Assembly: GCF_002750855.1 (NCBI RefSeq)
Contig: NZ_NWUC01000002.1
Span: 1-64,000, forward strand
Source of the DNA: Neopararhizobium haloflavum
GTDB taxonomy: Bacteria; Pseudomonadota; Alphaproteobacteria; Rhizobiales; Rhizobiaceae
Direction: 5' to 3'
DNA: 64,000 nt
Positions 1 through 64,000 of this stretch are shown here, one piece after another; position 1 is the first letter of the stretch, and every line of letters begins with the position of its first letter. The translations under genes and the position numbers were made by a program. The notes below the pieces were generated by a model. The model had not been told where the DNA came from. It did no database searches and saw nothing but the letters and a program-made list of their open reading frames with translations.

Positions 1-42
1 TCCGCCCTTGCGCCTTGCACCCCCCGGTCTCGGCGACGGCCA

Positions 43-72
43 GGGTTGCAGCGCAGCGCTGCGCTCCAACCC
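43..72. repeat. Palindrome upstream of the DUF932 gene
   Basis: A perfect 16-nt palindrome (AGCGCAGCGCTGCGCT, 50-65) is flanked by GGGTTG (43-48) and CAACCC (67-72), giving a nested inverted repeat that ends 21 nt before the DUF932 start codon. It could be the terminator of a gene to the left of the window or an operator for the DUF932 gene. No T-run follows, so an operator or leader structure is about as likely as a terminator. Confidence 0.45.
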
Positions 73-93
73 AGACCCATAAGGATCAAGATC

Positions 94-939
94 ATGACCT
101 ATCATCACCTTGCCACCCGGTTCGGCCGCAACAGCCATCAGATCAGCGGGCGCGAAGCGCTCGACAACGAGGCGCTTTATCGGCACGTCCCCTCGATCTT
201 CGCCCGCGAGGCCCATGACAGCCGGTCGGAGCGTTACGTCTATGTTCCCACCATTGACATTGTGGAGGGGTTGCGCCGGGAAGGATGGTTCCCGTTCTTC
301 GCCGTGCAGTCGGTCCCACGCGACGGCAGCCGCCACGGCCACGCCAAGCATATGCTGCGCCTGCGCCGGGATGACGGCATCGGCAAGCAGGAGGCGGCGG
401 AAGTCATCATCGTCAATTCCCATGACGGAACCAGCAGCTATCAGATGTTCGCCGGAATGTTGCGTTTCGTCTGCACCAACAGCCTAGTGGCGGGCGAGCG
501 GTTCGAGGACGTGCGCGTTCCCCACAAGGGAAGTATCCAGCATGACATTATCGAAGGCGTCTATACCGTCGCGGAGGACTTCCCCCGGCTGATCGACGCC
601 AGCGAGACCATGAAGGAAATCCAGCTTGGCGAAGATGAGCGCCGCGTTCTGGCGGAGGCGAGCCTTGTCGCCCGCTACGGCGAAGAAGAAAGCCCCGTTC
701 GCCCGGATCAGATCATCCAGCCGCGCCGCCGCGAGGATGTCGGGCAAAGTCTTTGGATGACCTACAACACCATTCAGGAGAACATGATAAGGGGCGGATT
801 GCATGGACGCCGCCAGACTTCGGACGGCCGTATTCGCCGCAGCCAGACCCGCGCTATCAACGGCATCGACCAGAACGTGACCCTCAATCGCGCGCTCTGG
901 ACGCTGGCCGAAGGCATGCAGCGCCTCAAGGCCCGATGA
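94..939 (+). CDS. DUF932 domain protein (phage/plasmid-related)
   Basis: This 281-aa protein matches the DUF932 family, common on plasmids, phages and ICEs and of unknown biochemical role. The N-terminal stretch around YHHLATRFGRNSHQISGREAL and the central NSHDGTSSYQMFAGMLRFVCTNS segment, which precedes VAGERF, are characteristic. The start at 94 is chosen because AAGGA lies 8 nt upstream; an in-frame ATG at 46 has no such site and would add 16 unrelated residues. It is soluble, with no signal peptide or membrane segment. It is followed at once by a strong hairpin (948-975), so it is probably the last gene of a transcript that begins to the left. In related elements such genes sit in the stable, non-transfer part; a role in DNA maintenance or anti-defence is only a guess. 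Confidence 0.85.
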   Translation: MTYHHLATRFGRNSHQISGREALDNEALYRHVPSIFAREAHDSRSERYVYVPTIDIVEGLRREGWFPFFAVQSVPRDGSRHGHAKHMLRLRRDDGIGKQEAAEVIIVNSHDGTSSYQMFAGMLRFVCTNSLVAGERFEDVRVPHKGSIQHDIIEGVYTVAEDFPRLIDASETMKEIQLGEDERRVLAEASLVARYGEEESPVRPDQIIQPRRREDVGQSLWMTYNTIQENMIRGGLHGRRQTSDGRIRRSQTRAINGIDQNVTLNRALWTLAEGMQRLKAR

Positions 940-947
940 CCGCCAAG

Positions 948-975
948 CCGTAGAGCCGGAAAACCGGCTCTACGG
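948..975 (+). terminator. Hairpin after the DUF932 gene
   Basis: A 12-bp perfect stem (CCGTAGAGCCGG, 948-959, with CCGGCTCTACGG, 964-975) closes a four-base AAAA loop, 9 nt after the DUF932 stop. The downstream sequence ATTTCCGCTTTTC is moderately T-rich. This is a likely intrinsic terminator separating the DUF932 transcript from the regulatory genes that follow. Confidence 0.7.
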
Positions 976-1012
976 ATTTCCGCTTTTCAGGCTTTCAGAT
1001 TGCCCAATTTTT

Positions 1013-1087
1013 CGCCGATCCGGCTCAGCGGATCGGCGGTGCGGCCATGCCGGGGACACGGCCGCCGCTCGCCGGGCTAGGCCCGGC
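1013..1087. repeat. Two further perfect hairpins in the fseA-like leader
   Basis: Between the DUF932 terminator and the fseA-like gene there is a 10-bp stem (CGCCGATCCG 1013-1022 with CGGATCGGCG 1029-1038) and a 7-bp stem (GCCGGGC 1071-1077 with GCCCGGC 1081-1087). Neither is followed by a T-run. An AT-rich stretch from about 1098 to 1160 follows, with a TAACT/AGTTA inverted repeat around 1123-1145, and is the most likely promoter zone of the fseA-like gene. No clear -35/-10 pair could be assigned. Confidence 0.5.
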
Positions 1088-1247
1088 TCGCGAATCCAGA
1101 TAACCACTGTTAAGACAAAAATAACTAAGGAATTTATCGAGTTACCGACACCACTTATACCCTTGGCGCAGCTACAGTCGCCGCCTGACATCCAGCAGGC
1201 TTCCAGTTCGGGTCTGCCTTGTGCGACCCGCCATTGGGAGAGACGCC

Positions 1248-2031
1248 ATGCTTAGCATCGACTGGCGTGTTCCGGCGGCTTACAAGCACACCAAGAATTT
1301 GCCCGCCGCCGGTTTCGCCTGGGAATATCTTCGTCGCAACGATGAGTATCGCCATGACTTCAACGCCATTGCCCTGACCGGAGAACCCGGCGCGCGGCAA
1401 TTGGAGCGGTTCGCGCAGCGCTGGGGGTTGCGATTTCGCAAGCGACCCCGACGCATCGCCTGATAGCCATACCCCGTTCTGGTCTCCGCGCCTTCAGCCG
1501 CAGGCGGTCATGCTGTCGCCTGTCGAACAGGAGGCCGTAGAAACCGAGCCGCTGGTCGCTCTCGCCCATCTCGATGGTCTCGATCTGCGCCGCGCCGCCG
1601 ATGGCTGGCATGGCGTCTGGCAGGTGGGCAACGTCGCGCACCAGTTCTGGTTGCCGGACGCGGTGCCCGACGCCGCAGCCTTCTATGCCGTGACCTTGCC
1701 GATGGATTCATTTCTGGAGCTTCGCGCCCATGCCGCACGCCGTCTCTGGCGATCTCTCACCCGGCGACCGCCGGGACCGCCTATCGGCATCCTTCCCGAC
1801 CAGCTCCGGGAATGGCACATCCTGTCCCTGCGCGCGCTTGATGCTCGTCTGCGCGGTGAGAGCTATCGCGCCATCGCCGAAGTCCTGCTCGGCTTCCACG
1901 GCACGAAGGAGGATTTCGAAGGCGATCCAGCCAAGAACAAAGCCCGTCGCCTCGTCGCCCACGGCATCAGGATGATGCGCGGCGGCTATCGCCTGCTGCT
2001 GCATTATCCGATCAAACCCGGCAAAACCTGA
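1248..2031 (+). CDS. fseA: FseA-like ICE excision activator, two frames joined by +1 frameshift
   Basis: Two overlapping reading frames are annotated as one gene. Frame 1 (1248-1463) encodes an N-terminal DUF6499/transcriptional-regulator domain (MLSIDWRVPAAYKHTKNL, then FAWEYLRRNDEYRHDF and a WGLRF end). Frame 2, offset by +1, is open from 1378 to 2031 and encodes a DUF2285 domain (LREWHILSLRALDARLRGES onward). In single-frame relatives WGLRF is followed by a stretch like A-x-DPD and then FW-x-P. That continuation is found only in the +1 frame (FASDPDASPDS, then PFWSP). The shift is predicted at UUU-C (1434-1437): tRNA-Phe can slip from UUU to UUC, skipping one base, giving a product of about 260 aa. 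Established knowledge: FseA of ICEMlSymR7A is made by a programmed +1 shift between msi172 and msi171 and activates the excisionase gene rdfS. GGGAG lies 8 nt before the ATG. A sequencing error or mutation is the alternative, but the conserved two-frame layout argues against it. Confidence 0.8.
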
Positions 2032-2069
2032 ATCCAGCCAGTATTTGCGGTTGCCGACGATACCGAGCG

Positions 2070-2357
2070 TCACGCCTTATTGGCGGCAGCCTGTTCCAAA
2101 ATCCGTTTGTAGCCCTCGCGTGAGAGCCATTGTGCCCGTTCCAGATGGCTTTGCCAGCATCGCCGTGTCCGCAGTTCTTCGGCGACCGGATCGCGGTGCA
2201 GCACGATTCGCGCCACTTCCTTCCAGTCCGCATTTTCGGCCTTCGCATCGAGAAGGCGCAGATAGGTCACGAAATGCCGTTCGTCATAGGTGGTGATCTC
2301 GTCGCCAGTCGGCGCGATGTCGTCCACATCGGGATCAAGTTCGACAGGAACCCGCAT
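2070..2357 (-). CDS. qseM: QseM-like DUF2285 antiactivator
   Basis: A 95-aa protein consisting almost only of a DUF2285 domain. It aligns by eye with the C-terminal half of the FseA-like product: RHFVTYLRLLDAK matches REWHILSLRALDAR, and LSREGYKRIL matches MRGGYRLLL near the end. It converges on the fseA-like gene, 38 nt tail to tail. Established knowledge: in Mesorhizobium ICEs QseM is a small DUF2285 protein that binds and inhibits both TraR and FseA, so a mimic of the FseA dimer surface is expected. The start at 2357 is preferred because AAAGGGGA is 6 nt upstream; the ATG two codons earlier (2363) overlaps too closely with it. QseC, the usual regulator of qseM, was not found in this window. 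Function is inferred from domain, size and position. Confidence 0.75.
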   Translation of the reverse strand: MRVPVELDPDVDDIAPTGDEITTYDERHFVTYLRLLDAKAENADWKEVARIVLHRDPVAEELRTRRCWQSHLERAQWLSREGYKRILEQAAANKA

Positions 2358-2410
2358 CGTCATTCCCCTTTCTTCAGAAGAGTGCCTGCGGTGCGCCCCC
2401 GCAGATAAGA

Positions 2411-2595
2411 CTCTCTGACTCCTGGTGATCGGGGAGTTCGAAACCGTGACTAGACGGCCCCATGGCCTTTAGCTCGGAAAGCCTGTTGTATACGCCACAG
2501 GCTCCCCGACCATAGGTCAAGGAGTGCGTTGCCGTTACGGCCGGCAACAACCACTAGTCAGGGGTTTCGACGCCCCGGAGCAGCGCGTCTGCTCC
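2411..2595. ncRNA. Candidate structured RNA between qseM-like and rdfS-like genes
   Basis: No gene fits between 2358 and 2827. The segment holds a long closing helix: CGAAACC (2439-2445) pairs with GGTTTCG (2563-2569), and TGACTAG (2447-2453) pairs with CTAGTCA (2554-2560), separated by a small internal loop. Inside are hairpins AGCCTGT/ACAGGCT (2480-2486, 2497-2503) and GTTGCCG/CGGCAAC (2528-2534, 2542-2548). Just outside is GGAGCAG/CTGCTCC (2577-2583, 2589-2595). TCGGGGAG (2429-2436) can pair with CTCCCCGA (2502-2509), and overlapping bases can also pair with ACTCC (2418-2422), so alternative folds exist. It could be a leader of the rdfS-like operon, a leader of qseM on the other strand, or a separate RNA. 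It matches no RNA family that I recognise. Confidence 0.5.
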
Positions 2596-2701
2596 GCTTT
2601 CACCCTTAGCCGATGCGTGCGCAATTGTCTTGACCGAATCCGCGCCGCAGGCGGTGAAACGCTGAAATATCTCGCCTTTTCCGGCTGACTATCACCCGTC
2701 A

Positions 2702-2756
2702 GGGGGTGCCGCCAGCGCATAGGCGCAAATGCGGCACGCTACAGGCCGCCGATCCC
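2702..2756 (+). promoter_or_regulatory. ICE regulatory box, copy 1 (upstream of rdfS-like/repA operon)
   Basis: A 55-nt segment nearly identical (50 of 55) to 28912-28966. It contains the inverted repeat GTGCCGC (2706-2712) and GCGGCAC (2731-2737), about three helical turns end to end, and ends in CCGCCGATCCC. It lies about 70 nt upstream of the excisionase-like gene, the position expected for an activator site or activated promoter. The FseA-like protein is the obvious candidate binder, but that is inference. Confidence 0.65.
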
Positions 2757-2827
2757 TCGCCATCGTTCGCCACAGCCCGCTGTCGCTTCGGCAGCCGCCT
2801 GTCTGACGAATTACGAGGTGATTCCCC

Positions 2828-3097
2828 ATGGCCGTTCGCAATCCGGACCTGCCACCGCGCCTTTTGCGCACAAAGGAAGCCGCACGCTTCCTCGGCCTGT
2901 CCATCCGCACTTTAGAAAAGCACCGCACCTATGGCACCGGCCCGACCTACCGCAAGATCGGCGGCCGCGTCCTCTACGCCCTGCGCGATCTGGAAGCATG
3001 GAGCGCCATCGGCACCCGCAAATCCACCAGCGACAAGAATACCGGCACGGTCTTCGCCGCTCGCCCGCTGACGCCGCAAGAGCGGGACGAACTGTAA
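2828..3097 (+). CDS. rdfS: RdfS/AlpA-like helix-turn-helix protein (excisionase candidate)
   Basis: An 89-aa protein with an AlpA/MerR-type winged helix-turn-helix: RLLRTKEAARFLGLSIRTLEKHR is the helix-turn-helix, followed by GPTYRKIGGRVLYALRDLE as the wing. Such proteins bend DNA and act as recombination directionality factors or local transcription regulators. In Mesorhizobium ICEs RdfS stands at the head of the transfer gene block and drives excision. Here it likewise heads an operon running without gaps into repA (the stop is directly followed by the repA ATG) and parA. GAGGTG lies 9 nt before the ATG. The recombinase here is of the serine type, so the protein might instead regulate replication; both roles are possible. 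Confidence 0.75.
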   Translation: MAVRNPDLPPRLLRTKEAARFLGLSIRTLEKHRTYGTGPTYRKIGGRVLYALRDLEAWSAIGTRKSTSDKNTGTVFAARPLTPQERDEL

Positions 3098-4138
3098 ATG
3101 CTGCGCGACGACGACCCCAGACCCGCACAGCCGAGCGAAGACAGTGAGCGCACCCGCCTGGACCCGTTCATCGTGGCGACCGGCGACGCCGCCCCGCGCG
3201 ACCAGCGCGATTTGATGGAACGGCCCTTCTTCTCGCTGGCGAAGCGCCCCCGCACCACGCCGATCCTCTACCGGGCCGCCGATGTCGAGGTGCAGGTATT
3301 CGCCATGCCCGAACATGGCATGGCGACGATCTGGGACGCCGATGTGCTGATCTGGGCCGCTTCGCAGATCGTCGCGGCCGGGAACAACGGCATCCCCACG
3401 TCGCGGTTCTTCCGCTTCATGCCTTATCAGCTTCTGCGCTCGATCGGACGAGCTACCGGCAATCGGGAATATCTGTTGCTCAAGGCCGCGCTTGCGCGCC
3501 TGCAATCCACCGTCATCGCCACCACCATCCGCAACGGCAAGCATTGGCGGCGGCGGCAATTCTCATGGATCAACGAATGGGAAGAGATGACGACGCGCGC
3601 CGGCCGCGTCGAAGGCATGGAATTCGTCCTGCCCGAATGGTTCTACAACAGCGTCAGCGACCGCTCGCTGGTCCTGACCATCGACCCGGCCTATTTCCGG
3701 CTGACGGGCGGGATCGAACGCTGGCTTTACCGCGTCGCCCGCAAACACGCCGGGCGCCAGCCCGAGGGCTGGGCGTTCGAGATTTCCCACCTTCATCAGA
3801 AATCCGGCAGCGCAGCGCGACCATCCGACTTCGCGCTCGACCTGCGGCGGATCGCGGCTCGTCAGTCGCTGCCCGGATACCTGCTCCTGACCGAATGGGA
3901 AGACGGGCGCGAACTGCTGCGTTTTCTGCCCGAAAATCTATCCACAGTGCCTGTGGATAACCATGTGAATCCTATCGGGACATTAGGCGCACGCAGTATC
4001 GGGACATTAGGCGCAAATCGCACGCCGGACTCTATAGAAGAATCTAACAAAGAATCTAACTCTTCTTCTTTGACGCGCGCGCACGCGATCCATGGTGCCG
4101 GTGCCAGTGCTGGTTCCGGCCACCGAGGTGCGCCATGA
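3098..4138 (+). CDS. repA: Replication initiator protein A (RPA family)
   Basis: A 346-aa protein of the replication initiator protein A family found on alphaproteobacterial plasmids and ICEs. The family pattern is visible in ERPFFSLAKRPRTTPILY near residue 40, the MATIWDADVLIWAASQI block, and the RFMPYQLLRSIGRATG block. The C-terminus is low in complexity and includes a repeated IGTLGA peptide encoded by two DNA repeats (see the origin feature). It is fused tightly to its neighbours: it starts one base after the excisionase-like gene and its stop overlaps parA by ATGA. With parA it would allow the excised circle to replicate and segregate. Whether the origin works in this host cannot be told from sequence. 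Confidence 0.85.
   Translation: MLRDDDPRPAQPSEDSERTRLDPFIVATGDAAPRDQRDLMERPFFSLAKRPRTTPILYRAADVEVQVFAMPEHGMATIWDADVLIWAASQIVAAGNNGIPTSRFFRFMPYQLLRSIGRATGNREYLLLKAALARLQSTVIATTIRNGKHWRRRQFSWINEWEEMTTRAGRVEGMEFVLPEWFYNSVSDRSLVLTIDPAYFRLTGGIERWLYRVARKHAGRQPEGWAFEISHLHQKSGSAARPSDFALDLRRIAARQSLPGYLLLTEWEDGRELLRFLPENLSTVPVDNHVNPIGTLGARSIGTLGANRTPDSIEESNKESNSSSLTRAHAIHGAGASAGSGHRGAP
3938..4070. other. oriV: Probable replication origin inside the 3' end of repA
   Basis: Three elements typical of a plasmid origin lie in order. First, two facing DnaA boxes: CTATCCACA (3938-3946, one mismatch to TTATCCACA) and TGTGGATAA (3952-3960, an exact box on the minus strand). Second, two identical 19-nt direct repeats TATCGGGACATTAGGCGCA at 3973-3991 and 3997-4015, spaced 24 nt, suitable as RepA-binding iterons. 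Third, an AT-rich stretch (about 4031-4070) with the repeat AGAATCTAAC at 4039-4048 and 4051-4060, suitable as an unwinding element, in otherwise very GC-rich DNA. All of it is read as codons of repA. Assignment as origin is inference from these motifs. Confidence 0.7.
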
Positions 4139-4788
4139 TTGTCGCGCTCCTCAACCAGAAGGGCGGCGTCGGCAAGACCACGCTCGCCCTGCATCTCGCC
4201 GGAGCCTGGGCCGCTCAGGGACGGCGCGTCATCCTGATCGACGCCGACCCGCAAGGCTCCGCGCTCGACTGGTCGCAGACGCGCAGCCATGAGGGCCTGC
4301 CGAGGCTGTTCAGTGTCGTCGGCCTGGCCCGCGACACCTTGCACCGCGAAGCCCCGGAGCTGGCGCGTGACGCCGATCTCGTCGTCATCGACGGGCCGCC
4401 CCGCGTCGCCGGTCTCATGCGCTCGGCGCTGCTCGCCGCCGATCTGGTGCTGATGCCGGTGCAGCCGTCCCCCTTCGACGGCTGGGCCTCGGCCGAGATG
4501 CTGGCGCTTCTGAAGGAGGCGCGCATCTACCGGCCCGAGTTGGGGGCGCGCTTCGTGCTCAACCGTTGCGGCGCGCGCACCGTCATTGCTCGCGAGACGG
4601 CCGAGACGCTGGCCGACCACGATCCGCCCTTGCTCGCCGCCACCATCGGCCAGCGCGTCGTCTTCGCCGATGCCGCGCAGTCCGGGCGGCTCGCTTCCGA
4701 GATCGACGACGGCAGCCCGGCTGCGCGCGAGATCGTGGCGCTGGCCGCCGAGATCGACCGTCTCGGCGTCGGGAGAGCTGCTCCATGA
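4135..4788 (+). CDS. parA: ParA family partition ATPase
   Basis: A 217-aa small-type ParA. The deviant Walker A motif NQKGGVGKTT spans residues 7-16, Walker A-prime is VILIDADPQGS (about 32-42), and Walker B is DLVVIDGPP. It lacks the N-terminal DNA-binding domain of type Ia ParA, so autoregulation would depend on a partner protein, probably the small gene that follows with ATGA overlap. It segregates the circular form of the element or, as in other ICEs, stabilises it. The start overlaps the repA stop by ATGA, so translation is coupled. Confidence 0.9.
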   Translation: MIVALLNQKGGVGKTTLALHLAGAWAAQGRRVILIDADPQGSALDWSQTRSHEGLPRLFSVVGLARDTLHREAPELARDADLVVIDGPPRVAGLMRSALLAADLVLMPVQPSPFDGWASAEMLALLKEARIYRPELGARFVLNRCGARTVIARETAETLADHDPPLLAATIGQRVVFADAAQSGRLASEIDDGSPAAREIVALAAEIDRLGVGRAAP

Positions 4789-5039
4789 GCCGCGCTCCCC
4801 GCAAATCCGACTTCGCCTCCCGGCCGGGCAATGCCGAAAGCTGGGTCAGGGCGGCCGAAGCTCCGCCAAGCGGCAAGGCGGCCGGCGAAGCGTTCACCGC
4901 CCGCCTGACCATCGACATCACGCCCGAACTGCGCGGGCGCATCAAGGTCGCGGCGTTCCGGCGCGGCATCACCGTCGCCGACATGCTGCGTGACCTGCTC
5001 GCCCGCGAATTTCCAACCACCGAAGGAGATCCGACATGA
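4785..5039 (+). CDS. Small ParA-partner-like protein
   Basis: An 84-aa protein with a basic, disordered N-terminal third (SRAPRKSDFASRPGNAESWV). A C-terminal part follows that looks like a ribbon-helix-helix: FTARLTIDITPELRGRIKVA is the strand and first helix, FRRGITVADMLRDLLAREF the second helix. This layout is that of ParG/CopG-type centromere-binding proteins, and it overlaps parA by ATGA and the next gene by ATGA. The likely role is DNA-binding partner of ParA and repressor of the operon. Family membership is inferred; no catalytic motif is present. Confidence 0.7.
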   Translation: MSRAPRKSDFASRPGNAESWVRAAEAPPSGKAAGEAFTARLTIDITPELRGRIKVAAFRRGITVADMLRDLLAREFPTTEGDPT

Positions 5040-5554
5040 CCGGCAACGCGGCCCGCCGCTCGCACGGCCGTCCGTTGCCGGACGGGCCTGCGCCCTTCAC
5101 CACATTGGTCGAGCTGACCTTCGACAAGCGCAAGGTCGAGCGCTGGATACGCTTCGGCCGCAAGAGCTACGAACAGATCATCGACCGCCGCCGCAGTATC
5201 GTCGGCTTCTCGCCCGAGAGCGTCTTCGCCTTCGTCCGCTGGGCTTCCGGCGAACATGGCACTGTCGTCTCACGCATCGACATCGTGCGCGCCATCGGCC
5301 GCGGCGAACCCTTCCAGACGCTGCCCTTCGTGCGCCCCGGCGGTGACATCCTGTTGCGCCTCGATAGCTGGGGGAAGGTTCAGCGCGTGCTGGCCGCCAT
5401 CGACGCGGTGGAGGCGCTCGGCCTCGATCCGGCCGACGCCGCGCCGGATCACTGGCGGCACGTCCACAACCGGCTGATCGCCGGTCTGGAACCACATGCC
5501 TACACGCCGGAGCGACATGCGGCGTGGATCGGGCGTCGGAGGATCGCGCCATGA
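5036..5554 (+). CDS. DUF2840 domain protein
   Basis: A 172-aa protein of the DUF2840 family, found almost only between parA and traF in elements of this type. Conserved blocks are TTLVELTFDKRKVERWIRFG, then VFAFVRWASGEHGTVVSRIDIVRA and TYTPERHAAW-type residues at the C-terminus. There is no signal peptide or membrane helix. It overlaps the preceding and following genes by ATGA. Its place just before the peptidase TraF and the DUF736 gene suggests a role in DNA processing or transfer control, but no function is established. Confidence 0.85.
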   Translation: MTGNAARRSHGRPLPDGPAPFTTLVELTFDKRKVERWIRFGRKSYEQIIDRRRSIVGFSPESVFAFVRWASGEHGTVVSRIDIVRAIGRGEPFQTLPFVRPGGDILLRLDSWGKVQRVLAAIDAVEALGLDPADAAPDHWRHVHNRLIAGLEPHAYTPERHAAWIGRRRIAP

Positions 5555-6108
5555 CCCGGTTCGGCTACGTCATGGTGACGTATTTCGCGGCGATGGGCGT
5601 CGCCATCGCATCGTTCATCCCAACGCCCACCAAACTGATCTGGAACGCCACGGCCAGCGCGCCGATCGGCTTCTACACCGTCGAGCCGGGTGACCGGATC
5701 GAGGTGCCCGAGCTGGTCGCCGTGATGCCGCCCAAGCCGCTCGCCGACTTCATGGTCGGGCGCGGCTATGTCGGGCGCGGCGTGCCGCTTCTGAAGCGCG
5801 TCCTCGGCCTGCCGGGACAGCGCGTATGCCGCGTGCGATCCACCATCACGGTGGACGGCGTGGAGATGGGCAAGGCACTGCAACGCGACCGGATCGGCCG
5901 CGAATTGCCCATCTGGCAGGGCTGCCGCGTCATCGGCGACGGCGAAATCTTCCTCATGAATTGGGAGGTCCAGGACAGCCTCGACGGCCGTTACTTCGGA
6001 CCCATCCCCGCAAGTTCCGTCATCGGCCGGGCGCTGCCGCTCTGGACCGATGAAGAAGGCGACGGCCGCTACGAATGGCGCGCCCACACGCAATGGCCGG
6101 CGCTCTGA
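5551..6108 (+). CDS. traF: TraF-type S26 signal peptidase
   Basis: A 185-aa periplasm-facing serine peptidase anchored by one N-terminal membrane segment (MTRFGYVMVTYFAAMGVAIA). The catalytic serine lies in ATASAPIGFY and the general-base lysine in VPLLKRVLGLPG, the two S26 boxes in the usual order. In RP4-type systems TraF cyclises and matures the TrbC pilin, so it works with the trbC gene at 20274. The start at 5551 gives an ATGA overlap with the DUF2840 stop; the in-frame ATG at 5524 would lie wholly within the preceding gene and lacks a ribosome site. Confidence 0.9.
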   Translation: MTRFGYVMVTYFAAMGVAIASFIPTPTKLIWNATASAPIGFYTVEPGDRIEVPELVAVMPPKPLADFMVGRGYVGRGVPLLKRVLGLPGQRVCRVRSTITVDGVEMGKALQRDRIGRELPIWQGCRVIGDGEIFLMNWEVQDSLDGRYFGPIPASSVIGRALPLWTDEEGDGRYEWRAHTQWPAL

Positions 6109-6144
6109 AGCGTCACTTCACCCCAAACCACAAGGAGACTGACC

Positions 6145-6477
6145 ATGCCTGACAATATCTTTGAATCCACCGCCAACGGCTATGCCGGCCGCGTCCGGCT
6201 GTTCGGCATCGATGAACCCATCGTGCTCGTCGACATCGAGCCGGGCGACGCCGACAATGCACCGGCCTGGCGCATCCACCTCGACGACGAGGACGGCCCG
6301 GAGATCGGCGCCGCGTGGAAACGCAACGGCGAACGCGCCGGGGATTACATCGCGCTGGAGATCGACAGCCCGCTTTTCGGCGCGCTGTTTCGTCCGGCGC
6401 TGTTCCAGGCCGGCGATGAGGGTCGCACCTACCGGCTGTCGTGGAAGCGGCAGAAGCCCCGCGAGGATCGGAGCTGA
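6145..6477 (+). CDS. DUF736 family protein
   Basis: A 110-aa protein of the DUF736 family. It shows the paired beta-rich pattern GYAGRVRLFGIDEPIVLVDI and APAWRIHLDDEDGPEIGAAW, ending in YRLSWKRQ. It is acidic, with no membrane segment, and is a steady member of this ICE type between traF and the transglycosylase gene. AAGGAGA lies 8 nt before the ATG. The molecular function is unknown; the co-occurrence suggests a transfer role or single-stranded-DNA-related role. Confidence 0.85.
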   Translation: MPDNIFESTANGYAGRVRLFGIDEPIVLVDIEPGDADNAPAWRIHLDDEDGPEIGAAWKRNGERAGDYIALEIDSPLFGALFRPALFQAGDEGRTYRLSWKRQKPREDRS

Positions 6478-6480
6478 TCG

Positions 6481-7383
6481 GTGCGCGTTCCGGCCATTCC
6501 TTTGTTCGCGGAAAAGCGGGCTCATTCCTTCGTCCCGCTCGACCGCAGGACGGCCGGCGCGCGCAGCGAAGGTCAGGGGCGGCCAACGGCCGGCGCTTCG
6601 CGCGCACCCTTGACCGCAGCGAGCACGCTGGCAGGCTGGCGTCGTGGCGGAGACAGGGCAGGATCGCTCTGCGCCGTTTTCCTGCTGGCCGCGCTGCTCG
6701 CGCTTGGCATGGGACCGACCGTTGCGGTCGCACAGACCGCGCCGGTCGCCCGCGTCCTCGCCGCCGATCCCTATGCCGGCTTCATCACCGAAGCCTCGCA
6801 GCGTTTCGGCATTCCCGAGCACTGGATTCGCGCCGTGCTGCGCGCCGAGAGCGCGGGCGACGTGCGCGCGATCTCCTCGACCGGGGCGATGGGATTGATG
6901 CAGGTGATGCCTGACACCTGGGCGGGCCTGCGCGTCCGTCATGGCCTCGGCCGCGATCCCTACGACCCGCGCGACAACATTCTGGCGGGCGCGGCTTATC
7001 TGCGCGAAATGTGGGATCGCTACGGCAATGTCGCGGCGATGCTCGCGGCCTACAATGCCGGTCCCGGCCGCTACGATGACCATCGCGCGACCAGCCGCGC
7101 CTTGCCCGCCGAGACACGCGCCTATGTCGCCGCGCTCGCGCCGGTTCTCGGCGGCGCGGTCGTATCCGAAACGCCCGCGCCAGCACCAGCGCCGCCGCCC
7201 GACTGGCGCGCGGCTCCGCTGTTCGTTGCGCGCTCGGCCGACACGCGGACTGCCGCCGCGCCGTCGTCGGACGTGCAATCCGGCGGCACTCGCGCAACCG
7301 TTCCGGTGCGGGATGCCGCCGACACGGAGCCGCAGGACGGCAGCATTTTCGTGGCTCGCGCCGATGACGGGGGAGCGCCATGA
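6481..7383 (+). CDS. Lytic transglycosylase of the transfer system
   Basis: A 300-aa periplasmic muramidase-like enzyme that opens peptidoglycan for the mating channel (VirB1 role). After a basic N-terminus there is one membrane or signal segment (FLLAALLALGMGPTVAVAQ, about residues 61-79). The catalytic SLT domain follows: the catalytic Glu is in IRAVLRAESAGDVRAISSTG, then AMGLMQVMPDTW and the AAMLAAYNAGPGRY block. The proline-rich C-terminus probably spans the periplasm. It starts with GTG; GGAG lies 8 nt upstream. The long N-terminus before the signal is unusual, and a later start cannot be excluded. Confidence 0.9.
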   Translation: MRVPAIPLFAEKRAHSFVPLDRRTAGARSEGQGRPTAGASRAPLTAASTLAGWRRGGDRAGSLCAVFLLAALLALGMGPTVAVAQTAPVARVLAADPYAGFITEASQRFGIPEHWIRAVLRAESAGDVRAISSTGAMGLMQVMPDTWAGLRVRHGLGRDPYDPRDNILAGAAYLREMWDRYGNVAAMLAAYNAGPGRYDDHRATSRALPAETRAYVAALAPVLGGAVVSETPAPAPAPPPDWRAAPLFVARSADTRTAAAPSSDVQSGGTRATVPVRDAADTEPQDGSIFVARADDGGAP

Positions 7384-7700
7384 GGATGGCGTTCCCGCGC
7401 TTCGTGCGAGCCGTTCCGGTGTCCAGTCATGCGGGGTTTCGCCTGGCTGGATTCCGGGGAGGAAGGGCAGAAAGGGAAGGAAGTGCGGAGGGCAAGATAA
7501 AGGAACATGGCACCACGTCGCCAATGTTCTGGAAATTCTTGTTGTCTGCACACTGGTTAGGGGAACCGCGAGCGGCACCCTGTTTTTGGACGGCGCGTGC
7601 CGTGATCTTGCGCAAAGCCTTGGCTTTGCTGGGTTTCGACCGGCACCATGGCCGCCGATCACCCGATTTTCGTGGATTCAGGCCGGAGGCGCGTCCATGA
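7380..7700 (+). CDS. Possible small coupled gene between transglycosylase and relaxase
   Basis: A 106-aa frame whose ATG overlaps the transglycosylase stop (ATGA 7380-7383) and whose stop overlaps the relaxase start (ATGA 7697-7700). Such double coupling is typical of real operon genes. Against it, base composition is lower in GC and rich in purines, and the peptide has no recognisable domain. One weak hydrophobic stretch (PMFWKFLLSAHWLG) is visible. The same 313-nt interval is the usual place for oriT, directly upstream of the relaxase. A 5-nt inverted repeat TCCAG/CTGGA (near 7420-7452) and a CCGCCGATCAC motif (7652-7662) are present. It may be gene, origin of transfer, or both. Confidence 0.35.
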   Translation: MRMAFPRFVRAVPVSSHAGFRLAGFRGGRAEREGSAEGKIKEHGTTSPMFWKFLLSAHWLGEPRAAPCFWTARAVILRKALALLGFDRHHGRRSPDFRGFRPEARP

Positions 7701-9760
7701 GCGCCGACGACGAGAACCGCTTCCGGGTGAAGCCCGGCCGCATCCGGTCCGACACGCCGAAGGCGGGCAAGGCCAAGAGCTTTCTCACCCAAGCGAAGAA
7801 GCTCGCCCGCCAGCATAGCAACGCCCATCCCAAATATTCGTCGCGTCTCGGATCGCGCTCGGCGGGGAAGTCGCCCGCCGGGGGCGGCAAGGCGCCCCGC
7901 GCGACTGGCGGTCCCGGCGTCCGGCGAGGCCGTGGCGCATCCTTTGTCCGCGCCCGCACCCTGTCAGGCGGCTGGCGTCATAGCGCGCCCGGCATCCGGC
8001 GCGTCGTCGTCAAAACCCGCTACGTCCAACAGGCCGGCAAGAACGGCAAGGCCGCCGCCCATCTGCGCTACATCCAGCGTGACGGCACCTCGCGCGACGG
8101 CGAGCGCGGTCAGCTCTATTCGGCCAACGAGGACCGGGCCGATGGCGACGCCTTCCTCGATCGCGGCAAGGAGGATCGGCATCAGTTTCGGTTCATTGTC
8201 TCGCCGGAGGACGGCGCGGACCTGACCGATCTGACCGCCCACACCCGCGACCTCATGAAACAAGTCGAGGCCGACCTTGGCACCAAGCTCGATTGGGTCG
8301 CTGTCAACCACTACAACACCGGCCATCCCCATGTGCATGTCATCGTCCGGGGCAAGGACGATCTGGGCGAGAACCTTGTCATCAATGGCGACTATCTCGC
8401 CAACGGCATTCGAGAGCGTGCAAGCGAGCTGACCACGCTGGAGCTTGGCCCCGTGACCGAGATCGAGCAGAGCCGCAAGCTCTCGGCCGAAGTCGATCAG
8501 GACCGCTTCACCCGCATCGACCGGGCGATGACCGAAGAAGCGGACGAACGGTTCCTCGACCTGCGCCACGAACCCGACGATCCGCGCCGCCAGTTCAACC
8601 GGACCCTGCGCCTGCGTCGTCTCGCCAAGCTGGAGAAGATGGGGCTGGCCACCGAGCACGCGCCCGGCGTCTGGGAAATGAGCGAACGCATGGAGCCGAC
8701 CCTGCGCGAGTTGGGCGAGCGCGGCGACATCATCCGCAACATGCACAAGGCGCTGAAGGCCGATGGCCTGGAGCGCGATCCCATGACCTTCCATATCCAT
8801 GACGGGCCGCCCGAGACTCCGATCGTTGGCCGCGTCGTTGACAAATATCTGACCGACGAGATGGGCGAGAACCTGACTATCGTGGTGGACGGCATCGACG
8901 GCCGCACGCACCATGTCCCCGGCATTGACCCGGCTCGCGTCGAGGATGCGCGGATAGGCAGCGTGATCGAGATCGGCCCGGCCGAAACGATGGCCCGACC
9001 GTCCGACCGCACCATCACGGCCATCGCCGAGGATGGCGTCTATCGGCCGAGCCGCCATCTGGAGCAGGCGAAGTTTGAGGGCCGCGTTCCCGGCGGCGAC
9101 TATGAAGCCTATGTCGATGCCCATGTGCGCCGGCTGGAGGCGCTACGCCGGGCCGGGATCGTCGAGCGGATCGACGCCGACCAATGGCGTATCCCTGAAG
9201 ACTTCGAGAACCGTGCGTCCGCCTATGATGCCGGCCGCAATCGGCAGGCCAGCGTGCGCGTCCTCTCCGCCTTCGATCTGGAAAAACAGATCGGCGCTGA
9301 CGGCGCCACCTGGCTCGACCGGCGCATGCTGGCGAACGACGCATCGGATCTCGCTTCGACCGGATTCGGCCAGCAGGTGCGCGAGGCCATGGACCAGCGG
9401 CGCGACCATCATATCGAACATGGCGACGCCACCCGCCAGCAGAATGGCCGCGTCTTCTACCGACGCAACCTTCTCGCCAACCTGCGCGAGCGGGAGGTGG
9501 CCCGCGTCGGTGCAGAGATGGCCGAAAGCAAGGCGCTGCCGTTCCGCGCTGCCACAGGCGGCGAAACCGTCAGCGGCAAGTTCACTAGCACCGTGCAGCT
9601 AACCAGCGGCAAGTTCGCGCTCATCGAGAAGAGCCATGAGTTCACGCTTGTCCCGTGGCGGCCGGTCATCGACCGTCAGCTCGGCCGCGAAGTCATGGCC
9701 ATCGTGCAGGGCGGATCGGTCTCATGGCAGCTTGGACGGCAACGTGGGCTTGGATTGTAG
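7697..9760 (+). CDS. Relaxase/mobilisation nuclease with DUF3363
   Basis: A 687-aa VirD2-like (MOBP) relaxase that nicks oriT and pilots the strand into the recipient. The N-terminus is basic and disordered (residues 1-100). The metal-binding motif is in HYNTGHPHVHVIVRGKDD (about residues 204-221), preceded by the FRFIVSPEDG block and conserved histidine of motif III. The DUF3363 domain fills the C-terminal two thirds. The start at 7697 is chosen because the frame upstream lies in other coding sequence and ATGA overlaps the small preceding frame. It is the last gene of the transfer block; the cargo begins 6 nt after its stop on the other strand. Confidence 0.9.
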   Translation: MSADDENRFRVKPGRIRSDTPKAGKAKSFLTQAKKLARQHSNAHPKYSSRLGSRSAGKSPAGGGKAPRATGGPGVRRGRGASFVRARTLSGGWRHSAPGIRRVVVKTRYVQQAGKNGKAAAHLRYIQRDGTSRDGERGQLYSANEDRADGDAFLDRGKEDRHQFRFIVSPEDGADLTDLTAHTRDLMKQVEADLGTKLDWVAVNHYNTGHPHVHVIVRGKDDLGENLVINGDYLANGIRERASELTTLELGPVTEIEQSRKLSAEVDQDRFTRIDRAMTEEADERFLDLRHEPDDPRRQFNRTLRLRRLAKLEKMGLATEHAPGVWEMSERMEPTLRELGERGDIIRNMHKALKADGLERDPMTFHIHDGPPETPIVGRVVDKYLTDEMGENLTIVVDGIDGRTHHVPGIDPARVEDARIGSVIEIGPAETMARPSDRTITAIAEDGVYRPSRHLEQAKFEGRVPGGDYEAYVDAHVRRLEALRRAGIVERIDADQWRIPEDFENRASAYDAGRNRQASVRVLSAFDLEKQIGADGATWLDRRMLANDASDLASTGFGQQVREAMDQRRDHHIEHGDATRQQNGRVFYRRNLLANLREREVARVGAEMAESKALPFRAATGGETVSGKFTSTVQLTSGKFALIEKSHEFTLVPWRPVIDRQLGREVMAIVQGGSVSWQLGRQRGLGL

Positions 9761-9766
9761 TGCCTT

Positions 9767-10696
9767 CTATTCGGCTGCTTGGCCAAATTCCGCAGCACCC
9801 TTTTTCATGCCACGCGCTTCGTGGATCAGCCAGTCAACGAAACCTCGAACCAAGTCTCCAGGATCGGCTTGACGGGGGATAACCGCGACATAGCCCGTTC
9901 TCGGCACCCGAATGTCTGGCAGAGGCGTCATCAGCCTTCCGCTGGCAATGTCGATATCAAGCATGGGAAGCGGGCCGATCCCGATGCCAAGCCCATCTTC
10001 CACCGCCTGGCGGGCAACGAAGAAGTGGTCAAATGTCTGACGCGACAGTCCGGCGAGATGCTGGAGTTCTGCCGCTTCAAGCCAGTTCACCCAATCGCCG
10101 GGACGCGTTTCACTAGCAAGCAGCGTATGTCCCTCAATTTCCGCAGGCTTGAGGATTGGGCGCTCGGCGAATAACGCGGGGCTCATGATCAACGTATCCA
10201 CGTCGTCCAGCACCGGAACGACATGGTGTTGGGGCCAGATATCATCCCGCGCAACGCCACGCCGGATCGAGAGATCCACGCCGCCGCGCAACTCTTCCTG
10301 CACGCAGGACACGGTCGTGACGACGACTCCGACATGCGGGTGATCGGCATGATAGCGACCGAGCCGGGGAATGAGCCAGCGCATCGCGAGGCTGGTCGGG
10401 GCGCTCACGCGCAGGATGCGGCGCGCGTTCGGGCGGCCGCAGGCTTCTGCTGCGACAGACAGACGGTCGAATGAAAGCCCGACCTCTGCGGCGAAGATTT
10501 TCGCTGTTGGCGTAGCGACCATGCGGCGACCATCCCGCACGAACAGCTTCTGCCCCAACCAGCCTTCCAATACGGCGATCTGACGGCTCACCGCGCCATG
10601 GGTGAGGCCGAGTTCAGCTCCCGCCTCTGCATAGCTGCCTGTCCGGGCAGCGACTTCGAATATGCGCAGGGCATTTAAGGGAGGAAGATGGCGCAT
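9767..10696 (-). CDS. LysR-type regulator (GcvA-like)
   Basis: A 309-aa LysR-type regulator. The N-terminal helix-turn-helix is typical of the GcvA/AmpR subgroup: MRHLPPLNALRIFEVAARTG, then SYAEAGAELGLTHGAVSRQI. The substrate-binding domain follows from about residue 90. The start at 10696 fits the family N-terminus exactly; upstream in-frame starts would add an unrelated 50-residue extension. It is divergent from the MFS gene, with 136 nt between them, and is expected to control the MFS-SDR pair in response to the exported compound. This is the first cargo gene after the relaxase. Confidence 0.9.
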   Translation of the reverse strand: MRHLPPLNALRIFEVAARTGSYAEAGAELGLTHGAVSRQIAVLEGWLGQKLFVRDGRRMVATPTAKIFAAEVGLSFDRLSVAAEACGRPNARRILRVSAPTSLAMRWLIPRLGRYHADHPHVGVVVTTVSCVQEELRGGVDLSIRRGVARDDIWPQHHVVPVLDDVDTLIMSPALFAERPILKPAEIEGHTLLASETRPGDWVNWLEAAELQHLAGLSRQTFDHFFVARQAVEDGLGIGIGPLPMLDIDIASGRLMTPLPDIRVPRTGYVAVIPRQADPGDLVRGFVDWLIHEARGMKKGAAEFGQAAE

Positions 10697-10832
10697 GTTG
10701 AAACCGTGAGAAAAGCGAACGATATGCGTGAGCAAAACCATACTAGTCGATGAAATCTCACACGTATACCGTCGAATGACAAGTTGGCCAGACATGGCAA
10801 GGTAAACAGCATTCCGGGCAGAACAGTGAGAG
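10697..10832. promoter_or_regulatory. Divergent LysR/MFS promoter region
   Basis: A 136-nt region, AT-richer than its flanks. GTGAG occurs twice on the plus strand (around 10707 and 10730) and its inverse CTCAC near 10758. A GTGAG...CTCAC arrangement with about 23 nt between arms is a plausible LysR-type operator. The exact recognition site cannot be fixed by eye. Confidence 0.4.
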
Positions 10833-12014
10833 ATGAACCGCAGCAATCGATGGAATAATCAAAAACGTAGCCTTGTCGGAGCGAGCCTCACACATGCCTT
10901 GCATGATGGTTACACAGACTCCCTCTATGCCTTCATGCCGGTATGGCAGGCGCAGTTCGGGCTGTCCTATGCGGCTCTTGCCGTTATCCGTGCCCTCTAT
11001 TACGCGACCATGGGCGGGCTTCAGCTACCTGCCAATCGGCTCCTTAGCGGTTGGTCGCCACGCGCAGCGCTGATCCTCTCCACAGCTATCGCGGTAGCCG
11101 GCCTTGTGATCATGGCTCTGCCACTGGGGCTGGCGGGGCTCTGCGTCGGCCTCGTTGTGGCCGGCATTGGGTCGAGCATTCAGCACCCGCGTGCGTCTCT
11201 GCTTGTGACCGAAAGTTATGGGGATGCCGCGCGACGCCCTCTCGGTATCTATAATTTCGCGGGCGATCTCGGAAAGGCCATCTTGCCGGCGCTTGTCGCA
11301 TTGCTGCTGACGGTTCTTACCTGGCGACCAGTGCTGGGACTGATGGCGACGCTCGGGGCCGCTTTGATGTTCACCCTGGTTCGGCTGGTGCCGCCCGTTT
11401 CTGCTGCCACCGAAAGCAAGAGACAGCGGACCATCAGCCGCCGACGCAGCGGTTTTCGTATTCTCACAGTGATCGGCGGCTTCGATACCGCCACCCGCAT
11501 GGGGTATCTGCTGTTTCTTCCCTTTCTTGTTCAGGGACGCGGTGGTGGCCTACCGACGGTTGGTGTCGCACTTGCGCTACTGTTTATCGGTGGCGCGTTC
11601 GGGAAAGCAGTTTTCGGCGGCCTTGGAGTAAGGCTGGGCGTCGTCAGGACCGTGATGGTGGCCGAGGCCATGACCGCCTCGCTGATCGTCGCGACGCTGT
11701 TCACGCCGCTGCCCTTGACGCTCATCCTGTTGCCGCTGCTCGGCGTTGTTCTCAACGGCACATCGTCGGTGCTCTACGGCACTGTGCCTGAACTGTCGGA
11801 CGGCGATACAGGTCGAGCTTTCGCAATCTTCTATACGAGCGTTATCGGCTCCGGGGGTCTCGCCCCGATCCTTTATGGGGCAATCGCGGATCACAGCAGC
11901 CGAACGGTCGGGGTTCTTGCGGCGGCCGCCACCGCGGTTTCGATCATTCCGCTTGTCCTGGCGCTAGGCTCCCATCTGCGAAGCCCGGCAGCCGACGCCA
12001 CAACTGTCGCATAA
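10833..12014 (+). CDS. MFS exporter, FSR-like
   Basis: A 393-aa major facilitator with 12 predicted membrane segments. The N-terminal THALHDGYTDSLYAFMPVWQ, directly before the first transmembrane pair, resembles the fosmidomycin-resistance (FSR) subgroup of MFS drug exporters. IGSSIQHPRASLLVTE in helix 4/5 is another subgroup mark. It is likely a proton-driven efflux pump in the inner membrane. It is divergent from the LysR regulator and followed by the SDR gene 68 nt later, so both may form one transcript. The substrate is unknown; no good ribosome-binding site is seen before the ATG. Confidence 0.85.
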   Translation: MNRSNRWNNQKRSLVGASLTHALHDGYTDSLYAFMPVWQAQFGLSYAALAVIRALYYATMGGLQLPANRLLSGWSPRAALILSTAIAVAGLVIMALPLGLAGLCVGLVVAGIGSSIQHPRASLLVTESYGDAARRPLGIYNFAGDLGKAILPALVALLLTVLTWRPVLGLMATLGAALMFTLVRLVPPVSAATESKRQRTISRRRSGFRILTVIGGFDTATRMGYLLFLPFLVQGRGGGLPTVGVALALLFIGGAFGKAVFGGLGVRLGVVRTVMVAEAMTASLIVATLFTPLPLTLILLPLLGVVLNGTSSVLYGTVPELSDGDTGRAFAIFYTSVIGSGGLAPILYGAIADHSSRTVGVLAAAATAVSIIPLVLALGSHLRSPAADATTVA

Positions 12015-12082
12015 TTGACTGACCCCAAATAACCGACCGGCTCCTGACCGGCCTCATTCAACGCCCTGAGAAAGGCCAGAAA

Positions 12083-12844
12083 ATGAATACCGTTTTGCAG
12101 GCACCCCTGATGTTGATAACCGGAGGAAGCCGTGGCGTGGGTGCTGCGACTGCGCGGCTGGCCGCGGCCAAAGGCTATAATGTCGTCATCACTTTTGTTT
12201 CCAATGAGGCTGCGGCTCATGCGGTCACAGCCGATGTGGAAGCCGCCGGGCGCAGGGCTTTGGCCGTGCGGGCAGACAGTGCCGACCCCGAGCAAATCAC
12301 CCAGCTTTTCTCCACGATCGACCGGGAGTTTGGCCGGATCGATGTGCTGGTGAACAACGCCGGGATCATTGCACAGCAATCCCGGCTGGAAAATCTCGGC
12401 TTCGAGCGTATGCAGCGGATATTCGCGGTCAACGCGATCGGTCCGATGCTCTGCGCCCAGCAGGCGGTCAGACGGATGTCCACCCGCCACAGCGGGCGGG
12501 GTGGTGTCGTGATCAACATTTCGTCGGCATCGGCCCGGCTCGGTAGCCCGAACGAATATGTCGACTACGCCGCCTCGAAGGGTGCTCTCGAGACATTCAC
12601 AACCGGCTTCTCCAAGGAAGTTGCGCGGGAGGGAATACGCGTCTGCTGCATTCGCCCCGGCCACATCTATACCGAGATGCACGCCAGCGGCGGAGAACCC
12701 GGACGGGTGGATCGGGTCAGGGACACGATTCCCATGGGAAGGGGTGGTCAGCCCGAAGAAGTCGCCCGCGCGATTGTGTGGCTGGCGAGTGACGAAGCGT
12801 CTTTCATCACCGGTACATTCCTGGACGTCACCGGCGGCAAGTGA
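12083..12844 (+). CDS. SDR family oxidoreductase (3-oxoacyl-ACP-reductase-like)
   Basis: A 253-aa classical short-chain dehydrogenase. The cofactor motif TGGSRGVG is at residues 13-20, NNAG near 91, the catalytic Ser in NISSASARLG, and the YxxxK pair in YVDYAASKGALE. It ends in the usual FLDVTGGK. It is probably NADP(H)-dependent, judging by the Ser/Arg in the glycine loop. AGAAAGG lies 8 nt before the ATG. With the neighbouring exporter and regulator it may act on a small carbonyl compound that the element protects against; the substrate is not predictable. Confidence 0.9.
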   Translation: MNTVLQAPLMLITGGSRGVGAATARLAAAKGYNVVITFVSNEAAAHAVTADVEAAGRRALAVRADSADPEQITQLFSTIDREFGRIDVLVNNAGIIAQQSRLENLGFERMQRIFAVNAIGPMLCAQQAVRRMSTRHSGRGGVVINISSASARLGSPNEYVDYAASKGALETFTTGFSKEVAREGIRVCCIRPGHIYTEMHASGGEPGRVDRVRDTIPMGRGGQPEEVARAIVWLASDEASFITGTFLDVTGGK

Positions 12845-13023
12845 ACGACGAAGCTGTGCGCAAGCTGCTGGCGCGCCCTGTCGCGTGCGCCGCAGGCGAC
12901 GTGAACGAGTTCGCGGCGACAGTGCTCCCATAGGCGGCGTAGCGTGGAAGTGGCTCCGCACGTCGTAGTCAGGATGTCCGCGTGCAGGGATTAGTCGGCA
13001 GGTGACGCTCGGATAAAGAAAAC

Positions 13024-13058
13024 TTGATAAACCTAACAAACCGGTTTATACGGTTTGT
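13024..13058 (+). promoter_or_regulatory. Promoter and overlapping operator of the CGNR regulator
   Basis: TTGATA (13024-13029), a 17-nt spacer and TATACG (13047-13052) form a good sigma70-type promoter. The inverted repeat ACAAACCG (13036-13043) and CGGTTTGT (13051-13058) overlaps the -10 box. The predicted transcription start falls on or next to the A of the ATG at 13059, so the transcript would be leaderless. The operator position suggests autorepression by the CGNR protein. Confidence 0.65.
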
Positions 13059-13643
13059 ATGATCAACGTAGATGAATTCCGATTCAATTCCGGCCGTCTT
13101 GCTCTGGATCTTCCGGCAACCGTCCGTCGTAGGGCTTCCGAGCCGCAAGACGTGCTGGCGCCATCAGGCGCACCGGCTCGCTGGCTGCGCGACGCTGGTC
13201 TGAGCCAAGAGTTGCTGGCGCTTTCCCCTGAGCAGACATCTGACCTTGAGACGCTCCGGGAAGCGATATGGGCGGTTGCCGATGCGGCTGCCGCCGAGCG
13301 CGATTTGCCCGCAGAGGCGGTCGCAACATTGAATGAAATGGCGGCACTGCCATTGGCGGTGCCGAAGCTCGATGCGAGGTCGGCAACCGTGAAGCTGTTT
13401 GCCGACGATCCATTTCAGACAGCGCTCGCAACAATTGCGAGGGATGCAATCGATCTTCTCGGCAGCCCGCTACGAACACGCATCAAGGCGTGTGAGCAGC
13501 CTGACTGCCGAATGCTCTTCCTCGACTCATCCCGCAGTTCCCGGCGGCGCTGGTGCTCGATGGATCGGTGCGGCAGTCGCGCTAAAGGCGAAACGTTTCG
13601 GCAGAGGCGAAGAAAGGACGGCCATGAACATCCCGCCACTTAA
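13059..13643 (+). CDS. CGNR zinc-finger transcriptional regulator
   Basis: A 194-aa protein with the N-terminal ABATE-type stress-sensing domain (FRFNSGRLALDLPATVRRR and onward) and a C-terminal CGNR zinc finger. In the finger, C-x4-C is in ACEQPDCRMLFLDSSR and the second pair in WCSMDRCGSR. The second pair usually reads CGNR; here it is CGSR. Such proteins regulate neighbouring efflux or degradation genes. No ribosome-binding site precedes the ATG, which lies directly after a promoter/operator. The C-terminal end overlaps the hydrolase gene by 20 nt, so the two are co-transcribed. Confidence 0.85.
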   Translation: MINVDEFRFNSGRLALDLPATVRRRASEPQDVLAPSGAPARWLRDAGLSQELLALSPEQTSDLETLREAIWAVADAAAAERDLPAEAVATLNEMAALPLAVPKLDARSATVKLFADDPFQTALATIARDAIDLLGSPLRTRIKACEQPDCRMLFLDSSRSSRRRWCSMDRCGSRAKGETFRQRRRKDGHEHPAT

Positions 13644-14472
13644 GAGCAATTTTGTAGCCGTCGGTCCCTATCGACTGTCGATGGCTCGGGCAGGTCAGGG
13701 ACCATCGATAGTACTTCTGCATGGAATACCTACACATGGTTTTCTCTGGCGCGAGGTTGCGCCTCGTCTCGTGGAAGCCGGCTTCGAGGTTACTGTCTTT
13801 GACCTTCTCGGCTACGGCGACTCCGATAAGCCGGTTGACGCCGATCTCGGCATTGCCGCCCAAGCGCGCTACATCGTTGATGCCCTTGAAGAGGTCGGTT
13901 GGCGAGGCGGATACATCGTCGGCCATGACATCGGCGGCGGGGTCGCCCAGCTGATAGCCCTTGCAAATCCGAACGTCATCGCTGGTCTCGTTCTTATTGA
14001 CACAATCGCCTACGATTCCTTCCCGGAACCCGGCATTGCGCGTCTCAAAGAGCCGGCCTGGGATGATATCCTCACTGCGCCAGACTTCGACCTGAAGAAA
14101 GGGTTCGCGAAAGGACTGACGCGCGGGATGGTTCGTGCCGACCGAGTGACGACAGCGCTGATTGATGCCTATGAGCGTCCTTTTAGAGGGGTTGAAGGAC
14201 GCGGGGCCTATCTCCGCGCAGCGCGAGCGCTCCGTACAGAAGACCTTACATCCCGGATGGGTGCGATCGAGACTCTGCCAGTTCCCACCATGGTTATATG
14301 GGGCGAGCGCGATGTTTTTCAGTCCGTTACCTATGGTCAGCGACTTGTGGAAGCTATGCCCAACGCTCGCCTTGAGATCGTCGCCGACGCTGGACACTTC
14401 CTACCGGAAGACGCGCCCGAATTCCTTGCAGAACTCATCACGAAATTTACCACGTCCAGCCAGGGAGCGTAA
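13624..14472 (+). CDS. Alpha/beta hydrolase, epoxide hydrolase/dehalogenase type
   Basis: A 282-aa alpha/beta-fold hydrolase. The oxyanion HGIPTHGFLWR loop is near residue 36. The nucleophile elbow reads GHDIGGG (about 102-108), so Asp rather than Ser is the likely nucleophile, as in epoxide hydrolases and haloalkane dehalogenases. The catalytic His is in ADAGHFLPEDAP near the C-terminus. A cap domain lies at about 130-215. AAAGGA is 8 nt before the ATG. It overlaps the CGNR regulator and is 2 nt from the EamA exporter, which suggests one detoxification or degradation operon. The substrate is unknown. Confidence 0.85.
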   Translation: MNIPPLKSNFVAVGPYRLSMARAGQGPSIVLLHGIPTHGFLWREVAPRLVEAGFEVTVFDLLGYGDSDKPVDADLGIAAQARYIVDALEEVGWRGGYIVGHDIGGGVAQLIALANPNVIAGLVLIDTIAYDSFPEPGIARLKEPAWDDILTAPDFDLKKGFAKGLTRGMVRADRVTTALIDAYERPFRGVEGRGAYLRAARALRTEDLTSRMGAIETLPVPTMVIWGERDVFQSVTYGQRLVEAMPNARLEIVADAGHFLPEDAPEFLAELITKFTTSSQGA

Positions 14473-14474
14473 TC

Positions 14475-15452
14475 ATGCCCACGCGGACGCGACCTGCGCC
14501 GGTATCTCAAGTGCCATTCTTTATAATACTGATTGCATCCACCTTTCTGATGGGGTCCAGCTTCGTCGCAGGGAAAATCCTGATCCAGCAGGGTTTCGAC
14601 CCCATGATTCTGGTGGGATGGCGCTTCCTTGTTGCAGCACTCGCCACCCTCCCTTTGGTCCTCCTCGACAAGGGTAACCTCAGACAGGTACTTTTTCCGC
14701 GCCGAGCTAGCCTGCGTGATATTGCTCTGGTGATCCTTATTGGGCTGGTCCAGACGGCAGCGGTCATGGGCCTGCTCTTCTGGGCAATGCAGTTCGTGTC
14801 CGCATCGACCGCCGCCATTTTACTTTTCACCAATCCTATCTGGGTTGCCGTGCTGGGCCGTTTCTTTCTTGGCGAAACACTTCATCGTGGAAGATTGACC
14901 GGGCTTGTCCTCGGCGTCATCGGCGTCGGACTCGCCATTGGTCTTGGACCAGACATGCTTTCCGGTGGCGACACTTTGCTCGGTGAAATCATCGGTATTG
15001 CATCCGCCCTCTGCTGGGCGACAGCTACGATCATCAACAAACGCGCCAATCTGCCGTTTGGTCCATGGGGGCTGAGCTTCTGGCAGATGCTGATCGGCTC
15101 CCTCGCTGTCTTGGGGCTTGCATACGGTACAGGCGAGCACTGGCCGGCATCCGTCACGAGGGAGCAGTGGGGATGGTTCTTCTGGCTCGCAATCCCCGCC
15201 TCAACAGGCTCCTTCGGTTTGTGGTTCGTGGCGTTGAACAAGGGGGGCGCAACGAAGACGAGCGGCTTTCTGTTCCTGGCCCCGTTGTTCACGGTGATCC
15301 TGTCGTATTTCATACTTGGCGCCACGCTCTCCTGGCTCCAGGCCTGCGGAGGCATTCTGATCGGCATCGCATTATGGCTGGTCAACAGCGAAATTCCCGC
15401 GAGAAACCGCCGCGAACGCCGCGATGAAGTAACTGCTGAGGGGCAGCCGTGA
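14475..15452 (+). CDS. EamA/DMT family transporter
   Basis: A 325-aa drug/metabolite transporter with two EamA repeats and ten predicted membrane helices. The first repeat begins FFIILIASTFLMGSSFVAGK and the second near the LLGEIIGIASALCWATATII segment. It is an inner-membrane exporter of amino acids, metabolites or drugs. It starts 2 nt after the hydrolase stop and is the last gene of the CGNR-hydrolase-exporter operon, so it may expel the hydrolase substrate or product. Confidence 0.9.
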   Translation: MPTRTRPAPVSQVPFFIILIASTFLMGSSFVAGKILIQQGFDPMILVGWRFLVAALATLPLVLLDKGNLRQVLFPRRASLRDIALVILIGLVQTAAVMGLLFWAMQFVSASTAAILLFTNPIWVAVLGRFFLGETLHRGRLTGLVLGVIGVGLAIGLGPDMLSGGDTLLGEIIGIASALCWATATIINKRANLPFGPWGLSFWQMLIGSLAVLGLAYGTGEHWPASVTREQWGWFFWLAIPASTGSFGLWFVALNKGGATKTSGFLFLAPLFTVILSYFILGATLSWLQACGGILIGIALWLVNSEIPARNRRERRDEVTAEGQP

Positions 15453-15568
15453 TGCGCGAATCCAAAGTGACCGCATGTCGTTGGACTCGTAGCTGCAACA
15501 GCCTTTCCTTGTTCAAGAACTCCGCTTCCGCCGCTGAAGTGTGACGTTTCAGCTCGGCGGTAAACAAC

Positions 15569-16537
15569 ATGCGAAGGAGGCAGAGAAAAGAACCGGAAAT
15601 AGCTTCTCGCCTTTCAATCCTTCGAAGCCATGTCCCGATGGTTGCCCTGATCCAGACTCTCGCTGTCGCGGAATATCTCAGTTTCCACCGTGCCGCTCTG
15701 GCGCTGGGCACTAGCCAGTCGAGCGTGAGCGCCCGGATCAAGGCGCTGGAAACTGACCTTGGAATCGTCCTCTTTGACCGCAACACGCGCGGCGTTCGGA
15801 TGACCGAAGCCGGACGCCGTTTCGTCGATCAGGTCAATGACGCCATGGGTATTCTCGACCGGGCGATCAAGACGGCCGGGATGCATGCGCGCAGCGAGCA
15901 AGGTGATATTCGGATCGGCGTTCATGCCCTCACGGCAGGGTGCTTCCTGGATCTTCTACTGGAACGCTTTCACGATAAGCATCCGGGCATTCGTCTACAC
16001 ATCACCGAAGGCACGGCGCGGGATGCGCAATTCATGGTGCGTGAAGGTCGGCTCGATGTCGCCTTCATGGCCGGCGCTCACGAAATCTCCGACCTAAACT
16101 CCCGCGTCATCTGGCGGGACCGGCTGATGGTTGCGCTGCCATTGAAGCATCCGCTGGCGGAGCTATCGAACGTCGAATGGCGGCAGCTTGCCGACGAAAC
16201 CTTCCTTATCCGCCACCATGGTACCGGCCCACAGGTGCACGATCTGATCGTGCTGCGTTCGGCCGGAAAATGGCCTGTGCCGACAATTCTGCGTCGTAAG
16301 GTCGGGCGCGAGGCGCTGCTGGCGATGATCGCGGCCGGACATGGCATCTCGCTTTTTGTCGAGGACAGCACAGTCGGCAACACAGCGAATGTTATTTTCC
16401 TGCCAATCAGTGACGAGCCTGAAACCATCCCATTTTCGGCCGTCTGGTCGCCGAGAAACCGCGACCCGGCGCTTTTGAGCCTGCTCACCTTAGCGACGAA
16501 AATGGGCCGTCCACATCCGAAACCTGATTCGCGTTAG
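15569..16537 (+). CDS. LysR-type regulator at the edge of the conjugation block
   Basis: A 322-aa LysR-type regulator. The DNA-binding helix-turn-helix is in LAVAEYLSFHRAALALGTSQ, followed by SSVSARIKALETDLGIVLFD. The N-terminal extension ASRLSILRSHVPMVALIQ precedes it and, as I recall, is shared by LysR genes found next to traG in related elements. The ligand domain begins near residue 110 (GDIRIGVHALTAGCFLDLLL). It is transcribed toward traG and could be part of the core element rather than the cargo. GAAGGAGG lies upstream of an alternative start region; the ATG at 15569 is itself in a purine-rich context. Confidence 0.85.
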   Translation: MRRRQRKEPEIASRLSILRSHVPMVALIQTLAVAEYLSFHRAALALGTSQSSVSARIKALETDLGIVLFDRNTRGVRMTEAGRRFVDQVNDAMGILDRAIKTAGMHARSEQGDIRIGVHALTAGCFLDLLLERFHDKHPGIRLHITEGTARDAQFMVREGRLDVAFMAGAHEISDLNSRVIWRDRLMVALPLKHPLAELSNVEWRQLADETFLIRHHGTGPQVHDLIVLRSAGKWPVPTILRRKVGREALLAMIAAGHGISLFVEDSTVGNTANVIFLPISDEPETIPFSAVWSPRNRDPALLSLLTLATKMGRPHPKPDSR

Positions 16538-16572
16538 TTTGCGGCGAGCAGTGCCGTTATGGTCCCGCCGTG

Positions 16573-16594
16573 ACCCATCCTATTTACCGCCGAT
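16573..16594 (+). promoter_or_regulatory. Shared box upstream of traG
   Basis: ACCCATCCTATTT, then A, then CCGCCGAT. The same 22-nt box with one change (G for A) is at 19157-19178 upstream of trbB. GATTACCGCA follows at 16631-16640, as GATCACCGCA follows the second copy. This looks like a common regulator site for the two conjugation operons. Confidence 0.6.
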
Positions 16595-16691
16595 AGTATC
16601 CGGTCGCCCTATCGCTCCACCTTTATTGTTGATTACCGCATGATTGCCCATTCTCTGATCGGCTCCATCAATTTTGCCGATTGGAGTCTGT

Positions 16692-18677
16692 ATGCGCGGA
16701 GGCCGAATACTCTGGGGGCAGATTGCCGTCGTCTTCACCATTGTCATGGTGATGACCTGGGCCGCAACGCAATGGGTGGCGTTTCGGCTCGGCTTCCAGC
16801 CCCAGCTTGGCAATCCCTGGTTCGATCTGGCCGGTTGGCCGTTCTACTATCCGCCCGCCTTTTTCTGGTGGTGGTTCTCCTTCGACGCCTATGCGCCCAC
16901 GATCTTCGTGGAGGGCGCGGCTATCGCCACATCGGGCGGCATCCTCGCGATCGGTGCCGCCATCCTCTTGTCAATCATCCGGGCGCGCGAAGCCCGCAAC
17001 GTCGCCACTTACGGCTCCGCGCGATGGGCGGAGGACAAGGAAATCCGCACGGCCGGATTGCTCGGCCCCGATGGCGTCGTGCTCGGCCGCTACGACAGGG
17101 ACTATCTGCGCCATGACGGGCCGGAGCATGTGTTGTGCTTCGCACCCACGCGGTCGGGCAAAGGTGTCGGCCTTGTGGTGCCCACGCTGCTGACCTGGCC
17201 GGGAAGCTGCATCGTCCATGACATCAAGGGCGAGAACTGGACGCTGACGGCCGGCTTCCGGGCACAGCACGGCCGCGTCCTGCTGTTCGATCCCACCAAC
17301 GCCAGATCGTCCGCCTACAATCCGTTGCTGGAGGTGCGGCAGGGCGAATGGGAAGTCCGCGACGTGCAGAATATTGCTGATATTCTGGTCGATCCCGAAG
17401 GCAGCCTCGACAAGCGCAACCATTGGGAAAAGACCAGCCACAGCCTCCTTGTCGGCGCGATTCTGCACGTCCTCTATGCCGAGCCGGACAAAACCCTGTC
17501 GGGCGTCGCCAATTTCCTGTCCGATCCCCGCCGCTCGGTCGAAGCGACCTTGCGCGCGATGATGGACACGCCGCATCTGGGCGAAGCTGGCGTTCACCCC
17601 GTCATCGCCTCATCGGCGCGCGAGCTGCTGAACAAGAGCGAGAACGAACGGTCGGGCGTGCTGTCCACCGCCATGTCGTTCCTGGGCTTGTATCGCGATC
17701 CGGTCGTGGCGCGCGTCACGGACCGTTGCGACTGGCGCATCGCCGATCTGGTCGGCAGGCGAGAGCCGGTGACGCTCTACCTCGTCGTGCCACCGTCCGA
17801 CATCAACCGGACGAAACCGCTGATCCGGCTCATCCTCAACCAGATCGGCCGCAGGCTTACCGAGGAACTGATGCTATCCGGCAAGCGGCATCGCCTGCTC
17901 ATGATGTTGGACGAGTTTCCCGCGCTCGGCCGTCTCGACTTCTTTGAATCGGCGCTCGCCTTCATGGCGGGCTATGGCCTCAAGTCCTTCCTGATCGCCC
18001 AATCGCTCAACCAGATCGAGCGCGCCTATGGGCCAAACAACAGCATTCTCGACAACTGCCATGTGCGCGTTGCCTTTGCCACCAACGACGAGCGCACCGC
18101 CAAGCGCGTTTCGGACTCGCTTGGCACAGCAACAGAGATGCGTGATTCCACCAACTATGCCGGCCATCGCCTCGCGCCCTGGCTCGGGCATCTGATGGTG
18201 TCGCGGCAGGAGACGGCGCGGCCGCTGCTCACGCCGGGCGAGATCATGCAGTTTCCGCCCGCAGACGAAATCGTGATGGTCGCGGGAACCCCACCTATCC
18301 GGGCGAAGAAGGCCCGGTATTTCGAGGATGCGCGATTGCAGGAGCGCATCCTGCCGCCGCCCGAGTTGCCATCCGCACCAGTGGCGAAGCCAGCAACCGA
18401 CGACTGGACGAGCCGCGTCATCGTCTCGGCGAACAAGCCAGCGACCGGCGCTGCCAGCGGGGCCGAGGGCGATCCCGACAATGCCGGCATCCGTCGCGAG
18501 CCGGAATTGCCCGAGCATGAGGAGATCATCCCGCCGCCACCAACGCCCGCCCAGGAGTTCGACATTCTGGACGACGAGCCGGACGTGGACGCGGCCAAGG
18601 CCCGCGCGCTGCGCTCGCGGATGCGAATGATCGCCCGGCAGGCCTCGATGAACTCCGATGACGGTATAGAGCTTTGA
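16692..18677 (+). CDS. traG: Type IV coupling protein TraG/VirD4
   Basis: A 661-aa coupling ATPase that feeds the relaxase-DNA complex to the Trb channel. Two N-terminal membrane segments (about residues 7-28 and 75-95) anchor it. Walker A is FAPTRSGKGVGLVVP (about 150-164), followed by CIVHDIKGENW. Walker B is LLMMLDEFPALG near 404. The proline-rich acidic C-terminus is variable. The start at 16692 has GGAG 5 nt upstream; an ATG six codons earlier lacks this. The CopG-like gene follows 10 nt after the stop. Confidence 0.95.
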   Translation: MRGGRILWGQIAVVFTIVMVMTWAATQWVAFRLGFQPQLGNPWFDLAGWPFYYPPAFFWWWFSFDAYAPTIFVEGAAIATSGGILAIGAAILLSIIRAREARNVATYGSARWAEDKEIRTAGLLGPDGVVLGRYDRDYLRHDGPEHVLCFAPTRSGKGVGLVVPTLLTWPGSCIVHDIKGENWTLTAGFRAQHGRVLLFDPTNARSSAYNPLLEVRQGEWEVRDVQNIADILVDPEGSLDKRNHWEKTSHSLLVGAILHVLYAEPDKTLSGVANFLSDPRRSVEATLRAMMDTPHLGEAGVHPVIASSARELLNKSENERSGVLSTAMSFLGLYRDPVVARVTDRCDWRIADLVGRREPVTLYLVVPPSDINRTKPLIRLILNQIGRRLTEELMLSGKRHRLLMMLDEFPALGRLDFFESALAFMAGYGLKSFLIAQSLNQIERAYGPNNSILDNCHVRVAFATNDERTAKRVSDSLGTATEMRDSTNYAGHRLAPWLGHLMVSRQETARPLLTPGEIMQFPPADEIVMVAGTPPIRAKKARYFEDARLQERILPPPELPSAPVAKPATDDWTSRVIVSANKPATGAASGAEGDPDNAGIRREPELPEHEEIIPPPPTPAQEFDILDDEPDVDAAKARALRSRMRMIARQASMNSDDGIEL

Positions 18678-18687
18678 GAGGTCGCCC

Positions 18688-19149
18688 ATGACGACGCGCA
18701 CCCGCATGAATGTCTATTTCGACCCGGAACTGCTCAAACAGGTCGAGGCGCTATCGCTGCGCCGACAGGTCTCGAAATCCGCCATCATCGAGGCGGCGGT
18801 CGCATCCTTCCTGTCGGGCGACACGTCTGACCGGCTGGAAGCGGCCATGTCGCGCCGCCTGGACAAGATCGGCAGGCAGATCGGCACGCTGGACGAAGAT
18901 CTCGCCGTGCTCGGCGAGACCCTTTCCTTGTTCGTCCACTTCTGGCTGACGATGACACCGCCGTTGCCCGACAGCGCCAAGCAGTCCGCACGGATCAAGG
19001 GGAACGAGCGGTTCGAGGGCTTCATGCAGAATCTCGGCCGCAGGCTGGCGACCGGAGACAGGTTTCTGAAAGAGTTATCGCGCGACATGGATTCGCTTCA
19101 CGACAGTTCGTCGCAAGATCAGGCCGAGGTCGATGGCCACGCTTCTTAG
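18688..19149 (+). CDS. CopG/RHH protein of the transfer region
   Basis: A 153-aa protein with an N-terminal ribbon-helix-helix: RTRMNVYFDPELLKQVEAL, then RQVSKSAIIEAAVASFLS. A C-terminal extension with one hydrophobic segment (LGETLSLFVHFWLTMTPPLP, about residues 72-91) follows. It lies 10 nt downstream of traG, as in related elements. It may regulate the transfer operons (the two identical boxes lie at 16573 and 19157) or assist the relaxosome. Function is inferred from the fold and position. Confidence 0.85.
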   Translation: MTTRTRMNVYFDPELLKQVEALSLRRQVSKSAIIEAAVASFLSGDTSDRLEAAMSRRLDKIGRQIGTLDEDLAVLGETLSLFVHFWLTMTPPLPDSAKQSARIKGNERFEGFMQNLGRRLATGDRFLKELSRDMDSLHDSSSQDQAEVDGHAS

Positions 19150-19156
19150 ATTTTCA

Positions 19157-19207
19157 ACCCATCCTATTTGCCGCCGATGGCCGCCGATCACCGCATCCTG
19201 CTAGATA
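19157..19207 (+). promoter_or_regulatory. Promoter region of the trb operon with shared box
   Basis: ACCCATCCTATTT, then G, then CCGCCGAT (19157-19178) repeats the box upstream of traG. A second GGCCGCCGATCAC follows (19179-19190), so CCGCCGAT occurs twice here. TGC-TAGATA at 19199-19207 resembles an extended -10 element with the box where the -35 would be, as expected of an activated promoter. A GACCCCG/CGGGGTC hairpin lies in the leader at 19244-19260. Confidence 0.55.
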
Positions 19208-19293
19208 CTTGTTGAAACGGTCTGAATTCAGGCTCTTTTAATCGACCCCGTTGCGGGGTCCGTCTGTCACGCCCCGCCAGAAATGGGGCCGAC

Positions 19294-20277
19294 ATGACTG
19301 CACATCACCAGAAACCGGAGGCGATTGCGCGCGGCGCGCGGATGCTGCGCACGGCCCTCGGCGTGTCCATCGCCCGGTTTCTGGAAGACCCAACCGTCAT
19401 CGAGGTGATGCTGAACCCGGACGGCCGCATCTGGATCGACCGGCTGTCCGAAGGTCTGACCGATACCGGCGAGATTCTCTCCGCCGCCGATGGCGAACGC
19501 ATCGTGCGGCTGGTCGCACACCATGTCGGCGCGGAGGTTCACGCCCAATCCCCGCGCGTGTCGGCGGAACTGCCCGAGACGGGAGAACGGTTCGAGGGGC
19601 TGCTGCCGCCCGTCGTCGCCGCACCGGCCTTTGCCATCCGCAAGCCCGCCGTCGCGGTCTTCACGCTCGACGACTATGTGACGGCAGGCATCATGTCCGC
19701 CGATCAGGCCGTGACCCTGCGCGAAGCCGTCGCCGAGCGCGCCAACATTTTGGTGGCAGGCGGCACCAGCACCGGCAAGACCACGCTGACCAATGCGCTC
19801 CTGGCCGAAGTGGCGAAGACGCAGGATCGCGTCGTCATCATCGAGGACACGCGCGAGCTGCAATGCGCCGCGCCCAACCTCGTCGCCATGCGGACCAAGG
19901 ATGGTGTGGCGACGCTTTCCGATCTTGTGCGCTCGTCGCTGCGCCTGCGCCCCGACCGCATCCCCATCGGCGAGGTGCGCGGCTCCGAAGCCCTCGACCT
20001 TCTGAAAGCCTGGGGAACGGGGCACCCCGGCGGCATCGGCACCATCCATGCCGGCACCGGCATCGGCGCGCTCCGCCGCCTCGAACAGCTCATTCAAGAG
20101 GCTGTCGTCACGGTCCCGCGCGCGCTGATCGCCGAGACCATCGACCTCGTTGCCATCCTCGCCGGGCGCGGTTCCGCGCGCCGGCTGGCCGAACTCGCCC
20201 GCGTCGAGGGGCTGGGGCCAGACGGCGACTACCGCATCACCCCCGCAACCCCCACCAACACAGGAGAAATTTCATGA
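19294..20277 (+). CDS. trbB: TrbB, type IV secretion ATPase (VirB11-like)
   Basis: A 327-aa cytoplasmic hexameric ATPase that powers pilus assembly and DNA transfer. The N-terminal domain occupies about residues 1-130. Walker A is [17 protein letters not shown] (about 154-170), the Asp box [12 protein letters not shown] follows, and Walker B is [19 protein letters not shown]. It is the first gene of the trb cluster. The 144-nt leader carries the shared box and a hairpin. Its stop overlaps trbC by ATGA. Confidence 0.95.
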
Positions 20278-20606
20278 TCCGCACGCTTTCGCGCGGCTAT
20301 CGCTTCGCCGCGACCGCCGCATCCACCCTTGCCATCAGCCTCATGCTTGCCCCGGCCGCCCATGCCTCCGGTTCGTCGATGCCCTGGGAGGCTCCGCTTC
20401 AGAGCATCCTTCAATCGATCGAGGGGCCGGTCGCCAAGATCATCGCCGTGATCGTGATTATCGCCACCGGCCTCGCGCTGGCCTTCGGCGACACGAGCGG
20501 CGGGTTCAGGCGGCTGATCCAGATCGTGTTCGGCCTGTCGATCGCCTTCGCCGCGTCGAGCTTCTTCCTGTCGTTCTTCTCGTTCGGCGGCGGGGCGCTT
20601 GTTTGA
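20274..20606 (+). CDS. trbC: TrbC, pilin subunit (VirB2-like)
   Basis: A 110-aa pilin precursor. A long signal segment ends near LAPAAHASGSSMPWEAPLQ. Two membrane helices (KIIAVIVIIATGLALAFGD and IVFGLSIAFAASSFFLSFF) make up the mature subunit. In RP4-like systems TraF (5551-6108) removes the C-terminal tail and cyclises TrbC. It overlaps trbB by ATGA and trbD by TGATG, so all three are translationally coupled. Confidence 0.9.
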   Translation: MIRTLSRGYRFAATAASTLAISLMLAPAAHASGSSMPWEAPLQSILQSIEGPVAKIIAVIVIIATGLALAFGDTSGGFRRLIQIVFGLSIAFAASSFFLSFFSFGGGALV

Positions 20607-20887
20607 TGACGGGCGGCCTCGAACAACTCGACGCGGTGCCGGGCTTCATTGTTCCGGTCCACCGGGCGCTGACCGAGCATATCCTGCTCGGCGGCGCTCC
20701 GCGCTCCATCGCCATCATGAACGGAACGCTGGCCGGGGCCGTGGGCCTCGGCCTGCGCCTCTGGTTTGTCGGCCTCGCCATCTGGGTCATCGGCCACTTC
20801 GCCGCCGTGTGGATGGCCAAGCGCGATCCCCTCTTTGTCGAAGTGGGCCGCAGGCATCTGCGCATCCCCGGCCATCTCTCGGTGTGA
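20606..20887 (+). CDS. trbD: TrbD (VirB3-like)
   Basis: A 93-aa inner-membrane protein with the VirB3/TrbD pattern. An N-terminal VPVHRALTEHILLGGAPRS is followed by two close membrane helices (about residues 35-70) and a polar C-terminus. It associates with the ATPase TrbE. The start is fixed by TGATG overlap with the trbC stop. TrbE follows 10 nt downstream. Confidence 0.9.
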   Translation: MTGGLEQLDAVPGFIVPVHRALTEHILLGGAPRSIAIMNGTLAGAVGLGLRLWFVGLAIWVIGHFAAVWMAKRDPLFVEVGRRHLRIPGHLSV

Positions 20888-20897
20888 GGGTGTGACC

Positions 20898-23390
20898 ATG
20901 ATGAACCTTGCCGAATACCGCCGCACCGCCAGTCGCCTCGCGGATTTCCTACCCTGGGCAGCACTTGTCGGCCCCGGCGTCGTCTTGAACAAGGACGGCA
21001 GTTTCCAGAGAACTGCGAAGTTCCGCGGTCCCGATCTGGATTCCGCCGTCGCGGCCGAACTCGTGGCGGTCGCCGGCCGCATCAACAATGCCGTCCGCCG
21101 TCTCGGGTCCGGCTGGTCGATCTTCGTCGAGGCGCAGCGCTCCGAGGCTGCGACCTATCCCGACAGCACCTTTCCCGATCCCGCGTCGGCGCTGCTCGAC
21201 GCCGAGCGCAAGGCCGGTTTCGAGGAAGCCGGCACGCATTTCGTGTCCGGCTATTTCCTGACTTTCCTCTGGCTCCCGCCCGCCGAGGACGCCGCCCGCG
21301 CGGAAACCTGGCTCTACGAGGGCCGCGAGCAGTCCGGCGTCGATCCGTGGGAATTGCTGCGCGGCTTCGTGGATCGCACCGACCGGGTTCTGGCTCTGCT
21401 CGATGGCTTCATGCCGGAATGCCGTTGGCTCGATGACGCCGGCACGCTGACCTATCTCCATTCGACCATCTCCACGAACCGGCATCGCGTGCGCGTGCCG
21501 GAGGTGCCGATGCACCTCGATGCGCTGCTCGCCGACCAGTCACTGACCGGCGGGCTGGAGCCGCGTCTTGGCAACCAGCATCTGCGCGTCCTGACCATCA
21601 TCGGCTTCCCGACCGCGACGACGCCGGGCCTCCTCGACGAGATGAACCGGCTGCCGTTCCCGTATCGGTGGAGCACGCGCGCGATCCTCATGGACAAGAC
21701 CGATGCGACGAAGCTGCTGACGAAGATCAGGCGGCAATGGTTCGCCAAGCGCAAAAGCATCGCCGCGATCCTTAAGGAAGTCATGACCAACGAGGCGTCC
21801 GCCCTCGTGGACACCGACGCAGCGAACAAGGCCGCTGACGCCGACATGGCCTTGCAGGAGCTCGGCGCGGATATGGCGGGCATGGCCTATGTCACGGCCA
21901 CTATCACCGTCTGGGACGCGGACCCGCGCATAGCCGACGAGAAATTGCGCCTCGCCGAAAAGATCATACAGGGCCGCGATTTCACCGCGATGCCTGAAAC
22001 CGTCAACGCCGTCGACGCCTGGCTCGGCTCGATCCCCGGACATGCCTATGCCAATGTCCGCCAGCCACCCATCAGCACCTTGAATCTCGCCCACATGATC
22101 CCGCTTTCGGCGGTGTGGGCGGGGCCGGAACGGGATGAGCACTTCGGGTCGCCCCCCTTGCTCTATGGCAAGACCGAGGGAAGCACCCCATTCCGGTTAT
22201 CCCTCCATGTCGGCGACGTGGGCCACACCCTCGTTGTCGGTCCGACCGGCGCGGGCAAGTCCGTGCTGCTCGCGCTCATGGCTTTGCAGTTCCGCCGTTA
22301 TGAGGCCAGCCAGGTCTTCGCCTTCGATTTCGGCGGCTCGATCCGCGCCGCCGCGCTCGCTATGGGCGGCGACTGGCACGATCTGGGCGGCGGACTGACG
22401 GACGGAGACGAGGCGTCCGTCTCGCTTCAGCCGCTCGCCCGCATCGACGACACCTATGAACGTGCTTGGACAGCCGACTGGATCGCCGCCATTCTCGGTC
22501 GTGAGGGCTTGGCCGTAACGCCCGAGACCAAGGAATATATCTGGACGGCGCTGACCTCGCTGGCGTCCGCCCCGGTCGGGGAACGCACCATCACCGGCCT
22601 CACGGTCCTGCTCCAATCCAACGATCTGAAACAGGCATTGCGGCCCTATTGCATCGGCGGCGCTTATGGTCGGCTGCTCGACGCCGAGACCGAACATCTT
22701 GGGCATGCGGATGTGCAGGCGTTCGAGATCGAGGGGCTCGTCGGAACCGGCGCGGCCCCGGCCGTGCTCGCCTATCTGTTCCACCGGATCGGCGACCGGC
22801 TCGACGGGCGGCCCACGCTGCTTATCATCGACGAGGGCTGGCTTGCGCTGGACGACGAAGGATTCGCCAACCAGCTTCGCGAATGGCTGAAGACGCTCAG
22901 GAAGAAGAACGCCAGCGTCATCTTCGCCACGCAGTCGCTATCGGACATCGACGGCAGCAACATCGCGCCCGCCATCATCGAAAGCTGCCCGACGCGATTG
23001 CTCCTGCCGAACGAGCGGGCCATCGAACCCCAGATCACGGCCATCTATCGCCGCTTCGGGTTGAATGACCGGCAGATCGAAATCCTCGCAAGGGCCACGC
23101 CCAAGCGGGATTACTACTGCCAGAGCCGCAGGGGAAACCGCCTCTTCGAGCTGGGCCTGTCCGAAGTCGGCCTCGCGCTCTGCACCGTATCCGCGAAATC
23201 CGACCACAAGCGCATCGCCGGACTTATCGCCGAGCATGGTCGCGACGGCTTCCTTGCGGCGTGGCTGCGCCTGCGCGGCGTCGATTGGGCAGCCGACCTT
23301 ATCCCCGATCTCACCAATCTTGCCGACCGGACGGAAACCGCCGCGCCGGTCGTGCCGGATGCCCCCCAAGCAGAGGAGACCCTTCCATGA
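20898..23390 (+). CDS. trbE: TrbE, conjugal transfer ATPase (VirB4-like)
   Basis: An 830-aa ATPase, the largest motor of the mating apparatus. The N-terminal CagE/TrbE domain begins NLAEYRRTASRLADFLPW. Walker A is VVGPTGAGKSVLLALMALQF (about residues 446-465). Walker B is PTLLIIDEGWLALDDE. The FATQSLSDIDGS block follows. Normal family length. A second ATG directly follows the first; GGTGTGAGGGTGTGA upstream gives only a weak ribosome site. The stop overlaps trbJ by ATGA. Confidence 0.95.
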   Translation: MMNLAEYRRTASRLADFLPWAALVGPGVVLNKDGSFQRTAKFRGPDLDSAVAAELVAVAGRINNAVRRLGSGWSIFVEAQRSEAATYPDSTFPDPASALLDAERKAGFEEAGTHFVSGYFLTFLWLPPAEDAARAETWLYEGREQSGVDPWELLRGFVDRTDRVLALLDGFMPECRWLDDAGTLTYLHSTISTNRHRVRVPEVPMHLDALLADQSLTGGLEPRLGNQHLRVLTIIGFPTATTPGLLDEMNRLPFPYRWSTRAILMDKTDATKLLTKIRRQWFAKRKSIAAILKEVMTNEASALVDTDAANKAADADMALQELGADMAGMAYVTATITVWDADPRIADEKLRLAEKIIQGRDFTAMPETVNAVDAWLGSIPGHAYANVRQPPISTLNLAHMIPLSAVWAGPERDEHFGSPPLLYGKTEGSTPFRLSLHVGDVGHTLVVGPTGAGKSVLLALMALQFRRYEASQVFAFDFGGSIRAAALAMGGDWHDLGGGLTDGDEASVSLQPLARIDDTYERAWTADWIAAILGREGLAVTPETKEYIWTALTSLASAPVGERTITGLTVLLQSNDLKQALRPYCIGGAYGRLLDAETEHLGHADVQAFEIEGLVGTGAAPAVLAYLFHRIGDRLDGRPTLLIIDEGWLALDDEGFANQLREWLKTLRKKNASVIFATQSLSDIDGSNIAPAIIESCPTRLLLPNERAIEPQITAIYRRFGLNDRQIEILARATPKRDYYCQSRRGNRLFELGLSEVGLALCTVSAKSDHKRIAGLIAEHGRDGFLAAWLRLRGVDWAADLIPDLTNLADRTETAAPVVPDAPQAEETLP

Positions 23391-24163
23391 TCCGTGTTCC
23401 CGTTGCCCGCTTCGCCGGCGCTTCCATGCTCGCGCTGGCGCTTGCCATGCCCGTCGCGCTGTCACCGATGCTGACCAGCCCGGCTCACGCGCAATTCGGT
23501 CGTATCGTCTATGATCCGGCGAACTATGCGCAGAACGTGCTGACGGCCGCGCGCACGCTCCAGCAGATCAACAACCAGATCACGTCACTTCAGAACGAAG
23601 CGACCATGCTCATTAATCAGGCGAAGAATCTGGCGAGCCTGCCATATTCATCGCTTCAGCAGCTCCAACAAAACGTGCAGCGCACGCAGCAGCTTTTGAG
23701 CCAAGCCCAAAACATCGCCTTCGACGTGCAGAAGGTCGATCAGATCTTCCAGACCCAATATGGCAATGTCTCGCTGTCGGCGACCGAAGCCCAACTCGTC
23801 ACCGACGCCCGCTCGCGCTGGCAGAACACGGTCGGCGGCTTGCAGGACGCCATGCGGGTTCAGGCGGGCGTCGTCGGCAACATCGACACCAACCGCACAC
23901 AGATGTCCGAGCTTGTCGGCCAGAGCCAGTCGGCGACTGGCGCGCTTCAGGCGACGCAGGCCGGCAACCAGCTTCTCGCTCTCCAGTCGCAGCAGCTTTC
24001 CGATCTCGTTGCGCTTCTCGCCGCCAATGGCCGGGCGGGTGCGTTGACCGAAGCCGAGCGTGCGGCAGCAGCCGAACAGGGACGCGAGCAGCGCCGACGC
24101 TTCCTCACGCCGGGTTCGGGCTACACGCCCGGCAACGCGCAGATGTTCAACAACGGCAACTGA
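23387..24163 (+). CDS. trbJ: TrbJ (VirB5-like)
   Basis: A 258-aa exported protein, likely at the pilus tip or in adhesion to the recipient. A signal peptide ends near LTSPAHAQFG (about residue 36). The mature part is strongly helical, with heptad-like stretches rich in Gln/Asn (QQINNQITSLQNEATMLINQ and after). It overlaps trbE by ATGA and is followed after 10 nt by the trbK-like gene. Confidence 0.9.
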   Translation: MIRVPVARFAGASMLALALAMPVALSPMLTSPAHAQFGRIVYDPANYAQNVLTAARTLQQINNQITSLQNEATMLINQAKNLASLPYSSLQQLQQNVQRTQQLLSQAQNIAFDVQKVDQIFQTQYGNVSLSATEAQLVTDARSRWQNTVGGLQDAMRVQAGVVGNIDTNRTQMSELVGQSQSATGALQATQAGNQLLALQSQQLSDLVALLAANGRAGALTEAERAAAAEQGREQRRRFLTPGSGYTPGNAQMFNNGN

Positions 24164-24173
24164 GGGCGCGGCC

Positions 24174-24458
24174 ATGGACGGCAAGATGCTGGCCCGGCTG
24201 GGCGCAGTCATATTCGTGGCGATGGCCATCACCGCGACGGCCATCGAGAGGACCCGCAAGGAAGACACGCCGGCATTGCCGCCGCGTCTTGCCCAGCCCG
24301 AACGGGACCCGCTGCGAGAAGGGCAGCGCCGGTGCCAGCAGCTTGGGACAACGGCAGCCAGCGACGCCGAATGCCTGCGCGTTTGGGCCGAAACCCGCGA
24401 CCGTTTTCTTGGCCGCTCGCCTGCGCCCGCCGCGCCGGCCTCCAGCGAAGGGCAGTGA
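24174..24458 (+). CDS. trbK: TrbK-alt family entry-exclusion-type protein
   Basis: A 94-aa protein with one N-terminal membrane segment (LARLGAVIFVAMAITATAIE). A short periplasmic domain follows, with two cysteines in GQRRCQQLGTTAASDAECLR and a Pro/Ala-rich end. This is the pattern of the alternative TrbK family that occupies the trbK position between trbJ and trbL. TrbK of RP4 is the entry-exclusion lipoprotein. No lipobox is visible here, so exclusion activity is inferred from position only. Confidence 0.8.
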   Translation: MDGKMLARLGAVIFVAMAITATAIERTRKEDTPALPPRLAQPERDPLREGQRRCQQLGTTAASDAECLRVWAETRDRFLGRSPAPAAPASSEGQ

Positions 24459-24461
24459 TGC

Positions 24462-25841
24462 ATGGGCGGTGCGGGCGTCATCGACAATTTCCTCGGGGTC
24501 TTCACCCGATATATCGACTCCGGCTTCGGCCTGCTCGGCGGCGAGGTGGCGTTCATCGCCACAACGCTCATCGTCATCGACGTGACGCTCGCCGCACTGT
24601 TCTGGAGCTGGAACGCCGATGACGACATCATCGCTCGGCTTGTGAAGAAGACGCTGTTCGTCGGCGTGTTCGCTTATCTCATCGGCAACTGGAACAACCT
24701 CGCAAAGATCGTCTTCGACAGCTTCGCCGGCCTAGGGCTGAAAGCATCCGGCACGGGGTTCACCGCGCAGGATCTGATGCGGCCCGGCAAAGTGGCGCAG
24801 ACCGGCCTCGACGCCGCGCGGCCGCTGCTCGACTCCATTTCCGACCTGATGGGCTGGGTGGCGTTCTTCGAGAACTTCATCCAGATCGCCTGCCTGCTGT
24901 TCGCCTGGGCGCTCGTAATCCTCGCCTTCTTCATCCTAGCGATCCAGCTTTTCGTGACGCTGATCGAGTTCAAGCTGTCCACGCTGGCGGGCTTCGTGCT
25001 GATCCCGTTCGGCCTCTTCGGCAAAACTGCCTTCATGGCCGAGCGCGTGCTTGGCAATGTCATTTCGTCCGGCATCAAGGTTCTGGTGCTGGCCGTCATC
25101 ATCGGCATCGGCTCGACGCTGTTCTCGCAATTCACGCAAGGCTTCGGCGGCCAGACCCCGAGCATCGACGACGCCATGGCTGTCGTGCTCGCCGCCTTGT
25201 CCCTGCTCGGCCTCGGCATCTTCGGACCCGGCATCGCCTCCGGTCTGGTTTCGGGCGGGCCGCAGCTTGGCGCGGGCGCGGCGGTCGGCACCGGCCTGGC
25301 CGCCGGCGGCATGGTGCTCGCCGGCGGTGCTGCCGCAGGCGGTGCGGCCGGTCTCGCCGTCAAGGGAGGTGCCGCCGCTCTGTCCGGTGGAGCCGCGGCG
25401 GTTCGCGGCGGTGCAACCGCCGCAGGCGGGGCCTCCGCAGCCTACAGCATGGGTTCGCTCGGCCAGTCTGGCGCGGCGGGGGTCGCTTCCGGCCTGGGTG
25501 GCGTCGCTCGCGCCGCAGGCTCTGCCGCTGCATCCCCCTTGAAGCGTGCCGCCTCCAAAGCGTCGGAAGGCGTCAAATCCAGTATTTCCAATGGCGCGCG
25601 TGCTGCCTTCGGCGTGACGGGCGGATCATCCACCGCAGGCACCGTCAGCGGCGCGAGCGCCGGCCCCGAAACCGCAGCCGCATCGCCTTCAGCAACTGCC
25701 AGCCCCCCGGCCTGGGCGCAGCGGATGCGGCGCTCACAGTCCGTCAACCACGGCACCACCATGGCCGCCCATGCGGTTCGCTCGGGCGACAGCCACGGCG
25801 GCGGCTCCTCCGTCAATCTTTCCGAAAGTGACCGCTCATGA
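24462..25841 (+). CDS. trbL: TrbL (VirB6-like)
   Basis: A 459-aa polytopic inner-membrane protein forming part of the translocation pore. About six membrane segments lie between residues 20 and 260. A long Gly/Ala/Ser-rich tail follows (about 270-459), typical of TrbL. It starts 3 nt after the trbK stop, and its own stop overlaps trbF by ATGA. The low-complexity tail explains the compositional drift at 25250-25800. Confidence 0.9.
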   Translation: MGGAGVIDNFLGVFTRYIDSGFGLLGGEVAFIATTLIVIDVTLAALFWSWNADDDIIARLVKKTLFVGVFAYLIGNWNNLAKIVFDSFAGLGLKASGTGFTAQDLMRPGKVAQTGLDAARPLLDSISDLMGWVAFFENFIQIACLLFAWALVILAFFILAIQLFVTLIEFKLSTLAGFVLIPFGLFGKTAFMAERVLGNVISSGIKVLVLAVIIGIGSTLFSQFTQGFGGQTPSIDDAMAVVLAALSLLGLGIFGPGIASGLVSGGPQLGAGAAVGTGLAAGGMVLAGGAAAGGAAGLAVKGGAAALSGGAAAVRGGATAAGGASAAYSMGSLGQSGAAGVASGLGGVARAAGSAAASPLKRAASKASEGVKSSISNGARAAFGVTGGSSTAGTVSGASAGPETAAASPSATASPPAWAQRMRRSQSVNHGTTMAAHAVRSGDSHGGGSSVNLSESDRS

Positions 25842-26527
25842 GCATCTTCAAACGACCATCGACCCATTACGGCAAATCGCCGGAACCCGAGACGCAATAC
25901 CAGAAAGCCGCGCAGGTCTGGGACGAGCGCATAGGCTCAGCCCGCGTGCAGGCGAAGAACTGGCGCTATATGGCCTTCGGCTCGCTGATCCTCTCGGCCG
26001 GTTTTGCTTCGGCGTTGGTCTGGCAATCGGCGCGCGGGACCGTCGTGCCGTGGGTGGTGCAGGTCGATAATCTCGGCCAGGCGCAGACTGTCGCACCCGC
26101 CACGGCCGACTATCGGCCAAACGATCCGCAGATTGCTTTCCATCTCGGCCGCTTCATCGAACAGGTCCGGGCGATCCCGGCAGACGCCATCATTGTCCGG
26201 CAGAATTGGCTCCGCGCCTATGAATGGACCACGGATCGCGGCGCGGTGGCGCTCAACGACTACGCCCGCAGCAACGACCCCTTCACGAAGGTCGGACGGC
26301 AACAGGTCGCCGTGGAGGTGTCCAGCGTCATCCGGGCGTCGAACGACAGCTTCCGCGTGGCTTGGACAGAACGCCATTACGAGAACGGCCAGCTTTCCAC
26401 GACCGAACGATGGACCGCGATCCTGACCATCGTGATCCAGACCCCGCGCGACGCCGAGCGCCTGCGCGCCAACCCGCTCGGCATCTACGTCAACGCCATC
26501 TCGTGGTCGCGGGAGATGAGCCAATGA
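25838..26527 (+). CDS. trbF: TrbF (VirB8-like)
   Basis: A 229-aa bitopic inner-membrane protein. A short cytoplasmic N-terminus is followed by one membrane helix (about residues 45-65, MAFGSLILSAGFASALVW). The periplasmic VirB8 fold contains IRQNWLRAYEWTTDRG-type and WTERHYENGQLSTTERW blocks. It is an assembly scaffold of the type IV channel. It overlaps trbL and trbG by ATGA. Confidence 0.95.
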   Translation: MSIFKRPSTHYGKSPEPETQYQKAAQVWDERIGSARVQAKNWRYMAFGSLILSAGFASALVWQSARGTVVPWVVQVDNLGQAQTVAPATADYRPNDPQIAFHLGRFIEQVRAIPADAIIVRQNWLRAYEWTTDRGAVALNDYARSNDPFTKVGRQQVAVEVSSVIRASNDSFRVAWTERHYENGQLSTTERWTAILTIVIQTPRDAERLRANPLGIYVNAISWSREMSQ

Positions 26528-27537
26528 GCACGTTGACCCGCAAACCCGCAGTTCCGGCTTTCCGTAAACACGGCCTTCCGGCTTTGCTGCTGTCCGCCAC
26601 CATGCTGGCCGGTTGCGCTACCAACAAACCCCCGCAGTTCAGCTACGACCCCGACGTGCCATCGCTGCCCGTTGTGCCGGCCGCCGTCACCGATGACCTC
26701 CCCCGGCGATTGCACACGCCGCCGGCCTGGACCGTGGCGCGCGGCGGGACCGCCGCCGGGACACCGGCCGGCCGTGTCGAGAACGCCAATGCCGCCGCGC
26801 GCGTCGAGCCGCGCCGCGAGGGCTACTATAACGCCATCCAGATTTATCCCTGGTCGGAAGGTGCGCTCTATCAAGTATATGCCGCGCCGGGGCAGATCAC
26901 CAATATTGCGCTGGAACCGGGCGAGAGCCTGACCGGCGCGGGACCGATTGCAGCAGGAGACACCGCCCGCTGGATCATCGGCGACACCGAAAGCGGCTCG
27001 GGCACAACGCGCCGCGTCCATATCCTCGTCAAACCGAGTCGGCCGGACATCGCCACGAACCTCGTCGTGACCACCGACCGGCGTACCTACATGATCGAGC
27101 TGCGCGCCCGCGAAGCCCTCTATATGCCGTCCGTCGCCTGGGCCTATCCGGCACAACCGGCAGGCCAGCGTCAGACCGTTCCGGCCGCACCGATCATCCC
27201 GGTCGAGGCGGCGCGCAACTATCGCTACGGCCTGACCGGCGATAACCCACCCTGGAAGCCTATCTCCGTCTTCGACGATGGCCGCCGCATCTATGTCATC
27301 TTCCCGCGCGGCATCGTGCAGGGCGAGATGCCGCCGATCTTCGTCATCGGCTCGGATGGCGAAACCCAGATCGTCAACAGCCGCATCCAGCAGAACATCC
27401 TCATCGTGGACCGCCTGTTCGGCGCGGCCGAATTGCGCCTTGGCAGCGGTGATCGCCAGCAGACGGTCAGGATCGTCCGCATCGAGCAACGGCAGGCTGC
27501 ACAGCCGGCAAAAGCGACCGGAGAATCCCCGTCATGA
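26524..27537 (+). CDS. trbG: TrbG, outer-membrane channel lipoprotein (VirB9-like)
   Basis: A 337-aa VirB9 homologue. The signal peptide ends in a lipobox (LLSATMLAGCATN, Cys near residue 31), so it is probably an outer-membrane lipoprotein. The VirB9 domain spans about 100-330, ending in a block such as LFGAAELRLGSGDRQQTVRI. It forms the core complex with TrbI and TrbF. Both ends overlap neighbours by ATGA. Confidence 0.95.
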   Translation: MSTLTRKPAVPAFRKHGLPALLLSATMLAGCATNKPPQFSYDPDVPSLPVVPAAVTDDLPRRLHTPPAWTVARGGTAAGTPAGRVENANAAARVEPRREGYYNAIQIYPWSEGALYQVYAAPGQITNIALEPGESLTGAGPIAAGDTARWIIGDTESGSGTTRRVHILVKPSRPDIATNLVVTTDRRTYMIELRAREALYMPSVAWAYPAQPAGQRQTVPAAPIIPVEAARNYRYGLTGDNPPWKPISVFDDGRRIYVIFPRGIVQGEMPPIFVIGSDGETQIVNSRIQQNILIVDRLFGAAELRLGSGDRQQTVRIVRIEQRQAAQPAKATGESPS

Positions 27538-28682
27538 CCGAAGACACGATCCCTGTAGAAGCCGCAGCGGACACCACCGCACCCATGCGCCTGCGTGCCG
27601 AACCGCCCCGCGTCACCCGTCTGTCCCGCAAGATGCTGGCCGGCGTCGGAGCCGTCGCGCTGTTCGGGATCGGCGGGGCGCTGATCTATGCGCTCCAGAC
27701 CCGTGACATGAGTGGCAGCGGTGACGAACTCTACTCGACCGAGAACCGCCCCACGGCGGACGGACTGTCCGGCCTGCCGCGCGACTATACCGGCCCGGTC
27801 CTGGGACCGGCATTGCCGGGCGATCTGGGCGGCCCGATCCTCGACGCGCAGAACCGGGGTCAACCCGTTGCCGCCCCCGTCATGGCGACGCCCGCCGTCG
27901 ATCCTGCGGAACAGCGTCGTCTCGCCGAGGAAGAGGCCGCGCGCGTCAGCCGCGTCTTTTTCCAGACAACGCCCGGCACAGGGACCGCCAACCCGAGCCT
28001 TGCCGGCCTTGGCCTTGCCGCGCAGCCCGGCGCGACCGGCACGCAGGACCGGCATACGGCTTTCCTCAACGGCCCGGTGGATCGGCAGACGGTCGCCCTT
28101 GACCGCATCGCGGCGCCAGCCTCGCCCTACATCCTTCAGGCCGGGGCCGTGATCCCGGCGGCGATGATTACCGGCATCCGTTCGGACCTTCCCGGCCAGA
28201 TCACCGCGCAGGTCACGGAGAACGTCTATGACAGCCCGACCGGCTCGCTTCTCCTGATCCCGCAGGGGACGCGCATCATCGGCCAGTACGATGCCGGCGT
28301 GACCTTCGGCCAGCGCCGCGTCCTGCTCGTCTGGAACCGCCTGATCCTGCCGAACGGCCGCTCCATCGTGCTGGAGCGTCAGCCCGGCGCGGACGCTTCC
28401 GGCTATGCCGGCCTTGAGGATGGCGTCGATTATCACTGGTGGGATCTGATGAAGGCCGCCGGCCTCTCGACGCTGCTCGGTATCGGCACGGAACTGGCGA
28501 CAGACGACGAGGACCGGCTGATCCGCGCTATTCGCGACGGGGCGCAGGACACCATCAATCAGGCTGGGCAGCAGATCGTCCAGCGCCAGTTGCAGGTCGC
28601 ACCGACGCTGACCATCCGGCCGGGCTTCCCGGTCAGGGTCATTGTGACGCGAGATTTAGTCCTCGAACCCTACAGGAATTGA
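27534..28682 (+). CDS. trbI: TrbI, core-complex protein (VirB10-like)
   Basis: A 382-aa VirB10 homologue spanning the envelope. One N-terminal membrane helix (about residues 39-58) precedes a Pro-rich periplasmic linker. The VirB10 beta-barrel domain holds ILQAGAVIPAAMITGIRSDL, then TGSLLLIPQGTRIIGQYD, and NRLILPNGRSIVLERQPGAD. It is the energy sensor and outer-membrane pore component. It overlaps trbG by ATGA and is followed by the DUF2274 gene after 2 nt. Confidence 0.95.
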   Translation: MTEDTIPVEAAADTTAPMRLRAEPPRVTRLSRKMLAGVGAVALFGIGGALIYALQTRDMSGSGDELYSTENRPTADGLSGLPRDYTGPVLGPALPGDLGGPILDAQNRGQPVAAPVMATPAVDPAEQRRLAEEEAARVSRVFFQTTPGTGTANPSLAGLGLAAQPGATGTQDRHTAFLNGPVDRQTVALDRIAAPASPYILQAGAVIPAAMITGIRSDLPGQITAQVTENVYDSPTGSLLLIPQGTRIIGQYDAGVTFGQRRVLLVWNRLILPNGRSIVLERQPGADASGYAGLEDGVDYHWWDLMKAAGLSTLLGIGTELATDDEDRLIRAIRDGAQDTINQAGQQIVQRQLQVAPTLTIRPGFPVRVIVTRDLVLEPYRN

Positions 28683-28684
28683 TT

Positions 28685-28900
28685 ATGGCGAAGCTGAAAC
28701 TCGGTCCTCTGGCCGACGACAGGCCGGTGAAGGTCACGCTGGAACTGCCGGCACCACTCCACCGTGACCTGATCGACTATGGCGCTCTGTTGGCCGATGG
28801 CGGTGCGCCGATCGAGCCTGCCAGACTTATCGTGCCGATGCTGGAGCGGTTCATCGCCACAGATCGCGGTTTCGCCAAGGCGCGGCGGCGACCCTCCTGA
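28685..28900 (+). CDS. DUF2274 domain protein
   Basis: A 71-aa protein of the DUF2274 family, a regular companion at the 3' end of trb clusters in alphaproteobacterial ICEs. MAKLKLGPLADDRPVKVTLE precedes LPAPLHRDLIDYGALLA, and a C-terminal helix ends in basic residues. The shape suggests a ribbon-helix-helix DNA-binding protein. Function is not established. It closes the operon that begins at trbB. Confidence 0.85.
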   Translation: MAKLKLGPLADDRPVKVTLELPAPLHRDLIDYGALLADGGAPIEPARLIVPMLERFIATDRGFAKARRRPS

Positions 28901-28911
28901 TCCATCACGGC

Positions 28912-28966
28912 GGGGGTGCCGCCAGCGTACAGGCGCGAATGCGGCACGCTACACACCGCCGATCCC
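28912..28966 (+). promoter_or_regulatory. ICE regulatory box, copy 2 (upstream of recombinase operon)
   Basis: It matches 2702-2756 in 50 of 55 positions, including the inverted repeat GTGCCGC (28916-28922) and GCGGCAC (28941-28947) and the CCGCCGATCCC end. It lies 11 nt after the DUF2274 stop and about 70 nt before the small gene that heads the recombinase operon, the same distance as copy 1 from the excisionase-like gene. Confidence 0.65.
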
Positions 28967-29034
28967 CCTCCATGCTTCGCTTAGTTCCGGGGCTTTAGCG
29001 CTCCTGACTCCACCAGCGAGACACGGAGGATACC

Positions 29035-29349
29035 ATGTGCGCAGAGCGCCGCCACGCCCAACGAGGCCGCCCAAAGCAGCCAGCTCCTGGAACGCTACCC
29101 GACGATCTTTTCGACTATGACGACGATCCCGCGCCGCGCATCAGCCCGCCGCGCGGCAGTCCGCCTCATGTCTTCGACGTGGAGAAGCTGCCCGTCATCG
29201 ACGACTGGCCCGAAGACGTGCCGATCACCGAGGCCGAGATTCACGTATTCGAGCGCTGGTTCGCCGATGTTTTTGACGAGATGTTCGGCTCAGTCGATCT
29301 GCCGGAAGACTTGAGAAAGTTATCTCTGTATGATAATGAAAAGCCGTAA
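29035..29349 (+). CDS. Small acidic protein heading the recombinase operon
   Basis: A 104-aa protein I do not recognise. The first 25 residues are basic (CAERRHAQRGRPKQP) and the rest strongly acidic, with a helical DVPITEAEIHVFERWFADVF stretch. GGAGG is 6 nt before the ATG. It lies 19 nt upstream of the winged-helix gene, which overlaps the recombinase, and behind the second copy of the regulatory box. It may be a directionality factor or inhibitor for the recombinase; this is speculation from position. Confidence 0.7.
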   Translation: MCAERRHAQRGRPKQPAPGTLPDDLFDYDDDPAPRISPPRGSPPHVFDVEKLPVIDDWPEDVPITEAEIHVFERWFADVFDEMFGSVDLPEDLRKLSLYDNEKP

Positions 29350-29368
29350 TGGATGATCGAGATGCGCC

Positions 29369-29758
29369 ATGACGACACTCAAGGTCGGGATCGCCGAACC
29401 CGATGAAATGAAGGCCCGGACCATGCGAATCGCCAAGGGCGAGGAGAAGCCCGCGCCCGGCGATCCGACCGTTTGGTTCGCGTCCACCATGTCCTTTGCC
29501 AAGTTCCTGTCGCCCAGCAATTGCGAACTGCTCCGCATCATCCATGAGCGTGAGCCGGACTCGCTGGAGGAACTGGCCCAAATCACCGGCCGCGCGAAAT
29601 CCAACCTGTCCCGGACCCTCAAGGCCATGGCTGGCTACGGCCTCGTCCGCATGGAGAAGGGCAAAGGCCTCAAGCTGGTGCCGAAGGTCATTCATGACCG
29701 CGTGGAGCTGGTCCTGCCCCTGATCGAACGGCGCAAGTCGAAAGGAACCCGCAAATGA
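29369..29758 (+). CDS. Winged-helix (MarR/ArsR-like) regulator
   Basis: A 129-aa protein with a winged helix-turn-helix: CELLRIIHEREPDSLEELAQ, then ITGRAKSNLSRTLKAMAGYG and LVRMEKGKGLKLVPKV as the wing. It resembles the HVO_A0114-type putative DNA-binding proteins, some of which are antitoxins. Its stop overlaps the recombinase start by ATGA, so the two are co-translated. A role in controlling recombinase expression or orienting recombination is likely, but unproven. Confidence 0.8.
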   Translation: MTTLKVGIAEPDEMKARTMRIAKGEEKPAPGDPTVWFASTMSFAKFLSPSNCELLRIIHEREPDSLEELAQITGRAKSNLSRTLKAMAGYGLVRMEKGKGLKLVPKVIHDRVELVLPLIERRKSKGTRK

Positions 29759-32535
29759 ACGCACAATCTCCCAACGTCGCCTTACGGGCGGCCCTCTACC
29801 TGCGCGTCTCGACCGCCCGGCAGGCCGAGCATGACGTGTCGATCCCCGACCAGCGCAAGCAGGGCGAGGCTTATTGCGCCGCGCGAGGCTATCAGCTTGT
29901 CGAAATCTTCGTGGAACCGGGTAACACGGCCACCAACGACCGCCGCCCGGAATTCCAGCGGATGATCGAGGCGGGCACGTCGAAACCTGCGCCCTTCGAC
30001 GTGGTGCTGGTTCACAGCTTCTCGCGCTTCTTCCGCGACGCTTTCGACATGGAATATTACTATCGCAAGCTCGCCAAGAACGACGTGCGCCTGATTTCCA
30101 TCACGCAAGAGTTGGGGGACGACCCGATCCACGACATGATGCGTCGGATCATGTCCCTGTTCGACGAATACCAGTCGAAGGAAAACGGCAAGCACGTCAC
30201 GCGCGCCCTGAAGGAGAATGCCCGGCAAGGCTTCTGGAACGGAGCGTTGCCGCCGATCGGCTACCGGATCGCCGCCGCCGAACAACGTGGTGCCAAGACC
30301 AAGAAAAAGTTGGAAATCGACCCGCTGCACGCCGACACGATCCGCCTGATCTATCGGCTCGCGTTGGAAGGGCAAGGCGACAGCGGCCAGATGGGCGTCA
30401 AGGCGATCGTCAAGCATCTGAACGCCAAGGGCATCTTCACCCGCGACGGCGGTCGCTGGGGCATCGGCCAAGTCCATCGTGTCCTGACCCGCCGCACCTA
30501 TATCGGCGAACATGAATGGGGAAAGCGCAGCAAGCACAACGACCCACGCGCTCCAGGCGAGATCGTCATCGTCCCGGTGCCCGCCATCATCGAGCGGGAG
30601 ACTTTCGACGCCGTTCAGTCGCTTCTGCAGGCTCGCAACCCCAAGACCGAACTGCCCGCCCGTGTGGTGATCGGGCCGACCCTACTGACTGGTATCTGCT
30701 ATTGCGGCGATTGCGGTGGTGCCATGACCATCCGCACCGGCAAGAGCGGCCGCTACCGTTACTATGCCTGCTCGATCAAGGCACGGCAGGGCGAGACCGG
30801 CTGCAAGGGCCGAGCGATCCCCATGGACAAGCTCGACGGCATGGTGGTCAGCCATATCGAAGACCGCTTGCTCGATCCCGCCCGTCTGGAGAAGCTACTC
30901 GGCAGCATCCTCGGCCGCCGCGAGGATCAGGCCGCGCGCCGCAGGGAGCACATCGCCTCTTTGCAGCGGCAGGCAACCGAATCGGAATCGCGCCTCAAGC
31001 GCCTCTATGATGCCATCGAGGTCGGCGTCGCTGATCTGGACGACCCGGCGCTCAAGGAGCGTATCGCCGGTCTCAAGGTCATCCGCGATCAGGCGCGGGC
31101 TGACGCCGACCGGGCGCAGGCGCTGCTCGAAAGCCCCGGCCACGGCGCCCTTAGCCCCGAAATGATCGAAGGGTTTGCACGCCGCGCGCGGGAGCGCATT
31201 CGCGGCCATGAGGGCGGCTATCGGCGGGATCACCTGCGCGCGCTGGCGCAGCGCGTCGAGGTCGCGGACGACGCAATTCGCATCATGGGATCGAAAACGG
31301 AGCTGCTGAAGACGCTTATTGCCGGTCAAGGGCGGCAATCGGCGGCAATTGGCGTGCCCAAAGGCGGTCTGAAATGGCGGAGAGGAAGGGATTCGAACCC
31401 TCGATACCGTCTCCGGTATACTCCCTTAGCAGGGGAGCGCCTTCGACCACTCGGCCACCTCTCCGCGTCGCTTCGAGCGTGGATAAAGAAAAGCGAAGCA
31501 CTAATCAACACGGGTTCGGCGAAATTCCGCGTGGAGAGCGTTTCAGGCGAAGACGGCCGCGGCGATCAGCGCCCAGGCGAGCGTCGTCACGACCGCCATG
31601 CCGGTTGCGAGCGTCATGGCGGTGGAGGCCAGGCGCTGGCCGGTGTTGAAGCGCGAGGCGATCAGCCATGCATTGACGCCGGCGGGCAGCGATGCGGCGA
31701 TGACGGCGACCTGAGCGGGGACCGGCGGCAGGCCGATGATGAGCGCCATGACGAGCGCGACGGCCGGCATCAGCACGAGCTTGACGGCCGAAAGCGTCAG
31801 CGCCGGCACGAGATGCCCGTGAAGGCCGAATTTGCGCAGGCTCATGCCCATGGCGACGAGAGCGAGCGGACCGGCCACGCTCGCCACCGTGTCGACCAGA
31901 CGGGTGGCCAGTGGCGGCAGCGGCTTGCCGATGAGACGACCCGCCAGGCCGCACAGGATGCCGATCACCAGCGGGTTGGTCAGGAACTGTCGGACGAAAT
32001 TGCCCAGCATGGCGCGTGGTCCGCGGCGCTCGCCGGATGCAGTGACGCCGTCGCGGTGCAGCGCCCATTCGAACAGCACCATCGACGTGGCAAGCATGAT
32101 GGCGAGGTGCACCGAAATGATGAGGCTGAGCGTCAGCAGGCCCTCGTCGCCGAACATGCCGGAGACGAGCGGCAAGCCAACGAGTACCAGATTCGAGAAG
32201 GCGGAGGTGACACCGGCGACGACGCCGGCGCGCGCATCGCGGCCGTACCCCTTTCGGATGATCAGATGACCAGCGGTCCAGGTGACCGCGACGGAGGTAA
32301 AATAGGCAATCCACAACCCCCAGGGCGGCCCGCCGGTGAAATCGGCATTGATCAGGGTCCGAAAGAGCAGAAGCGGGATGGCGATGGTGAAGACGAAGTC
32401 GCTCAAGCCTTCGTCAGTTCCCGGCTTCAGGATCTTCGCGGCCGCAGCGCCATAGCCGACGACGATCAGCAGGAAGACGAACAGGATCGTTTCAACGAAA
32501 GGCGGCATGGTGGTTCCTGGTGCCGGCGGGAATGA
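29755..32535 (+). CDS. Large serine recombinase (ICE integrase), frame running through the att site
   Basis: The element-coded part (about 29755-31374, 540 residues) is a complete large serine recombinase. Catalytic Ser19 lies in AALYLRVSTARQ, the resolvase domain covers about residues 10-150 (VHSFSRFFRDAFDMEYYYRK), and the recombinase domain about 165-280. A zinc ribbon begins GICYCGDCGGAM, and a coiled coil follows (about 390-470). No stop occurs before the tRNA-Ser gene. The frame crosses the tRNA antisense (RRGRDSNPRY) and the whole opposite-strand AEC gene, stopping at 32535. The residues after about 540 are therefore chromosomal and surely not a functional domain. In the excised circle the frame would continue into the element's left end instead. 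The start overlaps the winged-helix gene by ATGA. Confidence 0.8.
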   Translation: MNAQSPNVALRAALYLRVSTARQAEHDVSIPDQRKQGEAYCAARGYQLVEIFVEPGNTATNDRRPEFQRMIEAGTSKPAPFDVVLVHSFSRFFRDAFDMEYYYRKLAKNDVRLISITQELGDDPIHDMMRRIMSLFDEYQSKENGKHVTRALKENARQGFWNGALPPIGYRIAAAEQRGAKTKKKLEIDPLHADTIRLIYRLALEGQGDSGQMGVKAIVKHLNAKGIFTRDGGRWGIGQVHRVLTRRTYIGEHEWGKRSKHNDPRAPGEIVIVPVPAIIERETFDAVQSLLQARNPKTELPARVVIGPTLLTGICYCGDCGGAMTIRTGKSGRYRYYACSIKARQGETGCKGRAIPMDKLDGMVVSHIEDRLLDPARLEKLLGSILGRREDQAARRREHIASLQRQATESESRLKRLYDAIEVGVADLDDPALKERIAGLKVIRDQARADADRAQALLESPGHGALSPEMIEGFARRARERIRGHEGGYRRDHLRALAQRVEVADDAIRIMGSKTELLKTLIAGQGRQSAAIGVPKGGLKWRRGRDSNPRYRLRYTPLAGERLRPLGHLSASLRAWIKKSEALINTGSAKFRVESVSGEDGRGDQRPGERRHDRHAGCERHGGGGQALAGVEARGDQPCIDAGGQRCGDDGDLSGDRRQADDERHDERDGRHQHELDGRKRQRRHEMPVKAEFAQAHAHGDESERTGHARHRVDQTGGQWRQRLADETTRQAAQDADHQRVGQELSDEIAQHGAWSAALAGCSDAVAVQRPFEQHHRRGKHDGEVHRNDEAERQQALVAEHAGDERQANEYQIREGGGDTGDDAGARIAAVPLSDDQMTSGPGDRDGGKIGNPQPPGRPAGEIGIDQGPKEQKRDGDGEDEVAQAFVSSRLQDLRGRSAIADDDQQEDEQDRFNERRHGGSWCRRE
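31331..31390. other. attR: Right attachment site region of the ICE
   Basis: The recombinase gene abuts the 3' end of tRNA-Ser(GCU), and gene content changes from ICE to chromosome here. GGCGGCAAT occurs twice in tandem (31331-31339 and 31341-31349) next to the junction and may be a binding arm. The core is probably within the tRNA 3' part (TGGCGGAGAGGAAGGG, 31375-31390), but the matching left end is outside the window, so the crossover cannot be fixed. Confidence 0.55.
31375..31464 (-). tRNA. tRNA-Ser (anticodon GCU)
   Basis: A 90-nt type II tRNA. Acceptor stem GGAGAGG/CCTCTCC with discriminator G and encoded CCA (31375-31377). The D arm contains GGCCGAGTGG. The anticodon stem CTCCC/GGGAG holds the loop CTGCTAA with GCT at complement 31428-31430. 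A long variable arm ACCGGAGACGGT-like precedes the T arm GGGTTCGAATCCC. It reads serine codons AGC/AGU. The 3' end faces the ICE, as expected for a tRNA gene serving as integration target. Confidence 0.95.
31480..31508 (-). promoter_or_regulatory. tRNA-Ser promoter
   Basis: On the minus strand TTGATT (31508-31503), a 17-nt spacer and TATCCA (31485-31480) precede the tRNA 5' end by 15 nt. The predicted start at about 31473 leaves a short leader for RNase P to remove. Confidence 0.5.
31543..32508 (-). CDS. AEC family transporter
   Basis: A 321-aa auxin-efflux-carrier-type permease with about ten membrane helices. It starts MPPFVETILFVFLLIVVGYG; the central polar loop begins near residue 140. 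Bacterial members move malate, malonate or other organic acids, or are uncharacterised. AGGAACC lies just before the ATG. It is opposite and wholly inside the run-on frame of the recombinase; codon use and the full membrane pattern show that this strand is the real gene. It is the first chromosomal gene right of the ICE. Confidence 0.9.
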   Translation of the reverse strand: MPPFVETILFVFLLIVVGYGAAAAKILKPGTDEGLSDFVFTIAIPLLLFRTLINADFTGGPPWGLWIAYFTSVAVTWTAGHLIIRKGYGRDARAGVVAGVTSAFSNLVLVGLPLVSGMFGDEGLLTLSLIISVHLAIMLATSMVLFEWALHRDGVTASGERRGPRAMLGNFVRQFLTNPLVIGILCGLAGRLIGKPLPPLATRLVDTVASVAGPLALVAMGMSLRKFGLHGHLVPALTLSAVKLVLMPAVALVMALIIGLPPVPAQVAVIAASLPAGVNAWLIASRFNTGQRLASTAMTLATGMAVVTTLAWALIAAAVFA

Positions 32536-32660
32536 GACGCCGGCGCTTCCATTCCCTTACAGTTCGCGCGGCAGTGCGCCAACCGCCTCCAGCGGGAGGC
32601 TGCCTTGCGTCAGCCGCGTGCAGGCGCTACCACCCGCGCCAGATGGAGAGAGGATATCTG

Positions 32661-33776
32661 ATGACCGGCTTTCAGCGATTCACGCCGCTTCTTGAGAGCC
32701 TGCCGGCCACCGTTCCCTTTGTCGGACCGGAGACGCAGGAACGTCAACGCGGCGCCACGTTCGACGCGCGGCTCGGCGCCAATGAGAGCGGCTTCGGGCC
32801 CGCCCCCTCGGTGATCAAGGCGATGGCGGACAGCGCGGCGGACGCCTGGAAGTATTGTGACGCGGAAAACTATCGCCTGCGCACCGCGCTGAGCCGCCAT
32901 CTCGGCGTGCCTTACGACGCGATCGTGATCGGCGAAGGCATCGACGGTCTTCTCGGACTGATTGCCCGCATGATCATCGAGGCGGGAGCGCCGGTCGTCA
33001 CTTCGCTCGGCGCCTATCCGACATTCAACTATCACGTCGCGGGCTTCGGCGGGCGGCTCGTCACCGTTCCCTATCGCGACGACCGAGAAGATCTCGCCGG
33101 CCTCGCGGATGCCGTCCGGCGCGAGAATGCTCCGCTCGTCTATCTGGCGAATCCGGACAATCCGATGGGAAGCTGGTGGGCCGCTGACGAGATCACGCGC
33201 TTCGTCGAGGCGCTGCCCGACACCACGATGCTGATTCTCGACGAGGCCTATGGCGAGACGGCGCCGGCCGATGCCCTGCCGAAAGCCGATGCTTTCCTCG
33301 ATCGGCCGAACGTCGTGCGCATGCGGACTTTCTCCAAGGCCTATGGCCTTGCGGGCCTGCGAATGGGTTACGCGTTCGGCGAGCCCTCGACCATCAAGGC
33401 GTTCGACAAGATCCGCAATCATTTCGGAATCAACCGCCAGGGACAAATCGCTGCCGAAGCGGCGCTGAAGGACCAGGCCCATCTGGTCCATGTGGTCAAA
33501 AGCGTCGCGGCGGCGCGCGAGCGGATCGGCGCGATGGCCCGGGACAACGGGCTGACACCCCTGCCCTCGGCGACGAACTTCGTCGCGATCGACTGCGGGC
33601 GCGACGGTGATTTCGCGCGGGCCGTTCTTTCAGCGCTGGTGAAGAACGGCGTCTTCGTGCGCATGCCCGGCGTTGCACCGCTCGATCGCTGCATTCGCGT
33701 GTCGACGGGCCCGGACGCCGAGCTCGATATTCTGCAGGAACGATTGCCGGACGCGCTGGCCGCCGCCGGCCGCTGA
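32661..33776 (+). CDS. Pyridoxal-phosphate aminotransferase, HisC-like
   Basis: A 371-aa fold-type I class I/II aminotransferase related to histidinol-phosphate aminotransferase. Substrate and cofactor motifs are LGANESGFGPAPS, YLANPDNPMGSWW, ILDEAYGE and the Schiff-base lysine K226 in TFSKAYGLAGLRMGYAFG. Arg near the C-terminus (CIRVSTG) binds the substrate carboxylate. GAGAGGA is 7 nt before the ATG. It is not next to other his genes, so it may be a paralogue acting on another amino acid. Confidence 0.9.
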   Translation: MTGFQRFTPLLESLPATVPFVGPETQERQRGATFDARLGANESGFGPAPSVIKAMADSAADAWKYCDAENYRLRTALSRHLGVPYDAIVIGEGIDGLLGLIARMIIEAGAPVVTSLGAYPTFNYHVAGFGGRLVTVPYRDDREDLAGLADAVRRENAPLVYLANPDNPMGSWWAADEITRFVEALPDTTMLILDEAYGETAPADALPKADAFLDRPNVVRMRTFSKAYGLAGLRMGYAFGEPSTIKAFDKIRNHFGINRQGQIAAEAALKDQAHLVHVVKSVAAARERIGAMARDNGLTPLPSATNFVAIDCGRDGDFARAVLSALVKNGVFVRMPGVAPLDRCIRVSTGPDAELDILQERLPDALAAAGR

Positions 33777-33796
33777 AAGCCCTGCCTGCAGCAGTC

Positions 33797-34063
33797 TCAG
33801 TGCATGGTCATCCATTCCCGCGCGGCGCGAAGCGCGGCGGCAAGGTCCGCCTTGGTCATCGAAGCAGCTACGTCGGCGCGCAACTCGGCGGCTCTGTCAG
33901 AGCCCTTGATCGCGGCGATGTTCAGCCATTTGTGGGCCGCCACGAGATCAAGCGGACGCTCGCGCCCCGTGGCGTATTTGAGGCCCATCTCGCAAAAGAT
34001 GTCGGCGCTGGCGGTGCCGCCCGAATGGGCGAGTTCGTAATCAAGAATGTCAAAGCGTGCCAT
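33797..34063 (-). CDS. Small Sel1-repeat-like protein
   Basis: An 88-aa protein: a short N-terminal stretch (MARFDILDYELAHSGG), then a Sel1-type helical repeat (DIFCEMGLKYATGR), then RPLDLVAAHKWLNIAAIKGS and AAELRADVAASMTKADLAAALR. Such small proteins are common in Rhizobiales; they are probably scaffolds with unknown partners. The start at 34063 is preferred over one 21 codons upstream because GGGGA precedes it and the family begins with MARFD. It is convergent with the aminotransferase gene. Confidence 0.75.
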   Translation of the reverse strand: MARFDILDYELAHSGGTASADIFCEMGLKYATGRERPLDLVAAHKWLNIAAIKGSDRAAELRADVAASMTKADLAAALRAAREWMTMH

Positions 34064-34543
34064 GATTGAAGTCCCCGTTCGCAAATGTCGTTTCTTCGTT
34101 ATCCCTGTCGCACTCTCGAGGCGCATTTCGCGTTTCTTCTTCGCCTCCCGGACCGGCGGCTTGAGCCGCTCTTGTTCCGGTATCCGGCCGGTTCGCCCGG
34201 CGCTTCGTTGTTGGACCCAATATGACGGGCACGGCTGAAATCGCCGTTAAAACACGTGCTTAACTGGACACAAACAAAGTTCAAATGCTTCGTAAATTTG
34301 GGTTTTCGTTAAACATCGCCGTCCCTGCCGCACAGGCGTTGGCGTCGAAAATTTGCACAAAATTTACCCGGCGAAATCAACCGAACGCTAACCATGGAAG
34401 CAGCGGGCAATTTGCACGCTCCCGAAAGAGGTCGCTCCGAGGTGCGTGAAATGCGGTTTACGTTTACGTGAACGTTATCTATAGTGTCGCTGTTCCGCCT
34501 GGAGGATTGGCGGGACGCCAGCGCTATTGGGGAGGATCGCCTT
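34064..34543. other. Intergenic region before the DUF2147 gene
   Basis: 480 nt without a convincing gene. AT content rises from 34240. It holds a CACGTG-centred palindrome (GTTAA at 34246-34250, CACGTG at 34253-34258, TTAAC at 34260-34264). It also holds a likely promoter for the DUF2147 gene: TTTACG (34457-34462), a 17-nt spacer and TATAGT (34480-34485), overlapped by an operator-like sequence described separately. Nothing else was recognised. Confidence 0.5.
34457..34473 (+). promoter_or_regulatory. LiuR-like (MerR-family) operator, copy 1
   Basis: TTTACGTTTACGTGAAC lies between the -35 and -10 elements, the usual place for a MerR-family operator. As I recall, it is close to the LiuR consensus of alphaproteobacteria, TTTACGTTTACGTAAAC. 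A related site lies upstream of the ETF-QO gene at 46933-46949. The regulator itself is not in the window. Confidence 0.45.
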
Positions 34544-34882
34544 ATGCTGCGTCATACAGTTCTTGCCATTGCCCTTGTGACATCGACAGCGGCGCTTGCC
34601 GCCGAGCCCATCGAGGGCACATGGCTTCGCCCTTCGACCGGCACGCTCGTCACGTTCGCGCCCTGCGCCAATGGATATTGCGGGACAGTGCAGAACGGGG
34701 AATTCCAGGGACAGCAGATCGGCGCGCTTGCCGGCTCTGGTGCGTCCTACAGCGGATCAATCACCGATCTTGCCGAGGACAAGACCTACAAGGGGCGCGC
34801 CAATATCGAGGGCAACGCCATGAAACTGGAGGGCTGCGTGCTCGCCGTGCTGTGCCGCGGCGAAACCTGGCAGCGGCAATAG
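34544..34882 (+). CDS. DUF2147 family exported protein
   Basis: A 112-aa secreted protein. A signal peptide (MLRHTVLAIALVTSTAALAA) is cleaved before EPIEGTWLRP, and the DUF2147 pattern follows: G-x-W, TGTLVTFAPCANGYCGTV, and a Cys pair in LEGCVLAVLCRGETW. These are small periplasmic beta-barrel proteins of unknown function. The ATG at 34544 has GGAGGA 8 nt upstream. Confidence 0.85.
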   Translation: MLRHTVLAIALVTSTAALAAEPIEGTWLRPSTGTLVTFAPCANGYCGTVQNGEFQGQQIGALAGSGASYSGSITDLAEDKTYKGRANIEGNAMKLEGCVLAVLCRGETWQRQ

Positions 34883-34948
34883 GCGTCTTGCAAGAATTGG
34901 CAGTTGTGTCATCTGTGATCGATCCCATCGATCCGGACCGATAACGAC

Positions 34949-35299
34949 ATGACTTTGACGGCGATCGCGCCCATCCTGCTCCTCGCCGTGTCGAACGTCT
35001 TCATGACGTTCGCCTGGTATGGCCATCTCAAATTCGAGAACAAGGCGCTGTGGCTGGTCATCCTGGCCAGTTGGGGCATCGCCTTCTTCGAATACTGCCT
35101 CGCGGTTCCGGCCAATCGGATCGGCCACCGGGTCTATTCGGCGGCCGAACTGAAAACCATGCAGGAAGTGATCACACTCGCGGTCTTCGCGGTCTTTTCC
35201 GTCTACTATCTCGGTGAGAAGATCACCATCAACCACTTCGTCGGGTTCTCGCTGATCGCCGGCGGGGCCTTCTTCATCTTCAAGGGCCCCATCGGCTGA
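34949..35299 (+). CDS. DMT family protein (DUF486)
   Basis: A 116-aa four-helix membrane protein of the DUF486/DMT family. LAVSNVFMTFAWYGHLKF and ILASWGIAFFEYCLAVPANR are diagnostic. The size suggests a dimeric, SMR-like transporter. The substrate is unknown. It lies 66 nt after the DUF2147 gene and is convergent with the GST gene (12 nt apart). Confidence 0.9.
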   Translation: MTLTAIAPILLLAVSNVFMTFAWYGHLKFENKALWLVILASWGIAFFEYCLAVPANRIGHRVYSAAELKTMQEVITLAVFAVFSVYYLGEKITINHFVGFSLIAGGAFFIFKGPIG

Positions 35300-35311
35300 T
35301 CGGCATCTTGA

Positions 35312-36013
35312 TCAGCGTGCGCGCTGGCCGAACAGGACCTTCTGGGCATCCTGGTCCTCGGCGATGTTGCGCCGGTGCTCCTCGCCGACCTTCAGCCCTT
35401 TCGCCACCGCCGGGCGGGCCAGCATCGTCTCGAACCAGCGCTTGAGGTTGGGGAACTCGTTGATGTCCTGACCCTGGTTCTCATAGGGCTTGACCCAACC
35501 AACCGACGCCATGTCGGCGATCGAGTAGTCGCCGGCCAGAAACTCGCGATCGGCCAGCCGCTTGTTCATGACGCCGTAGAGGCGATGAACCTCGTTGGTA
35601 TAGCGGTCGATGCCGTACTTGATCTTTTCCGGAGCGTACTGACGGAAGTGGTGCGCCTGGCCGGCCATCGGACCGAGGCCCCCCATCTGCCAGAACAGCC
35701 ACTGATCGACCTCGACGCGGGCGCGTTCGTCCTCGGGATAGAACTTGCCGAACTTGCGGCCGAGATACTGCAAAATCGCGCCGGATTCGAAAACGGAGAT
35801 CGGCTCGCCGCCAGGACCTTCGGGATCGACGATCGCCGGCATGCGATTGTTGGGTGCGATCTTGAGGAAGCCGGGTTCAAATTGCTCGCCCTTGCCGATG
35901 TTGACGTATTTGACGTCATAGGGAATGCCGGCCTCTTCCAGGAAAATCGTGACTTTCCAGCCATTCGGTGTCGGCCAGTAGTGCAGTTCGATCGGCTTGG
36001 TCTGTGTGGTCAT
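35312..36013 (-). CDS. Glutathione S-transferase, YfcG/Ure2p-like
   Basis: A 233-aa glutathione transferase. The N-terminal thioredoxin fold is ELHYWPTPNGWKVTIFLEEA; the glutathione-contacting NNRMPAIVD and the ESGAILQYLGRKFG helix follow. The all-helical C-terminal domain begins near residue 95. The TPN-x-W-K pattern is that of the YfcG/YghU disulfide-reductase group rather than classical detoxifying GSTs. It probably acts in cytoplasmic thiol-disulfide exchange with glutathione. Confidence 0.9.
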   Translation of the reverse strand: MTTQTKPIELHYWPTPNGWKVTIFLEEAGIPYDVKYVNIGKGEQFEPGFLKIAPNNRMPAIVDPEGPGGEPISVFESGAILQYLGRKFGKFYPEDERARVEVDQWLFWQMGGLGPMAGQAHHFRQYAPEKIKYGIDRYTNEVHRLYGVMNKRLADREFLAGDYSIADMASVGWVKPYENQGQDINEFPNLKRWFETMLARPAVAKGLKVGEEHRRNIAEDQDAQKVLFGQRAR

Positions 36014-36197
36014 CGGTCAACGGCCCTTTCGCGTTGGATTGTGTCCGCCTCAAGGTAGGTCCCGTCGATGCCGGCGCAAGGCCGGATGTGAATGCGGCAT
36101 GAATGCGGCCATCAGGAGCGGTTCAGAAGCAAGGACTTATAAACGGTGTCATCAAAGCCGCATCGGGCGGGCAACACCAGACCGGAGGACAAGCGAC

Positions 36198-36365
36198 ATG
36201 ATCAGGAGGACGAAACAAGGCATCGCCACCGGGCTTCGCATCGCCCTTCTGACGGCCGTCTTCGTCGGACCGGTCGGCGCGTTCGCCATGGCCAATGCCA
36301 ACACGCAAGGCGGCGTCACGGGCGCTGGGCTCGTCATCTTCGTCAGCCTGCAACGCGCCGGCTGA
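36198..36365 (+). CDS. Possible small membrane or exported protein
   Basis: A 55-aa frame with a perfect GGAGGA 8 nt before its ATG. The sequence has a basic start (MIRRTKQGIAT), a hydrophobic helix (LRIALLTAVFVGPVGAFAMA) and a short tail. The helix ends in an Ala-rich cleavage-like site, so it may be a signal peptide with a tiny mature part. It is convergent with the AI-2E permease gene, 9 nt away. No family is recognised; it could be a chance frame, but the ribosome site favours translation. Confidence 0.45.
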   Translation: MIRRTKQGIATGLRIALLTAVFVGPVGAFAMANANTQGGVTGAGLVIFVSLQRAG

Positions 36366-36374
36366 CACCAGCCC

Positions 36375-38366
36375 TTACCCGGCTGGCTGCGGTGCGGCCA
36401 TGGGCCCATGCGATTCTGTGTGCGCTGCCTGCTCTTTCCGCGCCGCCTCAGGGTCCGTCGCTGCGATCGGCTCCAGGACATCGACCAGTTCGTTGATCGT
36501 CGTCACCACGCTATCGCTGCCGATCGCCTCGATCAGCTTTTCAAGCTCCTCGCGCTTTCCTTCCATGCCCCAGAAGGCGATGATGACCGTCATCTCCTCC
36601 TTGGTACGTCGCAGCCTTCGCACCAGATAGCGGGCATGCGCGATCGATTCGGTGTTCAGGTAGCCGACGATGACCGTCTGAACGTCCGTGAAGTCGAAGC
36701 TGCGCAATTGCGTCGCCTGCATCATCTCATGCGGCAGCGCCAATGCGGGCACGTGGGCATGCTGAAGGGCATCGCACAGCATCACGGCGGCCGCGTCGTC
36801 GAGATTGCCGCGCGCACCGGCGCAGACGACCTTGCCCGGCCGGATCGTCGGAGCCGCAAGCCGTCCGGCTTTCCGCTCGCGCCGCTCCTCCCCCACGTCC
36901 TCGGCGGCATCGGCGTCCGCTTCTTCCGGCTCGACGTCTTCATGCTCCTCCAGATTTTCGACGAGTTCCTCAGCGCCGCTCGCCACCATCTCGCGCTGAT
37001 GTTCATCAAGGACGCCGCGCACCCGATCGAACTCGACGAGAACGAGGGCCGGCAAGGCCACTTCATCGTAGAATTCGCGGATCGGCCGGTCCTTGAGGAA
37101 CAGTTCGGCCTGTTCGGTCGCCTCATCCGGATCGCCCGCGAGAAGACGCTGGTAGAGCCGTTCATGGGGCGCCAGCACCGGCTCGTTGCCAAGCAGGATA
37201 TCGAGGAACTCAAATTGCGGCACGTGCCGGCCAAGGACGACGAAGCAAACGGTGAGCGGGGTGGAAAGAAGGAGCCCGATGGGCCCCCACAGCCATGTCC
37301 AGAAGATCGCTGCGAGAATGATGGCCACCGGTGAAAGGCCGGTGCGCGAGCCGTAGAGCCATGGCTCGATGAGATTGTTGGAGATCAGCTCGAGGGTGAT
37401 GATGAGCGCCGCCGTCCACAAAAGCATCGTCCAGCCGGGATCGACCGCGACGGAGAGCGCCAGAGGAAAGAAGGCGGCAATGACAGGCCCGACATAGGGA
37501 ACGAAGCGCAGGACGAGACACAGAAGGCCCCACAGAAGCGCGTTGGGAACGCCGATCACCCACAGACCGAAGGAGATCGGCACCGCATAGGTCACGTTGA
37601 CGATAAGCTGCATCATCAGATACTGCGCCACGCGCCGGCCGGCATCCTGCAACGCATTGGTCGTTCGGTGCAGATCCGCCGCACCGACGAGACGGATGAA
37701 GCGATCGCGCAGGTCCTCCCGTCTGAGCAGCATGAAAATCACGAAAACGATCACGATGCCGCCGGTCGCCAGAGGTTCGACAAGCGGCGTGATGATCGAT
37801 TGCAGCATTTCCAGCGGTGCGAGTTCGGCTTCCTCGATGCGCACCGGTAGCGGGTCCGGCTCCTCCTCTTCCGCCGTGCCGGCCTCTTCCCGCGATTCCT
37901 GAATTTCCTTTTCCAGCGCCTCGAGCATCCGCGCGGCCCGATCAAACGAGCCTTGCGCCATCTCCATATTCTTGAAGTCGCGGATCTTGTTCTGGATGTT
38001 GTACTGGTAAGAGGACAGGTTGGAGGCGAGATTGCTGACCTGGTTCGCGACGACGACGCCGAAAACGAAGATCGCGAACATCGCCATCGCGACCACAGTG
38101 ATGACCGCGATGGTCCGTGGGATGCGCCAGCGGCGCAGCAGCGAGACGATCGGCGAGAGCAGGAACGTCAGAAGGACCGCAAGCGCGATCGGGACGAACA
38201 CCTCCCGACCGAAATAGAGCGCCGTAACGAGCGCGACCCCCGCCAGAAGGGTCTGCGGCCCGAATATTCCATGCGGACGGGCGGCAGGCGCGGCGGAAGC
38301 CACATGCGCAGGCTGGCGCTGAGCAACGGCCACGCCTTTCGATCTCTTCTTTTCGGAAGCCGGCAT
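36375..38366 (-). CDS. AI-2E family transporter with C-terminal extension
   Basis: A 663-aa protein. An N-terminal AI-2E/PerM permease domain (about residues 35-390) has eight predicted helices and the LLCLVLRFVPYVGPVIAAFF signature. A cytoplasmic part of about 270 residues follows. It holds an acidic linker (ENLEEHEDVEPEEADADAAE) and a globular end with alternating strands and helices (VVCAGARGNLDDAAAVMLCD; TVIVGYLNTESIAHARYLVR), which resembles a nucleotide-binding-like fold. The start at 38366 has GGGGCGAG upstream; a TTG start ten codons earlier is less likely. The substrate is unknown. The extension, as I recall, is common to Rhizobiales members. Confidence 0.85.
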   Translation of the reverse strand: MPASEKKRSKGVAVAQRQPAHVASAAPAARPHGIFGPQTLLAGVALVTALYFGREVFVPIALAVLLTFLLSPIVSLLRRWRIPRTIAVITVVAMAMFAIFVFGVVVANQVSNLASNLSSYQYNIQNKIRDFKNMEMAQGSFDRAARMLEALEKEIQESREEAGTAEEEEPDPLPVRIEEAELAPLEMLQSIITPLVEPLATGGIVIVFVIFMLLRREDLRDRFIRLVGAADLHRTTNALQDAGRRVAQYLMMQLIVNVTYAVPISFGLWVIGVPNALLWGLLCLVLRFVPYVGPVIAAFFPLALSVAVDPGWTMLLWTAALIITLELISNNLIEPWLYGSRTGLSPVAIILAAIFWTWLWGPIGLLLSTPLTVCFVVLGRHVPQFEFLDILLGNEPVLAPHERLYQRLLAGDPDEATEQAELFLKDRPIREFYDEVALPALVLVEFDRVRGVLDEHQREMVASGAEELVENLEEHEDVEPEEADADAAEDVGEERRERKAGRLAAPTIRPGKVVCAGARGNLDDAAAVMLCDALQHAHVPALALPHEMMQATQLRSFDFTDVQTVIVGYLNTESIAHARYLVRRLRRTKEEMTVIIAFWGMEGKREELEKLIEAIGSDSVVTTINELVDVLEPIAATDPEAARKEQAAHTESHGPMAAPQPAG

Positions 38367-38473
38367 TCCCACTCGCCCCGCTCGCACCTGACCCAACGCC
38401 TCACCGCGAGCGCCGGTCAGACGTCATTGGAACGGGACGGGGCGCGTTTGGTTCCGTGCCAGACCATGATGCA

Positions 38474-38501
38474 GAAAGGGGCGACTTACGCCGCCCCTTT
38501 C
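38474..38501. terminator. Terminator hairpin below the chemoreceptor gene
   Basis: A 10-bp stem (GAAAGGGGCG, 38474-38483, with CGCCCCTTTC, 38492-38501) and an 8-nt loop lie 25 nt downstream of the chemoreceptor stop. GTTTTT follows on the plus strand. It probably ends the chemoreceptor transcript and may work in both directions. Confidence 0.7.
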
Positions 38502-38526
38502 GTTTTTCTCCAATGTGCCGGAAAGC

Positions 38527-40479
38527 TCAGAACTCTTCCCAGCCTTCATCGACAGCGAGCGCGGTGTTGCCGCTGGTGCGCATCGGGAAGGCGCCGGCGA
38601 GCTTTCGGCCTAGCGCGCGTGCAGGCGATTCCCGCGTCCCCGCCGGTTCGCCGGCCGGTGCGCCATCGTCGAGGCGCGTTGCCGGTTTCATCTCGCCCTC
38701 GCCCAGCTTGAACTGTGCCAGAAGCTCGTTGAGCGCGGATGCCTCGCGGGCCAGGCTATGGCTCGCTGCCGTCGACTGTTCCACCATCGCCGCGTTCTGC
38801 TGGGTGTTCTGGTCGATGCTGGTCACGGCGGTGTTGATCTCGCCGAGGCCGATCGACTGCTCGCGGGATGATTCAACGATCGCCGTAACGTGGCGGTTGA
38901 TTTCCTGAACCTCCGCGACGATCGCCTGAAGGGCCGTGCCCGTCTGTCCGACGAGATCGGCCCCGTTCTTGACCTGCTCGCCCGAACTGGTGATCAGAGC
39001 CTTGATCTCCTTGGCGGCGTTGGCCGAGCGCTGGGCCAGTTCACGCACTTCCTGGGCGACGACAGCGAAGCCCTTCCCGGCATCACCCGCACGCGCGGCC
39101 TCGACCCCGGCGTTGAGCGCCAGAAGGTTGGTCTGGAACGCGATATCGTCGATCACGCCGATGATGTTGCCGATCTGACCGGATGAGGTTTCGATCTCGC
39201 CCATGGCGGCGACGGCGCGCGAGACTACCTGGCCGGAGCGCTCGGCGCCGTCCTTGGTTCTTGCGACGAGCGAACCGGCTTCCTCGGCCCGACGGGTCGC
39301 ATCCTTCACGGTCGTCGTCAGTTGTTCCAGCGCAGCCGCGGTCTCCTCGACCGAGGCGGCCTGCTGCTCGGTGCGCTTGGACAGATCGTCTGCCGCCGCC
39401 CGGATTTCCTCCGAACCGGCATGGATGGCCCGTGCGTTCTGACCGACCGAGCCGAGCGCCGCTTCAAGCTTTGCCACCGATCCGTTGAAATCGGTGCGCA
39501 GATCATCGAGTGCACCTGCGAACGGTGTTTCGATGCGATAGGCAACGTCACCGTCGGACAGCCGGCCGAGACCCTCGCCGAGCGCCTTGACGGCGTGATC
39601 GAGTTCGCGCGCTTCGCGGGCCTTCTGAGCCTCGCGCTCTTGACGTTCCTTTTCCGAGAGCGAACGGCCTTCCTCGGCTTCACGCTCGAGGCGCACCTTG
39701 TCGAGGGCGGCGTCACGGAAGACGCCCACGGCGGCAGCCATCTGACCGATCTCGTCGCGACGCTCGGTGTAGGGAATCGGCTGCTCCAGATCACCGGCCG
39801 CCAGATTGTTCATCGAGTGCGTGATGCGCGTGATCGGCTGCGAAACCCGGCGAAGCGCAAGGAAGCCGGCGATGACCGCCAGGAGAAGCGAGACGCCGAT
39901 CGATCCGATCGTGAGATTGCGCGCCTGGAGATATTCGGCCTGGCTGGCCGCCATCTGCCGGTCGGTGACGCCGTTGTTGAATTCGAGCAGCCCGTCGATG
40001 ACGACGTCGATCTCGTCATAGGCTTCCTTCATCGGGCCCATGAACTGGGCTTCGGCGATCGGCTTCTTGCCGTCGTTCGAGAAGACCAGCATCTCGTCGG
40101 CAAGGGCGAGATAGTTGCTCCATTTGCCACGGAACTCTGCGAAAGCCTGCTGCGAACGCTCCATGGTGAGATAGGACTCATATTCCGTCGCGAGTTGCTC
40201 GACCACAGCGGTGCGCCGCGCGATGCGATCATCCATGGCCGCGCGATCCTGCGGGAACGTTGCCATAAGGTGGTTCGAATGAGCCAGGCGGACGTCCCCG
40301 GCGGCCGTGTTCAACTGGTTGATCAGATTGACGATGGAAAGGCGACGTTCGCCGAATTCCATGACTTGCGCCTGCAGCGTTCCGATCGCCGACAGGCCAA
40401 TTGCCCCCTGGGCGAGGCCGATAACGGCCAACAGCGCAAACAGCGCTGGCAACAGCACCTTGATCTTGATTTTTGACAT
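38527..40479 (-). CDS. Methyl-accepting chemotaxis protein
   Basis: A 650-aa chemoreceptor. Membrane helix 1 is at about residues 9-30. A helical periplasmic sensor (about 31-190) precedes membrane helix 2 (about 193-213). Two HAMP-like segments follow (about 214-266 and 305-360). The signalling domain has the hairpin tip DDIAFQTNLLALNAGVEAAR. The last five residues, GWEEF, form a CheR/CheB-tethering pentapeptide of the xWExF type, which lets the receptor recruit the adaptation enzymes. The ligand is unknown. Confidence 0.95.
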   Translation of the reverse strand: MSKIKIKVLLPALFALLAVIGLAQGAIGLSAIGTLQAQVMEFGERRLSIVNLINQLNTAAGDVRLAHSNHLMATFPQDRAAMDDRIARRTAVVEQLATEYESYLTMERSQQAFAEFRGKWSNYLALADEMLVFSNDGKKPIAEAQFMGPMKEAYDEIDVVIDGLLEFNNGVTDRQMAASQAEYLQARNLTIGSIGVSLLLAVIAGFLALRRVSQPITRITHSMNNLAAGDLEQPIPYTERRDEIGQMAAAVGVFRDAALDKVRLEREAEEGRSLSEKERQEREAQKAREARELDHAVKALGEGLGRLSDGDVAYRIETPFAGALDDLRTDFNGSVAKLEAALGSVGQNARAIHAGSEEIRAAADDLSKRTEQQAASVEETAAALEQLTTTVKDATRRAEEAGSLVARTKDGAERSGQVVSRAVAAMGEIETSSGQIGNIIGVIDDIAFQTNLLALNAGVEAARAGDAGKGFAVVAQEVRELAQRSANAAKEIKALITSSGEQVKNGADLVGQTGTALQAIVAEVQEINRHVTAIVESSREQSIGLGEINTAVTSIDQNTQQNAAMVEQSTAASHSLAREASALNELLAQFKLGEGEMKPATRLDDGAPAGEPAGTRESPARALGRKLAGAFPMRTSGNTALAVDEGWEEF

Positions 40480-40798
40480 GATTGAAGCCCCCCAAATCGT
40501 CGGCAGAAGGCGTGGCGTGCGACATGCGTCGCTTATCGCCGATGCGCCCTGGCATCGCCGCTGACCGTACGAACGGATTTTCTGAAGTGTCCCTCATGCC
40601 GCGCAGGCGGCCTCGACCCGGTGCATCATGCGGGCCGTGCCGCTTGAAGGCCGGTTTCCTGGGTCTTCGGAACTCTCGCCGCCGCAAGTGTAGAAAATCT
40701 TAAGGCACAACCCCAAATTCCACAGTCGCGGGCGGCGTTGAAAGAGTTTTCGGCCGTACGATGATTTCCCTGTCACGAGGCAGTGTTTATAGTGGCGT
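40480..40798. other. Divergent intergenic region, chemoreceptor/amn
   Basis: 319 nt without a convincing gene; it holds the start regions of two divergent genes. The amn side has TATAGT (40788-40793) with a weak TTTCCC (40765-40770) 17 nt before it. The predicted start falls at the amn ATG. No motif for sigma54 or the flagellar regulators could be confirmed on the chemoreceptor side. Confidence 0.5.
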
Positions 40799-42301
40799 AT
40801 GGACAAGAAGACTTTTGAACAATCCGACGCCCAAATCCTTTCACCCGAGGCTTTCGAGCCGCAATCCTTCTCGAATGCCGAAGCGGCGGTCGATGCGCTG
40901 AAGGCGCTTTATGCGCGCAACACGCAATTCCTGACCGACGCGTTCAAATCGCTTGGCGAAGGCGGTCCGCCGCGTGGGCGATATCGCGCCTACTATCCGC
41001 AGATATCGATCTACACGGCAAGCTTCAGCCATGTGGATTCGCGGCTTTCCTACGGCCACGTGACGATGCCTGGCCACTACACGACGACGATCACGCGGCC
41101 GGAGCTCTTCGACACATATCTGGTCGATCAGATCGGCCTTTTGACGAAAAGCCATGGCGTCCCCGTCATCGTCTCGGAATCGGATACGCCGATCCCGCTG
41201 CACTTTGCGTTCGGGGAGGATGCCTATGTGGAGGCCTCCTTCGCCGAGAACATCAATCAGCCGCTGCGCGATCTGTTCGACACGCCGGACCTGACGACGA
41301 CGGACGATGAGATCGCCAATGGCTCCTATGAGCCAGGTCCTGGTGCGCCTTCGCCGCTGGCCCCGTTCACCGCCCAGCGCATCGACTATTCCCTCGCCCG
41401 CCTCTCCCATTATACGGCAACCAGCGCAGCGCATTTCCAGAACTTCGTTCTTTTCACGAACTATCAGTTCTATGTTGATGAATTCTGCGCGTTCGCACGG
41501 CGTCTGATGGCCGATGGCGGGGGCGATTACGAAGCCTTTGTCGAGCCGGGCAACCTGATAACGCGGGCAGGCGCGGAGGAGCCGAGCGAAGGCGTCTCGC
41601 TCTCCCGCATGCCGCAGATGCCAGCCTATCACCTGAAGAAGAAGGGCCATGGCGGCATCACCATGGTCAATATCGGGGTCGGGCCGTCCAACGCCAAGAC
41701 GATCACCGACCATATCGCGGTTCTGCGCCCGCATGCATGGCTGATGCTCGGCCACTGCGCTGGGCTGCGGAACAGCCAGGCGCTCGGCGATTACGTGCTG
41801 GCGCATGCCTATGTGCGCGAGGATCACGTCCTCGACGACGATCTGCCGGTCTGGGTGCCGATCCCCGCGCTGGCGGAAGTCCAGGTCGCGCTGCAGGATT
41901 CCGTCGCTGAGGTGACCGGGCTCGACGGCTACGATCTCAAGCGGATCATGCGGACCGGAACCGTCGCGACCATCGACAACCGCAACTGGGAACTGCGCGA
42001 CCAGCGCGGTCCGGTCAAGCGGCTTTCCCAATCACGCGCCATCGCGCTTGACATGGAGTCGGCGACGATCGCGGCCAACGGTTTTCGCTTTCGCGTGCCC
42101 TATGGCACGCTTCTCTGTGTCTCGGACAAGCCGCTGCACGGGGAACTGAAGCTGCCGGGCATGGCGACGGCCTTTTATCGCACACAGGTCAGCCAGCATC
42201 TGGAGATCGGGATCCGGGCGATGGAAAAGCTCGCGGCAATGCCGCCCGAACGGTTGCATTCGCGCAAGCTCAGGAGCTTTTACGAGACGGCGTTTCAGTG
42301 A
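40799..42301 (+). CDS. amn: AMP nucleosidase
   Basis: A 500-aa enzyme that splits AMP into adenine and ribose 5-phosphate, controlling adenylate levels. The N-terminal AMP-nucleosidase domain has RYRAYYPQISIYTASFSHVD and YGHVTMPGHYTTTIT. The C-terminal nucleoside-phosphorylase fold (about 280-480) has VNIGVGPSNAKTITDHIAVL, PHAWLMLGHCAGLR and the catalytic region LDMESATIAANGFR. There is no ribosome-binding site, and a -10-like TATAGT ends 5 nt before the ATG, so the mRNA may be leaderless. The gene overlaps the convergent gene at its 3' end by 32 nt. Confidence 0.95.
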   Translation: MDKKTFEQSDAQILSPEAFEPQSFSNAEAAVDALKALYARNTQFLTDAFKSLGEGGPPRGRYRAYYPQISIYTASFSHVDSRLSYGHVTMPGHYTTTITRPELFDTYLVDQIGLLTKSHGVPVIVSESDTPIPLHFAFGEDAYVEASFAENINQPLRDLFDTPDLTTTDDEIANGSYEPGPGAPSPLAPFTAQRIDYSLARLSHYTATSAAHFQNFVLFTNYQFYVDEFCAFARRLMADGGGDYEAFVEPGNLITRAGAEEPSEGVSLSRMPQMPAYHLKKKGHGGITMVNIGVGPSNAKTITDHIAVLRPHAWLMLGHCAGLRNSQALGDYVLAHAYVREDHVLDDDLPVWVPIPALAEVQVALQDSVAEVTGLDGYDLKRIMRTGTVATIDNRNWELRDQRGPVKRLSQSRAIALDMESATIAANGFRFRVPYGTLLCVSDKPLHGELKLPGMATAFYRTQVSQHLEIGIRAMEKLAAMPPERLHSRKLRSFYETAFQ

Positions 42302-43220
42302 CCTCGCGCTCGGCCTCGATGGCGGGGCGCGGGGCGAGCACCTTGAGTTCGCCAGCGTGGAGCTTCAACACGACGTCGCGCTCCAACGGTATAAGCTCGC
42401 CATCGATGACTGCCCTCGCCTTCGAATAGAGCTTGGGAAAATAGAGATGGACCCGCTTGGCACCGATCTCGTCTATGTTTTCGTTCATCCGGAATCGTCG
42501 GGCCAGAATATCGGCGGAAAGCTTGGCCATGGCGGCCGGTGACAAGGCCTTTGCGATATAGACGCCGAGCCTGCCCTCGGTGAGCGTATCGGCATAAAGC
42601 AGGGAATCGTTGCCGTAGCGGTTGTTGGAAACCGCGATCGCCGAGACCTTGCGCTCCTGCAGGTCGCCGTCGATATCGATGATGACCTTGAACACGGGCG
42701 GATTGAGAATGACACCGGCAGCGGCCCGGGTCGTCGCCATGATCTTGCCCAAGCGCGACTTGAAGCTGAAGGAATTGCGCAGACGCACCATGCGCGCCTG
42801 CATGCCGAGCGAATACTGGTGCACGAAGGCGCGCCCGTTCGCCGAGCCGATGTCGGCGTTCATGACCTCGCCTCCCGCCAGCGCCTCGAGTGCCTCTTCC
42901 AGGTCGAGCGGGACCTTGAGGGAGCGAGCGAAGAGGTTCATCGTGCCGGCCGGCACGACGCCGAGCGGGATACCGGCCTTCCACGCGATGCCAGCGGCGG
43001 TCGAGATCGTTCCGTCGCCGCCGCCCGCCAACATGACGTCGACATCGTCGCGGCCCGCAACGGCTTCCAGCCGGCGCTTGATCTGACTGCCGCTCACCGG
43101 CTCGCAAGTCAGATCGTGACCCTGCCGGCCGAATATCTCTGTCGCCTGCTTGCAGAAGGCATCGAGATCCATCGTGCGGAACGTCCCGCCATCGCGGTTC
43201 AAGACGGCATGAATTTTCAT
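42270..43220 (-). CDS. Diacylglycerol/lipid kinase family protein
   Basis: A 316-aa protein of the diacylglycerol-kinase catalytic family. It begins MKIHAVLNRDGGTFRTMDLD. The ATP site is in DVMLAGGGDGTISTAAGIAW, and PLGVVPAGTMNLFARSLKVP is the second signature. A C-terminal beta-sandwich follows. It phosphorylates a lipid or sphingosine-like substrate in the cytoplasm or at the membrane; the substrate is not predictable. The start at 43220 has AGGAA 8 nt upstream. Its 3' end overlaps amn by 32 nt, tail to tail. Confidence 0.9.
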   Translation of the reverse strand: MKIHAVLNRDGGTFRTMDLDAFCKQATEIFGRQGHDLTCEPVSGSQIKRRLEAVAGRDDVDVMLAGGGDGTISTAAGIAWKAGIPLGVVPAGTMNLFARSLKVPLDLEEALEALAGGEVMNADIGSANGRAFVHQYSLGMQARMVRLRNSFSFKSRLGKIMATTRAAAGVILNPPVFKVIIDIDGDLQERKVSAIAVSNNRYGNDSLLYADTLTEGRLGVYIAKALSPAAMAKLSADILARRFRMNENIDEIGAKRVHLYFPKLYSKARAVIDGELIPLERDVVLKLHAGELKVLAPRPAIEAEREVTETPSRKSS

Positions 43221-43356
43221 GAGATGGTTTCCTGGTCGATCCCGCACGGCCCCGTGAACACCGCGTTTGGCAAAAACGCACGCGGCCCCATTTGGTTGCC
43301 GTCAACGCTGACGCCGTCACGCGGGAGGCAGCACCACCGCGCCGATTGCCATCCGA

Positions 43357-44988
43357 TCACGTTTCCTTTGCAAGCTCGGGCGGGCCTTCGAGAGCGCTTT
43401 CGCCGGCATAGGCGTCCGGCGCATTGGCTTCGGCCTCCTTCTCGGTGCGATACCACTGGTCGTAGCGGTAGAGCACGAGTTTGTCGCGGCCGAGCCCGCG
43501 CATCAGGCCATACATCAGAACAAGAATGACGAAGGCGAAGGGGAAGCCGGCGACGACGGCAGCGGCCTGCAAGGCTTCCAGACCGCCAGCGACGAGCAGG
43601 ACCGCCGCGATGCAGCCTTCCGTGATCGCCCAGAAAAGGCGCTGGATCTTCGGCGGGTTGGAATGGCCGCCCGCCGTCAGCATGTCGATGACGAAGCTCC
43701 CGCTGTCCGACGAGGTGACGAACCACAGCATGATCATCAGGATCACCACCACTGTGATGACGTTGGTCAGCGGGAAGAACTGCAGAAGCTGAAAGATGGC
43801 AGCACCGTAGCTGTCGTTGGTCGCAGCGATCAGCCCCGGATCGCCAGCCATTTCCATGTTGAGCGCCGTTCCGCCGAAGGCTGTGAACCAGAAGAACAAG
43901 ATTGCGGTCGGGACGAAGAGCACACCGAGGATGAATTCGCGCACCGTGCGCCCGCGCGAGATGCGAGCGATGAAAATCCCGACGAAAGGCGACCAGGAAA
44001 TCCACCACGCCCAATAGAAGATCGTCCAGTCGACCTGCCAGTCGGTGCCCGAATAGGCCTCGCCCCAGAAACTGAAATAGACGATATCGTTGAGATAGTT
44101 GCCAACGTTTTCGATGAAGCTGTCAAAGATGAAGAGCGTCGGGCCGGTCGCGACGATGAAGGCGAGCAGAGCGAAACTCAGATAAATGTTGATCTCGCTG
44201 ATCCGTTTGATGCCGGCGTCCAGCCCCATCATGACCGAGAAGGTGGCAATCCCGGTGATGATGGCGATGAGCAGGAGTTGCAGGCCGATGTTGTCGCCGA
44301 CGCCAAACAGACTTCCGAGACCGTCGTTGATCTGGATCACGCCGAGACCGAGCGAGGTCACGATGCCGAACATGGTGCCAAAGACTGCCAGCGTATCGAC
44401 GGCATGACCCCAGCCGCCGTAGATGCGCTCTCCGATCAGGGGATAGAGCGCTGAACGGATGGAGAGCGGCAGGCCCTGGCGATAGTGGAAATAGGCCAGC
44501 GCCAGCCCCACCATGCAATAGATGCCCCAACCGTGCAGACCCCAGTGCAGGAAGGAAAGCGTCATCGCCTGCTCGGCCGCCTCGACGCTTTCGGCCTCGG
44601 CGATCGGCGGCGAGGAAAAATGGAACAGCGGCTCAGCGACCGCCCAGTAAAGAAGACCGATGCCGATGCCAGCACTGAACAGCATAGCCGTCCAGGAAAG
44701 CAGGCCATATTCCGGTGTCTCCGTCTGGCCACCGAGGCGAATGTCGCCGAACCGGCCGAAAGCCACGTAAAGGCTGAGCAGCAGGGCAATGTTGACGGTG
44801 ATGATGAGGAACCAGCCGAAATAATCGGCGATGGCCGATTGCGCACCGAGGAACAGCGTGCTGGCGGTTTCGGTGAAGATACCCCCGAAGATGATGAAGC
44901 CGACGATCAGGAGCGCCGACACAGCGAAGACCGGCCTGCTCACATGTGGAAAGGGTCCGAGCGGTCCGGTCTCTACCTGTCGTGTCAT
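43357..44988 (-). CDS. BCCT family betaine/carnitine/choline transporter
   Basis: A 543-aa sodium- or proton-coupled transporter with 12 membrane helices. The substrate-binding signature lies in the WTIFYWAWWISWSPFVGIFI segment of helix 8, with the IARISRGRTVREFILGVLF loop after it. SWTAMLFSAGIGIGLLYWAV is the Gly-rich helix 3. Such permeases import glycine betaine, choline or carnitine for osmoprotection or as nutrients. The start at 44988 has GGGGA upstream; earlier starts lack one. Confidence 0.95.
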   Translation of the reverse strand: MTRQVETGPLGPFPHVSRPVFAVSALLIVGFIIFGGIFTETASTLFLGAQSAIADYFGWFLIITVNIALLLSLYVAFGRFGDIRLGGQTETPEYGLLSWTAMLFSAGIGIGLLYWAVAEPLFHFSSPPIAEAESVEAAEQAMTLSFLHWGLHGWGIYCMVGLALAYFHYRQGLPLSIRSALYPLIGERIYGGWGHAVDTLAVFGTMFGIVTSLGLGVIQINDGLGSLFGVGDNIGLQLLLIAIITGIATFSVMMGLDAGIKRISEINIYLSFALLAFIVATGPTLFIFDSFIENVGNYLNDIVYFSFWGEAYSGTDWQVDWTIFYWAWWISWSPFVGIFIARISRGRTVREFILGVLFVPTAILFFWFTAFGGTALNMEMAGDPGLIAATNDSYGAAIFQLLQFFPLTNVITVVVILMIMLWFVTSSDSGSFVIDMLTAGGHSNPPKIQRLFWAITEGCIAAVLLVAGGLEALQAAAVVAGFPFAFVILVLMYGLMRGLGRDKLVLYRYDQWYRTEKEAEANAPDAYAGESALEGPPELAKET

Positions 44989-45146
44989 CTGGCGAAGTCC
45001 CCTGCTTTGGAAAAGGCCATGGGGATGTTGTCGATTGAAAGTCTGCGTTGAACGTCCCCACACTCCCATTCACAATGCGTGAACGGAAATGCGGTTCCCT
45101 CAGCGTGTTTGAAAATGCGCAGGTTCTTAACTGCCCGCCTGAACGC

Positions 45147-46826
45147 TTACATGTTCTGGTAGACGGGACCTTCTCCGCCCTGGGGCGGAACCCAGTTGAT
45201 GTTCTGGTTGGGATCCTTGATGTCGCAAGTCTTGCAGTGCACGCAATTCTGCGCGTTGATGACGAAGCGCGGCTCCTCGCCTTCGGCGTCCCACTCATAG
45301 ACAGCTGCCGGGCAGTAGCGCGCAGACGGGCCGGCGTAGACGCGCCACTCGGAGTCCTTCTGCAGTTCCATGTCCTTGACCTGCAGATGGACCGGCTGGT
45401 CCTCCGCATGGTTGGTATTGGATAGATAGACCGAGGAGAGGCGGTCGAATGTCAGCACGCCATCCGGCTTGGGATAGTCGATCTTGCTGTGGGCCCTGGC
45501 GGGTTCCAGGCAGGCGTGATCGGGCTTGCCGTGCGATTGGGTGCCGAAGGGAGACCAGCCGCCGAAAATCGTCGTCAGCCACATGTCGAGACCGCCAAGA
45601 GCGACGCCGCCGAGGGTGCCGAGCCGCGACCAGAGCGGCTTGACGTTGCGCACCTTCCTGAGGTCCTTGCCAACGTCGGAGTCCCGCCAGGCGTTCTCGT
45701 AGCCATCGAGCGTGTCGTTGCTGCGGCCGGTGGCGAGCGCGTCCGCGACGTGCTCGGCTGCAAGCATGCCGGACAGCATGGCGTTATGAGAGCCCTTGAT
45801 GCGCGGCACATTGACGAAGCCGGCCGAGCAGCCGATGAGCGCACCGCCAGGGAAGACCAGCTTCGGCACCGACTGGTAGCCACCCTCGGAGATCGCTCGT
45901 GCACCATAGGAAACGCGCTTGGCGCCTTCAAAGACGTCCTTGATCCGCGGATGCGTCTTGAAACGCTGAAATTCCTCGAAAGGCGAAAGGTATGGGTTCT
46001 TGTAGTTGAGGTGGACGACAAAACCGACGGCGACGAGATTGTCCTCCAAATGATAGAGGAACGAGCCGCCGCCGGTCTTGCGGTCGAGCGGCCAGCCGAA
46101 GGAGTGCTGGACGAGGCCGGGTTTGTGCCTGGAGGGATCGACTTCCCACAGTTCCTTGAGACCGATGCCGTATTTCTGCGGTTCGCGCTCGTCGGCAAGC
46201 GAAAACCTGCCGATCAGTTGCTTGGCGAGCGAACCACGCACGCCCTCGCCGATCAGCACATATTTTCCGTGGAGTTCCATGCCCGGCTGGTAGTTGGGTC
46301 CTTTCGAACCATCGCGCTCGACGCCCATATCTCCCGTCGCAACACCAACGACGGCCCCTTCGGCATCATAAAGGACCTCGGCGGCTGCAAAACCGGGATA
46401 GATCTCGACACCCAGTTCCTCCGCCTTGGCAGCGAGCCAGCGGCAGACATTGCCAAGAGACACGATATAATTGCCATGGTTGTTCATGAGCGGCGGCATG
46501 AGGGCATTGGGCAGCCGCATCGACCCTGCTGGGCCAAGCAACAGGAACTGGTCGTCGGTGACGGGGGTCTTGAAGGGATGGTCGGGGTCGCTGCGCCAAT
46601 CGGGCAGCAACTGGTCGACGCCGATCGGATCGACCACGGCGCCCGACAGGATGTGCGCGCCGACTTCCCCGCCCTTTTCGAGCACGACCACGGTGAGATC
46701 GGGATTGCGCTGCTTGAGCCGGATGGCGGCCGACAGACCGGCTGGACCGGCTCCGACGATCACGACGTCGAACTCCATGCTCTCGCGCTCTACGCTTTCC
46801 TCGTTCTGCGAAGTCGTCTCGCTCAT
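45147..46826 (-). CDS. etfD: Electron transfer flavoprotein-ubiquinone oxidoreductase
   Basis: A 559-aa membrane-associated flavoprotein that passes electrons from acyl-CoA dehydrogenases, through ETF, to ubiquinone. The FAD-binding GAGPAGLSAAIRLKQR motif is near residue 26. The C-terminal 4Fe-4S ferredoxin domain has four cysteines: one in RYCPAAVYEW, three in CVHCKTCDIKDP. Full family length. AGGG is 7 nt before the ATG. A LiuR-like operator lies about 107 nt upstream, fitting its place in branched-chain amino acid and fatty acid breakdown. Confidence 0.95.
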   Translation of the reverse strand: MSETTSQNEESVERESMEFDVVIVGAGPAGLSAAIRLKQRNPDLTVVVLEKGGEVGAHILSGAVVDPIGVDQLLPDWRSDPDHPFKTPVTDDQFLLLGPAGSMRLPNALMPPLMNNHGNYIVSLGNVCRWLAAKAEELGVEIYPGFAAAEVLYDAEGAVVGVATGDMGVERDGSKGPNYQPGMELHGKYVLIGEGVRGSLAKQLIGRFSLADEREPQKYGIGLKELWEVDPSRHKPGLVQHSFGWPLDRKTGGGSFLYHLEDNLVAVGFVVHLNYKNPYLSPFEEFQRFKTHPRIKDVFEGAKRVSYGARAISEGGYQSVPKLVFPGGALIGCSAGFVNVPRIKGSHNAMLSGMLAAEHVADALATGRSNDTLDGYENAWRDSDVGKDLRKVRNVKPLWSRLGTLGGVALGGLDMWLTTIFGGWSPFGTQSHGKPDHACLEPARAHSKIDYPKPDGVLTFDRLSSVYLSNTNHAEDQPVHLQVKDMELQKDSEWRVYAGPSARYCPAAVYEWDAEGEEPRFVINAQNCVHCKTCDIKDPNQNINWVPPQGGEGPVYQNM

Positions 46827-46932
46827 TATCAGCCCTCACCGGTCAAAAGCCGATCGCTCGATCGGCAATCCTCATCCATTCTCCATCGCAAAAGGTGGTG
46901 GCCTTGTCGACCCGATCGCCTGCGACGAATAA

Positions 46933-46949
46933 CTTACCTTAACGTAAAA
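46933..46949 (-). promoter_or_regulatory. LiuR-like (MerR-family) operator, copy 2
   Basis: On the minus strand TTTTACGTTAAGGTAAG resembles TTTACGTTTACGTAAA, with a conserved TTTACGTT half and GTAA in the other half. It lies between the divergent ETF-QO and uracil-DNA glycosylase genes. ETF-QO genes are, as I recall, LiuR targets in several alphaproteobacteria, which supports the reading. Confidence 0.45.
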
Positions 46950-46995
46950 GTTAGTAACGCGTCGACATCGCTTTCCCTTTGCCTGGCATCCTGCG

Positions 46996-47949
46996 ATGCC
47001 GTATCAACGCGCCATGGCGACACACGATCCCGCAGAATTTCAGCCGGGCCAGCTTGCGGCGCTCCTGCGCTTCTATGCCGATGCCGGTGTGGACTGTTTG
47101 ATCGACGAGATGCCGCACGACCGGTTCGTCGACAGCGAGGCCGCGCGCGCCAGCCGTCCGGGGCCGATCGTCACGTCGGCGGAAGCGCAGCCATCGGCCG
47201 AACCAGGCGCTCGCGCCAAGACGGCAAGTGCCAGCGGGGCCCTGCCCGCTGCGGGACCGGGAAGTGGCCGGGTGATCCAGTCGTCTCCCACGCCGGCGAT
47301 CGCCGTGCCCGACGAGGCGGCAATCACGGATGCGCGTGCGGCGGCGCGGCAAGCGACTTCGCTTGAGGAGCTGCGCGCCGCTCTCGACGCCTTCACCGGG
47401 TGCAATCTGCGCCACAGTGCCCGCAACACCGTTTTTGCCGACGGAAACCCGGATGCGGCGATCATGTTCGTCGGCGAAGCGCCGGGGCGCGAGGAGGATA
47501 TCCAGGGCCTGCCCTTCATCGGCAAGGCCGGGCAGATGCTCGACAGGATGCTGAACGCGATCGGCCTCGACCGGACAAGCGCCTACATCACCAACATGAT
47601 CTTCTGGCGCCCGCCCGGCAACCGGACACCGACGGCGCACGAACTGGCGCTGTGCCGCCCTTTCACCGAGCGACACATCGAACTGATCGACCCGAAGATC
47701 GTCGTTTTCCTCGGCAATGTTTCGAGCAAGGGAATGCTGGAGACGACGCGCGGCATTCTCTCGCTGCGCGGCACCTGGAGCGACTATGCCGTGGGCGAGC
47801 GCGTCTATCCGGCGCTTCCGACCCTGCACCCGGCCTACCTTCTGCGAAACCCGGCGCACAAGAAACTGGCCTGGAAGGACTTTCTTTCGCTCAGGGCGCG
47901 GATGGACGAAATGGAAATTCGGCCGCGGCCAGACATTCCATCAAGCTAA
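46996..47949 (+). CDS. Uracil-DNA glycosylase (family 4/5 type)
   Basis: A 317-aa repair enzyme that removes uracil from DNA. A variable N-terminus (about 1-120) rich in Ala/Pro precedes the catalytic domain. In the domain, FTGCNLRHSARNTVFADGNP and VGEAPGREEDIQGLPFIGKA form motif 1, ITNMIFWRPPGNRTPT the middle, and LPTLHPAYLLRNP motif 2. The cysteine in GCNLRH fits the first half of the family 4 iron-sulfur site, but the spacing of the others is not clear. No strong ribosome site is seen; an alternative ATG is at 47014. It is divergent from the ETF-QO gene. Confidence 0.9.
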   Translation: MPYQRAMATHDPAEFQPGQLAALLRFYADAGVDCLIDEMPHDRFVDSEAARASRPGPIVTSAEAQPSAEPGARAKTASASGALPAAGPGSGRVIQSSPTPAIAVPDEAAITDARAAARQATSLEELRAALDAFTGCNLRHSARNTVFADGNPDAAIMFVGEAPGREEDIQGLPFIGKAGQMLDRMLNAIGLDRTSAYITNMIFWRPPGNRTPTAHELALCRPFTERHIELIDPKIVVFLGNVSSKGMLETTRGILSLRGTWSDYAVGERVYPALPTLHPAYLLRNPAHKKLAWKDFLSLRARMDEMEIRPRPDIPSS

Positions 47950-48114
47950 ATTAGACCATCTCGCAAAAACGCCTGGGTTTGTCGCGAAACGGTTACGCGC
48001 CCGCCTTGTTTTCGTGCGATTTCGCAGGCAGGGCGCGACATCGGCCATCCCCTTCCGAACGGGTGGCCGCTTCGCTGACCCGCAACGAAAACAACAACAC
48101 ACAACGGCACGCTC

Positions 48115-49383
48115 ATGGTCACCAACATCCTGCCGATCGCCAGCCTGCTTTTTTCGGCCTTTCTCATGCTGATGGCCGGCGGGCTCTCAGGCTACCTGCT
48201 GCCTCTTCGCGCAGTGGCGGAAGGCTGGTCGACATTGACGATCTCGATGATGGCGACCGGCTATGCCGTTGCGTTTACGGCAGGCTGCCTGCTGACACCA
48301 CGCCTGGTGCTGCGGGTGGGGCATGTTCGCGTCTTCTCGGTTCTGGCGACGCTCATGTCGATCTCGCTTCTGCTCCACGCGCTGGTCATCCATCCCGTCG
48401 CCTGGATCGCGTTTCGCGCGGTGGCCGGCTTCTCGATCGCCGGTGGCTACATGGTCATCGAAAGCTGGCTCAACGAACGCGTGACGAACGAAACGCGCGG
48501 CGGGGTTTTCTCGGTCTATATGACGATATCGATGCTCGGCCTGATGATCGGGCAATTCACCGTTCCGCTCGGCGACATGATGACCGCATCGCTCTTCATC
48601 GTCAGCGCGATCGTCTACAGTTTCGCGGTCATCCCGACCGGCCTTTCGAGCGCGCAGTCGCCGCAGCCGCTGAGCCAGGTGAAACTCGACATCCGCAAGC
48701 TCTTCCGAAATTCTCCCGCCTCGGTCGTCGGCGCGATCCTGGCGGGCGCCATCGCCAGTTCCTGGAGCAATCTCGGCCCGGTCTATTCCCAGCAGAACGG
48801 ACTGACGACGACGGAGGGCGCGGCCATGCTCGCGGCGGCGATGATCGGCGGCGCCGTTTTCCAGATCCCGCTCGGGCGCGCCTCCGACCGCATGGACCGG
48901 CGGTATGTGATGATCTTCGCCGGCCTCGTTGGGCTGACACTGTCGCTCGCCGCCGCCCTTCTCGGCGCAGACAACCGCCTCGTCTTCTTCACGGCCATGT
49001 TCCTTCTCGGCTCGGTTCTCTTTCCGATCTATTCGCTCAATGTCGCGCATGCCAACGACCATGCCGACCCCGACGCCTTCGTCGAGGTCTCGAGCGGCCT
49101 CCTCATCATCTACGGCTTCGGCACGATGGCCGGACCGATCGTGACCGGTGGCGTCATGGATCTGATTGGGCCATCGGCCCTGTTCATGACGATTGCGGGC
49201 GCGTTCGCGCTCTATGCGCTCTACGCGTTCTATCGCACCACGCGTCGGCCGATGCCGAGTGCGGACGATCGATCCGATTTCCGGGCGATCCCGTTCGGCA
49301 CGGGCGAGACCCCGCAGACCTACGAGCTGGATCCACGCGTGGATATGGCGGCGGAGCAGGAAGGAGCCGTCGCCGACAGATAG
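48115..49383 (+). CDS. MFS transporter (YcaD-like)
   Basis: A 422-aa major facilitator with 12 membrane helices. FSIAGGYMVIESWLNERVTN in helix 4-5 is the mark of the YcaD/YfkF-like subgroup. ASDRMDRRYVMIFAGLVG gives the loop 8-9 motif. The polar C-terminus extends about 45 residues. The substrate is unknown. It is transcribed alone and convergent with an EamA gene. Confidence 0.9.
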   Translation: MVTNILPIASLLFSAFLMLMAGGLSGYLLPLRAVAEGWSTLTISMMATGYAVAFTAGCLLTPRLVLRVGHVRVFSVLATLMSISLLLHALVIHPVAWIAFRAVAGFSIAGGYMVIESWLNERVTNETRGGVFSVYMTISMLGLMIGQFTVPLGDMMTASLFIVSAIVYSFAVIPTGLSSAQSPQPLSQVKLDIRKLFRNSPASVVGAILAGAIASSWSNLGPVYSQQNGLTTTEGAAMLAAAMIGGAVFQIPLGRASDRMDRRYVMIFAGLVGLTLSLAAALLGADNRLVFFTAMFLLGSVLFPIYSLNVAHANDHADPDAFVEVSSGLLIIYGFGTMAGPIVTGGVMDLIGPSALFMTIAGAFALYALYAFYRTTRRPMPSADDRSDFRAIPFGTGETPQTYELDPRVDMAAEQEGAVADR

Positions 49384-49426
49384 GCGGCGGCGTTGGGGCC
49401 GAGGCTTCGGGCCAAGTCTGCTCGGA

Positions 49427-50554
49427 TCAGCCTTGCGGCGTCACCAGCTTGCGGGCGCCGCGGCGCTCCAGCCCCAGCCTGTGTTCACGCCAGATGATGT
49501 AGATGCCGGCCCCGACGACGATCATCGTTCCCACCAGCATCCAGAGCGTCGGCACGTCGTCGAAAAGGACATAGCCGATGGCGATTCCGAGAATGATGGA
49601 CGTGTATTCGAAGGGCGCGATCGTAGAGACATCGGCGTAGCGATAGCACTGGGTCAAAAGGATCTGCCCAAGGCCGCCGAAGAAGCCGGCACCGATGAGC
49701 AGCGCGGCGCGACCCGCGTCAAGAGCGGCCCACCCGAAGGGCATGGACAGGAGCGCCAGGACCGTCGCCGAAAGCGAGAAATACAGCACGATCGTCGGCG
49801 TGCGCTCCGACTTGATCAGTCGGCGCACCAGGATCATCGCCACGGCGCCGAGCGAGGCCGAGACGAGCACCGCCACGACGCCAAGCGCCTGCTCCGTACC
49901 GCCCGCCCCGCTGTCGAAAAGCGTCAGGCGGGGCCAAGAAATGATGACGACACCGACAAGGCCAACGAGCACCGCCGTCCAGCGGTAGACCCGCACCACT
50001 TCGCCCAGGAAGACGGCGGCAAACACCACCGCGAGCAGCGGCATGGCGTAGCCGAGCGCGATCGCATCCGGCAGGGGCAGCTTCGTCAGGCCATAAAAGC
50101 CGCACGCCATTGAAGCGACCCCGACGATGCCGCGCAGGATGTGTGACAGCGGATCGGATGTCTGGAATGCCGTGCGCAGCTGGCCGCGCATGGCGAGATA
50201 CGCGAGAATCGGCACCATCGCGAAAAGTGAGCGGTAGAAGACAATCTGACCGGCCGGGATGCCCTCGCCCGCGGCCTTGATGCAGGTCGACATTCCGACG
50301 AAGACGGCCACCGATGCGACCTTGAGCACGATGCCTGTGGTTGCCTCCCGGTCGGGCAGCATAGCGGCGGGAGCCGAGGCTGCTTCAACCTTTGCGGCTG
50401 GCGGCGCGGGCTTTTCTGGCGCGGACTCTTTGTCTGGCCTGGGTGCGGCGGTCACGGGCTTGTCTCGGGGCGGCCATCGCCCGCGTTTCGTGATAGCGGA
50501 TTCGCCCCGCGCGTGACGAATGAAATCGTAAGGCTGGCTGGCGAATGTCTTCAT
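49427..50554 (-). CDS. EamA/DMT family transporter with long N-terminus
   Basis: A 375-aa drug/metabolite transporter. About 75 cytoplasmic residues rich in Ala/Pro/Lys (KPVTAAPRPDKESAPEKPAP) precede ten membrane helices in two EamA repeats, starting near residue 75. ASMACGFYGLTKLPLPDAIA and APFEYTSIILGIAIGYVLFD are typical of the RibN/S-adenosylmethionine-uptake-like subgroup. A start closer to the first helix is possible (ATG at codon 65), but no ribosome site supports it. Confidence 0.85.
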   Translation of the reverse strand: MKTFASQPYDFIRHARGESAITKRGRWPPRDKPVTAAPRPDKESAPEKPAPPAAKVEAASAPAAMLPDREATTGIVLKVASVAVFVGMSTCIKAAGEGIPAGQIVFYRSLFAMVPILAYLAMRGQLRTAFQTSDPLSHILRGIVGVASMACGFYGLTKLPLPDAIALGYAMPLLAVVFAAVFLGEVVRVYRWTAVLVGLVGVVIISWPRLTLFDSGAGGTEQALGVVAVLVSASLGAVAMILVRRLIKSERTPTIVLYFSLSATVLALLSMPFGWAALDAGRAALLIGAGFFGGLGQILLTQCYRYADVSTIAPFEYTSIILGIAIGYVLFDDVPTLWMLVGTMIVVGAGIYIIWREHRLGLERRGARKLVTPQG

Positions 50555-50575
50555 CCGTGGTAATGGCAGGGATAT

Positions 50576-50747
50576 TCAGAAGAGGCCGTCCTCTGGCGGC
50601 CACTGCCGCGCCGTGTGGACGACTGCCGTCACCTGTACCCTGTCGTCGCGCACTTCGTAGACCACGCGATAGCTTCGATGAGGAATGATTTCGCGCGTGC
50701 CTTTGACGACGGTCATCCTCGGCCTCGGGTGCCCATATTACCTCCAC
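50576..50747 (-). pseudogene. ParE/RelE toxin remnant (internal deletion and frameshift)
   Basis: It starts with GTG at 50747, overlapping the antitoxin stop as intact pairs do. The first 14 codons read VEVIWAPEAEDDRR, a normal ParE N-terminus. The next frame-shifted codons read VKGTREIIPHRSYRVVYEVR and continue to HTARQWPPEDGLF before a TGA at 50576-50578, a normal ParE C-terminus. About 35-40 middle residues are missing and the two parts are in different frames. The open frame from 50747 reads on to 50385 through unrelated sequence. The toxin is therefore probably dead while its antitoxin remains. Confidence 0.75.
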
Positions 50748-51040
50748 TGGGGCGTGGCTTCCCGCTGTTTGTGAAGGAGCCGATCGATGTCGGTCATCAC
50801 GTCTTCATGCGAGCGGAATCGACCGTGCCGCAGCGATTCGCGCGCGCGCTCCACCTTGCGGCGGAGGAATGCATCGTAGCCGGGTTCCGGTTCTTCCTGC
50901 GGCTCATGGCTTTCGAGCGCCAGGCGCAGCAACTCGCCCGCAAGCGCCGATACGGACATGCCCGCCTTGTCGGCCTCCTCGCGGAGCCGGCTTGCAAGAT
51001 CGGCGTCGACTTCAATCGTCTCAACCATGGCTCGGGTCAT
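50738..51040 (-). CDS. Ribbon-helix-helix antitoxin (ParD-like), apparently solitary
   Basis: A 100-aa protein with an N-terminal ribbon-helix-helix (MVETIEVDADLASRLREEAD, then AGMSVSALAGELLRLALE). An acidic, helical C-terminal toxin-binding arm follows (KVERARESLRHGRFRSHEDV). GGAG is 8 nt before the ATG at 51040. It normally neutralises a ParE/RelE toxin and represses the operon; here the toxin gene downstream is broken. It may now act only as a regulator or as protection against related toxins. Confidence 0.8.
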   Translation of the reverse strand: MTRAMVETIEVDADLASRLREEADKAGMSVSALAGELLRLALESHEPQEEPEPGYDAFLRRKVERARESLRHGRFRSHEDVMTDIDRLLHKQREATPQWR

Positions 51041-51079
51041 ATGATCAACTCCGCTTTCATAAGCGATGTGATGCTAGCA

Positions 51080-53407
51080 TTATCCCAGCGTCGGCGAAAC
51101 AGAACCGCCGGCGCCGTCGATCAGAGCCCATAGGCGGTCAGGTGTCGCCGGCATTTCGACGTGACGGATGCCGAGCGGCTTTTCGAGTGCGTCGATGATG
51201 GCGTTCATGACGGCGGGACATGCTCCGATCGTGCCGGCCTCGCCCGCGCCCTTGATGCCCATTGCGTTGGTGGTGGAGGGCACATTTCGGGTGCTGAAGT
51301 CGATGAATGGCACCGTGTCGGCCCGCGGCATCATGTAGTCCATGAAGGATGCCGTGATGAGCTGGCCATCCTCGCTGTAGACGGCCTGTTCGCCGATGCA
51401 CTGGCCAATGCCCTGCACCACGCCGCCATGGACCTGGCCCATCAGGAGCACCGGGTTCACGGTCAGCCCGAAATCGTCGACGATCGTGTATTTGAGGATG
51501 TCGAGCTGGCCGGTCTCCTCGTCGATCTCGAGTTCGACGATGTGCGTTCCGTTCGGATAGGTCGCCTCGTCCTGCTTGATATCGGAGACGGCCTTGAGAT
51601 CTTCGGGGTCGCTCGCAGCCTTCGCCACATCGGCAAAGCTGATGACCCGGTCCGTTCCGACGATCCTCGCCTCGCCATCGACGAGTTCGATGTCGTCCGG
51701 TCCGGCCTCCAGTTCATCGGCGGCGAGCTTGCGGATCTTTTCGGCCAGAACCTCGCTGGCCTGGGAGACCGAAACGCCGCCGAGCGGAATCGAACGGGAT
51801 CCGCCGGTGCCACCGCCCGAGGCAAGTTCATCGGTGTCGCCCTGGCGCACGATGATCTTGTCGAAATCGATGCCGATCTTGTCGGCGACGAACTGGCTGT
51901 AGGCGGTCTGGTGTCCCTGGCCGTTCGCCTGGGTCCCGATGAACAGCGTGACCGTGCCATCGCCATTCAGCCTTACATGCGCCGGTTCGGATCCGGCAAA
52001 GGCGCAAGCCTCGATATAGGTCGCCATGCCGATGCCGCGCAGCTTGCCCTTTGTCTTTGCCTCGGTGCGGCGTGCCTCGAAATCGGCCCAACCGGCATTT
52101 TTCATGGCCTCGCTCATGTGGCCTTCGAACTCGCCGACATCGTAGGATCGGCCGCCGGGTGTCCTGTACGGAAACTGGTCTGGACGAATGAAGTTGCGAC
52201 GCCGCAACTCGTCCGGCTCCATGGCAAGATCACGGGCACAAGCATCCACCAGACGCTCGATGAGGAACGCCGCCTCCGGCCGGCCGGCACCGCGATAGGC
52301 ATCGACCGGCGTCGTGTGGGTGAAGATGCCACGGATCGAAAGATCGAGATTCTGGATGTCGTAGACACCGGTCGCCATCGACGCGCCGAGGATCGGGATC
52401 ATTGGACCGTAGGTGTGCAGATAGGCGCCCATATTGGCGTCGATCTCGATCCTGAGGCCGATGAAGCGGCGATCCTTGTCCATCGCCATGGAGGCCCGCA
52501 CGAGATTGTCGCGGCCATGGGCGTCGGCGAGGAAATGCTCGGTTCTGTCGCTGGTCCATTTGACCGGATGGCCCAGTTTGCGCGCCGCCTCCATGGCGAG
52601 CGGATATTCGCGATAGTTGAAGCCCTTGGTGCCGAAACCGCCGCCGACGTCGTGCGTGACGACACGGATCTTGTCAGCCGGCATGTCGAAGACGTGGTTG
52701 GCCAAAGTGTTGCGAATGCCATGAACGCCCTGCGAGCCCACGGTCAATGTGAAGCGTTCGTCAGCGCCATCCCACTCCGCGAGGCAGGCGCGCCCTTCCA
52801 TGTAGTTGCAGACGAGACGGTTGTTGATGAAGGCAATCGAAGTGACGTGGTCGGCGGCGTCGAACGCCCGCTTCGTTGATTCCTTGTCACCGTTTTCGAA
52901 CAGGTAGACCTGGTTGGAACCGAGTTCGGGCCAGACGAGTGGCGCATTTTCATCCAGCGCGGTCGCGAGGTCGACCTGCGCATCATCGAATTCGTAATCG
53001 ACCTCGATCAGCTCGGCGGCATCCTGGGCCTGCGCCAGTTCGTCGGCGACGATAAATGCGACCGCGTCACCGACATGGCGCACATAGCCATCGGCGAGAA
53101 GCGGAATGTCGCGGATCGGATGCTCCTTGCCGTCGGGCTGCTTGACCTTGGCCTGGCACTTCACGGGTCCGAGATGTGCAACGTCGGCTGCAGTCAGCAC
53201 GAGGCGCACGCCCGGCGCATTGCGCGCAGCATCAAGCGAGCCGATCGAAAACGCGCCTGCAGCCTGCGGGGAACGCAGGACATAGGCGTGCAGCGCGCCG
53301 TCACGCTTCAGGTCGTCGGTAAAGCGGCCCTCGCCTTTCAGGAGCGTCAGATCTTCCTTGCGCAGCGCAGACGCACCCACTCCGAACTTCGGTGTAGCGA
53401 TATTCAT
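51080..53407 (-). CDS. Xanthine dehydrogenase family molybdopterin-binding subunit
   Basis: A 775-aa molybdenum hydroxylase large subunit. The N-terminal a/b hammerhead domain (about 20-130) is followed by two Mo-binding domains. Motifs are [20 protein letters not shown], the substrate loop [30 protein letters not shown] and the catalytic Glu in [18 protein letters not shown]. The loop lacks the AYRCSFR of true CO dehydrogenase, so the substrate is more likely an aldehyde or N-heterocycle. No FAD or 2Fe-2S subunit gene is adjacent, so partners must be encoded elsewhere. Confidence 0.9.
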
Positions 53408-53669
53408 GAAGCTGTCCTGTTGTCTTGGTCAAGCGATGAGGCCGCGGTCGCGGCGTGACGTGGTGCCCGCCGGAGCGGCGAGCGACGGGCTCTCCTGTCT
53501 TAAGTTAAAATGGAGCAGCGAAATGTCGAGTGCCCCCGGCAAAATTCTCGCCGCAGAATGCGGGTACAAGCGTCGCGGCCTTCCCTCCAATCGGGCGTTT
53601 CTATAGGAAAGGCCTTGGGCCAGAACCCCTAAAAGCCCAGCATGACGAGAAGAAGGAAAAGGTCGAGCG

Positions 53670-56315
53670 ATGCGTACTGACACCGGCCAGGTGTTCCATC
53701 TGGAAGACTATCGCCCAACGGATTTCATCATCGATGCCGTGTCGCTGACGTTTCGGCTCGCGCCGCAGGCGACCCGTGTCATCAGCCAGCTGACGCTGCG
53801 GCGACGGCCCGGGGCGGCCTCGGACGCGCCGCTGGTTCTTGATGGCGATGGGCTCAATCTCGTGTCGCTTGCCATCGGCGATGCGCCGGCCGAGAAGCAG
53901 CGCTACACGGCCACGCCCGAAATGCTGACGGTGCACGACCTGCCCGAAAGCGAGACGTTCACGCTGACCGTCGAGACCGAGATCGATCCTTCCGCCAACA
54001 GCCAGCTCATGGGCCTTTATCGCTCGTCGGGCGTTTATTGTACCCAGTGCGAGGCGGAGGGTTTTCGCCGTATCACCTATTTCCTCGACCGCCCCGACGT
54101 TCTATCGGTCTACACCGTGCGCATGGAAGCCGAGACGAAGGACGCGCCGCTGCTTCTGTCCAACGGCAACCCGGTGGAAAGCGGCGATCTCGGTAACGGC
54201 CGGCATTTCGCCGTCTGGCACGACCCGCATCCCAAGCCGTCCTATCTGTTCGCGCTCGTCGCCGGCGACCTCGGGGTCGTCGAGGACGAATTCACCACCA
54301 TGACCGGAAAGCCGGTGGTGCTGAAGATCTTCGTCGAACACGGAAAGGAAGCGCGTGCCGCCTACGCGATGGATGCGCTCAAGCGCTCGATGCGCTGGGA
54401 CGAGGAGGTGTTCGGACGGGAATACGATCTCGATATCTTCCAGATCGTCGCGGTCTCGGATTTCAACATGGGGGCGATGGAGAACAAGGGGCTCAACGTC
54501 TTCAACGACAAATACGTGCTTGCCGACCCTGACACCGCAACCGACCAGGACTACGCCAACATCGAGGCGATCATCGCCCATGAATATTTTCACAATTGGA
54601 CAGGAAACAGAATCACTTGCCGGGACTGGTTCCAGCTTTGCCTCAAGGAAGGGCTGACGGTTTACCGCGACCACGAATTCTCGGCCGATCAGCGCTCGCG
54701 GCCGGTCAAGCGTATTGCCGAGGTGCGTCTTTTGAAAGCGCATCAGTTTCCCGAGGACGCCGGCCCGCTGGCCCATCCACCGCGGCCGGTGACCTACAGC
54801 GAGATCAACAATTTCTATACGGCGACGGTCTACGAGAAGGGCTCGGAAGTGGTCCGGATGATCCGGACCATCCTCGGCGCCGACGGTTTCCGCAAGGGCA
54901 TGGACCTTTATTTCGAGCGCCACGACGGTGAGGCGGCGACGATCGAGGACTTCATCAAGGCGTTCGAAGATGCCAATGACGCCGATCTTTCGCAATTCGC
55001 AATCTGGTATCGGCAGGCCGGCACGCCCGCGGTCAGCGTCTCGCTGCATCATGATGCGAATGCCGCACGACTAACGGCTGAATTCGAACAATCGGTGCCC
55101 CAGACGCCGGGCGAACCAACCAAGAAACTCATGCACATACCACTGCGGTTTGCGCTTCTGGACGAGGATGGCAGCGAAGCGGCGACAGATGCCGTCAAGG
55201 GCGCGCGGATCGAGGGCGACGTGCTGCACCTCACCGAACGTCGCCAGAGCGTTGTCTTCGAAGGGGTTGCGCGGCGTCCGGTCCTCTCGCTCAATCGTGG
55301 CTTCTCCGCGCCGATCACGCTCAATTTCCAGCAGACGAGCGAGGATCTCGCGCATATCGCACGCCATGAGAGCGATGCATTCGCACGCTGGCAGGGCCTC
55401 AACGATTTTGCGCTGCGCGTCCTGATCGAGGCGACCCGCCAAGCGGACGGCAACAAGCCGATCGCTTGCGATCCGCTGCTCGTCACGGCGCTTGTCGAGA
55501 CGGCCGCCGACGATCGCCTGGAGCCTGCCTTCAGGGCGCAGGCGCTGACGCTGCCGAGCGAGGCGGACGTGGCACGCGAAATCGGCAACAACATCGATCC
55601 CGACGCCATCCACCGGGCGCGCGACATGATTGCGGCCGACATCGCCAAAAAAGGTGCGGACGTTTTCCGCACCATTTTCGAGGCGATGTATGACGGACGC
55701 ACCTTTTCACCGGATGCCGATAGCGCCGGCCGGCGCGCATTGCGCAGCGTTGCCCTGCATCACCTGTCGCTGGCCGAGGGCGATCCGGCGCGCGCATTCC
55801 AGGCGTTCGGCAAGGCCGACAACATGACCGACCTTAGTGGTGCCCTGTCGCTCCTCGTGCATCACTTTCCCGAGACGCCGGCGGCGCGCGAGGCGCTGGA
55901 GGCCTTCGAGAAACGGTTTGCGGCCGACCCGCTGGTTATCGACAAATGGCTGACCGTGCAGGCCACCTCCCCCGGCCCGGCAACCCTTTCGAGGGTCAAG
56001 GCGCTCATGGAAACGCGGCACTTCTCGCTGTCGAATCCCAACCGGGTTCGCGCGCTGATCGGCGCTTTCGCGGCGGGCAATCCGACCGGCTTCAACCGCG
56101 CCGACGGCGCCGGCTATGTGTTCCTCGCCGAACAGGTGACGGCGCTCGACGGCAAGAACCCGCAGGTCGCGGCACGGCTTTTGACAGCCATGCGGTCATG
56201 GCGATCGCTGGAGCCCGTGCGACAGGCGCATGCAAGCGATGCGCTCCGGTCGATCGCGCAAAAGGAGCCGCTTTCCACCGATGTTCGCGACATCGTCAAA
56301 CGAACCCTGGGTTGA
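53670..56315 (+). CDS. pepN: Aminopeptidase N
   Basis: An 881-aa M1 metallopeptidase that removes N-terminal residues from peptides in the cytoplasm. GAMENKGLNVFN is the substrate-amine site. The zinc motif HExxH starts at H304 (HEYFHNWTGN), and the third ligand Glu lies in LCLKEGLTVYRDHEF. The Tyr for transition-state stabilisation is in YTATVYEKGSEVVRM. The helical C-terminal domain follows. Length fits the E. coli PepN type. The gene is transcribed alone toward the histidine kinase gene. Confidence 0.95.
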   Translation: MRTDTGQVFHLEDYRPTDFIIDAVSLTFRLAPQATRVISQLTLRRRPGAASDAPLVLDGDGLNLVSLAIGDAPAEKQRYTATPEMLTVHDLPESETFTLTVETEIDPSANSQLMGLYRSSGVYCTQCEAEGFRRITYFLDRPDVLSVYTVRMEAETKDAPLLLSNGNPVESGDLGNGRHFAVWHDPHPKPSYLFALVAGDLGVVEDEFTTMTGKPVVLKIFVEHGKEARAAYAMDALKRSMRWDEEVFGREYDLDIFQIVAVSDFNMGAMENKGLNVFNDKYVLADPDTATDQDYANIEAIIAHEYFHNWTGNRITCRDWFQLCLKEGLTVYRDHEFSADQRSRPVKRIAEVRLLKAHQFPEDAGPLAHPPRPVTYSEINNFYTATVYEKGSEVVRMIRTILGADGFRKGMDLYFERHDGEAATIEDFIKAFEDANDADLSQFAIWYRQAGTPAVSVSLHHDANAARLTAEFEQSVPQTPGEPTKKLMHIPLRFALLDEDGSEAATDAVKGARIEGDVLHLTERRQSVVFEGVARRPVLSLNRGFSAPITLNFQQTSEDLAHIARHESDAFARWQGLNDFALRVLIEATRQADGNKPIACDPLLVTALVETAADDRLEPAFRAQALTLPSEADVAREIGNNIDPDAIHRARDMIAADIAKKGADVFRTIFEAMYDGRTFSPDADSAGRRALRSVALHHLSLAEGDPARAFQAFGKADNMTDLSGALSLLVHHFPETPAAREALEAFEKRFAADPLVIDKWLTVQATSPGPATLSRVKALMETRHFSLSNPNRVRALIGAFAAGNPTGFNRADGAGYVFLAEQVTALDGKNPQVAARLLTAMRSWRSLEPVRQAHASDALRSIAQKEPLSTDVRDIVKRTLG

Positions 56316-56433
56316 AATTTTGCGCGCCATCCACTTCGCCCAACTTTCCTCTGGACAAGCGGAATCAGCTTTGATTCATTGAGTCAGATTCGGAGATGCG
56401 GTAGCCGAATCGGTCCAGGGGAAAGCGGGATTC

Positions 56434-58812
56434 ATGGCGGAGGCGCAACCGACACGCGCGGCCGAAGGGCTGCGTTTGCCCAAGTTTCGGGGAACGGGGT
56501 CGTGGGAGGCCGGGCTGGCTGGACACGCCAAGCTGTTCGCCAAACCGACCTATCGGCACCTGGTGCAGGCCGAGCCGTTCCTGAAGCGGTCGATACCCAT
56601 TCTCATCGTCGCGTTCCTGGCGCTTGTCGCGGCGGCGCGGTTCGTCGATCTGATGCATGGGCGCGAAGCGGCGCTGGAGACGGCCGAGCAGGCTACCCTG
56701 CTGACGGCCACTGCAACGGCGGCAATCTTTGCCGAAAAGACCGCGATCGGCGAAGAAGGCCGGTTTTCCACCGAAGCACGACTGAACCGGCTCTTGCCGA
56801 CCGATCATCTGGAAGACGGCCGGCTGGTTCTCGTCGGCGATGCCGGTGGGCGCATCCGCGGCGCGACGGCGGCCGGTTCCAATTTCGTCGGCGGCTCGGT
56901 TCATACGCTGGCGCCTGAAAATTCTCCGCTGTGGCGCTTCGGACGCCGCGCCGGCGTGACCCAGACAGAGCATGGCGGTCAGACCTATCTGATGGCGCTC
57001 ACCCACCTGCCGGATGCGGCCGGCTCGGTCATCGTCATGTCGCCCACGCAGCCGATCATGGAAGACTGGCGCCGCTCCGTTTCTTTGAACGTGACGCTGT
57101 TCGCCGCGACTTCCGCCGTCCTCCTGGTGCTTCTCTACGCCTATTTCAGCCAGGCGACGCGGGCGCGGGACGCCGACGACATCTACATGGAATCGCACAT
57201 GCGGGTCGATACCGCGCTGTCACGCGGGCGGTGCGGCCTTTGGGACTGGGACATGGCGCGCGGGCGCATGTACTGGTCGCGGTCGATGTACGAGATGCTG
57301 GGGCTGCCCCCACGCGATTGCGTGCTCTCCTTCGGCGATGCGATCCGGCTGATGCACCCGGACGACAGCGACCTTTATTCCATCGCCCGGTCGATCGCGC
57401 GGGGCGAGACGAAGCAGGTCGACCAGGTCTTCCGCATGCGCCACGCCGACGGGCACTATGTCTGGATGCGGGCGCGCGCGCAGGTCATCGACCGCTCGTC
57501 GACGCAAACCCACCTGATCGGCATCGCCATGGACGTTACCGAGCAGCACCGGCTGGTCCAGAAAACCGCGGAGGCCGACCAGCGCCTGTTCGAGGCGATT
57601 GAGAGCACGTCGGAAGCCTTCGTCGTGTGGGACAAGAACGATGAACTCGTCCTTTGCAACTCCAACTACCGCAAGATCTATGGCCTGCCGGACGAGGTTC
57701 TGCAGCCCGGCACGCCGCGTGCCAATGTCTATGCCGCATCCACCCGCCCGGTGATCGAGCGGCGCATGGCCGATGGCGCGACCGAGCAGCAGTCGCAGAC
57801 CAGCGAAGTGCAACTGGCCGACGGGCGCTGGCTGCAGATCAACGAGCGGCGCACGCGCGATGGCGGCCTTGTCTCGGTCGGCACCGATATCACCCAGTTG
57901 AAGCGTCAGCAGGAACGCCTTGCTGAATCGGAAAAGCGTCTGATGGCGACGATCGGCGATCTATCGAACTCGCGCGTCAAGCTGCAGCGCCAGACCGTCA
58001 AGCTCAGCGAGCTCAATGCAAGCTATGCGGCGGAGAAGGAAAAGGCGGAAGCCGCCAGCCAGGCGAAATCAGCGTTCCTGGCCAACATGTCGCACGAATT
58101 GCGCACGCCGCTCAACGCGGTGATCGGCTTCTCCGAAATCCTTCAGAACGGGATGTTCGGACCGCTCGGATCGGAGAAATACGTCGAATATGCGCGCGAC
58201 ATCCACAATTCCGGATCGCATCTGCTCGGCGTGATCAACGACATCCTGGACATGTCGAAGATCGAGGCGGGCCAGATGAAGCTCGACCGGGACGCGATCG
58301 ATCTCGCGCCGCTGATCGAGGAAACGATGCGGCTGACGGCGATTCCGGCGGAGAAGAAGCGGATCATCGTGCATCAGAAGGTTCAACCCGGCCTTGCGCT
58401 GCCGGCAGACCGGCGCGCCATGAAGCAGATCCTGCTCAATCTCCTGTCGAATGCCGTGAAATTCACTGGCGAGGGCGGCGAGATCGCCGTGAGTGCCCGC
58501 AAGGTCTCGGGCACGGTCGTTCTGTCGATCGCCGATTCCGGCATCGGCATCCCGAAGTCGGCCTTGAAGAAGATCGGGCAACCCTTCGAGCAGGTCCAGA
58601 ACCAGTTCTCGCGGACCAATGGCGGGTCGGGTCTCGGGCTCGCGATCTCACGGTCGTTGACCGAACTGCATGGCGGGACGATGCGCATCAAGTCGCGCGA
58701 GAATGTCGGAACGATCGTCTCGATCCGCATTCCCGTCACCGATCAGCCTAAGCGCCCTGCCCTCATCTCCTTCGCCAATGAAACCGGCGCATTGGAAGCC
58801 TGGGTCGCCTAA
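56434..58812 (+). CDS. PAS-domain sensor histidine kinase
   Basis: A 792-aa membrane histidine kinase. Membrane helix 1 (about residues 52-70) and helix 2 (about 212-230) enclose a periplasmic sensor. A PAS domain with a PAC end (about 260-370), a second PAS (about 385-490) and a coiled coil follow. The HisKA box has phospho-acceptor H554 in NMSHELRTPLNAVIGFSEIL. The HATPase has N, G1 (DSGIGI) and G2 (GGSGLGLAISRSL) boxes. The architecture resembles PleC/PdhS-type kinases of Rhizobiales cell-cycle control, but the family member cannot be fixed. No response regulator is adjacent. Confidence 0.9.
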   Translation: MAEAQPTRAAEGLRLPKFRGTGSWEAGLAGHAKLFAKPTYRHLVQAEPFLKRSIPILIVAFLALVAAARFVDLMHGREAALETAEQATLLTATATAAIFAEKTAIGEEGRFSTEARLNRLLPTDHLEDGRLVLVGDAGGRIRGATAAGSNFVGGSVHTLAPENSPLWRFGRRAGVTQTEHGGQTYLMALTHLPDAAGSVIVMSPTQPIMEDWRRSVSLNVTLFAATSAVLLVLLYAYFSQATRARDADDIYMESHMRVDTALSRGRCGLWDWDMARGRMYWSRSMYEMLGLPPRDCVLSFGDAIRLMHPDDSDLYSIARSIARGETKQVDQVFRMRHADGHYVWMRARAQVIDRSSTQTHLIGIAMDVTEQHRLVQKTAEADQRLFEAIESTSEAFVVWDKNDELVLCNSNYRKIYGLPDEVLQPGTPRANVYAASTRPVIERRMADGATEQQSQTSEVQLADGRWLQINERRTRDGGLVSVGTDITQLKRQQERLAESEKRLMATIGDLSNSRVKLQRQTVKLSELNASYAAEKEKAEAASQAKSAFLANMSHELRTPLNAVIGFSEILQNGMFGPLGSEKYVEYARDIHNSGSHLLGVINDILDMSKIEAGQMKLDRDAIDLAPLIEETMRLTAIPAEKKRIIVHQKVQPGLALPADRRAMKQILLNLLSNAVKFTGEGGEIAVSARKVSGTVVLSIADSGIGIPKSALKKIGQPFEQVQNQFSRTNGGSGLGLAISRSLTELHGGTMRIKSRENVGTIVSIRIPVTDQPKRPALISFANETGALEAWVA

Positions 58813-58814
58813 AG

Positions 58815-58838
58815 GCCCGGCCAGACTACTGGCCGGGC
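58815..58838. terminator. Hairpin between kinase and EF-hand gene
   Basis: A 10-bp perfect stem (GCCCGGCCAG with CTGGCCGGGC) and a 4-nt loop lie 3 nt after the kinase stop, between two convergent genes. No T-run follows. It is a likely shared terminator for both. Confidence 0.6.
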
Positions 58839-58863
58839 GCCTTCACATTCGCTTGGATCGGGC

Positions 58864-59427
58864 TCAGCGGCTGTGATGCCAGCCCATGCCACCCTTGTGG
58901 TGACCACCCATCCGGCCGTGACCGGCTCGCGGGCCCATGCCGCGGCGCTGCATTTCCTCGCCGGACAGCACACCATCGTCGTCGCGATCCATGAGAGCGA
59001 AGCGCTTTTCCTGCTGGCGCTCCAGTTCCGCTACGGTCACTTCGCCATCGCCGTCGATGTCGAAACGGCGCAGAAGACGAGCCTCGCGGCGCTCCTGACG
59101 ACGCTGTTCGATCGCGCCGGTGATTTCTTCCATGGAGAGAACCCCGTCGCCATCCTCGTCTGCATCGATGATCCATCCAAGACGGCGCTCGCCGAATTCC
59201 TCGACACTGATATCGCCCGACCCGTCCGTGTCGAGGCGCCGGACCATACGATCGGCCCGTCGACCGGGACCGCGCATCCCAGCGGCGGCGTCGCCTTCGC
59301 CAGCAGGTTCGGCGACCGAGGGCGCCTCGGCATCGTCGTTGCTCTGCGCCTGTGCGATGGCGAAGCTCGACGTGCCGGCCAGCACGGTGATCAACAGGAC
59401 AAGGGCGGATTTCTTTGCAATCGTCAT
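58864..59427 (-). CDS. Exported EF-hand calcium-binding protein
   Basis: A 187-aa protein. The signal peptide (residues 1-28, ending FAIAQAQS) is followed by an acidic linker. Four EF-hand loops come next: DTDGSGDISVEEF, DEDGDGVLSMEEI, DIDGDGEVTVAEL and DRDDDGVLSGEEM. A His/Gly/Met-rich tail (HGRMGGHHKGGMGWHH) could bind metals. It is probably a periplasmic calcium sensor or buffer. No enzyme domain is present. It is convergent with the kinase gene. Confidence 0.9.
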   Translation of the reverse strand: MTIAKKSALVLLITVLAGTSSFAIAQAQSNDDAEAPSVAEPAGEGDAAAGMRGPGRRADRMVRRLDTDGSGDISVEEFGERRLGWIIDADEDGDGVLSMEEITGAIEQRRQERREARLLRRFDIDGDGEVTVAELERQQEKRFALMDRDDDGVLSGEEMQRRGMGPRAGHGRMGGHHKGGMGWHHSR

Positions 59428-59629
59428 CGGTCTTTAGCTCCTTGAAGCCTCGGCAAAGGCCAAGGCAGCGGATGTCCGCGCATGCGCAGGACATCGGTTG
59501 CACCGGTCGCCCGGCAGATCAGAACCCATGCCTTGAGCAGGCGAAGTTCATGCACGCGATGGTGCATGCCGCTGAATGAACGCGGGATGACTGGCGCATT
59601 ACATCTGCGTAAGGTTCGGCCCGCCTTCC

Positions 59630-62620
59630 TCAGCCCTCGGCGCGCTTGCGCGCCTTGTGCGACTTGGAACCCTCGGCAGCGACCGCCATCAGGAGAATGC
59701 GGCGGACAGTTTCCTGAAGATCGCCAAGGTCCGACGTCAGCGTCTTCATGTCGGGTGCCTCGGCCACCCGGCAGAGCTGATCGATCAGGCCCGCCGGTGC
59801 ATCCTCCGGGTCGAAATCGCTGTCGAGGCAGAGACGGATCATCTGCGAGAGCTCCGTCTGAAGCACGAGCGCCCTTGTCAACGTGTCGCACTGGTCGGCG
59901 GGCAGCACCTTTGGCCCGAGCGCCTGAAGCACATCGAGCGTGTGAACCGGACGGTCGCTGTCGTTGCTCGCCACCGTCAATGCGAGATACTGCGCGACGA
60001 ACTCGATGTCGACGAGGCCGCCCGGCACGAGCTTCAGATCCCAGTCGTCGCGCGGGGGCTTTTCCTCGTCCATCAACTTGCGCATGTCGAGGATATCGGC
60101 CGCCGTCTTCTTCGTATCGCGGTCGGTTGCCAGCACCTTCGTGATGACACGCTCGACGTCGGCGACCAGGCTTTCCTCGCCGGCCACGCAGCGCGCGCGC
60201 GACAGCGCCATGTGCTCCCAGGTCCAGGCTTCCTCGCGCTGATACTTCTCAAAAGACGTGATGCTGGTGGCGACGGGTCCCTTGTTGCCGGACGGGCGCA
60301 GGCGCAAATCCACCTCGTAAAGGACGCCCTCGGCGGTCGGCGCTGAGAGCGCGGCGATCAGGCGCTGCGTGAAGCGGGTAAAATATCGCGGCGGGTCGAG
60401 CGGCTTGGCCCCGTCGGATTCGTCGGCGTCCTTGTCGTGGTCGTAGATAAGGATCATGTCGATGTCGGAACCGGCCGTCATCTCGTGGCTGCCGAGCTTG
60501 CCCATGCCAACAAGGGCAACGCGGCCGCCCGGCACCCGCCCATGCGCAGCCTCCACCTCGTCAGTCACCGCCTTCAACGTGGTCTCGAGGATCAGGTCGG
60601 CAAGATCTGTCAGGGCACGCCCCGCCCTCACCCCAGTTATCGCACCTGTCAGAAAACGGATGCCGATCAGGAAGCGCTGCTCGGCAGCAACGATGCGCAG
60701 GCGATCGAGGATTTCCTCATAAGCGAAATCGCCGGCCAGAAACGCGCCCAGACGGTCGGCCAGGTAATCGCGCGTCGGAAGCTCGGCGAGCAGCGCCGGG
60801 TCGAGCATCCCGTCGAAAACATGCGGCTTGTGCGCAATGGTGTCCGCGAGCCTGGGAGCAGACGCCATGATGGTGACGATGAGCGACAAGAGATTGGGAT
60901 TTGTGCCGATCAGCGAAAAGAGCTGGATGCCGGACGGCAGACCGGAAAGGAAGCTGTCGAAACGCAGCAGCGCTTCGTCGGCGCGCTTGGTCTGGCCGAA
61001 GGTCTTCAGCAGCTGCGGCGTCAGCTCGGTCAACCGTTCGCGCGCTTCGGCCGATTGCGTTGCCCGATATCGTCCGTAGTGCCAGGTTCGGATGATCTTG
61101 GCTATATCCGCCGGGCGCTCGAATCCGAGCCGCGCCAGCGTCTTCAGCGTGTCGGGATCGTCACCCTCGCCGGTGAAGACAAGATTGCCCTCGTCGGACA
61201 AATGGGATTCGTGCTCGAAGAGCTCGGCGTAGTGGCGCTCGACCGTCTTCAGCCGCTTGACGAAGGCAGCCGCGAACGACTTCGTATCGCTCTCGCCGAC
61301 CATCAGCGCGATGCGCTTCAGCTCCGCCTCGGTCTCGGGCAGCGTGTGGCTCTGCTCGTCATGGACCATCTGGATGCGATGCTCGACATCGCGCAGGTAC
61401 CAATAGGCCTCGGTCAGCGTTTCAGCGGTCTTCTTGTCGATCCACCTCGCCTTGGCGAGTTCGTCCAGCATCGCATCGGTGCGCCGACCGCGCAGCGCCG
61501 GCATGCGGCCGCCGGCGATCAATTGCTGGGTCTGGACGAAGAATTCGATCTCGCGAATACCGCCACGGCCAAGCTTGACGTTATGGCCCTTGACCGCGAT
61601 GTCGCCGAAGCCCTTGTGGGCGTGGATCTGGCGCTTGATGGAGTGAATGTCGGAGATCGCCGCGTAATCGAGATACTTGCGGAAAACAAACGGGATGAGT
61701 TCGCGGCAGAACGCCTCGCCGGCGGCGATGTCGCCGGCCACGGGGCGTACCTTGATGAAGGCTGCGCGCTCCCAGTTCTGGCCGCGCGCCTCGTAGTAGT
61801 TCAGTGCCGCCTCGACCGGGATCGCCAGCGGCGTGGAGCCCGGATCGGGACGCAGCCTCAGATCGGTGCGGAAGACATAGCCGTCACCGGTGCGCTCCTG
61901 CATGATTCGCACCAGTCGGCGGGCCATCTTGGAAAAGACATCGGCCCCTTCACCCTCATCCTTGAGAATGCCGGCATCGGGATCGAAGAACAGCACGATG
62001 TCGATATCGGAAGAGTAGTTCAGTTCTTCGGCGCCCAGCTTGCCCATGCCGAGCACGATGAGGCCGGAGGCGCTGGACGGATCGGCGCGATCCTTCAGCG
62101 TCACCTTCCCGGCATCGTCGAGCGACAGGAGAAGGTGATCGATCGCCGCTGCAAGCGTCGCGCCCGCGACCGTGCTCAAACTGCGGGTTGTCAATTCCGG
62201 TCCGGCGATCCCGGCAAGGTCGCACAGGGCAAGGCCCAGCGAAGCCTGCCGTTTGATCCGCCGCAGCCGTGTCATCAGTTCGGCTTCGCTGACCGGTTCG
62301 TCCTCGTCCGGGCGCCAGGATTGCCGCGCCTTTGCGGCCAATGTGTCGAAGCCGGCTGCCACATCCATATCCAGGATCGCGGCGAGCGCATCGGGATCGG
62401 ACGCTGCAGTGTCGCGCAGATAGGGTGACAGGGTGAATGCGCAGACCAGGAATGCGCCAAGCGTCTCGTTGGCATCGAGGCGTGCCGCCAGCGTGTCGCT
62501 GGCCGCCGCCATCTCCTTCAAGGACGACCGGGCAGTCTTTTCCTCCGCCTTGGTGAGAGGCTTGAGGGGATTGGCGGTGATAGCCGACAGCTTGACTGTC
62601 TCAACCCTTGTCTTGCCCAC
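59630..62620 (-). CDS. glnE: Bifunctional glutamine-synthetase adenylyltransferase/deadenylyltransferase
   Basis: A 996-aa enzyme that adenylylates and de-adenylylates glutamine synthetase according to PII and glutamine signals. The N-terminal adenylyl-removing domain has LNYSSDIDIVLFFDPD. The C-terminal transferase domain has EMTAGSDIDMILIYDHD. HALSR-type helical linkers lie between. Full length for the family (about 950-1000). Between it and the EF-hand gene lie 202 nt without a recognised gene. It sits just downstream of the histidine kinase on the same strand (23 nt). Confidence 0.95.
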   Translation of the reverse strand: MGKTRVETVKLSAITANPLKPLTKAEEKTARSSLKEMAAASDTLAARLDANETLGAFLVCAFTLSPYLRDTAASDPDALAAILDMDVAAGFDTLAAKARQSWRPDEDEPVSEAELMTRLRRIKRQASLGLALCDLAGIAGPELTTRSLSTVAGATLAAAIDHLLLSLDDAGKVTLKDRADPSSASGLIVLGMGKLGAEELNYSSDIDIVLFFDPDAGILKDEGEGADVFSKMARRLVRIMQERTGDGYVFRTDLRLRPDPGSTPLAIPVEAALNYYEARGQNWERAAFIKVRPVAGDIAAGEAFCRELIPFVFRKYLDYAAISDIHSIKRQIHAHKGFGDIAVKGHNVKLGRGGIREIEFFVQTQQLIAGGRMPALRGRRTDAMLDELAKARWIDKKTAETLTEAYWYLRDVEHRIQMVHDEQSHTLPETEAELKRIALMVGESDTKSFAAAFVKRLKTVERHYAELFEHESHLSDEGNLVFTGEGDDPDTLKTLARLGFERPADIAKIIRTWHYGRYRATQSAEARERLTELTPQLLKTFGQTKRADEALLRFDSFLSGLPSGIQLFSLIGTNPNLLSLIVTIMASAPRLADTIAHKPHVFDGMLDPALLAELPTRDYLADRLGAFLAGDFAYEEILDRLRIVAAEQRFLIGIRFLTGAITGVRAGRALTDLADLILETTLKAVTDEVEAAHGRVPGGRVALVGMGKLGSHEMTAGSDIDMILIYDHDKDADESDGAKPLDPPRYFTRFTQRLIAALSAPTAEGVLYEVDLRLRPSGNKGPVATSITSFEKYQREEAWTWEHMALSRARCVAGEESLVADVERVITKVLATDRDTKKTAADILDMRKLMDEEKPPRDDWDLKLVPGGLVDIEFVAQYLALTVASNDSDRPVHTLDVLQALGPKVLPADQCDTLTRALVLQTELSQMIRLCLDSDFDPEDAPAGLIDQLCRVAEAPDMKTLTSDLGDLQETVRRILLMAVAAEGSKSHKARKRAEG

Positions 62621-62643
62621 CGATTGACCTCCCGAATAGCATG

Positions 62644-64000
62644 TCAGTTGCGCGTGAATATCATCCTTGCCGTCAATCCGGGAGTGTCTGTCACGCGGGA
62701 CGCATCGTTGCCAATCCCATCGGCGAGTTCAAGCCGTCCCCCATGCAGCGCCATGACGGCGTCGACCAGGCTGAGGCCGAGACCGGTGCCCGGCTTGGTT
62801 CGGCTTTCGTCCAGGCGCACGAAACGCTCGATCACCTCGTCACGCTTTTCCGCCGGGATGCCGGGGCCGTTGTCGGCGACGGTCAGAACGGCGCGTTCGC
62901 CATCGTCCTCGACCGACAGGCGTATCTCGGCCGCCTCACCCCCGCCTGCGTATTTGATGGCGTTGTCGATGAGATTGGAGAGCGCCTGCCCGACCAGTTC
63001 CCGGTTGCCCTTGACCGAGACACCCGCCTTCACGTCGACGGAAAAACGAACTCCGGCATCCTCGGCCACCGGTTCGTAGAGTTCGGCTGCATCAGCCGCG
63101 ATGTCGCTCAGACTGACGGTCTGCAGTTCGGCGACCTGGGATCCCGCTTCGACACGCGCGATCATCAACAGTGCGTTGAAGGTGCGGATGAGTTGATCGG
63201 ACTCGTCGATCACTTCTTCCATCGCCCGGCGATAGGCCTCGGTCGTTTCCGCCCCGGCCAGCGCGGCTTCGGCGCGATTGCGAAGACGCGTCAGCGGCGT
63301 CTTGAGATCATGGGCGATGTTGTCGGAGACCTGGCGCAGACCCTCGTTGAGGCGTTCGATGCGGGCGATCATTGCGTTCAGCGATTCCGACAGCCTGTCG
63401 AACTCATCGCCCGAGCCGCCGACCGGCAGACGCTGGGCAAGGTCTCCGCCCATGATCTTCTGGCTGGCCTGACTCATGCCATCGATCCGCTGCAGGGCGC
63501 GGCGGCCGATGAAATACCAGATGGCGAGCGCACCGAAGCACATGACCGCCAATGCGATCACCAGGGCACGCCGCACCAGATTGCGGAACAGCTCCGGCTC
63601 GCCGAGGTCGCGGCCGACGAGAAGCCGCATTCCATTCGGCAGAAAGACGATCTGCGCCAGCGCCTCGTGCTGGCGGCGCGCGCTGTCGGTCTCGTCGGTG
63701 TAACGGTCGTAGCTGAAGGGAATCGATGTCCACCCCTCGCGGTCCAGCGTGCCAGGCTGGAGGGACGCCACGTTGCCGGCAAGAATTTCGCCGTTTTGCG
63801 CGGCGATCGTGTAGAGACCGGCACCCGGCTGCCTGGACCGGCGGTCGACCATGCGCACGAGCCGCGTGATGCCGCCGGACTGGTAGCCACGGGAAAGAAA
63901 CCGCAATTCATTGACGACGGCTTCCTGGGTCTGGGCACGCAGAAGATTGCCCGACATTGCCGTCACATAGAAGACAAGCGCGATTGCACAGACGGCAAAA
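62644..64000 (-). CDS. Sensor histidine kinase, 5' end beyond the window
   Basis: The frame remains open to the window end, and the last visible upstream codons (FAVCAIALVFYVTAMSG) form a membrane helix, so the N-terminus lies outside. Visible parts: a periplasmic sensor (about 130 residues), membrane helix 2 (RRALVIALAVMCFGALAIWY), HAMP (RIDGMSQASQKIMGGDLAQR), and a HisKA box with His in VSDNIAHDLKTPLTRLRNRA. The HATPase has DNAIKYAGGG, DNGPGI and GTGLGLSLV. A GTG at 63966 could be mistaken for the start. Its response regulator, if next to it, is right of the window. Confidence 0.9.
   Translation of the reverse strand, partial: FAVCAIALVFYVTAMSGNLLRAQTQEAVVNELRFLSRGYQSGGITRLVRMVDRRSRQPGAGLYTIAAQNGEILAGNVASLQPGTLDREGWTSIPFSYDRYTDETDSARRQHEALAQIVFLPNGMRLLVGRDLGEPELFRNLVRRALVIALAVMCFGALAIWYFIGRRALQRIDGMSQASQKIMGGDLAQRLPVGGSGDEFDRLSESLNAMIARIERLNEGLRQVSDNIAHDLKTPLTRLRNRAEAALAGAETTEAYRRAMEEVIDESDQLIRTFNALLMIARVEAGSQVAELQTVSLSDIAADAAELYEPVAEDAGVRFSVDVKAGVSVKGNRELVGQALSNLIDNAIKYAGGGEAAEIRLSVEDDGERAVLTVADNGPGIPAEKRDEVIERFVRLDESRTKPGTGLGLSLVDAVMALHGGRLELADGIGNDASRVTDTPGLTARMIFTRN

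Follow-up and report, generated by a model that had tools for sequence, protein, structure and literature searches.

A two-frame fseA homologue with a predicted +1 frameshift signal in Neopararhizobium haloflavum

The locus and its neighbours

The window, that is, the whole stretch of 64,000 nucleotides analysed here from Neopararhizobium haloflavum (NCBI RefSeq assembly GCF_002750855.1, contig NZ_NWUC01000002.1, positions 1 to 64,000 of the forward strand), carries near its beginning a gene divided between two overlapping reading frames, and beside it several genes that recur next to its relatives:

94..939, + strand: DUF932 gene directly upstream of fseA (PF06067, E 7.3e-45 for 118-939)
1248..1463, + strand: fseA part 1, frame-0 ORF with DUF6499 (Trans_reg_dom; PF20109, E 5.7e-24)
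1378..2031, + strand: fseA part 2, DUF2285 (RovC_DNA-bd) in the +1 frame (PF10074, E 2.8e-28, and the phase test below)
1422..1437, + strand: predicted +1 frameshift signal UGGGGG, UUG, CGA, UUU C, kept in relatives
2070..2363, - strand: qseM-like gene, a lone acidic DUF2285 (net -4, pI 5.3; PF10074, E 7.8e-7)
2708..2735, + strand: candidate FseA box GCCGCC-N16-TGCGGC, ahead of the rdfS-like gene, with 5 of 6 positions paired
2828..3097, + strand: rdfS-like HTH_17 gene (PF12728, E 1.3e-8)
3098..4138, + strand: repA-like gene for replication initiator protein A, immediately behind the rdfS-like gene (PF10134, E 4.4e-82)

Frame 0 runs from ATG 1248 to a TGA at 1461-1463, followed at once by TAG 1464, and in a Pfam search its PF20109 match covers the family's full 60 positions. 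It contains AWEYLRRN, the counterpart of the AWEFLRRN-like motif of the family, and judged by this motif the family's Arg37 is present. The +1 frame opens at 1378, behind the stop TGA 1375-1377, and its domain frame ends at 2031; it holds no ATG, GTG or TTG from 1378 until ATG 1510. A preliminary description of this DNA had proposed a DUF6499-like frame ending at 1463 and a DUF2285 frame open from 1378, and both coordinates and Pfam matches agree. Within the overlap, UGGGGG occupies 1422-1427 and the slip tetramer UUU C (TTTC) 1434-1437; the frame-0 codon after UUU is CGC, not a stop, and frame 0 continues to the UGA at 1461. The family reading excludes the final eight codons of frame 0, those after UUU, and part 2 is expected to be read from UUC 1435 onward.

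The DUF2285 part of fseA is basic (net +8, pI 11.2), in contrast to the acidic QseM-like protein, as published for FseA and QseM. The latter is a lone acidic DUF2285 protein without DUF6499, the profile of the QseM family, and by analogy is likely an antiactivator; the rdfS-like gene, by the same analogy, is a likely FseA target. An Asp common to both FseA DUF2285 copies (the window's and a second one in the genome) and both QseM-like proteins was equated with Asp210, in DUF2285 helix 1, by position only.

The neighbourhood recurs. Twelve loci were gathered in named genomes from 80 pattern matches, using the N-termini of both copies. In 11 of them the strand opposite fseA carries a QseM-like match downstream of it, about 3 kb from the slip site in L010 and L011; none is present in L016. 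Matches to the rdfS-like and repA-like genes are likewise present in 11 of the 12, the record of L009 ending before them. DUF932 is a frequent neighbour (8/12), not found beside the second copy. All four genes stand beside fseA in half of the named loci (L005, L006, L007, L008, L010 and L011), which come from Novosphingobium, Haematobacter, Sandaracinobacteroides, an Acetobacteraceae bacterium, Pseudochelatococcus and Rhizobium.

The candidate FseA box lies 93-120 bp before the rdfS-like start codon and has a perfect form, TGCCGC-N18-GCGGCA, at 2707-2736. The published box consists of hexamers 15-16 bp apart upstream of rdfS (PMC10359603, excerpt), with the nearer hexamer at 62-67. Among the 12 upstream regions examined, a perfect hexamer repeat occurs in 10, mostly near-copies of one another, and was not found in L012 or the second copy. 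By our own estimate chance alone gives such a repeat in about one in five regions of this kind; hence the main support comes from L016, where the box is changed in both arms with compensation (GCCGGA-N16-TCCGGC).

Slip-site conservation among relatives

Further loci were collected through PF20109, which matched in 25 of 385 genomes of a class sample, 50 of 397 of a phylum sample and 61 of 297 of an order sample; the samples overlap in part, and the best loci, at most 30 from each, were taken. Each domain was modelled separately from 65 seed loci selected for having TTTC, a choice that may favour such loci. In this way 91 of 96 loci could be classified: the second domain lies in the +1 frame in 82, in the same frame in eight and otherwise in one. 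The C-terminal match is absent in four of the unclassifiable loci (L038, L055, L067 and L071) and the N-terminal match in the fifth (L041). Open length alone would label L031, L046, L065 and L066 single-frame; their family reading is in the +1 frame, and the domain models were used instead. L051, with two frame breaks, was excluded from the two-frame count, and L048, of the +1 type but with a stop in its +1 frame after 61 codons, was kept. After identical copies were dropped, 77 two-frame loci remained, including the window's and the second copy.

The slip site is conserved in this set. The preliminary description had placed the switch at UUU C (1434-1437); the position agrees with ours, and 76 of the 77 distinct loci use TTT as the junction Phe codon, 73 as TTTC and three as TTTT (71 and three scored by script, and the TTTC of L031 and L046 read by hand). 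Codon choice around the junction departs from that of the same genes: elsewhere TTT accounts for 24% of Phe codons (131/547), GGG encodes the Gly of WG in 56 of 76 loci, compared with 12% of Gly codons elsewhere, and of the 53 loci with an Arg before TTT 46 use CGA, compared with 9% elsewhere, all comparisons that ignore shared ancestry. By contrast, in the six single-frame loci with WG (L034, L036, L037, L069, L070 and L072) neither TTT nor GGG is found at the matching codons (0/6 each); L039 and L040, single-frame loci with no usable WG motif, stand outside this comparison. When 83 second domains (77 split and six single-frame, L039 and L070 being too short to include) were placed in a tree, the single-frame label needed at least four changes, counted under a midpoint root that gives no direction.

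The sole exception among the 77 is L024, which reads TGG AGG TTG CGG TGT C and has neither TTTC nor GGG; judging from its sequence, it may either be decaying or use another route. This split relative (L024:1486-2272) offers a natural test of whether the slip site is needed.

A frame change alone, whether a sequencing error or a true frameshift mutation in a dead gene, would give the same appearance as the window's locus. We rule this out, and consider its probability negligible: the same layout and site are found in the second copy and in relatives (76/77 two-frame loci), and the +1 frame is constrained. Close relatives with one intact frame, named in the preliminary description among the cases that would refute the programmed frameshift, were sought, and no single-frame locus was found among the 12 named loci. 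Within the window's genus, a PF20109 match is present in three of four genomes, and the two loci of the other species (L097 and L098, kept apart from the main counts) are both of the +1 type with TTTC. These two also carry an extra lone DUF2285 match upstream of fseA on the same strand, whereas the window's lone DUF2285 gene is convergent. Matches to the second frame occur in 35 of 72,556 plasmid records, with 80% or more of the query covered in 32, as matched by the DUF2285 frame alone; one scan of viral contigs with the second frame gave six pattern matches and no relatives.

Coding constraint and the route to a predicted joint protein

In a phase test on 16 close loci including the window's, aligned without gaps according to their distance from the slip, differences upstream of it fall preferentially on third positions of frame 0 (1257/2942 pairwise differences, shuffle p 0.0004), and those from the slip to ATG 1510 on third positions of the +1 frame (1180/2263, shuffle p 0.0001), with shuffles that ignore kinship. 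The signal is absent in the first 24 bases after the slip, where frame 0 continues to its stop (202/554); this would fit double-frame reading, in a sample that is also small. Coding constraint on the +1 frame thus acts ahead of ATG 1510, the earliest usual start codon in it, a result that speaks for shifting rather than separate initiation. The 100 bases after UUU showed no more RNA structure than expected by chance (z 0.39).

Two separate proteins, with the DUF2285 part translated independently from ATG 1510 or some rarer start, have been claimed for Azorhizobium rihF1a/rihF1b, and the Azorhizobium homologues are stated to have their own start and stop codons (PMC9601964, excerpt). In the window, ATG 1510 lies in the +1 frame behind a weak GGCGG stretch, and across the split loci some +1-frame ATG, GTG or TTG is available upstream of the slip in 48 of 74. 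Initiation at 1510 would nonetheless omit the conserved DPD...FWSP stretch, which is constrained in the +1 frame, and the window offers no alternative start between 1378 and 1510. Moreover, in 22 of the 69 split loci with a loose FW-like motif there is no start before the slip and the first later one lies behind the motif, and the near-invariant UUU would be left unexplained. We consider separate initiation very improbable.

With both domains present, the slip site conserved, the +1 frame constrained as coding sequence and the gene neighbourhood recurring, the locus is very probably a split fseA homologue on an element of integrative or conjugative type, its frames joined by a programmed +1 frameshift. 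The preliminary description had likewise proposed such a frameshift yielding an FseA-like activator, a proposal that the comparative evidence supports. Our model takes the slip and its frequency, as well as DNA binding, antiactivation and excision as the output, from the Mesorhizobium japonicum R7A system. Ribosomes would read the DUF6499 frame as far as CGA UUU; a fraction would then slip by +1 as P-site tRNA-Phe shifts its pairing from UUU to UUC, while the remainder would terminate at UGA 1461. The shifted product would be a single DUF6499-DUF2285 activator, predicted to bind the inverted repeat that precedes the rdfS-like gene (2828) and to turn on the genes for excision and transfer. The QseM-like protein, encoded convergently at 2070-2363, may restrain this activator by binding its DUF6499 part. 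UUUU replaces UUUC in the split relatives L023, L032 and L064; in UUUU loci tRNA-Phe would re-pair from UUU to UUU.

The same joint protein could also arise with CGA in the P site, one U being skipped and tRNA-Phe decoding UUC in the A site. The strong enrichment of CGA before UUU would suit such skipping, as would the GGGGG that ends 3 nt before CGA, a distance resembling the short spacing of prfB. In prfB (RF2) a Shine-Dalgarno-like stretch lies just ahead of the +1 slip codon, and the window's slip codon is similarly preceded; unlike prfB, the window's frame 0 has no stop directly after the slip codon, and GGGGG lies 6 nt from it. Other split loci, however, have TGC, CAT, CTG, ACC and others as the codon before UUU. 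Skipping also needs no particular base, so that the skipped position would be free to vary, yet the first U is kept in 76 of 77 split loci. This near-invariance favours P-site re-pairing of tRNA-Phe, which on the sequence evidence we prefer; A-site skipping appears unlikely. Taken across the sample, the comparisons lend support to an FseA +1 switch both in this element and in the majority of the sampled two-frame relatives, whose joint FseA protein tends to be overlooked in annotation.

Published systems, the element and a second copy

The founding paper on the FseA frameshift reportedly appeared in PNAS in 2015. The general system is already described, and this locus adds another example of published FseA control. 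In the excerpt of PMC10359603, about 61% of 4709 FseA homologues are split at a conserved +1 site, and UGGGGG, the FseA box and the QseM mechanism are all described; compared with these split homologues at large, as that excerpt presents them, the window's gene has the same two domains and the conserved +1 site, and we found no notable difference. FseA (Msi172-Msi171) of ICEMlSymR7A in M. japonicum R7A similarly joins DUF6499 and DUF2285 from overlapping frames by a +1 frameshift, which here is predicted, and shares UGGGGG before the site, an rdfS-like target and a QseM-type gene, features compared by description (excerpts of PMC10359603 and PMC5882170, the latter on the R7A system; PMC5009743, also in excerpt, was drawn on as well). 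In R7A, fseA follows traI2 and is under quorum-sensing control, whereas the window's follows the DUF932 gene. Also unlike R7A, the window's QseM-like gene sits next to fseA in convergent orientation, and the window gave no LuxR-type match (PF03472); the genome has four, one of them on this contig at 321 kb. RovC, the Yersinia T6SS activator and namesake of PF10074, has the same DUF2285-type DNA-binding domain but activates a secretion system rather than element transfer (comparison from the excerpt of PMC10359603).

The element carries a serine recombinase ORF (29755-32535, + strand, 926 aa) with Resolvase, Recombinase and Zn ribbon matches within residues 12-368; the rest of the protein, about 560 residues, gave no Pfam match at E 1e-4. 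This ORF overlaps the next, an aminotransferase, by 16 bases. A relaxase-type DUF3363 protein extends up to 9760, traG and trb genes are present, and the cargo consists of metabolic and transport genes. Between relaxase and traG (9767-16537) lie two LysR regulators, MFS and EamA transporters, a short-chain dehydrogenase, a CGNR zinc-finger protein and an alpha/beta hydrolase. Since the contig begins at window base 1, the element's left end is missing. The preliminary description implied novelty from the serine recombinase and the different cargo, which is weak: among 41 Mesorhizobium genomes, serine recombinases or integrases were found on one ICE and five IMEs, and according to the abstract each ICE carries fseA (PMC8627217, excerpt).

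The host genome has four PF10074 matches, the window's pair (1696-2004, + strand, and 2097-2306, - strand) and a second pair on contig C10 (G000:C10), one below the curated cut-off. The second fseA copy (L001, minus strand) is 37% identical to the window's over the first domain, is also split, and has the same junction, TGGGGG TTG CGA TTT CGC, encoding WGLRF. It is accompanied by its own QseM-like and rdfS-like genes, with a similar contrast in charge (QseM-like net -8 vs FseA DUF2285 net +9), and the operator-like repeat of the window's circuit was not found before its rdfS-like gene. We tentatively raise the possibility, doubtful as it is, that the two split circuits are insulated at the operator yet coupled through QseM-DUF6499 binding, so that excision would be coordinated or mutually blocked. 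The second split copy, like the window's QseM-like (2070-2363) and rdfS-like (2828-3097) genes, was absent from the preliminary description. At L001 the split fseA (1483-2251, - strand) and its QseM-like gene (2384-2644, - strand) are accompanied by a divergent ORF (2827-3045, + strand), which by eye resembles an XRE-type helix-turn-helix protein and has a position like that of QseC.
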